From: Gammaproteobacteria bacterium
GTDB taxonomy: Bacteria > Pseudomonadota > Gammaproteobacteria > Pseudomonadales > Azotimanducaceae
Assembly: GCA_028821405.1 (NCBI GenBank)
Contig: JAPPGK010000105.1
Location: 1 to 35,974 of the forward strand
DNA: 35,974 nucleotides
Direction of reading: 5' to 3'
The position numbers were made by a program, and so were the translations under genes. Within the stretch, counting starts at the first letter, position 1, and the number at the start of each line of letters is the position of its first letter. Below the pieces are notes generated by a model. The model saw nothing but the letters and a program-made list of their open reading frames with translations, had not been told where the DNA came from and did not search any database. This document shows positions 1 through 35,974 of this stretch, piece after piece.

Positions 1-53
1 CCGCAGTGCAGAAGCACGAGAGTTAATTCAATCTATTTATGGCACAGGACACT

Positions 54-301
54 AGAGTGCCACCACTCGGGCACCAATACCATTCGGAGCGCGTTCGGAA
101 CGTCGGTCGCTGCTGCCATTGACGGACCCGACTCCTGAAACGACCCAAGAGCGTTCGAACGCGATCACGGACCAACGCTGCGACGCGTTCCGAGACAGGA
201 TGCGGCGTCTCGATTTCATCGATCTTCGCGAGGATGGTCTCCAGCAGTTCGACTGCTCGGCGCACGACCAACGGCGCCCCGAGTCCCGCGTCTTTCGACA
301 G
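54..301. repeat. 248-bp direct repeat, left copy (3' end of hipA)
   Basis: This stretch aligns without gaps to 12681-12928, with about 17 mismatches by my count (roughly 93% identity). The right copy is the last 61 codons of the intact hipA plus about 65 bp beyond its stop. Both copies lie in the same orientation and bracket about 12.4 kb. The matching ends abruptly on both sides: positions 1-53 and 302 onward do not resemble the surroundings of the right copy. It is a partial duplication, not a mobile element I can recognise; no inverted ends or transposase were seen. Confidence 0.9.
119..301 (-). pseudogene. HipA C-terminal fragment (remnant)
   Basis: Read on the minus strand this encodes about 61 residues matching the C-terminus of the intact HipA at 12746-13990, including LSKDAGLGAPLVVRRA and PHPVSERVAALVRDRV. 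The kinase core (P-loop region and NNDAHGKN catalytic loop) is absent, so it cannot be an active kinase. The TAA stop of the intact gene has become a sense codon here, so the frame runs on towards position 23. The 5' side of the fragment ends exactly where the sequence changes to a DUF1428-like gene end at about 302. It is a dead copy produced by recombination or partial duplication. Confidence 0.8.
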
Positions 302-513
302 AAGGGCGAGACGGTCGCGTCTTCGGAGGCGATGTCCGCGAGGGAGCTTTCTCCTGGATCGAATGGCCGGACAACGCGACGCGCGACGTCGGCATGGACC
401 GGTTTCGTGAACTGGCGAAAACCGATAGCCGGTTCGACATGGAAAAGAACCCCGTGCCATTCGATGGCGCGCGTATGATCTACGGCGGCTTCGCCGCGGT
501 CGTCGACCTCTGA
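302..513 (+). pseudogene. DUF1428 (YbaA-like) protein, C-terminal remnant
   Basis: From about 343 the plus strand encodes FSWIEWPDNATRDVG, then MDRFRELAKTD, then NPVPFDGARMIYGGF and a TGA at 511-513. This is the C-terminal half of the DUF1428 family (E. coli YbaA has FSWIEYPS, then MPFDGKRMIYGGF). Family members are about 115-120 residues, whereas only about 57 are recognisable here and no start codon with homology remains. The upstream part has been replaced by the hipA fragment that ends at 301, so this is a truncated gene. The function of the family is poorly known. The identification rests on my memory of the conserved C-terminal motif. Confidence 0.6.
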
Positions 514-608
514 CTCCACCTGCTGACCAAGCCAATGCCTGACCTCAGGACACGACCATTGGGCGCGGCCGCGGTGACGTCGCTCGGGCGTTCCGACGGG
601 AGCAAACC

Positions 609-1697
609 ATGAAGATGCGACAGATCATATTCACCGGAGTCGAGCGCGCCGAACTGCTCGAACGGGAGCTCAGCGACGAACTCAAACCACACCAGGCACT
701 CGTCGAGACGGAATACACCATCGTCAGTCCGGGGACGGAAGGGCGCGGATTCATGGGACTTCCCGGCGTTGGCTTCGACGGCACCCCCCACATGCCACGC
801 GGTGCCACCAACGATCCCGAGAGCACCGACAATACAAGGCCCAAGCCGAGCGACCCTCCCTACCCGCAAGTCACCGGCTACGGTCAGATCGGCAGGGTGC
901 TTCAGGTCGGCGCCGACGTCACATTGTGCAAGCCCGGTGACCGCGTGCTGACCCGATCACCCCACGCATCGATGGTCAAGGCAAACGCCGGACGGTTCGC
1001 CGTCCCACTGCCCGAGGACTTCCCAGGTGAGGAACTGATCTTCGCGAGAATGGCCGGGATATCCGTCACCGCCATCTACTCCTCGTCGGTTAAGCCGGGC
1101 GACACCGTGCTGGTCATGGGCTTGGGCGTGATCGGAAACTTGGCAGCGCAGTTGTTTCAACTTGCGGGTGCCGATGTCATTGGCTCCGAGATCAGTCCGT
1201 TCCGGGTCGAGAAGGCGAAGGCTTGCGGCATCCAAGGCGTGAATCCGAACGAGACCGACCTTCGAAAACACGTGATGGAGTGGACCGGGGGCCGGGGTGT
1301 CCAGATTGCGGTCGACGCAACGGGTCGCAGCGAGTTGCTGGCCGAGGCGGTCCTTCTGACTCGCGCCTACGGCGAGACGATTTCGCTGGGCAGCCCCTAT
1401 GCGTCCGCCGTCTTTGACGCGACCCCGATGCTCCGCAAAATCCACTCCCAGTGCATCCGTTTGATCGGTTCGCTATCAGCGCGATGGCCACCCCAAGAAG
1501 CCGGCCGGGTCCGCCACAGCCTGGTCGGGAACTTCACCAACGTGGTCAACTGGATCGCCGCTTCCCGACTCAAAGTTCGACCGCTGTTGACCCACCTGGC
1601 ATCCCCCGCGGACTGTCAGGACATCTATACGGGACTGACAAAAAAGCACGACGAGTACCTTGCCGCCGTGTTCGACTGGAGTCGTTTGGAGTCGTAG
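609..1697 (+). CDS. Medium-chain dehydrogenase/reductase (alcohol dehydrogenase-like, zinc-independent)
   Basis: A 362-residue protein of the MDR superfamily. The N-terminal GroES-like domain has the usual VSPGTEGR segment, a YGQIGRVLQVGADV strand and KPGDRV (about residues 40-120). The nucleotide-binding domain carries VLVMGLGVIGNLAAQL, a GxGxxG Rossmann motif (about residues 170-190). The catalytic-zinc Cys and the GHE motif of classical alcohol dehydrogenases are missing, so it probably reduces or oxidises its substrate without zinc, as in quinone-reductase or BchC-like members. The substrate cannot be read from the sequence. A GGGAG ribosome site at 597-601 fits the ATG at 609. It stands alone, facing the PhyH gene convergently, with hairpin repeats in the 133-bp gap after its stop. 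Confidence 0.85.
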   Translation: MKMRQIIFTGVERAELLERELSDELKPHQALVETEYTIVSPGTEGRGFMGLPGVGFDGTPHMPRGATNDPESTDNTRPKPSDPPYPQVTGYGQIGRVLQVGADVTLCKPGDRVLTRSPHASMVKANAGRFAVPLPEDFPGEELIFARMAGISVTAIYSSSVKPGDTVLVMGLGVIGNLAAQLFQLAGADVIGSEISPFRVEKAKACGIQGVNPNETDLRKHVMEWTGGRGVQIAVDATGRSELLAEAVLLTRAYGETISLGSPYASAVFDATPMLRKIHSQCIRLIGSLSARWPPQEAGRVRHSLVGNFTNVVNWIAASRLKVRPLLTHLASPADCQDIYTGLTKKHDEYLAAVFDWSRLES

Positions 1698-1733
1698 CGT
1701 CCCCGTGCCACGCCGACGCCCAGGGGAACGGGA

Positions 1734-1770
1734 CCGTAGGGGACGGCCTTGTCCCGTCCCGTTGCAGGGG
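1734..1770. repeat. Intergenic hairpin repeat, copy 1
   Basis: Contains CCGTAGGGGACGG followed by a loop and CCGTCCCG. The perfect 7-bp stem is 1740-1746 with 1754-1760 around a 7-nt loop. It matches 17471-17507 over 37 bases, with identical GTCCCGTCCCGTTGC, and the reverse strand of 29057-29090 more loosely. It lies between two convergent stops, so it may act as a bidirectional transcription end, although no T-run follows. Confidence 0.7.
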
Positions 1771-1785
1771 AAACCGGCATATCCG

Positions 1786-1816
1786 GTAGGGGCGACGGCG
1801 CGCCCTGGCGGGCGCG
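1786..1816. repeat. Second intergenic hairpin with GTAGGGGCGACG motif
   Basis: Begins with GTAGGGGCGACG (1786-1797), which recurs exactly on the reverse strand at 31222-31233. A perfect 7-bp stem follows (CGCGCCC 1799-1805 with GGGCGCG 1810-1816, 4-nt loop). Together with the hairpin just upstream it fills the gap between two convergent genes. A REP-like role or a terminator role is an inference. Confidence 0.5.
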
Positions 1817-1830
1817 TTAGCGTCGGCCTG

Positions 1831-2673
1831 CTACTCGACCGGCAACAAGGCTTCCGGCGACCAAAAGCGTTCGGGAATCCTGGTGCCCGCCCGCACAAGT
1901 CGTCCGACCATCAGGACCCCAGGGGAATCGGCCCTTAGGATTGGCTGATTGCGGTGGAGCAACGACGAATGGAAGAGGGCGAACTGCCCGGGTTCGAACA
2001 TCATTTGCCGTTCCCTGTCCTCGACAGAGTCCGGAAACTCCCCAACGTGGCGTTCGAGGCCGGACCGGTCGAATCCCTCGATCGGCAAATGAGATCCACT
2101 GATGTATGCGAATCCCATGGCGGTGACCGCGAGCAGGACGGTGAAGTGATTGTCGGTATTGTAGATGTCGAGTGGAGCATCCGCGTCTTCGAAGAGCCGA
2201 GAGTGCTGCCACGAGGCTTCCCTCGAATCCAGGTCCTTGACGATGAAATTGGATCGCCAAAGCAACAGACCCGCACCGAGGCAGGTCGCGGTCGCCGACC
2301 GCAGGTTGGCGTCCGAGAGTACCTCCCTGATGACCGTTAAGTCCCGATGTCTGTCGACAAGCTCCGGGTTGACGTGCCGATCGTCCTTTTTCGACTCGTT
2401 CAGGCGTAGAACTACCTCGGACAACGCCCCGATGACCGACTTATCTGCCAGATCCAGTGCGCCGGTGATCCCGTTCTCCTCTAGCTGATCCTTCGACATT
2501 CGTCCATGCCTGGCCACGGTCACACTCCCATCATAACGCGCCGGATTCTGGCGCCCCGTGGCACCCTCGTAGATGTCGAGCGTGTGGTGACTAACCAACT
2601 GTTCTACAACGCATTTCAAGTCCTCGTTCGTCAATATGACAGGCAAAAGTAAGGGGAGTACGATTGCACTCAT
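1831..2673 (-). CDS. Phytanoyl-CoA dioxygenase (PhyH) family protein with altered iron-binding motif
   Basis: A 280-residue protein with the late part of the PhyH double-stranded beta helix: WRSNFIVKDL, DNHFTVLLAVT, FAYISGSHLPIEGFD and PGQFALFHSSLLHRNQP (the distal His region). PhyH enzymes use Fe(II) and 2-oxoglutarate held by an HxD...H triad. Where relatives read WHQD this protein reads WQHS (about 2215), so both the first His position and the Asp look changed; an adjacent His might substitute. It could be inactive, use another metal geometry, or halogenate like SyrB2, which lacks the carboxylate. The ATG at 2673 has no clear ribosome site; a TTG at 2634 is possible. It diverges from the TonB receptor gene with only 43 bp between them. 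Confidence 0.75.
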   Translation of the reverse strand: MSAIVLPLLLPVILTNEDLKCVVEQLVSHHTLDIYEGATGRQNPARYDGSVTVARHGRMSKDQLEENGITGALDLADKSVIGALSEVVLRLNESKKDDRHVNPELVDRHRDLTVIREVLSDANLRSATATCLGAGLLLWRSNFIVKDLDSREASWQHSRLFEDADAPLDIYNTDNHFTVLLAVTAMGFAYISGSHLPIEGFDRSGLERHVGEFPDSVEDRERQMMFEPGQFALFHSSLLHRNQPILRADSPGVLMVGRLVRAGTRIPERFWSPEALLPVE

Positions 2674-2716
2674 CTTTGGGAAGGACTTAAGGGCAGCCTA
2701 TAAGGGGGGTGCAAGC

Positions 2717-5320
2717 ATGAAAAACCCGCAGTTGAGGGCGAGGAAGCCATGGCTCCGCTGTATTGCCGCGGGCCTGGCAACTGCAATGGCCGTTGTCGCC
2801 GCGACCGGCGCGGCCGAGGAAGCAAGTGAAGCCGCTGACGACGAAGACCACATCGAGGAGATCGTGGTCACAGCAACCTATCGAGAGACTGCGGAGTTGG
2901 ATACCCCCGTTTCCATGGGCACAGTCAGCGGCGATCTGATCGAAGAGACAGGCGCACTGGATTTCAACGACATCGCGCACCTCGTCTCTGGATTGTCGTA
3001 CTCAGGACAGAACGAGTCAGAGAACGCCATCAGCATACGTGGCGTCTCCGACGGAAGTGTCAGGGGCGAGTCCTACTCAGTCACCAGCGTCTACTATGAC
3101 GACGCCCCGGTAAGCGGGGTCACGTCGCCCGGGCGACACGGCAGCGGTACCGCCTTCGATGTTGAACGGGTTGAGGTACTGATGGGACCGCAAGGCGTGC
3201 TTGGCGGTGCCGGGAATATCGCCGGCCTGGTCCGTTTCGTGACCAAGAAGCCAGAGTTGAACACTTGGCGCGCAAAGATCCAGAGCAATTTCCAATCCAT
3301 CAATAGCGGCGGCAAGGGGTACCGCATCGATGCCATGGTCAACGTCCCCGTTATCGAGGACACGCTCGCACTGCGAGTACTGGCATTCACCACGGATACC
3401 CCGGGATGGATCGATCGTCCGGAATTCGACGACTACGACCGCAACACCAAGGAAATCCGCGGCGGCAGGATAACGGGCAAGTGGGTACCCACCGACGAAC
3501 TGCAGGTGAGAGCGTCATGGGCATATACGAAGAGCCATGTCGTCGGCGATGCCCGTGCTAGTACTGCGGTGCCACACACGTACCTGTCGAACGAAGAGTG
3601 CAAGATCGCCGCGCCGACGGAGCGCTGCGATTTCGCACCAGAACCGGTGGATGCCGACACACCGCCCGGTTCGTTCGACGACACCGACCAAGTCAATCTG
3701 ACAGTAGAGTACGAGTTGCCGTTCGCGGACTTCCTATCGAGTACGTCCACGACGAAACGGGAAGGCGTGGCGGTCTTCTGGGATCGTCTCTGGTCCTACG
3801 TCAACCGCGACAACCAGATTTCCGCAGACCTCAACTACGCCAAGACCGGTGACATCTGCTGGCGAATACTCGACGGCAGGAATTGCACCGAGCCGGGTTT
3901 CGTCACCGTCAGCGACCAGCACTTCAATGGCATCGCGCAGGGTTCGAGAATCTTCTTCGATGCGGATGTACAGGAGTTCCGGCTCACCTCAAACCAGGGG
4001 AGCCGTCTCAATTGGGTTGCCGGTACGTTCTACAAGAAAGAGCAAAGCGTCATTCAACGCGAGGTTCAGTTCTCCTTGTTTCCGGAATTCGCGCACTTGC
4101 GGCAGGACTACCTGACGCAGACCCGGGCAGTCGATGGTGACAATACGCTCAACGGCAGCACCGAGCGAGCAGTCTATGCCACCGCCGACTACGCCGTGAC
4201 CGACTTCCTCGAAGTGAATCTCGGCGTTCGCTGGAACGACGTGGAGGTGTCCTGGGATCTGAATACCCGGGAGGTTGTCAATTCATTTGGTTCCAACCAA
4301 ATGGGGGACACGTCCGTCGAAGAGATAACACCTCGAATCGGGCTGACTTGGCGGCCAATGGACCGGCTGATGGTCTATGCCGTCTACAGCACGGGCTTTC
4401 GACCCGGTGGCGTCAACAGCAACATGTACACCGAGTTGGGCATCCTCGACTACATCCAAAACAACGATCCCACCCCAAGTGTCTACACGTGTGACGATTT
4501 CACACCCAACCTGGTAGTAGGCAGTCTGTCGGCTGGCGGCCAGTTCAGGACATGCCCGATAGGACTTGAGGAAACACGGAACTACGATGATGTCCGTGCC
4601 GGCCTAGCCGATCACTTGTATTTCGCCGGCGACACGATCGAGAATCTCGAGATAGGCACCAAGCTCAGTCTGTTCGACAACCGGTTGAGGGTGATCGGCA
4701 CGGTCTATCAGATGGACTGGCAGGACATCATCGTCGCCGGCTGCTTGCCCGACGAGATCGTTATCACCCGGCCGTGCATCTCCGGATCGAGCGTCAGGGC
4801 CAACGCCGGTCACGCCTATAGCGACGGTTGGACGCTGGATGTCGCGTGGACACCGACGGACAGCTTGCTGCTGACGGCGGGCTACGCTTATTCGGAGTCG
4901 CTGATCGACGACAACGGTCCGGAAGACCGTCGCTATGCCAGGCGGCATCGGGATGCCACGGAGGCACAGATCGCCTGCCAGTGTATTCCGATTCCGAACT
5001 CGCCGGAGTGGACATGGAACGCTGCGGCCGCCTACACGTTCCCCGTTGGCCCCTTCGAAGGCGAGGTACGTGTTGACTGGTTCGCTTCGGCGAAGAGTTG
5101 GTCACGGGCGTTCTATCGGAATATCCACTTGAACGAGGACTACGAGCTCGGCAACGCGCGGTTTACCGTGCGCGAACCCTTAGACAACCGCTGGCGGGCT
5201 TCGGTGTTCGTCAAGAACTTGATGAATGATGATGTCAACCTGCGCAAGGACAGTGGTTCGTTCTCAATGTGGGCACCGCCGCGGACCCTTGGTGTGGAGT
5301 TGATCTACGAGTTCATGTAG
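2717..5320 (+). CDS. TonB-dependent outer membrane receptor
   Basis: An 867-residue outer membrane receptor. It opens with a positively charged stretch and hydrophobic signal peptide ending near ATGAAEEA, followed by the TonB-box-like IEEIVVTATYRE. The plug domain follows (VSMGTVSGDLIEETGA, ISIRGVSDG, FDVERVEVLMGPQGVL, GGAGNIAGLVRFVTKKPE). The rest is a 22-strand barrel ending in ELIYEFM with a terminal aromatic-hydrophobic pattern. Pairs of cysteines in the loops suggest disulfides. Such receptors import siderophores, cobalamin, sugars, peptides or plant and algal compounds; the substrate is not evident. The start chosen is ATG 2717, preceded by AAGGGGGGT at 2702-2710; an in-frame ATG at 2636 would add a spurious leader before the signal peptide. 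First gene of a four-gene plus-strand run. Confidence 0.93.
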   Translation: MKNPQLRARKPWLRCIAAGLATAMAVVAATGAAEEASEAADDEDHIEEIVVTATYRETAELDTPVSMGTVSGDLIEETGALDFNDIAHLVSGLSYSGQNESENAISIRGVSDGSVRGESYSVTSVYYDDAPVSGVTSPGRHGSGTAFDVERVEVLMGPQGVLGGAGNIAGLVRFVTKKPELNTWRAKIQSNFQSINSGGKGYRIDAMVNVPVIEDTLALRVLAFTTDTPGWIDRPEFDDYDRNTKEIRGGRITGKWVPTDELQVRASWAYTKSHVVGDARASTAVPHTYLSNEECKIAAPTERCDFAPEPVDADTPPGSFDDTDQVNLTVEYELPFADFLSSTSTTKREGVAVFWDRLWSYVNRDNQISADLNYAKTGDICWRILDGRNCTEPGFVTVSDQHFNGIAQGSRIFFDADVQEFRLTSNQGSRLNWVAGTFYKKEQSVIQREVQFSLFPEFAHLRQDYLTQTRAVDGDNTLNGSTERAVYATADYAVTDFLEVNLGVRWNDVEVSWDLNTREVVNSFGSNQMGDTSVEEITPRIGLTWRPMDRLMVYAVYSTGFRPGGVNSNMYTELGILDYIQNNDPTPSVYTCDDFTPNLVVGSLSAGGQFRTCPIGLEETRNYDDVRAGLADHLYFAGDTIENLEIGTKLSLFDNRLRVIGTVYQMDWQDIIVAGCLPDEIVITRPCISGSSVRANAGHAYSDGWTLDVAWTPTDSLLLTAGYAYSESLIDDNGPEDRRYARRHRDATEAQIACQCIPIPNSPEWTWNAAAAYTFPVGPFEGEVRVDWFASAKSWSRAFYRNIHLNEDYELGNARFTVREPLDNRWRASVFVKNLMNDDVNLRKDSGSFSMWAPPRTLGVELIYEFM

Positions 5321-5350
5321 GCCGCCATGCCGAATGATTGACCGGGCCAT

Positions 5351-5376
5351 CCCGAGCGAACGCCGTCTCGCTCGGG
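5351..5376 (+). promoter_or_regulatory. Intercistronic hairpin between receptor and binding-protein genes
   Basis: A perfect 9-bp stem (CCCGAGCGA 5351-5359 with TCGCTCGGG 5368-5376) with an 8-nt loop, 30 bp after the receptor stop. There is no following T-run, so it is more likely an mRNA-stabilising or attenuating structure than a full terminator. Its presence argues that the binding-protein gene starts downstream of it. Confidence 0.55.
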
Positions 5377-5402
5377 ATAGGCGGCGCACGGTCTATGGGA
5401 AG

Positions 5403-7310
5403 GTGACACGCACTCGCAAACTCGCCGCGATTCTCGCGGTGCTGGTTCCTACCACTGTGCTCGCCGAACGGGACGGCCTGGACCGACCCGAATTGGAGGA
5501 AACGCTAGGTAGCCGCGTCGTCGAGCAGCGACCCGGCACGAGTCTCGCGGGCCTGGACTTCAAGCACGGCATCGCGCTATACGACGAACTCAAGTATCCC
5601 GCCGACTATTCACACCTGGAATACCTCAACCCCAACGCCCCCAAGGGAGGCACACTAGTGCTGCCCACGGGGACCAACTTCGATACGTTCGCACCCATCG
5701 CCGAGCGCGGCACCGGGGCACCCGGCAGGCGCTTCCAGAACGACTCGCTGATCATTCGTTCCGGTGATGAACTGAGTGCGTTCTACGGGCGGATCGCGGA
5801 TGGAATCGCCATCACCGACGACCGAACCGCGGTAGTCTTCAGAATCCACCCACGGGCGCAATGGCGAGATGGGGTTCCCATCACGTCCGGCGACGTCGCA
5901 TTCTCAGTCGAGAGCCTACGGAGCCGAGTCGTGGGGCGCCTTTACTACCGCGTTATCGACTCGGTGGAGAGAATCGACGACCGTCACGTGGCCTTTCACC
6001 TCAACGAGCCCTTGCAGTTGCCGACACTCATGTCTTTCGACTACCTGCCGATCATGCCCGAACACTACTGGCGCGATAGGGATCCAACTGCATCCACCCT
6101 GACACCGCCACTGACCAGCGGCCCTTATCGTGTCTCCGAGTTCAAACAAGGCCGGTACGTCGTCTACCAGCGCGACCCCGACTACTGGGGGCGGGACATT
6201 CCGGTCAACAGGGGTCGCTACAACTTCGACACCATTCGGTTCGAGGTCTACCGCGATGCCAGTGTGACCCGGGAAGCGTTCCGCAAAGGACTGATCGATA
6301 TCTGGGACGAGTCGGATGCGCGTTATTGGCATAGCGGCTTCGACGTACCCGCATTGAAGCGAGGCTGGATCACGAAAATCCGGCGCAACTCGGGTCTTGA
6401 GGTGGGGATTCGGGAAGGCATCGTCCTCAACAACCGGCGCGAGAGATTCAAGGATCGAAGGATCCGACAGGCGCTCACGCTCGCGGTGGATTTCGAGTGG
6501 CAGAATCGAACCTTGCACTATGGCTACCATAGGCGGGCGCACAGCTATTGGCCCGACACGATATTGGCTGCGACCGGTCTGCCGAGCGCGGACGAGCTCG
6601 CCCTACTCCACCGGTATCGCGATCAGCTGCCGAAGGAACTGTTCGAGAAGCCGTTTAGTTTTCCGGAAGTCCAAAACGAGGAGGATCATCGCGTCCTCAT
6701 GCTGCGCGCACGGGAACTCCTCCGCGAGGCAGGATGGCGCATTGTGGATGGCGTACTGAGAAATGCGGCGGGCGAGATCTTTGACATTGAATTCCTCACC
6801 CGAAGTCCCGGCGAGGCACGCACATTGCTCCCGTACTTCCAACGATTGGAGCAACTCGGAATTCGCGCCAGGATGGCACCCGCGGCCGGGGATAGCGAAT
6901 GGATCAATCGCCTGCGCTCCTTCGGATACGATGCCGCGTTGGTGAGCATGCGTATCCAGATGCCACCCGTCATCGGACTCATCGACCGGTTCCACTCCGA
7001 TTCGGCGATGGTGCCGACCTCCGCCAACCGGTCCGGCATAAGCAATCCCGTGGTGGATTTCCTGATCGAAAAGGCCGTCTCCGCGACCGCCCTGCCGCAG
7101 ATGATCGCCGCCTGCCGTGCCCTCGACCGGGTTCTTCTCTGGCAGTACTACCAGATTCCCCTCTACGCGGTCGCTCGGCGGACCACGGTGCATTGGGGCA
7201 AGTTCGGCAGACCGGACTACGAGCCCAAGTACCAGCCCGCATATCCCGACGGCTGGTGGTACGACACGGACAAAGCGGCCCGAATCGTGGGGTACGGCGC
7301 CTCTAGGTGA
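5403..7310 (+). CDS. ABC transporter substrate-binding protein, family 5 (YejA-like, peptide-type)
   Basis: A periplasmic solute receptor of about 635 residues. A signal peptide (basic TRTRK, hydrophobic LAAILAVLVPTTV, cleavage after LA) precedes the mature part. The family 5 (SBP_bac_5) fold is marked by HGIALYDELKYP, YLNPNAPKGGTL and FDTFAP near the N-terminus, then WRDGVPITSGDVAFS and GPYRVSEF, then the peptide-binding lobe with DRRIRQALTLAVDFEW. The KYPADYSHLEYLNPNAPKGG region is characteristic of YejA-type proteins, which bind peptides and microcin C. No YejB/E/F permease or ATPase genes are in the window, so it is an orphan binding protein. I prefer the GTG at 5403 because it gives a compact signal peptide and keeps the 5351-5376 hairpin outside the coding region; the ATG at 5334 is the alternative. 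No good ribosome site supports either. Confidence 0.85.
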   Translation: MTRTRKLAAILAVLVPTTVLAERDGLDRPELEETLGSRVVEQRPGTSLAGLDFKHGIALYDELKYPADYSHLEYLNPNAPKGGTLVLPTGTNFDTFAPIAERGTGAPGRRFQNDSLIIRSGDELSAFYGRIADGIAITDDRTAVVFRIHPRAQWRDGVPITSGDVAFSVESLRSRVVGRLYYRVIDSVERIDDRHVAFHLNEPLQLPTLMSFDYLPIMPEHYWRDRDPTASTLTPPLTSGPYRVSEFKQGRYVVYQRDPDYWGRDIPVNRGRYNFDTIRFEVYRDASVTREAFRKGLIDIWDESDARYWHSGFDVPALKRGWITKIRRNSGLEVGIREGIVLNNRRERFKDRRIRQALTLAVDFEWQNRTLHYGYHRRAHSYWPDTILAATGLPSADELALLHRYRDQLPKELFEKPFSFPEVQNEEDHRVLMLRARELLREAGWRIVDGVLRNAAGEIFDIEFLTRSPGEARTLLPYFQRLEQLGIRARMAPAAGDSEWINRLRSFGYDAALVSMRIQMPPVIGLIDRFHSDSAMVPTSANRSGISNPVVDFLIEKAVSATALPQMIAACRALDRVLLWQYYQIPLYAVARRTTVHWGKFGRPDYEPKYQPAYPDGWWYDTDKAARIVGYGASR

Positions 7311-7315
7311 TGCCC

Positions 7316-10216
7316 ATGACCACGGCGACCCACGTACTTCCCTTCGACGCGGCCAGCGACAAAACGGTCGACCTTGATACGCTCGGCGGCAAGGGTCTGT
7401 CCCTCGCGAGAATGGCGACCGCGGGCTTGCCAGTGCCGCCGGGATTCACGGTCGCGACCTCGGCCTACCGGAAGTTCGTCGCCGGCAATGACCTGCAGCA
7501 CGCGGTCCTCGAACACGCCAGACCGCAAGTCGTTGGCCAGACGGCATCCTTCAAGGCAGCCTCGGAACGCCTTCAGGCGTTGTTCGCCGGGACTCCGCCG
7601 AGCGATGAACTGAAGAACGAGATCGAGGCAGCCTACGCGGCGTTCGGCAGCGGCGAGCCGCCGGTGGCAGTTCGGTCCTCCGCAAACGCCGAAGATCTGC
7701 CCGACCTGTCCTTTGCCGGCCAACACGATACCTACCTCAACGTTCGCGGCGCCGAGGCCGTCATTACGGCAGTGCAGAACTGTTGGGCGTCCCTGTGGAC
7801 CGAGCGGGCCATCGGTTACCGGCACGAGAACGGAATCGACCAGGAAACGGTTGCCATGGCGGTGGTGGTACAACGCATGGTGGCCTCGGAGGTGTCGGGT
7901 GTTCTTTTCACCGCCAACCCCACAACGGGCGATCGATCAGAGATCGTCGTCAATTCCAGCTACGGCCTAGGGGAGGCGATCGTCGGCGGCGAGGTGACCC
8001 CCGACACGTTCATCGTCGACAGAGACACCCTGACGACGCAGGAGACCGCAGTCGGGACGAAGGAAACCGTGGTCGTCCCCGCCAACGGTCAGGGCACCCG
8101 CACCCGGCAGTCGACCGCGGCAGAGCGGCAACGATTGTCGCTCGCTGTGCCGGCCCTAAAGGAACTCGCAGGTATAGCCAAGGAAGTCGAACGGCATTTC
8201 GACGGCATTCCGCAGGACATCGAGTGGGCCGTTTCGGGCGGGAGCTTGTCGCTGTTGCAGTCGCGGCCCATGACCAACCTGCCGCCGGCACCACTCAAGA
8301 ACGTCAAGTGGGAAACGCCGGAACCGGGCGCTCGACTGGAGCGCGACCAGATCGTGGAGTTCATGCCGGGTCCATTGTCGCCCCTTTTTCAGGACGTGTA
8401 CCTGCCGGCCCTCGATGTGGCCTATTACCTCATGAGGGTTTCCCAGGGCGGCAATGAGGCCGGCGGCGCGACCTATCGCCAACTCGCCAAAGTGCTGGGG
8501 GGACAGCACGGCGGCCAATCGGTCGTGAACGGCTACGCCTACCGGCACTTCCCGCCGCCGGGCAATCCATTCGTGTTGCGAGCCCAGGGCGGACGCGCAC
8601 GGCGGAGTCGCTTCAATGTCCGGGACGTCAGCCGCGGCTACCACGAGACGCCGCGACGTTGGCGCCACGAGGAACTTCCGAAATACCTCGGAACCATCGA
8701 GCTTTGGCGCCAGCTCGACCCGGCAACGGCCGAAGACGAGCGACTGCTGGCGGGAATACGGACGCTCTCTTGGGCGGACGCGCACTACTGGCGTTTCGTG
8801 GACGAGGTGCTCGCGTTTCCTCGCCGTGCCGATGAGGCACTTCAGGAATTCCTAATCCGACACGCTCCGGGCGCCAATCTAACCAGCGGCATGCTGCTCG
8901 ATGGTTCGGGGTCGCCAACCATGCGGGCCCCAATCGACCTGTGGCGCATCGCCCAGCGGATACAGTCGGTGCCGGCCCTCCATGAATGCGTCGCGACGAC
9001 GCCTGCGCATCGGTTGCTCGCCACCCTGGACGGGTTCACCGATGGTCAAGCGGTGGTGCGGGAGCTAACCAACTATCTCGCCCAATACGGTCATCAGATC
9101 TACTCCCTCGACTACGCCGAGCCAACCCCATCCCAGGACCCGACCCAGATTTTGTCGCTGTTGAAGAGTCTCGTTCTTGAACCCGACTACGATCCCGCGT
9201 CACAGCAGGCCGAAACCAAGGCCACGCGTCGCCAAGCGCTGCGCGATGCCTCCCGGCACTTCCGCGGTCGACTCTGGTGGCAGTTCCGCTGGCGGCTGTT
9301 CTGGGCGCAGCACTACTATCCGAACCGCGACGAAAGCCAGTTCTATCTCGGCGCGGGATGGCCGGTGCTTCAACGACTCGCCCTCGAGCTTGGTCGACGC
9401 CTCGTGGCGGTTGGCGCGCTCACCAGACCGGACGACGTGTACTACCTAGACGGGAGCGAACTGGACAGGGCCATCGAAGCCCGGCGCGACGAGGTGCCGG
9501 TACCCGACCTGCGACACTCGGCGGTGCAACGCCGCGAACTGCGGGAAGCCCGCAAACGGCTCTCCCCGCCGCCGGCGATTCCCCAACGAGGGCCTCCGTC
9601 CGCCCCAGAAGAAGACGCGAAGAACATCATCACGGGCGTCGCCGTGAGTCCTGGCAAGGTCACTGCGGAGGTCAGCGTCATCCTCTCGCTCACCGAATTC
9701 GACCAGATGCGGCCGCGGAGCATCCTAGTGTGCCCGTTGACGACGCCCGCGTGGACGCAACTATTTCCACACGCCGTGGGTCTCGTGACGGATGTCGGCG
9801 GCATTACCGCCCATGGCTCCATCGTCGCCCGCGAATACGGAATTCCCGCCGTTCTGGGTCTCGGCGATGTAACCAAGCGCCTGTCCAGCGGACAGACAAT
9901 CACGGTCGACGGCTTTGCCGGCACGGTCACCATCGAGGATGGATCTGCGGTCTCGGTGCCCATGGCCCGAGGCAACGCCAGCCGTAGGGTGGCTGTCCCG
10001 GAGACAGCCGCGTTCATCGGCCTAGCGACCCCGTTGTTGTTCAAACATTCGGCGAGAAAGCGTCTGCTTGGGCTGCTGGCACGTCCGTTCAAGGCGGCGT
10101 TCTACCAAGCGCTTCTGTTCATCTACTTCAAACTCACGGGTCCGAGCGGCGGCCCTGCGGCACCCGCGGCAGGACGACGGACTCGGGCACAACCGCACCG
10201 CCCCCAATCCAACTGA
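7316..10216 (+). CDS. PEP-synthase-like / rifampicin-phosphotransferase-like enzyme
   Basis: A protein of about 966 residues. The N-terminal ATP-grasp domain of the PPDK family carries LGGKGLSLARMATAGLPVPP, AVRSSANAEDLPDLSFAGQHD, SGVLFTANPTTGDRSEIVV, GLGEAIVGGEVTPD and DIEWAV...LLQSRPMT (about residues 20-320). A long central region (330-800) without a recognised motif may bind the substrate. The phosphohistidine swivel domain has GGITAHGSIVAREYGIPAVLG with the phospho-carrier His at about 833. The C-terminal PEP-binding barrel of true PEP synthase is absent. The domain order resembles rifampicin phosphotransferase, which moves a phosphate from ATP to a small molecule through the His. A hydrophobic tail (LLGLLARPFKAAFYQALLFI) is extra. 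GTG 7307 and ATG 7310 are alternative starts; AGGTG at 7305-7309 best fits ATG 7316. It abuts the binding-protein gene, implying a phosphorylated imported substrate. Confidence 0.8.
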   Translation: MTTATHVLPFDAASDKTVDLDTLGGKGLSLARMATAGLPVPPGFTVATSAYRKFVAGNDLQHAVLEHARPQVVGQTASFKAASERLQALFAGTPPSDELKNEIEAAYAAFGSGEPPVAVRSSANAEDLPDLSFAGQHDTYLNVRGAEAVITAVQNCWASLWTERAIGYRHENGIDQETVAMAVVVQRMVASEVSGVLFTANPTTGDRSEIVVNSSYGLGEAIVGGEVTPDTFIVDRDTLTTQETAVGTKETVVVPANGQGTRTRQSTAAERQRLSLAVPALKELAGIAKEVERHFDGIPQDIEWAVSGGSLSLLQSRPMTNLPPAPLKNVKWETPEPGARLERDQIVEFMPGPLSPLFQDVYLPALDVAYYLMRVSQGGNEAGGATYRQLAKVLGGQHGGQSVVNGYAYRHFPPPGNPFVLRAQGGRARRSRFNVRDVSRGYHETPRRWRHEELPKYLGTIELWRQLDPATAEDERLLAGIRTLSWADAHYWRFVDEVLAFPRRADEALQEFLIRHAPGANLTSGMLLDGSGSPTMRAPIDLWRIAQRIQSVPALHECVATTPAHRLLATLDGFTDGQAVVRELTNYLAQYGHQIYSLDYAEPTPSQDPTQILSLLKSLVLEPDYDPASQQAETKATRRQALRDASRHFRGRLWWQFRWRLFWAQHYYPNRDESQFYLGAGWPVLQRLALELGRRLVAVGALTRPDDVYYLDGSELDRAIEARRDEVPVPDLRHSAVQRRELREARKRLSPPPAIPQRGPPSAPEEDAKNIITGVAVSPGKVTAEVSVILSLTEFDQMRPRSILVCPLTTPAWTQLFPHAVGLVTDVGGITAHGSIVAREYGIPAVLGLGDVTKRLSSGQTITVDGFAGTVTIEDGSAVSVPMARGNASRRVAVPETAAFIGLATPLLFKHSARKRLLGLLARPFKAAFYQALLFIYFKLTGPSGGPAAPAAGRRTRAQPHRPQSN

Positions 10217-10225
10217 CTTGCTCGA

Positions 10226-12355
10226 ATGGGACCTGGATACCTAAAGCGGCTGTTGGCCGTCCTGCTCGTGTCGTTTGCCGCTATGCCCGGTCTGGGAGCG
10301 TCTGATTCCGTCACCGGCACCGACGACTTGCCCGTGGGAACCAGTTCAGAGGGTGCCGACGCGTTGATTCGCGCCCGGGATTTTCGCGACGCCGGCAAGA
10401 TCGACGATGCCATCGCCACCTACGAACGATCCCTCGACATCGACCCCTCCCTCGTCGATGCCTGGCTCGAGATGATCCTGCTTCTGACCGAGGTGTCCCA
10501 GCATCGCCGGGCCCTTGAGGCAAGCGAACGCGCCGCCGGGGCACTACCCGACGAACCGAAGATACTCGCGAGGTTGGTGTTCAGCCTGGCGGCATCGGCG
10601 GACGAAGCCATCCGTGACGGCGAACGGGCGGTCGAGGTGGCCGAGCACCTGTTCGAGATCGAGACGGCCTACGTCACCGCGCGACTGGTCGCCGTCTCAC
10701 ATGCCGAGGCCGGACATTGCGAAAACGCGATCGACTGGATGCAGAGAGCGATCTCCCTGGCCCAAGCGAACTGGCAACACCCCTGGGTGCCGGGACCGGT
10801 CGGCCGGGATCAGGTAGTGCAGGCATTGCAGCGGCACCGGAATGACATCGCCAACTCGCCGATTTGCGACATTTCCGCCGCCGAGACGGTGCCCCACGAG
10901 CACCCGGGCCGCGACTACGCGCTGCAACATTGCCAGACCTGCCATCTCTTCGTGGAACCGGAAATGCTCCCCCGGCAGGTCTGGAAGGACTACGTCATCC
11001 CCAACATGGGTGCCTTTCTCGGTATGCACAACGCTGGTTACGACTACGACGTGTTCCCCGGTCGATCCCCCAGGGAACGGGAGATCATCGCCCGTGCCAA
11101 CGTCTATCCAGATGAAGCCCAGGTTCCGAAGGCCGAGTGGGAGGCGCTCGTCGCCTATTTTCTGGATCAGGCGCCCGCAACACCCGCCTCCCGTGAATAC
11201 GATCCCGAAGTCCGGCTCGGCCTCGACCAGTTTCGGGTCGTCGAATTCGGGCCTTCCAGGAAAACACCGGCGATGACGTTGGTTCACATCGACAATGGTC
11301 GGTTGTTCGTGGGTGACTTCGAGCGTTCCGGCCTGACGGTGTTGGACGGACCAGGGCGCGTCGTCCAGGAACTCACTACCCCCCATGCCCCGATCGCGAT
11401 GCGTCACCGCGGTCGCGAACTGTGGGTCACCGACATCGGAAGCGTCTTCCCGTCGGACATGCCGAACGGCAAGCTGCTCGTGTTTCGCGCGGACGACACG
11501 GGTTACGGTCGCTCCGAGACGCGGCTCACCGATCTCCAGCGACCGACGCACACGACCTATGGGGACGTCAATCAGGACGGGATCGAGGATCTCGTCGTAT
11601 CCGAGTTCGGCCACCGCGTCGGCCGACTGGTGTGGTACGAGGGTCGGCGGGAAGGCGGCTATACGCCCCACGTCCTGCTCGACGAACCCGGCGCGATCAC
11701 GTCGTACCTGCACGATCTGGATGGCGACGGACGGAGAGACATCGCGGTCGCGTTCGGGCAGAACCGCGAAGGCATCCACATCTTCTACAATCTCGGCGAC
11801 GGCTCGTTCCGTCACGATTTCGCCCTGCCGCTGCCGCCCACCTACGGCACCAACTTCTTCGCGCTCCATGACTTCAATGGCGACGGGTATGCAGACATTC
11901 TCGCCACGAACGGGGACAACGGCGACTACGTGAGCGAATTTCCGAAGAGCCATCACGGGATCCGGATCTACCTCAACGACGGCGACAACACGTTTGTGGA
12001 GCGGGTCTTCTTCCCCATGTACGGCGCAAGCAAGGCAATTGCCGTGGACTTCGATGCGGATGGCGATCTCGACATTGCGGGGATCGCCATGTTTGCCGAC
12101 TTCATGCGCCACCCCGAGGCGGGCTTCGTCTACCTGGAGAACCAAGGTGATCTGCAGTTCGATGCCGCCCACACGCCCGAAGCCGCCGACGGTCGATGGG
12201 TGGCCATGGACGTCGGCGACATGGACGGTGACGAGGACATCGACATCGTTCTCGGATCCTTCATCGAAGGACCGGGTGCCGTGCCGACGGTGCTCATGCA
12301 ACGGTGGAGAGATCTGGAACGTCCGCTTCTCTATCTCGAAAACCAGTTGAAATGA
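10226..12355 (+). CDS. Secreted TPR - haem-binding (CxxCH) - VCBS/FG-GAP repeat protein
   Basis: A 709-residue exported protein. The parts are a signal peptide (KRLLAVLLVSFAAMPGLGA), TPR-like helices (about residues 45-180: FRDAGKIDDAIATYERSLDIDP), and a single haem-attachment motif CQTCH at 236-240 with a possible Met ligand in NMGAFLGMH. A C-terminal seven-bladed-propeller type region follows (about 330-700), with calcium loops such as DVNQDGIEDL, DLDGDGRRDI, DFNGDGYADI, DFDADGDLDI and DMDGDEDIDI. FG-GAP/VCBS proteins bind ligands or surfaces outside the membrane; the haem suggests electron transfer. The gene starts 9 bp after the phosphotransferase-like gene and closes the operon. The combination of all three parts in one chain is not one I know from a characterised enzyme. 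The function is unknown. Confidence 0.8.
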   Translation: MGPGYLKRLLAVLLVSFAAMPGLGASDSVTGTDDLPVGTSSEGADALIRARDFRDAGKIDDAIATYERSLDIDPSLVDAWLEMILLLTEVSQHRRALEASERAAGALPDEPKILARLVFSLAASADEAIRDGERAVEVAEHLFEIETAYVTARLVAVSHAEAGHCENAIDWMQRAISLAQANWQHPWVPGPVGRDQVVQALQRHRNDIANSPICDISAAETVPHEHPGRDYALQHCQTCHLFVEPEMLPRQVWKDYVIPNMGAFLGMHNAGYDYDVFPGRSPREREIIARANVYPDEAQVPKAEWEALVAYFLDQAPATPASREYDPEVRLGLDQFRVVEFGPSRKTPAMTLVHIDNGRLFVGDFERSGLTVLDGPGRVVQELTTPHAPIAMRHRGRELWVTDIGSVFPSDMPNGKLLVFRADDTGYGRSETRLTDLQRPTHTTYGDVNQDGIEDLVVSEFGHRVGRLVWYEGRREGGYTPHVLLDEPGAITSYLHDLDGDGRRDIAVAFGQNREGIHIFYNLGDGSFRHDFALPLPPTYGTNFFALHDFNGDGYADILATNGDNGDYVSEFPKSHHGIRIYLNDGDNTFVERVFFPMYGASKAIAVDFDADGDLDIAGIAMFADFMRHPEAGFVYLENQGDLQFDAAHTPEAADGRWVAMDVGDMDGDEDIDIVLGSFIEGPGAVPTVLMQRWRDLERPLLYLENQLK

Positions 12356-12680
12356 GACGGCAGACCGGGATCTAAGCGCCGAGCTCCGCTAGTCCGATCC
12401 GGCGCCTGACACGACCTCTGCAACGCGATGAGTAGCGCCTCGTCTCGACGGATTGTACGTGGATGTCTCGGACGTGTGGAAGCAGGAACCCCACAGGTTG
12501 CGCAGGCGCCGAGGCTCGACGGTCAGCGACCAACGCGACCGTAGCGTCCACCCTCAGGGAACAACGGGGCCTAGGGGGAGTTCGTCGAAGACCCAAAACC
12601 CGCCGCCAAATCGAGCGGGGCCAGGATCCATCGCCGACCTCCCTCGCGGCCTGGCGCCGGCATCCAAACATCGACGCTCA
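12356..12680. other. Gene-free gap, no feature recognised
   Basis: The gap lies between the stop of the VCBS-repeat gene and the duplicated hipA downstream sequence. Short frames here show no homology I recognise. Just after 12355 there is a weak inverted repeat (CCGGGATC ... GATCCGG) that could be part of a transcription end, without a T-run. Confidence 0.5.
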
Positions 12681-12928
12681 AGAGTGCCGCCACTCGGGCA
12701 CCCATACCATTCGGAGCGCGTTCGGAACATCGGTCGCTGCTGCCATTAGCGGACCCCACTCCTGAAACGACCCAAGAGCGTTTGAACGCGGTCACGAACC
12801 AACGCCGCGACACGCTCCGAGACAGGATGCGGCATCTCGATTCCATCGATCTTCGCGAGGGTGGTCTCCAGCAGTTCGGCTGCTCGGCGCACCACCAACG
12901 GCGCCCCGAGTCCCGCGTCTTTCGACAG
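12681..12928. repeat. 248-bp direct repeat, right copy (within and beyond hipA 3' end)
   Basis: This is the intact counterpart of 54-301. It includes the hipA C-terminal codons (12746-12928) and about 65 bp downstream of its stop. Same orientation as the left copy, so homologous recombination between them would delete the intervening 12.4 kb. Confidence 0.9.
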
Positions 12929-13990
12929 TCGACGTAGATCATCCGGTGCGACGCGATCCGCGATACGCTGTGCGCCGAGGCGCATCGCCATCTCGCGGGC
13001 GAGCTCCGGATAGGCAACCGTACTGACGAGGTCGTAGAACGGCGCGAGACGAGTCGTCCCATCGGTGCGGTGGAGCAGTGCGAAGTTCTTGCCGTGGGCA
13101 TCGTTGTTGCCGATGGCGAGATTGAAGGCCACCGCATCGACTAGCGCACCGAGATCCAGGACAGGTGCTGCCGACACGTTGCGGAGAAGCTCGAAACACC
13201 GCCTTAAGTTGGGTCCTCCCTCGGCTTGGTACTTGCGCTCGGGAGGAAAGCCCAGAGCTTGACAGAAGTCCTCCTGATGGATTCTGCCGACGCGTTCGCC
13301 ATCGACACTACGATCGAAGCGCTCGACGACAAGGTAGTCGATATCGTCCGCCCGGCCCACGCAGAATGCCGTCGTCGGCAATCCGAGGGCTGCGGCAAGC
13401 GCGAGACAGAACGCCTCGTTGTGGACAAGCCCGTCGAAATCCGGAACCGCCGGCTTGACGATGTGCGTACTGGCGGTGCTGCCCAACGGTAGCGCCACTC
13501 GCCCGTCGACGATCCGTACCGGCAGTTTGTCCTGGGCACCCGCCAACGACAGGCGCAGACCCCGTGAACCGGCGAGCAGCGGTCGTTGTCTCAGTTCGCG
13601 CAACGTCCGGGCGAACTCCTCGTCGTCCAGCACCCGCGTTTGTTCGTCGTTTGCGCCGTGCGGCGTTCCTTCGGGCAGTAGACTCACGGCCCCGGCGCAT
13701 TCACCGCCAATCCGTTCCAAGAGTGCGAAGTCGTTCGTCTCGCTGACGCCGAGGATCCGGCTGATCAACTCCCGACTGCGCCCTTCCGGCAGCACGCCAC
13801 CGAAGAACGGCCTGCAATCCCGGTGCACAAATCGCTCCTCCCGAAGCGGCAACGACAGTGAAAGCGGCACGGCGTCGGGGCGCGCGAGCCACGCGTCGAC
13901 ATACCGGAAGGACGTCAGGCCACTGTCGCGAAGAACCAATCGGCCAGCCAGGTGCCCATGCAGGTAGACGTCGAGGGAGCGCACGATCAA
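12746..13990 (-). CDS. hipA: HipA-type serine/threonine kinase toxin
   Basis: A 414-residue kinase of the HipA family, the toxin of a type II system. In characterised members it phosphorylates glutamyl-tRNA synthetase (or other tRNA synthetases) and produces dormancy. The N-terminal HipA_N domain covers about 1-110 (PLSLSLPLREERF, FFGGVLPEG). The kinase core has SLAGAQDKLPV as the ATP-binding segment with the regulatory Ser (about residues 150-160), HIVKP, the catalytic loop GNNDAHGKNFALL with Asp297, and the metal-binding APFYDLVST. The length is close to E. coli HipA (440). The start is TTG at 13990, overlapping the hipB stop by four bases (TTGA), so the two are translationally coupled. Its 3' end is duplicated at 54-301. 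Confidence 0.93.
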   Translation of the reverse strand: MIVRSLDVYLHGHLAGRLVLRDSGLTSFRYVDAWLARPDAVPLSLSLPLREERFVHRDCRPFFGGVLPEGRSRELISRILGVSETNDFALLERIGGECAGAVSLLPEGTPHGANDEQTRVLDDEEFARTLRELRQRPLLAGSRGLRLSLAGAQDKLPVRIVDGRVALPLGSTASTHIVKPAVPDFDGLVHNEAFCLALAAALGLPTTAFCVGRADDIDYLVVERFDRSVDGERVGRIHQEDFCQALGFPPERKYQAEGGPNLRRCFELLRNVSAAPVLDLGALVDAVAFNLAIGNNDAHGKNFALLHRTDGTTRLAPFYDLVSTVAYPELAREMAMRLGAQRIADRVAPDDLRRLSKDAGLGAPLVVRRAAELLETTLAKIDGIEMPHPVSERVAALVRDRVQTLLGRFRSGVR

Positions 13991-14217
13991 ACGCCACGCG
14001 CATCACGTTTTTCGAACGCGACCTCGACACCCAAAGTACCCATGACAGCGAGTGTCTTGCCAAGCTGGCAGGTCGGTTTGCCTTTTTCCAGATCGATGAC
14101 GAACCGCAACCCGGTACCCGCCGCCATGGCGAGTTCCCGCTGGGTCACGCCCAGCGACCGGCGCGTGCTCCTGACGGTCTTGCCGATTTCATCCACTGAC
14201 ACAGCGACACCCCGCAA
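13987..14217 (-). CDS. hipB: HipB-type antitoxin, Xre-family DNA-binding protein
   Basis: A 76-residue helix-turn-helix protein. The Cro/C1 domain spans about residues 8-65: IGKTVRSTRRSLGVTQRELA forms helices 1-2, and AAGTGLRFVIDLEKGKPTCQ holds the recognition helix and the conserved E-x-GK turn typical of HipB. HipB neutralises HipA and represses the shared promoter. Three operator-like palindromes lie immediately upstream of its ATG (14228-14348). The protein ends in a short charged tail (FEKRDARGV) instead of the C-terminal Trp-containing extension of E. coli HipB. Confidence 0.9.
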   Translation of the reverse strand: MRGVAVSVDEIGKTVRSTRRSLGVTQRELAMAAGTGLRFVIDLEKGKPTCQLGKTLAVMGTLGVEVAFEKRDARGV

Positions 14218-14227
14218 GACATTCTGA

Positions 14228-14348
14228 TGTTACCGCACGGGAACATTAGCTTCCCGCACATCGAAACGCAACCAAATGTTACCGTTCGGGAATATCAGTG
14301 GGGCGAGCTTCAATGCATCGTCAGAGTGTTCCCGATCGGGCATATTAG
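14228..14348 (-). promoter_or_regulatory. Three HipB operator-like palindromes
   Basis: Three near-identical 22-bp sites occur at 14228-14249, 14277-14298 and 14327-14348. Each reads TGTT(A/C)CCGnnCGGG(A/C)A(C/T)AT(T/C)AG, with the palindromic core TTMCCGnnCGGGAA. Starts are spaced 49 and 50 bp, close to five helical turns, so bound HipB dimers would lie on one face of the DNA. The first site is 11 bp upstream of the hipB ATG. The last ends 5 bp before the stop codon of the crotonase-family gene. Confidence 0.75.
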
Positions 14349-14353
14349 GCAGT

Positions 14354-15238
14354 TCAGTCCGCTTTGCCGCGGAATCCCTCGTTGCCCTGGTAGGGCGCGT
14401 CCCGGGTCGTGAAGGCGTGCTTTAGGCCTCCTTCCCGGATCGACTCGCCGAAGCTGTAGGTCCACTCGGTCATCTGCGCCAAGGCGTCCTGCTCCGTGGC
14501 GCTGCGCACCGACGAGTAGATCCCCATGTTCTCGTAGAAGCGGTTCATGGTGAGCTTCAGAACCGCCAAATGGTCCGCGGAACCGTTGGCGACTCGTTCG
14601 GCGAACTCGATGGTGTTGGCATCGAGGTCTTCCTTCGGCCAGGCGTAGTTGATCATCTCCACTTCCGCCGCCTCGGCACCGGTCATGTTGTCGCCGGTGT
14701 AGTAGTACTCCTTGGCCTTGCGCATACTGAGCACGAGCGGCCAGATGCAGCCGTTTCGCGCCGTGCCGAGGCCACGCAAGCCCGGGTGGCCGATCTGCGT
14801 GTCCTCGGCCGCGACAACGAGGTCCGCCATCATTGCCAGTTCGCAGCCCCCGGCGAGCGCGTAGCCGTGCAGCTGGGTGATGGTGATTTTCGCCATGTTC
14901 CACAGGTACATCTGCACGTCGGTGATCTGCTGCATGGAGGTGCGAACGTTCATCATCAGCGTGCGCCGCTTGGCGTCGACCGTCTGGTAGCTGCGCTCGC
15001 CAGGACGGCGTTCGCGACCCGGCGTCAAGTCGTAGCCCGCGCTGAAACAGCGCCCCGCCCCGCGGATGATGATGACCCGGCAGCTTTGGTCGGCTTCCAG
15101 GTCGTGCAGGCAGTCGTTGAGTTCGGTGAAGAGTTCGCCCGTCAAGGCGTTCATCTTCTCCGGCCGGTTCAAGGTGATCCGCGCCAACCGGTCTTCGGTG
15201 CCGAGGCGCTCCAGGATGAGCGTGTTGTAGTCCGCCAT
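14354..15238 (-). CDS. Enoyl-CoA hydratase/isomerase (crotonase) family protein
   Basis: A 294-residue crotonase-fold protein. The first oxyanion-hole segment is CFSAGYDLTPG (about residues 63-73). The second is GYALAGGCELAMMADLVVAAED, with the first catalytic Glu of the hydratase pair. The second hydratase Glu, found in relatives as GQPE, is replaced by Gly in QIGHPGLRGLG, so simple hydratase activity is doubtful; an isomerase, hydrolase or decarboxylase role fits better. Other CoA-ester family features (NRPEKMNAL) are intact. The ATG at 15238 is preceded by a strong GGGGAGGA ribosome site. The substrate is unknown. It is upstream of hipBA on the same strand, separated from it by the operator region. 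Confidence 0.85.
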   Translation of the reverse strand: MADYNTLILERLGTEDRLARITLNRPEKMNALTGELFTELNDCLHDLEADQSCRVIIIRGAGRCFSAGYDLTPGRERRPGERSYQTVDAKRRTLMMNVRTSMQQITDVQMYLWNMAKITITQLHGYALAGGCELAMMADLVVAAEDTQIGHPGLRGLGTARNGCIWPLVLSMRKAKEYYYTGDNMTGAEAAEVEMINYAWPKEDLDANTIEFAERVANGSADHLAVLKLTMNRFYENMGIYSSVRSATEQDALAQMTEWTYSFGESIREGGLKHAFTTRDAPYQGNEGFRGKAD

Positions 15239-15438
15239 GCGGTCCTCCCCAAGTCCTATGTCCTCGGGACAGCCCCAAGTGGGTGTCCCCTTGGAAAAGC
15301 ATATGCGCGTGGCTCGACGAGGTCACGAGCGGCCGCGGCACGAGGTCACAGCGAATGGTCAACTCGATGGCAACTCGTCGCCCGGCACGGGTGGGACGTC
15401 GGGTGCATCGTTGAGATGACGTTCCAAGGCTCCGGGCT

Positions 15439-15753
15439 TTGCCTTGGCGGCCCTTTGGCGATCCCATCATCTCGTACGAACACGCATGGGACTGGAAAAA
15501 CTGGGACTCCGTGGGAACGATGCGGGACGTCCCGAGCTTGGTTCAATTCTGGCGGGATCGCTACAACTCCCAAGAGGAACGCCGCGCGGAGTCCGAGGGT
15601 GAGGTCCACTTCGTCTACGATTCGTGCGAACAGGAAGCAGGCGTCGAGCACTACCGACTGGAAACGGCCGGACATGATTGGCCGCAAACTCTGAGCGGCG
15701 TGTCGACCCATCGCGTCATCTGGTCGTTTCTCAACGGTTTCACGACACCGTAG
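15439..15753 (+). pseudogene. Esterase / PHB-depolymerase-like (LpqC type) C-terminal remnant
   Basis: The frame encodes GDPIISYEHAWDW, then VPSLVQFWRDRYNS, and ends with YRLETAGHDWPQTLSG and HRVIWSFLNGF. This pattern (helix before the last strand, the His of the catalytic triad in GHDWP, and a terminal xxxIWxFF helix) is that of secreted PHB-depolymerase/feruloyl-esterase family proteins. The N-terminal part with the GxSxG nucleophile is missing, and the 200 bp upstream contains no recognisable remainder. About 100 of an expected 300 or more residues remain, so it is a decayed fragment. Family assignment is from motif pattern only. Confidence 0.55.
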
Positions 15754-15943
15754 GGCATGGACAGTGGAACAGCATGGTTTTGGACTGCCACTTGACTAGC
15801 CAGCCTGAGACTAGCCTCTCAGCCGGTATGACGGGCTTTCGGCTTAGCCGTCGACCTCACTCTCTCGTTGCTCCCAATTTCGCTCGACCTGCCCACCCAA
15901 TCGACTGTTACGATGAAGCACTATCGCGTGGAAGGATGACAAG

Positions 15944-17413
15944 ATGAGCGGAATTAGTCGGAGATCGGTGTTGAGGGCGGGCACCGGGGTAGTCGTCGCA
16001 TCGTCCTTCAGTCGGCTCTGGGCCCGCGAGTCCGCGGTACCCAACACGCTGACAGCAGTCGCTGACTCAGCTACAGGTCTGCGCCTCCTCAAGCTACCCG
16101 AGGGTTTCACCTACCGTTCCTTTTCCTGGTCGGGCGATGCCATGGCAGGCGGCGCCACGACGCCCCAGAGACACGATGGCATGGCCGCCTTTCCGACCGC
16201 CGGGGATGGCGTGATGCTCCTGCGAAACCACGAGCAGACCGTTGGGCCACGGATTAGGGGGCAAAGCGTCCCTACCTACGACGATTTCGAGATTCCACCC
16301 GGCACGGAGGGGGCGCCGGACGGATTCCCGGGATTCGGAGGCGGCGTAACCGGGATTTCCTACGCTCCCGATCGGGCACCCGTGACCGTGCCGCTCCTCG
16401 CCGGGACCGCCACGAACTGTGCGGGGGGGCCGACGCCTTGGGGATCCTGGCTGACCTGCGAGGAGATCGTCCTCCGAACGAGTCGGGTTGGTGGCAAGGA
16501 CCACGGCTATGTCTTCGAAGTTCCCGCCGACGCCCGTGCGAGTGCTCGACCGATTGTCGAGATGGGTCTGTTCCGGCACGAGGCGGTCGCCGTCGACCCC
16601 AAGACGGGCATCGTCTACCTGACCGAGGACAACGGGCCGAACTCAGGCTTCTTCCGTTTCGTGCCACACAACCGGCAACCCAAACACGGCGCGCTGGAAG
16701 AAGGCGGCCGCCTCGAGATGCTCCGTGTGGTGGGCACGCCCAACGCCGACCTGCGCGCCCCGTCGACCGGCGAGGTGCATGCAGTCGATTGGGTACCGAT
16801 CGCCGAACCCGACAGCGATCCCGAGGGCTTCGCGCCGGAGGCGTTCGGTGGCAACGTCGTCAGCGCAGGAAAGTCCGGGCCGTACCTGCAGGGCGAAGCT
16901 GCCGGTGGCGCACGCTTCGCCCGTGGCGAAGGCGCCTGGTGGCACGGCGACTCGATCTACTGGGTGGACACGTCAGCCGGCGCCGCGGGCGCCGGAGCAG
17001 TCTGGATCTACGACCCTGCCAAGTCACTGCTCACCGCTTTCTATGTGTCCCCCGACGAAACCGTCGTCGACGCGCCCGACAACATCACGGTGCACGACAA
17101 CGGCCTCGTACTCGCGTGCGAAGACGGCGGCGGTCTGGTTGGTGCGTCCGGCGAAGTCGTCCGCGGAGCGCGGCTCCACGCCCTCGACAGAGAGGGCCGA
17201 TCAGTCGAAGTCGGGGAGAACAACATCGTCATTGACGAACCCATCCCGGATAGGCCGGAAATCGAACCCGGCGACTATCGCCGATCGGAATGGGCAGGCG
17301 CCACTTTCTCGCCTGACGGCAAGACCCTGTTCGTCAACATCCAAACTCCCGGCATCACGTTCGCGATCACCGGGCCTTGGGAAGCCGTTGCCTCGGGCAG
17401 GCACTCGTCCTAG
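15944..17413 (+). CDS. PhoX-family (DUF839) phosphatase-like protein, Tat-exported
   Basis: A 489-residue protein beginning with a twin-arginine signal (ISRRSVLRAGTGVVVASS), so it is exported folded. PhoX-family landmarks are LLRNHEQ, NCAGGPTPWGSWLTCEE, GLFRHEAVAVDPKTGIVYLTED, DNITVHDNGLVLACEDGG and EWAGATFSPDGKTLFVNIQ in order along a beta-propeller. PhoX enzymes hydrolyse phosphate esters using calcium and iron, with the metals held by Glu and Asp residues in these motifs and a Cys; NHE, TCEE and RHE are all present. A ribosome site AAGGA lies at about 15933-15937. It is shorter than Vibrio/Pseudomonas PhoX (600-700 residues), as in the DUF839 subgroup found in many marine bacteria, so activity on organic phosphate is likely but not certain. 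Confidence 0.85.
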   Translation: MSGISRRSVLRAGTGVVVASSFSRLWARESAVPNTLTAVADSATGLRLLKLPEGFTYRSFSWSGDAMAGGATTPQRHDGMAAFPTAGDGVMLLRNHEQTVGPRIRGQSVPTYDDFEIPPGTEGAPDGFPGFGGGVTGISYAPDRAPVTVPLLAGTATNCAGGPTPWGSWLTCEEIVLRTSRVGGKDHGYVFEVPADARASARPIVEMGLFRHEAVAVDPKTGIVYLTEDNGPNSGFFRFVPHNRQPKHGALEEGGRLEMLRVVGTPNADLRAPSTGEVHAVDWVPIAEPDSDPEGFAPEAFGGNVVSAGKSGPYLQGEAAGGARFARGEGAWWHGDSIYWVDTSAGAAGAGAVWIYDPAKSLLTAFYVSPDETVVDAPDNITVHDNGLVLACEDGGGLVGASGEVVRGARLHALDREGRSVEVGENNIVIDEPIPDRPEIEPGDYRRSEWAGATFSPDGKTLFVNIQTPGITFAITGPWEAVASGRHSS

Positions 17414-17470
17414 GGGATGTGCCCGCGACCCTGAGCCGAGACCCAACGGAGCGACGGTCGAATTACAGGT

Positions 17471-17507
17471 CCGTAGAGGATGGGCATGTCCCGTCCCGTT
17501 GCCGAGG
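17471..17507. repeat. Intergenic hairpin repeat, copy 2
   Basis: Matches 1734-1770 over 37 bases; the last part GTCCCGTCCCGTTGC is identical. The stem GGATGGG 17478-17484 pairs with CCCGTCC 17490-17496 (one wobble as RNA) around a 5-nt loop. Substitutions in the stem that keep pairing suggest the structure matters. It lies in the gap between the PhoX-family gene and the broken PQQ dehydrogenase. Confidence 0.7.
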
Positions 17508-17637
17508 TCAGGGTCCCGAACATTCCGCCAGGAGGCGAGTGGTCAATCCGGCTATGTTGTAACGGAATCGGCCTATTGCGAAGTCTCTTCTGGACGGCCG
17601 AGCAGCGTGTACACATCTGTGCGGAGACCAAACGGCC

Positions 17638-19548
17638 GAAACGTCCGATGGCTGGTCCCACTACGGCGGTTCGCTCGCCGGCGACCGCTATGCCGCCCCT
17701 TCCGAGATAACCCCGGACAGTGTCGAGCATCTCACTCGCGCGTGGGTCTACCGAACCGGCGATGCCACCGACGGCGACGGCTTCGACGGGAAGGCGTCGA
17801 AGTTCCGCGCTACGCCAATTCTCCTTGGCGGCAACTGTTCGCCTCAACCGGCTTCAACCGCGTGTTTGCCTTGGATCCGGCCACAGGCATGGAGATTTGG
17901 ACGTTCGACCCGAAGGTGGACTTCTCGAAAGCCTACAGCGAGATGTTCACGTCGCGCGGCGTGGCGGCTTGGCAGGATACTGAAGCGGTTGCGGGCCCAT
18001 GCCGCACCCGGATTTTCCTGGGCACCCTGGATGCCCGGCTCTTCGCACTTGATGGCGAAACGGGCGTTCCGTGCACCGACTTCGGTGAGGGCGGCGAAGT
18101 CGATCTGGCGGCGGACGTCTGGCGGTACCGCAAGCGCGACTACTCCGTGACGTCGCCTCCCACGGTGGTCGGGGACGCCGTCATCGTGGGTTCCGCCATC
18201 GGCGACAACGGCGCGGCGCAGCTCGAGCCCGGGGTCGTGCGGGCCTACGACGTGCGTGAAGGCACTCTCGTTTGGTCATGGGACCCGGTGCCGCGCTCGG
18301 ACGATCACGGGGGCGCCGACGGCTGGGCCACGGTCCGCCGCAACCGCACCGGCGGCGCGAACGTGTGGAGTGTCATGTCCGCCGACCCCGGGGCGGAACC
18401 TAGTATTCCTCCCCACGACCTCGCCTTCGCCGGACTTCTACGGCGGCAAGCGTCTAGGGCACAACGCCTTCGCAAACTCGGTGGTTGCCCTTAGGGCATC
18501 TAGCGGTGAGTTCGTGTGGGGCTACCAGACTGTCCGGCATGACCTGTGGGACTACGACCTCGCCGCACAGCCGCTTCTCTTCGAACACACCGCCGCCGAC
18601 GGCACGATTCGCCCTGCCGTCGCCCAGGCCACCAAGACGGGCTTCGTGTTCGTGCTGGACCGCGCAAGCGGCGAGCCGCTTCACCCGGTGGACGAGCGAG
18701 TCGTTCCGAGAAGCGATGTTCCCGGCGAGGAAGCGGCCGGGACGCAACCGTTCCCGAAGCTGCAGCTGCACGACACCGACGCGCGACCGCTTCGGTTGTG
18801 GAACTTCACGGCCGAGCATCGTGCGGCGTGCGAGAAACTCATGGCCGGCGTGCGCTACGAGGGTATTTTCACGCCACCGAGCCTTGAAGGCACGATGCTA
18901 TATCCGGGCAATCCCGGCGGTACCAACTGGGGTTCGATGGCCTACGATCGCGGTTCGCGCATCGGCTACCTGGTCGTCGCTCGTTGGCCCACCATCGTCA
19001 AATTGATTCCACGGCGGGAGTTCAACGCGGCCGAGCGCAGAGGCACTCTGAACGGTGCTTCGGCACAACACACCGAACAGGGCGGCACGCCCTACGGAAT
19101 GGCACGCACGGACCTCGCTCACAACCACCTGCCATGCCTCGAAGGTCCCTGGTCGACACTCGTGGCGGTTGACCTGGATGCCGGCGAGGTTCTGTGGGAA
19201 CGTCCAGTCGGCACGACGCCCTGGGTCGACATCGGCGAGCGCGCCTCGAAATGGGGATACCTCAGCAAAGGCGGTCCAATGGTCACGGAGGGCGGTGTCG
19301 TGTTCCTGGCGACGACCTACGACAACACGTTACGGGCCTTCGACGGTGTCGGAGGCAACGAGCTATGGACCCGGGAACTGCCGGCCGGTGCGCATTCGAC
19401 CCCCATGGGCTACCGGCAGGGTGGCATGGACTACGTCGTGGTGACAGCGGGCGGAGATCTCACGTCGGGCGAGGGGCGGGGCGATCACGTGATTGCTTTC
19501 CGGCTGGCTGCCGGCACACCATCGGATGTAGGTGAAGCGCAGGACTGA
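17638..19548 (+). pseudogene. PQQ-dependent dehydrogenase (quinoprotein glucose-dehydrogenase type), interrupted by two frameshifts
   Basis: Three joined frames give a quinoprotein of about 635 residues. The parts are DGWSHYGGSLAGDRYAAPSE onward (17647-about 17830), FASTGFNRVFALDPATG...DYSVTSPPTVVGD (to about 18390), and DFYGGKRLGHNAFANSVVAL...GEGRGDHVIAFRL to the stop at 19548. The tryptophan-docking beta-propeller blades of PQQ enzymes are clear. The first shift is a missing base in GGCAACTGTTC (about 17830; AACCTG expected). The second is an extra G in CCCCGGGG (18386-18393), which restores the original frame. Both fall in short homopolymers and the middle part is well preserved, so assembly error or a very recent mutation are both possible. 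No start codon or signal peptide is found in frame back to the stop at 17560. Confidence 0.75.
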
Positions 19549-19602
19549 AACAAGATGGGATGCAATCATGCCGTCCGCCACCTGCACCCCCGTTCGTAGA
19601 CG

Positions 19603-20607
19603 TCACCTAGCCTGAGGTTCATCCACGTAGGTCGGGACGCCTTCTTCCTCAAAGATCGCGTCGATTGCCTGCCGGTCGTCCTCGCTCAACTGCCAGTCAG
19701 CCGCTGCGGTGTTCTCTTCCAGTTCGCGTTCGTCTCGCATGCCGACCAAGGCGACAGTGAGGGCCGGGTTGCCCAGTACCCAGGCGATGGCCAGTTGGGC
19801 GACGGATTTGCCGTGGTCGGCGGCGAAGGACTTGAGCTTGTCGACGACTCGAAGCTCGGCGCGGAAGTGCTCGCCCTCGAAGAGCGGCAGGCCGAACGCC
19901 TTGCCGCCGCTGCGCCAGTCCCAGTCCACGAAGGTGGTCTCGGGTGTCATCGCGCCCGTCAGGAGGCCGAACCCCAAGCTGCCATAGGACATGAAGCCGA
20001 TTCCGGCCTCGCCGCAGAACGGCAGGACGTCGGCCTCCATGCGGCGGTCGAACAGGTGATAGCCGACCTGGTTGGCGGTCAGATGCCCGTGCTGTTCGCA
20101 CTCGCGCATCATTGGCACGTCGTAGTTCGAGACGCCGTAGTGGCGGATCTTTCCGGCATGCTTAAGGGCTTCCAAGGCGCCGACGGTGTCTTCGTGGGGC
20201 GTCTTGTGGTCCGGCCAGTGGATCAGCAGCAGATCGATGTAGTCGGTGTCTAGCCGACGCAGGCAATCCTCGGCATGAGCGGTGATGTGAGCGGGAGAGG
20301 CATTGCGACCCGTGACGGCTGACCGCCCGCGCGTGTCGTCGTCCCGGTAGGCGAATCCGACCTTGGTGACCACGACGACGTCCTTACGCCTCGCTCCCAG
20401 ACCTTGGGCAAGCAACTCCTCCGACGTGAATGGTCCGTAGACTTCGGCAGTGTCGAACAGGGTGATGCCATGGTCGACGGCCATTTCGACGGCGCGGACG
20501 GCCGCCTTGAGGTCGATATCGCCGTATTGGGTGCCGCCCATTTCCCAGGTGCCGAAGCCGACCACCGAGCAGGCGAGGTCGGTATTGCCGAAGTTGCGGT
20601 GTTCCAT
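19603..20607 (-). CDS. Aldo/keto reductase
   Basis: A 334-residue NADP-dependent oxidoreductase of the aldo-keto reductase superfamily. It has the (beta/alpha)8-barrel signature with the catalytic tetrad: Asp and Tyr in TLFDTAEVYGPFTSEELL, Lys in VVVVTKVGF, and His in IDLLLIHWPD. Cofactor-binding regions are SNYDVPMM, YGSLGFGLLTG and GMRDERELEENTAA near the C-terminus. It is likely to reduce an aldehyde or ketone, or oxidise a sugar; the closest general type is the YajO/IolS-like group. It faces the PQQ gene convergently and is followed upstream on the same strand by a small membrane-protein gene 25 bp away. Confidence 0.9.
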   Translation of the reverse strand: MEHRNFGNTDLACSVVGFGTWEMGGTQYGDIDLKAAVRAVEMAVDHGITLFDTAEVYGPFTSEELLAQGLGARRKDVVVVTKVGFAYRDDDTRGRSAVTGRNASPAHITAHAEDCLRRLDTDYIDLLLIHWPDHKTPHEDTVGALEALKHAGKIRHYGVSNYDVPMMRECEQHGHLTANQVGYHLFDRRMEADVLPFCGEAGIGFMSYGSLGFGLLTGAMTPETTFVDWDWRSGGKAFGLPLFEGEHFRAELRVVDKLKSFAADHGKSVAQLAIAWVLGNPALTVALVGMRDERELEENTAAADWQLSEDDRQAIDAIFEEEGVPTYVDEPQAR

Positions 20608-20632
20608 GAGAGCCTTCCGATGAACCGGCTAA

Positions 20633-20941
20633 CTACGCCCTTCTCCTCGAGACGCGTTTGACGATTGCGTGAATCGGCACGGCCAGTACCGCCACGACGA
20701 TCGATACGACCGTGATCGCGACGATCAATCCCATCACCGGAATCAGGACGACCGCGAGCAACAACCCGATCGGCACCATCACGGCCAGTATGACCAACGC
20801 GATTGGCACGGCCAAAGGCAACGCGACCAGTGCGCCAACCAGTGTCTCGGGCAACGCCGCCAACGCCTTTGGCTTCGTCGCGGCCAAGACCACCACTGCA
20901 CCGACAGCAATCCCGACCAGCACCCATGCCCAAGGTTCCAT
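20633..20941 (-). CDS. Small hydrophobic membrane protein, unknown function
   Basis: A 102-residue protein built almost wholly of Ala, Val, Leu and Ile, with three or four transmembrane segments (about residues 3-21, 33-55, 57-73, 75-93). Short polar turns such as TKPKALAALPE and a basic C-terminus (HAIVKRVSRRRA) probably face the cytoplasm. No family is recognised. It precedes the aldo/keto reductase on the same strand with a 25-bp gap and may be co-transcribed with it. The continuous hydrophobic pattern supports a real protein over a chance frame. Confidence 0.65.
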   Translation of the reverse strand: MEPWAWVLVGIAVGAVVVLAATKPKALAALPETLVGALVALPLAVPIALVILAVMVPIGLLLAVVLIPVMGLIVAITVVSIVVAVLAVPIHAIVKRVSRRRA

Positions 20942-21060
20942 GCTGCCCCCATTTGTTGGTCGAGGGCCTGATGATACGCCATGCAGGGGGCAGCCCGTGC
21001 GAAGGGCGGATCTGAATGGGCGACCGCGTGGTTGTGGCTGCGGTCTTGGCGGTCAACCGA

Positions 21061-21807
21061 TCAATCGTCCATCACCCGCAGGTGGGATTCCACCGACGGC
21101 GGCGCCATGAGTCGTCGTTGTCGATCGGTCGCCTCGGGGAAGCCTGCGGGATCGTACGGCCGCTTGGCCCACGTCGAATGGGGCGGGCTGTACTTGTACA
21201 GAAGAGTGCGGCGTTCGTGCTCGGCGTTCCAGGCCGTGGTGCCATGGATCAGCGCTTCGGTGAAGATCAGGACGTCGCCCGCGGCCATGGTCGGCTGGAC
21301 AACCCAGTCCTCCCTGCGTTCGAAGCGCGCGACGTCTCTCGGCATGTGCTGGAGGAAATTCGACTTGTGGCTGCCGGGGACGCAGGCGAAGCCGCCGTCG
21401 CCGGGGCCGACATCCGTGAGGTTCCAGGTGGCCACGGTCAGACCGTTGCGCATCACCCCGTCGTGGTACCGGTACCAGTGGTCGGACTCGTACCGCCACG
21501 GGCCGCCGTGGAGGGTGTTCGAACCAGCGCCCTTGCGCATGAAGATGCAGTAGTCGTGGTCGATGCGCAGGCGAGAGCCGACCAGCTCGACGAGATAGGG
21601 CAGCAGCTTGTCGTGATCCATGAGGTCGACGAATTGCTGCCCCCAGGAGGAGATGCCGTTGAACCGTCGGAATGGCCCGTCCTCCGGCTGCCGGGGCCAG
21701 ATTTCGTCCGCGTGTCGGATGAGTTCCTCGCACTCGTCCCGGCTCAATACGTGGGGTACGACGACGAATCCGCGGAGGTCGAATAGGAACTTCTCCTCGT
21801 CCGTCAG
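21061..21807 (-). CDS. Phytanoyl-CoA dioxygenase (PhyH) family protein, unusual start
   Basis: A protein of about 248 residues of the PhyH Fe(II)/2-oxoglutarate-dependent oxygenase family. Typical segments are LHGGPWRYESD, VATWNLTDVGPGDGGFACVPGSH and AGDVLIFTEALIHGTTAW (distal His). The N-terminal sequence TDEEKFLFDLRGFVVVPHVLS is what this family normally begins with, but it lies upstream of the first conventional start codon (TTG 21747). No ATG, GTG or TTG is in frame between there and the TAG near 21873. The best fit is a CTG start at 21807, or an ATG lost by mutation. The substrate is unknown. The gene diverges from the toxin-antitoxin pair. Confidence 0.8.
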   Translation of the reverse strand: MTDEEKFLFDLRGFVVVPHVLSRDECEELIRHADEIWPRQPEDGPFRRFNGISSWGQQFVDLMDHDKLLPYLVELVGSRLRIDHDYCIFMRKGAGSNTLHGGPWRYESDHWYRYHDGVMRNGLTVATWNLTDVGPGDGGFACVPGSHKSNFLQHMPRDVARFERREDWVVQPTMAAGDVLIFTEALIHGTTAWNAEHERRTLLYKYSPPHSTWAKRPYDPAGFPEATDRQRRLMAPPSVESHLRVMDD

Positions 21808-21926
21808 CGCGCTGCTGCGCTCAGGGGCACTCTTGGGTTCGATGACGCTAGCCGGCGTTCGTTTGATTCGAGCCTATGTCATCCAGCCGGGCTGTTCCAT
21901 GGCCAGTTCGGCCAGTTCAAGACCTA

Positions 21927-21954
21927 TTGACATGCGTACGTAATCCCGTACTTT
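21927..21954 (+). promoter_or_regulatory. Likely sigma-70 promoter of the toxin-antitoxin pair
   Basis: TTGACA at 21927-21932 and TACTTT at 21949-21954 are separated by 16 bp. The spacer contains repeated CGTA/GTAC elements (GCGTACGTAATCCCGTAC) that could be bound by the antitoxin for autorepression. A strong AGGAGG ribosome site at 21967-21972 precedes the antitoxin ATG. Confidence 0.55.
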
Positions 21955-21976
21955 ATGGGGGAATTGAGGAGGCCCA

Positions 21977-22219
21977 ATGGCACCGATGACCGCAACCGAG
22001 GCTCGCGCCAATTTGTATCGGCTTATCGACGAGACCGCCGCATCACACGAGCCCTTGCTGATCTCCGGCAAGAGGAACTCAGCCGTGCTCGTGTCCGAGG
22101 AAGACTGGGCGGCCATCCAAGAAACGCTGTTCCTGCTTTCTGTTCCGGGCATGCGCGAGTCCATCCGGGAAGGACTGGCCACCAACGTCGAGGACTGCGA
22201 CGAGGCCCTTGATTGGTGA
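21977..22219 (+). CDS. Antitoxin, YefM/Phd family
   Basis: An 80-residue antitoxin. The N-terminal Phd/YefM DNA-binding fold is marked by MTATEARANLYRLIDET, followed by EPLLISGKRNSAVLVSEEDW, the signature of this family. The C-terminal acidic segment (TNVEDCDEALDW) would wrap and inhibit the toxin. It is expected to repress its own promoter together with the toxin. The stop overlaps the toxin GTG start (GTGA), the usual arrangement for coupled expression. Confidence 0.92.
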   Translation: MAPMTATEARANLYRLIDETAASHEPLLISGKRNSAVLVSEEDWAAIQETLFLLSVPGMRESIREGLATNVEDCDEALDW

Positions 22220-22479
22220 GTTGGCGGCTTGTCTACACCAAGCAAGCCCAGCGCGACGCAAAGAAACTAAGCGCAAGCGGACTGAAGCCAAAGACCGAAG
22301 AGCTGATGGCGCTCATAGCCGAGAATCCCTACCGCAAACCCCCGCCGTTCGAGAAACCCGTCGGCGATCTCAGCGGCGCGTACTCGCGACGGATCAACAT
22401 CCAGCATCGCCTGGTGTACGAAGTCTTGGATAAGGATCGCGTCGTCAAGGTCTTGCGGATGTGGACGCATTACGAATAA
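22216..22479 (+). CDS. Toxin, YoeB/Txe-family mRNA endonuclease
   Basis: An 87-residue basic protein of the RelE/YoeB superfamily, which cuts mRNA at the ribosomal A site. Family landmarks are WRLVYTKQAQRDAKKL at the N-terminus, ENPYRKPPPFEKPVGDLSG with the catalytic-type Glu, then AYSRRINIQHRLVYEV with the conserved Arg, and the C-terminal WTHYE with the His-Tyr pair essential in YoeB. All key residues are present, so it should be active. GTG at 22216 is preferred over TTG 22213 because it gives a four-base overlap with the antitoxin stop. Confidence 0.92.
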   Translation: MSWRLVYTKQAQRDAKKLSASGLKPKTEELMALIAENPYRKPPPFEKPVGDLSGAYSRRINIQHRLVYEVLDKDRVVKVLRMWTHYE

Positions 22480-22523
22480 GCCGGTCGTCGCGTCGCGGCG
22501 GGCTTCGCCCCGACCCCCAAGTG

Positions 22524-23309
22524 CTACGGTCTGACTCCGGTGACGAGAAACTGCGGAAGACAAAACAGATAGCGGTCGGAAGCTACCGCCGCTTCCGCCT
22601 CGCCTAGCATGGCGTCGACCTCGCCGGCGGAGATCGCATCGAAGGCACTTGCGTAGCTCGCCATGTTGCGCAGCACGAACAGGCTGCCGCCCGCCGTGTC
22701 CACGCCGGCCTGCACGCGCACCTCGACATCGTCGAACCCGGCATCGATCACTTGGGCGCGCAGCTTGCGACCGATCTCCGGTTCCTTGAACGCCGGCGCC
22801 GCCGCTTCGAAGAAACGTCGCGTGCGTTCCCTGCCCCAGGGTTCCACGGCGACGAATCCCCAGTCGCTGTCGATCAGCAGGAAGCGACCACCCGGTTCCA
22901 GTACCCGGCGGAACTCGGCGAGGGTGGTCTGGACATCCGGAACGTATTCGAGGACGTTCTTGCAGAGCAGGCGATCCACGGTGGCGTCGTCGAGTGGAAT
23001 TCGGTCGCCGTCGACTAGGTGAAAGGAGATGTTGTCCGATCTCGAATTCCGATTCGACGCGTTCGTGACGAAGCTGGCGTTGAGATCGACGCCGTAGGCC
23101 CGCCCGTTTGATCCGACGATCCCCGCCATTCCCTCGGTCACGAAACCCGGACCGCAGCCGTAGTCCAGCACCCGTGATCCGGGGCGAAGATCGAGCGGGG
23201 CGAGCAGCGCTTCGTGGCCTTCCCGCCACACGAACATGCGCTCGTAGCGCGCAACGCGTTCGTCGTCGATTTCCCGCCAATGGTCGGTGTAGAACGTGTT
23301 CTCGGACAC
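22524..23309 (-). CDS. Class I SAM-dependent methyltransferase
   Basis: A 261-residue methyltransferase. Motif I is RVLDYGCGPGFVTEGMA (about residues 46-62) for S-adenosylmethionine binding. The acidic loop GVDLNASF, then LVDGDRIPLDDATVDRLLCKNVLEYV and the post-motif RRVLEPGGRFLLIDSDWGFVAV follow in Methyltransf_11 order. The C-terminal half (FDDVEVRVQAG, LFVLRNMASYA) is a substrate cap like those in small-molecule methyltransferases. The start is GTG 23309, four bases after the stop of the amidohydrolase, so the two are co-transcribed. The substrate is not deducible. Confidence 0.87.
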   Translation of the reverse strand: MSENTFYTDHWREIDDERVARYERMFVWREGHEALLAPLDLRPGSRVLDYGCGPGFVTEGMAGIVGSNGRAYGVDLNASFVTNASNRNSRSDNISFHLVDGDRIPLDDATVDRLLCKNVLEYVPDVQTTLAEFRRVLEPGGRFLLIDSDWGFVAVEPWGRERTRRFFEAAAPAFKEPEIGRKLRAQVIDAGFDDVEVRVQAGVDTAGGSLFVLRNMASYASAFDAISAGEVDAMLGEAEAAVASDRYLFCLPQFLVTGVRP

Positions 23310-23313
23310 GGTC

Positions 23314-24339
23314 TTATTCGCCGGAGGCGACCCGCGGGAGGCGATAGACCCTTGCCGCGGTCCCGCTGAACATTGCAGCCTTTTCGGTTTCGCTCAAGCC
23401 CATCTTCCGGGCGATGCGTTTCATCAGGTTCCAGAGGGTACGGTAGGAAACGCATTCCTTGTCCACGGGGAAGTTGCTTTCGAACATGCAACGGTCCGGT
23501 CCGAACGCCTCGATCACATAGCGATAGTAGGGATAGAGCAGATCGCAAAGCGCCTCGGATCCCAAGGGGCCTTCTTTCCGTTGGTGCATGTGAAACGGCG
23601 GTTCCCAATCCCAGCCGACCCGCTGCTGGGCACCGCCGCACTTCATGACGACGTTGGGATAGCCGGCGATGGAATCGATGCACGCCTGCCATCGGGCCAT
23701 CGCCTCGCCGTCCGCCTCCGGATCGATCTTTCCGCCGAGGTGGTTGACGATGATCGGCACCTCCGGGTTTGCGGCGGCAAGCTTGGCGAGCGTAGGCAGG
23801 CGCTCGTAGTCCGGCGAGTAGTTGTCGAAGCTCAGGCTGTGCTTGCCGAGTAGCGCGTAGCCCTCCTGGAACGTTGCGTTGAGGTCCGACGGAAAGCGGC
23901 TGCGGATGCCGCGGAAGTTGGGCGAGGCGGCCAGATGCGCCTCGAGCACCGCCTCTGCGGCCGCGCCGAGACGGAGATCGGCGGTGCTGAAGATCCCGGT
24001 GCAAAGACGTGCGCTGCCATACTTTCCGGAGCGGCTCATCGCGGCGATGCCGTGGACGAACTCCGTCTCACCGACGCAACGCATCTCCTCGGGACCGTCG
24101 GCCCGGTAGAACGCGCCGCACTGGGCGAAGACCGTCTGCACCACGTTGTGGCCGGATGCCCGGATCTCCTCGGACATCTCTTCGCAGAGGTAGACGTTCT
24201 GCTCCCAAGGCGCGCCTTCCCCGCGCATATCCCACAAGTGGTGGTGGGGATCGATGATCGGGAGGTCCGGCTCCAGCACGTCTTCCGGCCGCTCCTGGGC
24301 CAGCCACGCCTCCAACGGGGCGTTCTCGGCGTAGGGCAT
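23314..24339 (-). CDS. Amidohydrolase 2 family metal-dependent hydrolase
   Basis: A 341-residue TIM-barrel hydrolase of the amidohydrolase-2 family (COG3618-like, the lactonase/decarboxylase group). Near the N-terminus is IIDPHHHLWDMRG, the HxH metal site. FRGIRSRF, VPIIVNHLGGKIDP with the third His, VVMKCGGAQQRVG and DRCMFESNFPVDK with the catalytic acidic residue complete the pattern. Members hydrolyse lactones such as sugar lactones or decarboxylate aromatic acids. The ATG at 24339 (after GGAGCA) is chosen; the open frame extends to 24675, but that part is antisense to the next gene and lacks homology. It heads a two-gene unit with the methyltransferase. Confidence 0.87.
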   Translation of the reverse strand: MPYAENAPLEAWLAQERPEDVLEPDLPIIDPHHHLWDMRGEGAPWEQNVYLCEEMSEEIRASGHNVVQTVFAQCGAFYRADGPEEMRCVGETEFVHGIAAMSRSGKYGSARLCTGIFSTADLRLGAAAEAVLEAHLAASPNFRGIRSRFPSDLNATFQEGYALLGKHSLSFDNYSPDYERLPTLAKLAAANPEVPIIVNHLGGKIDPEADGEAMARWQACIDSIAGYPNVVMKCGGAQQRVGWDWEPPFHMHQRKEGPLGSEALCDLLYPYYRYVIEAFGPDRCMFESNFPVDKECVSYRTLWNLMKRIARKMGLSETEKAAMFSGTAARVYRLPRVASGE

Positions 24340-24447
24340 CGCAATTGCTCCATGTTCTTCGGGTTCGCTTGCGCCAAACGATACCGAACAGAGGACCCCA
24401 AAGTCGTGGAGTATGCTGTCACGTTGATCGGAACGGATCGGAATCGG

Positions 24448-26082
24448 ATGCGCACGACCCTGTCGATGTTTGTTGCTAGCCTCGCCGTGTCCACAACGGC
24501 GGCGGAGCTTCCCCCGCGGACGGCGCTCGATGACTACATCGACAGCGCCGACGACAGCCACGCCTGGCAGATCGCCGCCACGCAGGAGGTCGAGGGCACC
24601 CGGATCGTCGTCGTCGACATGGTGTCCCAGCATTGGCTCACCGACGCCGAAGTTGACCGAACCGAGTGGCGGCATTGGCTTCGTCTATCCATACCGCCCG
24701 CGGTCTCAACCGATGTCGGCTTTCTCTACATCACCGGCGGCCAAAACACGGACACGGTTCCCGAGGTTCTCGACCCCGGGATGATCGCGATCGCGAATGC
24801 CACCGGTTCCGTGGTTGCGGAACTGGGCATGGTGCCCAACCAACCCCTGGCGTTCGACGGCGACGGCGTACCGCGCGGCGAGGACGACCTGATCGCCTAC
24901 AACTGGGCGCAATCCTTGACGGGCGACGGGCCCAGTCGACTCGCGCTCGACGCCATGACCAAGAGTGCCGTGCGAGCCATGGATACGGTGTCGGCTGTAC
25001 TCGCGACCCCGGCGGGCGGCGAGCACCGTGTCGAGCGGTTCGTGGTTTCCGGCGGATCGAAACGGGGTTGGACAACCTGGCTCGTCGGTGCCGTGGACGA
25101 CCGGGTAGTGGCCGTGGTGCCGATCGTGTTCGACGCACTCAACAGCGATGCATCGATGCGCCATCACTTCGCCGCCTACGGCTATTTCTCGCAGACCGTG
25201 GGCGACTACGTCCGGCACGGCATCCTGCCGCGTCTGGGCGAGCCCGCAGTCAGCAAGCTCATGCGTATCGTGGACCCGTACCAATACCGGCACCGGGTGA
25301 CGGTTCCCAAGCTGATCCTCAACGCCACGGGCGACGAGTTCTTTCTGCCGGATTCGTCGCGTTTCTACTGGAACGGATTGCGCGGGGAGTCCTACCTGCG
25401 GTATGTCCCAAACTCTCCCCACAGCATGCAGGGCACCGATGTCCTCGACACGGTCGCGGCGTTTCACTGGCTCATTGTCAACGACCGGCGACCGCCACGG
25501 TTTTTGTGGACGCAGAACGGCGGGGCTCTGCGCGTCATGGCTTCGGACCGACCCGAAAGCGTGCTGCTCTGGCAGGCGACGAACCCTGCGGCGCGCGACT
25601 TCCGCCTCGCCATACTGGGTCCTGCATTCACGAGCACGCCCGTTGAGGCCGACGAACAGGGCATCTACACGGCCCGGGTTCCGGCGCCCGAGCGCGGGTG
25701 GCGGGCTTGGTTCCTCGAACTGACCTTTGAGGTGGGCGCACCCAAACCGTTGAAGCTCACCACGGAGGTCGTCGTCACACCGGATGTCCTGCCGTTCGAG
25801 GACAAACCTCTCCATCTGCCCACGTCGATCACCGTCGTTTGCTCGGCGACCGATCCCGCGACGGCCAGAGATGCCCTCCACGGCGCACCAAAGGAGGCGT
25901 TGGGCATCGACAACATGACCACCGAGATCCTCGGCGACCGCCTCTACGTCAACTGGACTCCGGCCGGCGATATGCGCACAAGCGCACTGGCAGTAGGCGA
26001 GTTACTCGAGGCCGAGGGGTGCGGGAACGGATACTTCCAGCTCGAGTCCGGCGAAGGCATGACCCTGCCACCCGGCCGTTGA
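24448..26082 (+). CDS. PhoPQ-activated pathogenicity-related (PqaA) family protein
   Basis: A 544-residue secreted alpha/beta-hydrolase-like protein of the PqaA family. A signal peptide is visible (RTTLSMFVASLAVSTTAAE). TALDDYIDSADDSHAWQI is typical of the family start. FVVSGGSKRGWTTWLVGAVD has the nucleophile-elbow Ser, and KLILNATGDEFFLPDSS the acid residue. The His of the triad lies in VPNSPHSMQGTD. A C-terminal beta-sandwich follows (EVGAPKPLKLTTEVVVTPD). The family was named from a Salmonella PhoPQ-regulated gene; its biochemical role is unsettled. ATG 24448 gives the signal peptide; upstream in-frame codons are antisense to the amidohydrolase. Confidence 0.85.
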   Translation: MRTTLSMFVASLAVSTTAAELPPRTALDDYIDSADDSHAWQIAATQEVEGTRIVVVDMVSQHWLTDAEVDRTEWRHWLRLSIPPAVSTDVGFLYITGGQNTDTVPEVLDPGMIAIANATGSVVAELGMVPNQPLAFDGDGVPRGEDDLIAYNWAQSLTGDGPSRLALDAMTKSAVRAMDTVSAVLATPAGGEHRVERFVVSGGSKRGWTTWLVGAVDDRVVAVVPIVFDALNSDASMRHHFAAYGYFSQTVGDYVRHGILPRLGEPAVSKLMRIVDPYQYRHRVTVPKLILNATGDEFFLPDSSRFYWNGLRGESYLRYVPNSPHSMQGTDVLDTVAAFHWLIVNDRRPPRFLWTQNGGALRVMASDRPESVLLWQATNPAARDFRLAILGPAFTSTPVEADEQGIYTARVPAPERGWRAWFLELTFEVGAPKPLKLTTEVVVTPDVLPFEDKPLHLPTSITVVCSATDPATARDALHGAPKEALGIDNMTTEILGDRLYVNWTPAGDMRTSALAVGELLEAEGCGNGYFQLESGEGMTLPPGR

Positions 26083-26092
26083 CCAAGGCCGT

Positions 26093-26707
26093 CTAGGCGG
26101 CGTATCCCCAGTAGGTGAACCCGGCAATCCTAGGCGTGGAAGGCAGGTACATTGTCTCGAGCTGACCGATGTCAAAGCCGCCCTGTGCAAGTAGGTCGGG
26201 GATGTCTCGATTCAAGTGGCAACCGCCGGCGACCCGGGTCCAGAGCGGATCGATGCGATCCTGCCAGCGCCGGACATCGTCGTCCGGCGCTTTGCCGTGT
26301 TCGCTGAACAGCAGCTTGCCGCCCGGTTTGAGTACGCGGCGCATCTGCGTAAGGGCCGCTTTCCAACCGGGGATCGTACACAGCGTGTAGGTGAGGACGA
26401 TCGTGTCAGCGCTGTTGTCGGGGAGCGGGATCTCCTCGCCGGGTAGATCGAGCATGCGCAACTCGAACGGCGCGGCCTCAACCCGGGCCCGCGCCTTCTC
26501 GCGCATGCCAGCCGATGGTTCCAGGCCCCAGACCAACTCGACCTTCTCGACGGAATAGAAGGGGATGTTGAGGCCGGAGCCCATGCCCACCTCAAGAATC
26601 CGGCCCTCCGCCTGCGGGACCACCTTTTCGCGCTGCCTGCTGATGGGTTTGGCGGCGCACCCCTTGTCAATGCAATGGGGCAGGATTCGATCGCTGTAGA
26701 AACCCAT
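26093..26707 (-). CDS. Class I SAM-dependent methyltransferase (METTL7-like)
   Basis: A 204-residue methyltransferase. RILEVGMGSGLNIPFYS (about residues 36-52) is motif I. GLEPSAGM is the acidic end of strand 2. LPGEEIPLPDNSADTIVLTYTLCTIPG and RRVLKPGGKLLFSEHGKAPD follow in Methyltransf_11 order, and DPLWTRVAGGCHLNRDI is characteristic of the METTL7/thiol-methyltransferase-like group. The extra Cys near the start (HCIDKGCA) is common in these. It begins 12 bp after the sulfatase stop and is probably co-transcribed with it. The methyl acceptor is unknown. Confidence 0.85.
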   Translation of the reverse strand: MGFYSDRILPHCIDKGCAAKPISRQREKVVPQAEGRILEVGMGSGLNIPFYSVEKVELVWGLEPSAGMREKARARVEAAPFELRMLDLPGEEIPLPDNSADTIVLTYTLCTIPGWKAALTQMRRVLKPGGKLLFSEHGKAPDDDVRRWQDRIDPLWTRVAGGCHLNRDIPDLLAQGGFDIGQLETMYLPSTPRIAGFTYWGYAA

Positions 26708-26719
26708 GACCGTCGACGG

Positions 26720-28099
26720 CTAGTACTCGTGCTTCTGGCTCTGGGCAATGCGCTCAAGAATCCTAAGACGCAGTGCATCCGCATCGCTCCGGTACTCGCT
26801 TGACCCCGCAAGATTGTGTTCCTCGTTGGGATCGTTCCCGCGGTCGAACAGCATGTAGGTCTCACCCTCCTTGTTGAGGGCAATCTTCCACTCGTCGTTC
26901 ATCAGCATGAACTCGCCCATGATCTCCGACAAGGCATCGTCGCGATGCCCACTGCCGTCGAGGGCACCTGTCAGGGACTTGCCGAACTGGCGATACTCGA
27001 GTTCGCCGCCAGCAAGCTCCACCAGCGTTGGCCCCAGGTCGACGGTCTCTGAGGGCGAGTCGTTCACGATCCCCGAATACTCGGCGCCCGGTGTCCTGAC
27101 AATCAGCGGCACCCGAACCGCGCCATCGTAGAAGTTGCTCTTGGAAATCAGACCATGATCGCCATTCATCTCCCCGTGATCCGAGGTGAATGCGATCACC
27201 GTTGAATCCATTTCCCCCCGTTCCTCGATTACCGCGAGAATCTCGCCAATCTGGTCGTCGATCAGGGAGACGCTGCCGGCATAGTCAGCGCGCATGGCAC
27301 CCACTTCCTCTGTCGTGAAGGGTGGAAAGCGTTGCATGCTCTCGAACCTTCGGTCGATCTGTCCCCTCGGCCTGGGCCCGTCGATGTCGTTCATCGCGGG
27401 TGGAGGCATCGACTCGGGATCGTAACGGCTCGCGTAGGGTTCCGGGGTGTCCCACGGCTGATGCGGACCTCCCCAGCTGACCCAGCAGAACCAGGGCTCG
27501 TCCCGATCATAGGATGACAGGTAACGCTTGGCCTGCTGTCCGACATAAACGTCGTAGTAGTCCGGGAGCGGTAGGACGGAAGGGCGAACTACCCACGCCT
27601 TGTTGGACGACCGCTCCTTGAAGTCCTCGCGGTACGCGTCGAGCAGACCCTTGTCCTTCCACAACGCCGTCATGTGGCTCATCCCGCTCGTGGAGGCACG
27701 AGGGCCGCCGACCTCGTCCACGTCGTCTAGGCCTAAGGCGTGCAGCAGATCCTCCTTGTCTCGGAGGTCACAGCGGCCGTGCGGGTGCAGATGCGTCTTG
27801 CCGAACAGGCTTGTGCGATAACCGCGGTTTCGGATCGCCCGCATCCAGTTGTCGGCGTCGGCCGGGACGGTATAGGGGATGTGGCCCCAGACACCATTGT
27901 TGTGGGGGTAGGCGCCGGTCGCCAGCGTCACCCGCGCGGGCACGCAGAGCGGCGACGTCGTGACGCAGTTGCTGAAGCGCACGCCCTCGGCGGCGATCCG
28001 ATCCAGATTCGGCGTGTCGACCCAGCCGCCGCTGCAACCCATCGCATCCCAGCGCTGCTGATCGGTCATCAGGAAGAGGATGTTGTTCATATTGCCCAT
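26720..28099 (-). CDS. Type I sulfatase (formylglycine-dependent)
   Basis: A 459-residue sulfatase. NILFLMTDQQRWDAMG supplies the first metal-binding Asp pair. The signature SPLCVPARVTLATG contains CxPxR with Cys52, to be converted to formylglycine by a maturase. SLFGKTHLHPHG, WGGPHQPWDTP, and the second metal site AFTSDHGEMNGDHG complete the alkaline-phosphatase fold. The C-terminal region covers sulfatase subdomain 2 (EWKIALNKEGETYMLFDRGNDP). No signal peptide is visible, so it probably acts in the cytoplasm on a small sulfate ester. ATG 28099 is chosen; upstream in-frame residues overlap the divergent gene. It is 42 bp from the divergent PhyH gene. Confidence 0.9.
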   Translation of the reverse strand: MGNMNNILFLMTDQQRWDAMGCSGGWVDTPNLDRIAAEGVRFSNCVTTSPLCVPARVTLATGAYPHNNGVWGHIPYTVPADADNWMRAIRNRGYRTSLFGKTHLHPHGRCDLRDKEDLLHALGLDDVDEVGGPRASTSGMSHMTALWKDKGLLDAYREDFKERSSNKAWVVRPSVLPLPDYYDVYVGQQAKRYLSSYDRDEPWFCWVSWGGPHQPWDTPEPYASRYDPESMPPPAMNDIDGPRPRGQIDRRFESMQRFPPFTTEEVGAMRADYAGSVSLIDDQIGEILAVIEERGEMDSTVIAFTSDHGEMNGDHGLISKSNFYDGAVRVPLIVRTPGAEYSGIVNDSPSETVDLGPTLVELAGGELEYRQFGKSLTGALDGSGHRDDALSEIMGEFMLMNDEWKIALNKEGETYMLFDRGNDPNEEHNLAGSSEYRSDADALRLRILERIAQSQKHEY

Positions 28100-28141
28100 G
28101 CTCTTACCATAATGAAGCCGACCGCGACCCGAAACAGCTAC

Positions 28142-28960
28142 ATGGACGACGACATAACCTTTTATCCGTCTCCACCCGAACGGTCGAAGACGCTGTCGAG
28201 CGAGCACATCCGGCGATTCAACGAGGAAGGGTTCATTCGGCCGCTAGATGCGCTAACTGGCGACGAGGTTGGGTCGGCCCGTTCCTACTTCGAATCATTG
28301 CTCTCCCGGATGCAGGCAATGGAAGACGGGCGCAACACCTACGCCCTCGACGGCTATCACCTGCGTTGCCGTGGCATCTGGGAGATGGCGCTACATCCCA
28401 AGATCCTCGACTACGTCGAGGACCTGCTCGGGCCCGACTTCGTGTGCTGGTCCACGCACTACTTCTGCAAGATGGGCCGCGACGAGAGACGGGTTCCCTG
28501 GCATCAGGATGCGACGTACTGGCCGGTGCGTCCGACGAAAACCGTCACCGTCTGGCTCGCCATCGACGACGTCGACGCCGGCAACTCGCCGCTTCGGTTC
28601 GTTAGGGGTAGTCATCGCCTCGGCGCCGTGGAATGGCGCAAGGCCGAAGGAGACATCGTCCTATACCAAGAGGTGCCCGACGCCGAGCGCTACGGCGAGC
28701 CGGTGGACAACGTGCTCAAAGCCGGTCAGGTCTCGATTCACACGAGCACGCTCATCCACGGTTCCGAACCGAACCGTTCGGAGCGCCGCCGCTGTGGATT
28801 GGCGCTGCGCTACATACCGTCGAGTTGCGGCGCGGTGAAGGGCGCTGAACGGGTACTGAATATCGGCATTCCGTGTCGCGGCGGTCTCGGCAGATGGCGT
28901 CGGAACGAACCGCCGGAAGGCGACGATCTCACCCCCTTGCATCGACACTACCGGGATTGA
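28142..28960 (+). CDS. Phytanoyl-CoA dioxygenase (PhyH) family Fe(II)/2-oxoglutarate oxygenase
   Basis: A 272-residue protein with a complete facial triad: PWHQDATYWPVRP gives His121 and Asp123, and HTSTLIHGSEPNRSERRR gives the distal His206 and the 2-oxoglutarate-binding Arg. VTVWLAIDDVDAGNSPLRFVRGSH is the usual central strand pair. These enzymes hydroxylate small molecules. No clear ribosome site precedes ATG 28142; ATG 28112 would add ten residues. It diverges from the sulfatase, so both may respond to the same signal and act on one sulfated or methylated compound, which is an inference. Confidence 0.88.
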   Translation: MDDDITFYPSPPERSKTLSSEHIRRFNEEGFIRPLDALTGDEVGSARSYFESLLSRMQAMEDGRNTYALDGYHLRCRGIWEMALHPKILDYVEDLLGPDFVCWSTHYFCKMGRDERRVPWHQDATYWPVRPTKTVTVWLAIDDVDAGNSPLRFVRGSHRLGAVEWRKAEGDIVLYQEVPDAERYGEPVDNVLKAGQVSIHTSTLIHGSEPNRSERRRCGLALRYIPSSCGAVKGAERVLNIGIPCRGGLGRWRRNEPPEGDDLTPLHRHYRD

Positions 28961-29056
28961 CGGGTTGCCGCGGACACGCCTGGGGCGACCCTAACGCGCC
29001 CTTCAGGACGCGCGGTCAGCCCGGTTTCATGCAGCACCAAACTCCGGAGGGGCACC

Positions 29057-29090
29057 GAGGCGGGCGGGGACAAACCCCCGCCTACGGGAC
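29057..29090. repeat. Intergenic hairpin repeat, copy 3 (reverse orientation)
   Basis: On the minus strand this reads CCGTAGGCGGGGGTTTGTCC then CCGCCCG, resembling the copies at 1734 and 17471 with one gap. The stem GGCGGGG 29063-29069 pairs perfectly with CCCCGCC 29076-29082 around a 6-nt loop. It lies in the gap between the PhyH and TauD-family genes. Nearby 28989-29004 carries CTAACGCGCCC, the reverse of GGGCGCGTTAG at 1810-1820. Confidence 0.6.
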
Positions 29091-29144
29091 TGGTACGATT
29101 GACGCTGCAGAATACAACTGCGAACCGCAAAGGGGATGTCCGAA

Positions 29145-30095
29145 ATGTCCATCGAGGTGAATCCAATTGACGCCACTTTGGGTGCCGTCGTCACCGGCGT
29201 TGATCTCGCCACGCTCGACGACGACACGTGGGAGGAGATCCACGACGCGTTTCTGAAATACGGGTTGCTGGTGTTCCCCGGTCAGCACAATCTCGACGAT
29301 GAGTCCCAAGGGGCGTTCGCGCTTCGCTTCGGAAAGACGGAGAAGCTGTATCCGAAGCAGGCCAAGCCGATCGCGAGGTTCTCGAACCAGAAGGCTGACG
29401 GCACCCTGGCGCAGCCCGGACAGCAGCAGTACCAAATGCTGAAAGGCAACGAAGGTTGGCATACCGACAGCACGTACATGCCACTCGCCGCCAAGGCCGG
29501 CATGTTGATGGCCCTGGTCGTGCCGCCCGACGGCGGGGAGACCGAGTTCGCGGACATGCGTGCCGCGTACGACGAACTGGACGACGCCACCAAGGCGCAA
29601 CTCGAGGGGTTGTCCGCCTACCACTCCCTGTACCACTCCCAATCGAAGTTGGGCTACACCCACACGACCGACAACCAGTACGGCTTCCACGACAAGGGCG
29701 CACCGCTGCGCCCCGTCATCAAGACGCACCCCGAGACCGGCAGAAAGTCGATCTACACCGGGCGTCACGCCTACGGGGTTCCGGGGATGAGCGAAGAAGA
29801 GTCGGACGCACTGCTCACCACGCTCCTGGACGATGCCTGTCAGCCGCCGCGCACCTATCGTCATTCGTGGACCGTTGGCGACCTCGTGGTCTGGGACAAC
29901 CGTTGCGTGATGCACCGGGCGCGACCCTACGACCCGAACTACACCCGGGTATTGCGGGCGTCACGGATCTCCGGCGAGCCGGAGTCCGAGTTGGCGCCGA
30001 CCTTCGCCGATCCGCGAGCGGACGCGTTCCACCCGTCGTCGTCGAACGAATCGTCGTTTAACCAACCGCGGGAAACGGCCGCGAGCGTCCAATAG
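29145..30095 (+). CDS. TauD/TfdA-family Fe(II)/2-oxoglutarate dioxygenase
   Basis: A 316-residue taurine/2,4-D dioxygenase family enzyme. The N-terminus SIEVNPIDATLGAVVTGVDL is typical. GNEGWHTDSTYMPLAAKAGM holds His106 and Asp108, YTGRHAYGVPGM is the substrate-loop region, and VWDNRCVMHRARPYDPNY gives the distal His257 and nearby Arg. The triad is intact. Family members release sulfite from taurine, break down herbicides or hydroxylate amino acids; the substrate is unknown. ATG 29145 is favoured over ATG 29136 because AAGGGG at 29130-29135 is about nine bases from the former and abuts the latter. The C-terminal tail (SSSNESSFNQPRE) is probably disordered. Confidence 0.9.
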   Translation: MSIEVNPIDATLGAVVTGVDLATLDDDTWEEIHDAFLKYGLLVFPGQHNLDDESQGAFALRFGKTEKLYPKQAKPIARFSNQKADGTLAQPGQQQYQMLKGNEGWHTDSTYMPLAAKAGMLMALVVPPDGGETEFADMRAAYDELDDATKAQLEGLSAYHSLYHSQSKLGYTHTTDNQYGFHDKGAPLRPVIKTHPETGRKSIYTGRHAYGVPGMSEEESDALLTTLLDDACQPPRTYRHSWTVGDLVVWDNRCVMHRARPYDPNYTRVLRASRISGEPESELAPTFADPRADAFHPSSSNESSFNQPRETAASVQ

Positions 30096-30137
30096 GTCAC
30101 CGATCACATTCCCATCGCAAGCCGAAGGAGGCATGCC

Positions 30138-30803
30138 GTGTGCAACATCCAAGGCCCTTCCGGGTCAGGGCGCAGTCCAGTCGCTACTAGGTGGGGCCTC
30201 GGGGCTGCGCTTTGCGTCGCCCTTTTTCCCGTTGCCCACGGTCAAACAGGCGAGGTATTGAGCGTCCAACCCGCGACCGTCCAGGACGGTGCTGTCGAGG
30301 TCTACGGGATTATCCGCGGGCTTGGAGACCATCCGTCCGCAGACGGTAGTGTCCTCGCGGTTCAGGTCACGGCGGCGGATTCCGATGCGTCGACCCCCCT
30401 AAGGCTGGAGGCGGACGGCGGGCTGTGCCCCGACTGTACGACAACCCACTACTTCCTCGTGCGTGAACCGGGTAACCAAGATCCCGAGATGCTGGCCCGT
30501 ACGGCCCCCGGTCCCGTGACCTACCTCCACCTCGACGGCAAGGAATACATGGTGGCAGACGTCGCCTTGTCATGGACCGACGGCCAGCCGCGCCTCAAAC
30601 GCGCCACGCTGTGGCAGACCGGTTTCGCACCGCCGATTCTCAAGCGGAAGGTGAAAATACGTTTCGATCCGCCGCTCAATCCCGGCGCTCTCGCCGACGA
30701 TGTGGCCGGGATGGCGATGCGCGACGCGATGGAACGAGGCCGTCTCGCCCAACGTGCGTATGAAGAGGCTATGCAACGGCATGAGCGGTCAAACGATGAA
30801 TGA
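30138..30803 (+). CDS. Secreted protein of unknown function with a CPDC pair
   Basis: A 221-residue protein with a likely signal peptide (TRWGLGAALCVALFPVAHGQ). I do not recognise the family. The mature part begins with a beta-rich region (EVLSVQPATVQDGAVEVYG, VLAVQVTAADSD) containing LCPDCTTTHYF, a close cysteine pair that could form a disulfide or bind a metal. The C-terminal third is basic then helical (KRKVKIRFDPPL, AMRDAMERGRLAQRAYEEAM). GTG 30138 is chosen because AAGGAGGC at 30125-30132 is well placed. Its stop overlaps the SnoaL-like gene start, implying linked expression. Confidence 0.7.
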   Translation: MCNIQGPSGSGRSPVATRWGLGAALCVALFPVAHGQTGEVLSVQPATVQDGAVEVYGIIRGLGDHPSADGSVLAVQVTAADSDASTPLRLEADGGLCPDCTTTHYFLVREPGNQDPEMLARTAPGPVTYLHLDGKEYMVADVALSWTDGQPRLKRATLWQTGFAPPILKRKVKIRFDPPLNPGALADDVAGMAMRDAMERGRLAQRAYEEAMQRHERSNDE

Positions 30804-31191
30804 AGAGAGCGCCAAGCAGGCCGTTGCCGTCGCCAAGGCGTTCTTCGAGACATTCAATGCGCAGGATCACGAACGCCACGCGGGCACTCTGAACTATCCG
30901 CACATCCGCTTCGCGAACGGCCGATTCGCGCGGATCGAGAACGCCGAAACGTTCCTCGCGGGTTCGCGACGCGGCGAGGCGGCGCTACGAGACGAAGGCT
31001 GGCATCACACCGTCCTCGTCAGTCTCAAGGTCGTCCAAGCCGGCACCGACAAGGTGCATCTGGCCCTGCGTAACGACCGCTGTCGCGCCGACGGGACGGT
31101 CTACCACAGCTTCGATACGCTCTGGATCGCGACCTGTGTCGACGGTCACTGGGGCATCCAGTTCCGGTCGAGTTTCCTGCACGCGGATTAG
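30796..31191 (+). CDS. SnoaL-like / NTF2-fold protein
   Basis: A protein of about 131 residues with the alpha+beta barrel pattern of the SnoaL/NTF2 family. The N-terminal helix is AVAVAKAFFETFNAQD, LNYPHIRFANGRFARI the first strand region, and FDTLWIATCVDGHWGIQFRS the C-terminal sheet. Members are polyketide cyclases, isomerases, or stress proteins; no catalytic residues were assigned. ATG 30796 overlaps the preceding stop by eight bases (ATGAATGA); ATG 30781 is an alternative. It is convergent with the selenoprotein operon, whose last stop is 38 bp beyond its own stop. Confidence 0.75.
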   Translation: MNEESAKQAVAVAKAFFETFNAQDHERHAGTLNYPHIRFANGRFARIENAETFLAGSRRGEAALRDEGWHHTVLVSLKVVQAGTDKVHLALRNDRCRADGTVYHSFDTLWIATCVDGHWGIQFRSSFLHAD

Positions 31192-31229
31192 GGTTGCGGG
31201 TCACGGCGCACTCCGCGATAGCGTCGCCC

Positions 31230-31751
31230 CTACGATGACGTCAGGATGTCGATGGCTTGTTCGCAGGCCGCGTCGGCGCGTTGCTCGACCTCTTGTGGCG
31301 TACAGCTACCTAGCGGGTGGTCCAGGATGACGAACGGGTAGTCCGGCAAGCCCATCATCCGGGCGATGTTGCGGGCCGTGACCTCGAACGGCGCGGTGCA
31401 CAGAACCACTGCCCGTTTGCCGGTCTGCTCGAAGGTGATGCCGTCATGCAAACTGCACGTCGAGCAACTGCCTCAGTCGCCTGCGGCGGTGATGAGGTAG
31501 TCGCATTCCGGCGACAGATTCGTCAACAACTCCGCCGGTGCGGGTGCCGACGCGTTGTTCTTGGCGGCCATGGGCAGCACCTTGCCGCCGAAGCGAGCCT
31601 GCAGTCGAGCGGCCGTCTCGGTGAGCAAGGCGTCGCCGTTCTGCTTGTGGTTCCACAAGAGGCCGATGGTCCGCCCTTCAAGGCTCGCAAGCGCGGGTGC
31701 CCGGACTGCCCGTCCTTCCTTGGCGGGAACCGTGGGATCAACGAGTCTCAT
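31230..31751 (-). CDS. UGSC-family selenoprotein (in-frame TGA read as selenocysteine)
   Basis: A protein of 173 residues if the TGA at 31473-31475 is read as selenocysteine-93. The sequence around it is LITAAGD-U-GSCSTCSLHDG, matching the motif for which the UGSC family is named: U in place of Cys, then GSC, then STC. Upstream (LEGRTIGLLWNHKQNGDALL, MAAKNNASAPAP) and downstream (KRAVVLCTAPFEVTARNIARMMG, ILDHPLGSC) the frame is open and continues the same family fold to the TAG at 31230. The start ATG 31751 has an ideal AGGAGGAAGG site, 16 bp after the partner gene's stop. Uxx C and CxxC spacing suggest a redox role; its substrate is unknown. Standard callers would split it into two false short genes. 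Requires selA/B/C/D elsewhere. Confidence 0.87.
31441..31463 (-). promoter_or_regulatory. Candidate bacterial SECIS element
   Basis: Directly after the in-frame TGA the minus-strand RNA can fold as UCG-A-CGUGCA [GUU] UGCAUG-A-CGG. This gives six apical pairs (one wobble), an A-A mismatch, then three lower pairs, with a three-base loop starting GU. Nineteen bases separate the UGA from the loop; E. coli fdhF has about 18 and also presents G-U in its loop. This is the place and form SelB requires. Predicted by eye only. Confidence 0.6.
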
Positions 31752-31767
31752 GCCTTCCTCCTGTTGC

Positions 31768-32817
31768 TCAACAATCGATGCAGACGCCAATGGCCTGGGT
31801 TTGCATGATGGAGCCGCGCCCGCGACTCCAAGACGGGATGAACGACGAATGTCCACCGGCATCGCCGCCGCCCACGGTCACGAGGATGTCGTCCGGCCCG
31901 ATGCCGCGGTGACAGTCCTCGCGGCCCTGGCGCCGGTATCCGCGGTCAAGCTTGCCGAGGCGTTCGATCGCCGGGCGCGGGTGCTTGGCATGCTCGAAGA
32001 GGTACGCTCGCACCTGGGCCTTCGTCCAGCCCGGTCGGGCGACGATCTCGGCATGTTCCGGCGAGAGCACGACCACGCTCTGGCCGGTACTGATGCAGCC
32101 GTAGTTGGCCATGGCGTTCGCCATCGTATCGAGGATCGCTTCCGGGGTGTTGCCGCCGTGGTTCTCCACGTTGCAGAAACCGGCACCCGCGAAGACCGTA
32201 ACGGAACTGACACCGTCGGGGTAGCCGAACTCTTCGCACAACGGCGGCCAGGGATTCCGATCCGCCCGTTCGGCGATGCAGAAGCTGTATTTGCCGGGGT
32301 TTCCCTGCGTCGACTTGTCGGCGATGCCGGGCACGATCTTGAACACGTTCATGAGGGTTAGGCGGATCGACCGGCCGATGGTCGCGTTGGCGCGGTTTCC
32401 CGGCCCGAACAGGTTGACGCCTGCGTTCATGCCGATCTCGTCGACGATCGGCCCGCTGACGATCAACAGGTGGCCGGAACCGCCGGTGCTGACCGTGCTG
32501 CCGTGGAAATTGAAGGGTTCCCGGTCCATGGCTTCGAAGGCCGCGACGATGATCGGGAAGTACTCGGGCAGACAGCCCGCCATGACGGCGTTCACGGCTG
32601 CGGCCTGTAGCGTCAATTCCAGCCCCGTCGCTGGGTGATGGGCGATGACGGTCTCGGCGGGGCGGCCTTCCATTGCCAGCATGGTCCGAACCCGATTCTG
32701 TTCCGGTGGAACGACCGGCAAGCCGTCGGTCCAACCCTGCTCGTAGCAGTAGTCGATGGCTTCGAGGAGATCGTCGCCGATCTCGTGGGGCGTCGGCGTT
32801 TGGGACTCGTTGTCCAT
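31768..32817 (-). CDS. UGSC-associated protein, unknown function
   Basis: A 349-residue protein lying directly before the selenoprotein. I recall homologous proteins next to UGSC genes but know no tested function. Visible parts are YEQGWTDGLPVVPP near the N-terminus, then VSTGGSGHLLIVSGPIVDEI, MNAGVNLFGPGNRANATIGR with glycine- and asparagine-rich loops, GNPGKYSFCIAERAD, VTVFAGAGFCNVENHGGNTPE, and a C-terminus ending GVCIDC. The CxxC tail and several other cysteines fit redox exchange with the selenoprotein, or metal binding. ATG 32817 follows the preceding gene's stop by two bases; ATG 32841 is possible. It reads as a single soluble protein with no signal peptide. Confidence 0.75.
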   Translation of the reverse strand: MDNESQTPTPHEIGDDLLEAIDYCYEQGWTDGLPVVPPEQNRVRTMLAMEGRPAETVIAHHPATGLELTLQAAAVNAVMAGCLPEYFPIIVAAFEAMDREPFNFHGSTVSTGGSGHLLIVSGPIVDEIGMNAGVNLFGPGNRANATIGRSIRLTLMNVFKIVPGIADKSTQGNPGKYSFCIAERADRNPWPPLCEEFGYPDGVSSVTVFAGAGFCNVENHGGNTPEAILDTMANAMANYGCISTGQSVVVLSPEHAEIVARPGWTKAQVRAYLFEHAKHPRPAIERLGKLDRGYRRQGREDCHRGIGPDDILVTVGGGDAGGHSSFIPSWSRGRGSIMQTQAIGVCIDC

Positions 32818-32819
32818 GG

Positions 32820-33839
32820 TCAGTCCCAGACCTTCTCCCATCGCCCGCTTTCCACTGAACGATACATCGCGAGCGCCGTTCGCAGTTCGCCCAGGGAAAA
32901 CGCCGGCGATGCGTCGAGTTCCTTGCCGTCGAGCACCGCGCAGCTGAAGTCGTGCAGTTCCACGCCGTAGCTTGCCGCCTTGCCCTCGAATGCGCTCATC
33001 ACCGCGAGGCCGCCCGGATGCTCGCCGTTGTAGAGCATCAGTCGTCCGTCGCGGCCACGCTCCAACACCAACTCACCGTCGGTGCCCGTGATCCGGAAGT
33101 CCTCCACCGGGGCAACGGCACCGGTGCTTTGCAGGGCGTCAAAGGTGCCGACGACGCCACTCTCGAACCTGAAAATGGCGTGGGCCGAGGACTCGCCCTC
33201 CATGTCCTCGACGTGCCGAGCGGTTGCGCCGACAACCTCGTCGATCTCGCCGAGCATCATCCGCATCGGGCGGATCCAGTGGGCGCCGCCGTCGATGGAA
33301 ATCCCGCCGCCGGCGCGGGCCAACTCGTAGCGCCAAGGTATGACGCCGGGCGGGACGTTCAACGGGTCGTAGAAGCAGGCCCGGGCGGTGATGACCTCGC
33401 CGATGGCACCGGCGTCGATGAGTTCCCTCGCTTTCTGCACATCGGTCCAATACTGGGCCTGCTCCGCGATCATGAACACCGTCCCCGCCTGTTCCGCCGC
33501 GGCGAGGATTCGCTCGCAGCTTGCCAGGTTGTGGGCCATGGGTTTTTCGAGGCAGACGTGCTTGCCCGCAGCGAAGGACTCGACGGCCGCCTGTTCGTGC
33601 AGATCGTGGGGCAGCATGATGTCCACGGCATCGAAGTCGCCTTCCGCCAAGGCTTCGGTCAGCGATGCGAAAGCCGGTGCGCCGGTGCGTTCCGCCATCG
33701 AGGCCACGCTTTCGGGATCGGTGTCGACAACGGCGGTCACGTCGATCCGCCGGGCGTGGTACCGGATGCCTCGCCAATGGGCGCGGGCGATGCCGCCGCA
33801 CCCGACGAAAGCCATCGTCAACCGGTCTTCATTGGCCAT
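32820..33839 (-). CDS. Gfo/Idh/MocA-family NAD(P)-dependent oxidoreductase
   Basis: A 339-residue oxidoreductase. The Rossmann motif is MAFVGCGGIARAHW (GxGGIA, about residues 9-22). VVDTDPES is the cofactor-ribose acidic strand end, AVDIMLPHDLH and GKHVCLEKPMAHN give the conserved EKP with the catalytic Lys, and GGGISIDGGAHWI the substrate-side Asp and His of the family (GGGxxxDxGxH). Members oxidise sugars, inositol or sugar acids. ATG 33839 overlaps the preceding stop (TGATG). It sits between the enolase-superfamily gene and the UGSC pair in one operon, so a shared substrate or its oxidation product is likely. Confidence 0.9.
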   Translation of the reverse strand: MANEDRLTMAFVGCGGIARAHWRGIRYHARRIDVTAVVDTDPESVASMAERTGAPAFASLTEALAEGDFDAVDIMLPHDLHEQAAVESFAAGKHVCLEKPMAHNLASCERILAAAEQAGTVFMIAEQAQYWTDVQKARELIDAGAIGEVITARACFYDPLNVPPGVIPWRYELARAGGGISIDGGAHWIRPMRMMLGEIDEVVGATARHVEDMEGESSAHAIFRFESGVVGTFDALQSTGAVAPVEDFRITGTDGELVLERGRDGRLMLYNGEHPGGLAVMSAFEGKAASYGVELHDFSCAVLDGKELDASPAFSLGELRTALAMYRSVESGRWEKVWD

Positions 33840-34927
33840 CAACGAGCCGCGAGCCTCGCCAAGGCGGCTTCGTTCAACTCGATACCGAACCCGGGCTTGT
33901 CGGTCAGTACCATGTCGCCTTCCTTCGGCAGCACATCCTCGCCGTAGAGTTCCCCCACGTCGTCGAGGGGCCCGGAGAATTCGATGGAGAACTCGTGCGG
34001 GCGGGTCGCGTTCTGCACAGTGGCATAGACGTGCAGCGACGCCATGGAGTTGATGCCGGCCTGCGGGCTATGGGGCATGACCGGTTTGTTTAGCGTGGTT
34101 GCCAGCTCGTAGATGCGCTTGACCTCGCTAGGGCCGCCGGCGTTCAGGATATCGGGCTGCAGGATGTCCGGATCGCCGAGCAGGACGAGGTGATGGAACC
34201 ACCAGCGGAACGCGTCCTGCTCGCCGGCGGAGACGGCAACATCCAAAGCGTCGCTGATCTGCTTCAGGCCAGGTAGGTCGTAGTGCGGAATGGGCTCCTC
34301 GAAATGGTCGATGCCGAGGGCTTCGAAGCGTCGACCTTGCTGGATCGCCGTGGACACCGAATAGCCGTTGTTGGCGTCGAAGCCGAGGTATTCGCCGCCC
34401 GCGAGGAATTCGCGCGCGGCCTTGAACAGTTGGTAGTCCTTCTCGGGGTCGATGTCCTGGCGCCAGCCCCGCCAGTCCATGCGGATCTTGAACGCCCGGA
34501 AACCCCGTTCCCAACCGTCCTTGACGAGTGCCAGCATCTCGGCAGGCTGCATTCGCCAGCCGGAGCCCGTGCTCCAGTAGAGGGGAATCGTGGTTCGCCG
34601 GGCACCGCCCATCAGGAGGTGGACCGGTAGACCCGTATCCTTGCCGAAGAGATCCCACAAGGCCACGTCGACGACGCCAACCACCCAACCTGGCAGCTTG
34701 TAGAAGCGCTCGTCGCGACCGAGGGCAAAGGTCTCCCAATGGCGGTCGACGAGCCGAGGGTCTTCGCCGACCAGGGCGGGTTTGATGGCCCTCTCGAGGT
34801 AGGCGTCGAAGACGGCATTGTTTCGGCCGGGCACCTCGGCCCATCCCTCGACGCCGGCATTGGTCTCAATCCGGAGGAGCCCTTTGCCAAGGGTCAAGGG
34901 CGTACAGGTGATGTCGGTGATCTTCAT
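33839..34927 (-). CDS. Enolase-superfamily (mandelate racemase/muconate lactonizing type) enzyme
   Basis: A 362-residue enzyme. The N-terminal capping domain covers about 1-115. The barrel has FKIRMDW (Lys of the KxK-type base), GFDANNGYS (metal Asp), FEEPIPHYD (metal Glu), SAGEQDAF (metal Glu) and PVMPHSPQAG with the His of the His-Asp dyad used by mandelate-racemase-group dehydratases. All three metal ligands are visible. It probably dehydrates an acid sugar, or racemises an alpha-hydroxy acid; the exact one is not readable. First gene of the selenoprotein operon (34927 to 31230), diverging from the SDR gene by 127 bp. Confidence 0.9.
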   Translation of the reverse strand: MKITDITCTPLTLGKGLLRIETNAGVEGWAEVPGRNNAVFDAYLERAIKPALVGEDPRLVDRHWETFALGRDERFYKLPGWVVGVVDVALWDLFGKDTGLPVHLLMGGARRTTIPLYWSTGSGWRMQPAEMLALVKDGWERGFRAFKIRMDWRGWRQDIDPEKDYQLFKAAREFLAGGEYLGFDANNGYSVSTAIQQGRRFEALGIDHFEEPIPHYDLPGLKQISDALDVAVSAGEQDAFRWWFHHLVLLGDPDILQPDILNAGGPSEVKRIYELATTLNKPVMPHSPQAGINSMASLHVYATVQNATRPHEFSIEFSGPLDDVGELYGEDVLPKEGDMVLTDKPGFGIELNEAALARLAAR

Positions 34928-35054
34928 GGCGCAACACTATATCAAGGCGCCCAAAGCACCGCTTTTCGATGCGAAGTTATACTTGATCATTGCAGATCGA
35001 AGACTGGCCGTCGGCCAAAACCCTGTTCACAACCCTCGACAAGGAGCACGCAAA

Positions 35055-35858
35055 GTGCCAAACAGACTTGAAGGCAAGGTCACCATTATTACCGGCGGCA
35101 ACAGCGGCATCGGCGAGGCCACCGGCCACCTGTTCGCCCGGGAAGGGGCGAAAGTCATCCTCATGGCGCGACGCGAGGCCCAGGGTCAAGCTGTCGCGGC
35201 CGCGATACGGGAGGGCGGTTTCGAGGCCACGTTCATCGCCTGCGACGTGGGAGATGACGATTCCGTACGGGGTGCGGTCGAAAAGGCGGCTGCGGCATAC
35301 GGCCGGATCGACGTCCTATTCAACAACGCGGGTGGCGGTGGCGGGGGTCGCTTCCCCAACGAACCCAATTCGGATTGGCTGCGCATCGTCAATACGAACC
35401 TGACGGGCACGTTCTACGTAAGCCAGGCGGTGTGGCCGCATCTCGTGGCGGCGGGCGGGGGCACGGTTGTCAACATGTCCTCGCTCGCCGCCCAGCGCGG
35501 GTTCAGTCCCAAGATGCAGGACGAGTTCGGAACCGCATCGGCGTCCTACTACGCCGCCAAGGCCGGTGTCGACGCCCTGACACGATACATGGCCGGCGCC
35601 GGCGGACGTGACAACATCCGGGTCAACTGCGTGCGTCCGGGTCAGATACTTACCCCCGGTGCCACTCGCGGGACCCTCAACGATCCCGATGGCGGACATC
35701 ACGTGTTCGAGAAGATGTTCGACTACGCACAGATCGTGCAAGGGCCGGGATATCCCGGGGACGTGGCCAATCTCGTGCTGTTCCTTGCCTGCGACGAGTC
35801 CCGGTTTATCTCGGGCGAGATCATCAACGTCGATGGAGGCGTTGCCGCAAAGATCTGA
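35055..35858 (+). CDS. Short-chain dehydrogenase/reductase (SDR)
   Basis: A 267-residue NAD(P)-dependent oxidoreductase with the classical SDR pattern: TGGNSGIGEATG for the cofactor, DVLFNNAGGGGGG (NNAG), VVNMSS with the catalytic Ser, YYAAKAG (YxxxK), and RVNCVRPGQILTPG after it. The C-terminus has SRFISGEIINVDGG, the usual family end. ARREAQG at the end of strand 2 with basic residues suggests NADP. GTG 35055 is preferred (AAGGAG at 35041-35046). It diverges from the enolase-superfamily gene and could act on the same pathway, which is an inference. It is followed by the rRNA terminator of the other strand. Confidence 0.9.
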   Translation: MPNRLEGKVTIITGGNSGIGEATGHLFAREGAKVILMARREAQGQAVAAAIREGGFEATFIACDVGDDDSVRGAVEKAAAAYGRIDVLFNNAGGGGGGRFPNEPNSDWLRIVNTNLTGTFYVSQAVWPHLVAAGGGTVVNMSSLAAQRGFSPKMQDEFGTASASYYAAKAGVDALTRYMAGAGGRDNIRVNCVRPGQILTPGATRGTLNDPDGGHHVFEKMFDYAQIVQGPGYPGDVANLVLFLACDESRFISGEIINVDGGVAAKI

Positions 35859-35901
35859 ATCGCGGCGACGCCCGCCGTTGCCATCCGACCCGCACCCAAA
35901 C

Positions 35902-35930
35902 AAAAAAGCCCGAGGGGCATGCCCTCGGGC
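35902..35930 (-). terminator. Intrinsic terminator of the rRNA operon (minus strand)
   Basis: A perfect 9-bp stem (GCCCGAGGG 35908-35916 with CCCTCGGGC 35922-35930), 5-nt loop, followed on the minus strand by six T (the A-run 35902-35907). It lies just past the 5S rRNA 3' end and converges with the SDR gene, so it may end transcription from both sides. Confidence 0.9.
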
Positions 35931-35939
35931 CTTCATTTG

Positions 35940-35974
35940 ATGCCTGACAACGACCTACTCTCACATGGGGAGAC
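35940..35974 (-). rRNA. rrf: 5S rRNA, 3' end (partial)
   Basis: The minus strand reads GTCTCCCCATGTGAGAGTAG then GTCGTTGTCAGGCAT, matching the 3' part of 5S rRNA in gamma- and beta-proteobacteria (E. coli ends CCATGCGAGAGTAGGGAACTGCCAGGCAT). The remaining 5' part, and presumably 23S and 16S genes, lie beyond the window. The mature 3' end is estimated at 35940. Confidence 0.9.

Follow-up and report, generated by a model that had tools for sequence, protein, structure and literature searches.

Two open reading frames on the minus strand, separated only by a TGA codon at 31473-31475, raise the question of whether this codon ends a gene or is read as selenocysteine (Sec), and, in the latter case, what the resulting protein does. 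The window, i.e. the whole stretch of gammaproteobacterial DNA analysed, is 35,974 nucleotides long. When the sequence was re-read, the coordinates, strand, frame and single in-frame TGA (31475-31473) were as given in the preliminary description. Translation from the ATG at 31751 to the stop at 31232-31230 yields 173 residues (31230-31751, minus strand), with the TGA at codon 93 as the sole interruption. The Sec context reads AAGD-U-GSCSTCSLHD; the family signature GD-U-GSCSTC claimed across the TGA is seen at codon 93, with Sec93 as the leading residue of a UxxCxxC motif. The ribosome-binding site claimed for the upstream ATG is present as AGGAGG at 31762-31757 (minus strand), 5 nt from the ATG at 31751. 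The frame is open on both sides of the TGA, as described, but to say that a start site is lacking for the second half was too strong, since an in-frame TTG at 31451 formally opens a 73-aa ORF. For the half before the TGA, a mechanical caller places the start at the upstream ATG 31862, giving 129 aa.

The whole window protein matches the Pfam family UGSC (PF24696) with E 1.3e-50 and 172.4 bits (cut-off 25), and each half matches it separately (7.3e-19 before the TGA, 4.6e-23 after it). The NCBIfam model UGSC NF041046 is matched by the whole protein at 130.2 bits against a cut-off of 125. With both halves and the whole assigned to the family and GSC following the TGA, the claim of a UGSC-family selenoprotein holds; the remark that routine annotation would hide the gene is less true today, because NCBI has this curated model. 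Relatives were collected by a DNA motif scan of genome contigs, any TGN codon being allowed at the Sec position, which gave at least 117 loci; Sheuella amnicola, Vineibacter terrae and Reyranella massiliensis are among the named carriers. The Sec-site codon is TGA in 115 of the 117 listed loci and TGC in the other 2; an additional cysteine relative (L025) came from a search of genomes of the phylum. Homologues that span the TGA, and others with cysteine at the Sec site, which the preliminary description proposed to look for, thus exist, and a different stop with the N-terminal half alone conserved is not the pattern found. An alignment (A2) was made of 84 UGSC proteins, i.e. the window's and 83 of the 117 listed, after short and near-identical rows had been dropped. 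All 84 match PF24696, and P6, K36, K64, F122, H145 and P146, which lie outside the fetching motif, are invariant among them. The nearest of the 83 relatives aligned with the window protein is L123 (83% identical).

The window genome (4.77 Mb, 122 contigs, 97.6% complete) carries selA, selB and selC (tRNA-Sec) as neighbours on contig C60, with selD on contig C28, so that all four genes proposed for checking are present, each over its cut-off. ARAGORN reads the tRNA on C60 as SeC with anticodon tca. Two further UGSC genes with an in-frame TGA are found in this genome, on contigs C33 and C1, and the family occurs in 5 of 398 sampled genomes of the phylum, the window genome included. Also, a PrdB-like protein (L153; contig C88, near 10680-10811) has an in-frame TGA at a UPVC motif; the genome is therefore predicted to encode one or more additional selenoproteins of the selenoprotein-B type.

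A bacterial SECIS region is predicted at 31428-31475 (minus strand) from folding and family-wide tests, with the apical hairpin at about 31459-31445, 19 nt past the UGA. Its GUU loop provides the G in the apical loop of a post-UGA hairpin by which a bacterial selenoprotein is recognized. In 116 TGA genes the 39 nt after the TGA were compared with synonymous redrawings of their codons, four stretches of the same genes serving as controls. The post-TGA stretch folds better than expected (mean z -1.56; p ≤ 0.05 in 51 of 116); the control stretches gave mean z of -0.26, -0.55, -0.20 and -0.33, with p ≤ 0.05 in 11/115, 19/115, 4/115 and 10/114. The window's own stretch is not significant when taken alone, 25% of synonymous shuffles folding as well. 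The start of the loop, nt 23-24, is GU in all 110 distinct sequences, and the loop serine codon is AGU in 95 of 95 serine-bearing sequences; AGY makes up 35% of the serine codons elsewhere in these genes. Nucleotides 21 and 27, both third codon positions, are paired in 110 of 110 (C-G in 84, G-C in 26), against 64% in shuffles, 0 of 2000 of which reached the observed value. This two-state change accompanies amino-acid changes on both sides, and shared descent may be part of its cause. The remaining upper-stem pairs say little because they hardly vary; the lower stem, which is paired in 35-64% of the 110 distinct sequences, shows no conservation. On the Pfam and NCBIfam matches, the four sel genes, the TGA in relatives and the conserved hairpin, the window frame is confirmed by sequence comparison as a genuine UGSC-family selenoprotein and one complete protein.

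The stop of the next gene upstream lies 16 nt from the UGSC ATG at 31751. This gene (31768-32841, minus strand) encodes a 357-aa protein with conserved Cys90 and Cys188 which, judged from its occurrence across sequenced loci, is a nearly constant partner of UGSC. The window's partner matched no family in Pfam or NCBIfam, and in an alignment of 73 homologues no stray family was matched by more than 3 of them. A partner homologue is present at 105 of the 117 listed UGSC loci: upstream on the same strand in 78, downstream in 14, fused to the UGSC end in 8, fused with a further copy in 2, in another frame overlapping UGSC in 2 and on the opposite strand in 1. In the upstream layout the distance from the end of the partner frame to the motif is 259-441 nt in 77 of 78 loci and 1208 nt in one. 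The near relative L099 has its partner downstream on the opposite strand rather than upstream, which reflects either local rearrangement or the assembly.

Twelve listed loci are without a partner; in 11 of these, one flank of the motif is no more than 33-414 nt long. L082 is the only one of the twelve with long flanks (4516 and 3484 nt) in which no partner was found; its genome holds 7 partner genes, elsewhere or unplaced relative to the UGSC gene. Partner genes are present in 10 of the 12 genomes concerned (36 matches). At L036, L050 and L076 the same UGSC gene adjoins a partner once more of the contig is read, so that the pair is seen at 108 of the 117 listed loci. Twelve partner loci were read from the 36 matches: 11 contain a UGSC profile match, one of them weak (3.6e-5) and at the end of the locus, and the remaining one is 75 nt away from the end of its contig. 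The 3 UGSC and 3 partner genes found in the window's own genome form three adjacent pairs of different layout, i.e. separate genes (window), a UGSC-partner fusion (C1) and a thioredoxin-like-partner fusion plus UGSC (C33). L129 is another example of a natural fusion.

At 34 of the 98 listed loci with a visible partner start, a profile search found the partner preceded, in one fused protein, by a thioredoxin-like domain; the profile had been trained on 23 of these 34 cases, those with CxxC and a cis-Pro-like pattern. At L043 the domain is a separate upstream frame; the window's partner is without a fused thioredoxin domain. Four fused domains were compared with Pfam, of which two passed a curated cut-off (AhpC-TSA, Redoxin) and two matched weakly. 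On a tree of the 84 UGSC proteins the thioredoxin-like layout is found in one 30-row clade (support 100/99), where 24 rows have it, 4 are unseen and 2 are without. A deep branch (96/88) has the UGSC-first layouts, fused or not, all to one side; loci with overlapping frames, of which there are two, were counted among them.

By profile comparison, UGSC is distantly homologous to the GrdB/PrdB selenoproteins, the Sec residues of the two families falling on each other. Searched singly against NCBIfam, the 84 UGSC proteins matched TIGR01917 GrdB in 38 cases (best 1.1e-5), GrdF in 23, TIGR01918 in 11, PrdB in 5 and GrdH in 3; unrelated families matched at most 3 of the 84. Among 10 members shown singly, 4 have a GrdB match and 6 have none, and the window's own protein did not match the GrdB models of NCBIfam at E up to 10. 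The Pfam GRDB model was matched by none of the 84, and in the same Pfam scan unrelated families reached 6, 4 and 3 proteins at E 0.02-0.06; with unrelated families matching up to 6 of 84, weak matches alone prove little. A GrdB/PrdB profile built from 38 proteins, 30 of which carry U and 8 C at the aligned position, aligned with UGSC in hhalign at E 9.9e-7 and probability 91.2%, the UGSC motif falling on the Sec motif. The controls gave 0.45 (reversed UGSC), 0.46 (reversed GrdB/PrdB), 0.067 (UGSC with thioredoxin-like domains) and 0.65 (UGSC with partner), and the GrdB/PrdB profile gave 0.15 with the partner and 0.026 with thioredoxin-like domains, all hhalign E-values being those of single comparisons. 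An earlier profile of 7 rows had given E 4.8e-4 and probability 32%. From the other side, the GrdB-like L167 (462 bits to TIGR01918) matches the UGSC model over residues 334-373, with its Sec at residue 347, at E 0.0099; this value is for the whole match, and no single stretch passes that limit alone. UGSC proteins are not GrdB/PrdB orthologues proper: the best scores of the members shown singly stay below the curated cut-offs (24.6 bits against 602.2 for TIGR01917, 19.7 against 65.45 for TIGR01918, 14.3 against 300 for TIGR04483), and the window protein is without a match.

The partner was also compared with the GrdE/PrdA pyruvoyl subunit (PF09338 rows), at E 0.33; the profile used was weak, having 4 rows, one of which was in the wrong frame. 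As the partner has no detectable GrdE/PrdA similarity, either the substrate must be activated in another way or the analogy holds only in part. In 43 genomes reached via 44 of the 117 listed UGSC loci, GrdB/PrdB-like PF07355 matches occur in 31; for the PF09338 pyruvoyl subunit, 23 of those genomes gave 3 matches over the cut-off and 1 below it. With PF07355 common and PF09338 rare, it may be that many PrdB-like proteins do not need the known partner. On L167 the Pfam PF07355 GRDB profile matches 346 residues and ends just before the Sec at 347; this model may have been built from TGA-cut proteins.

UGSC and its partner probably constitute a reductase of two parts that is driven by thioredoxin and acts in the manner of GrdB/PrdB, because the partner is nearly constant and sometimes fused, thioredoxin-like domains are fused to it, and the Sec domain appears to descend from that of GrdB/PrdB. 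We infer a physical complex, reductase chemistry and thioredoxin as the electron donor. In glycine reductase, Sec acts as a nucleophile, together with pyruvoyl chemistry. The TGA is read as selenocysteine to give the 173-residue UGSC protein. By the proposed route, this protein would contribute the catalytic Sec, located in a UxxCxxC motif at a helix start, within an alpha/beta domain homologous to the GrdB/PrdB Sec domain. The partner would most likely bind or activate the substrate. Attack of Sec on the substrate would then drive out a leaving group, by analogy with glycine and proline reductase; the selenium adduct would be resolved by Cys96/Cys99, and the enzyme restored by thioredoxin. 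More tentatively, and with distinctly less confidence than in the two-part reductase itself, the pair might be a third selenoprotein-B reductase branch beside the glycine and proline types, spread through proteobacteria and several other phyla, pyruvoyl-independent, with a partner of no named family, and with thioredoxin supplying the electrons for reductive cleavage of a carbon-heteroatom bond in a carboxylic substrate.

The substrate is perhaps a small carboxylic acid or sugar acid, judged only from the neighbouring catabolic genes. In the window, UGSC and its partner are in a probable operon with a Gfo/Idh/MocA oxidoreductase (32820-33842, minus strand), which overlaps the partner gene by 22 nt by mechanical starts, and with an enolase-superfamily (mandelate racemase / sugar-acid dehydratase-like) protein (33839-34927, minus strand), which overlaps the next frame by 4 nt. 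Among the 117 listed loci both genes are kept beside UGSC only in L123, whose Gfo/Idh/MocA homologue is 83% identical to the window's; this suggests lineage-specific use rather than a general substrate. Catabolic enzymes are abundant in the window (1831-2673, 21061-21747, 26720-28207, 29136-30095), namely a TauD-family dioxygenase, a sulfatase and two phytanoyl-CoA-type-like dioxygenases, the latter two read by eye. Also by eye, a minus-strand frame at 23-535 contains a close likeness of a stretch near the end of a 414-aa protein (12746-13990, minus strand) and is perhaps a fragment of a second copy.

Other explanations of the locus were weighed against the two-part reductase. If the TGA were a true stop or a sequencing error, the locus would be a pseudogene or two genes; the formal TTG start at 31451 and a window hairpin that folds no better than a quarter of its synonymous shuffles would fit this. 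The TGA at the same place in nearly all listed relatives, the full Sec machinery in the genome, the SECIS conservation across the family and the invariance, in 84 proteins, of the residues on either side of the TGA leave this reading with almost no probability. UGSC might instead have a thioredoxin-like fold and act as an oxidoreductase of the thiol-disulfide or peroxide type, its partner being a substrate protein or accessory, as the UxxC motif and the thioredoxin-like domains on about a third of the partners with visible starts would suggest. The predicted UGSC model (pLDDT 95.2), in which strands alternate with helices, places Sec at the start of a helix that follows strand 85-91, and the profile match to thioredoxin-like domains falls far short of that to GrdB/PrdB, a weak test given the small thioredoxin profile. 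A thioredoxin fold for UGSC, suggested in 2008, is not supported by the model or the profiles, and we consider this explanation unlikely. That a fold is missing from a list of matches proves nothing by itself.

Detoxification of metals or organometals has been discussed for other selenoprotein families, and the UGSC pair might act likewise with Sec as the ligand; Sec and two cysteines could bind soft metals. Read by eye, the 15 frame clusters present in at least 4 listed loci comprise the partner, several shadow frames and others that look like CoA-transferase, thiolase, acyl-CoA dehydrogenase, TauD-like dioxygenase, solute receptor and selA/selB; these recurrent neighbours look catabolic or Sec-related, not like metal genes. 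We consider detoxification less likely still than the thiol-disulfide explanation.

The UGSC family, its Sec and one fusion domain are already in print, in passages of PMC2398784 and PMC9312934, and a 2026 review, in the part concerned, places UGSC among families of largely uncharacterized function (PMC13188914). A literature search, with most subscription papers outside its scope, did not find the near-constant partner or the GrdB/PrdB kinship of UGSC stated; no priority is claimed. Together, the partner and this kinship turn an "unknown redox protein" into a testable claim of two-protein, thioredoxin-dependent reduction, and the probable operon of the window, with its sugar-acid dehydratase-like and Gfo/Idh-like genes, suggests first candidate substrates.

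Compared with known systems, the window protein shares with the UGSC family (PF24696/NF041046) the full-length match, the Sec in UGSC, the length and the conserved residues; it differs in nothing essential and is a member. The Global Ocean Sampling study also reported a domain fused to UGSC, Unknown_1, which is likely the same as the window-type partner; the passages of that study concerned (PMC2398784) do not describe the pairing as separate genes. The pyruvoyl subunit GrdE/PrdA of the known reductases has no detectable kinship to the UGSC partner. With GrdB/PrdB (TIGR01917, TIGR01918, NF040794, TIGR04483) UGSC has in common a homologous Sec domain and UxxCxxC; the GrdB model has 431 positions against the 173 aa of UGSC, which matches only its Sec-bearing end. 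In glycine reductase, according to the part of the review concerned, the UxxCxxC motif belongs to GrdB and thioredoxin is the reductant (PMC13188914). The fluoroacetate operon of Cloacibacillus differs from the UGSC pair in being anaerobic and in having a radical SAM protein and an antiporter, and its abstract names no UGSC (PMC10838667); in that abstract GrdB-related proteins are proposed to act on a non-amino-acid substrate, a precedent for relatives of GrdB with other substrates.
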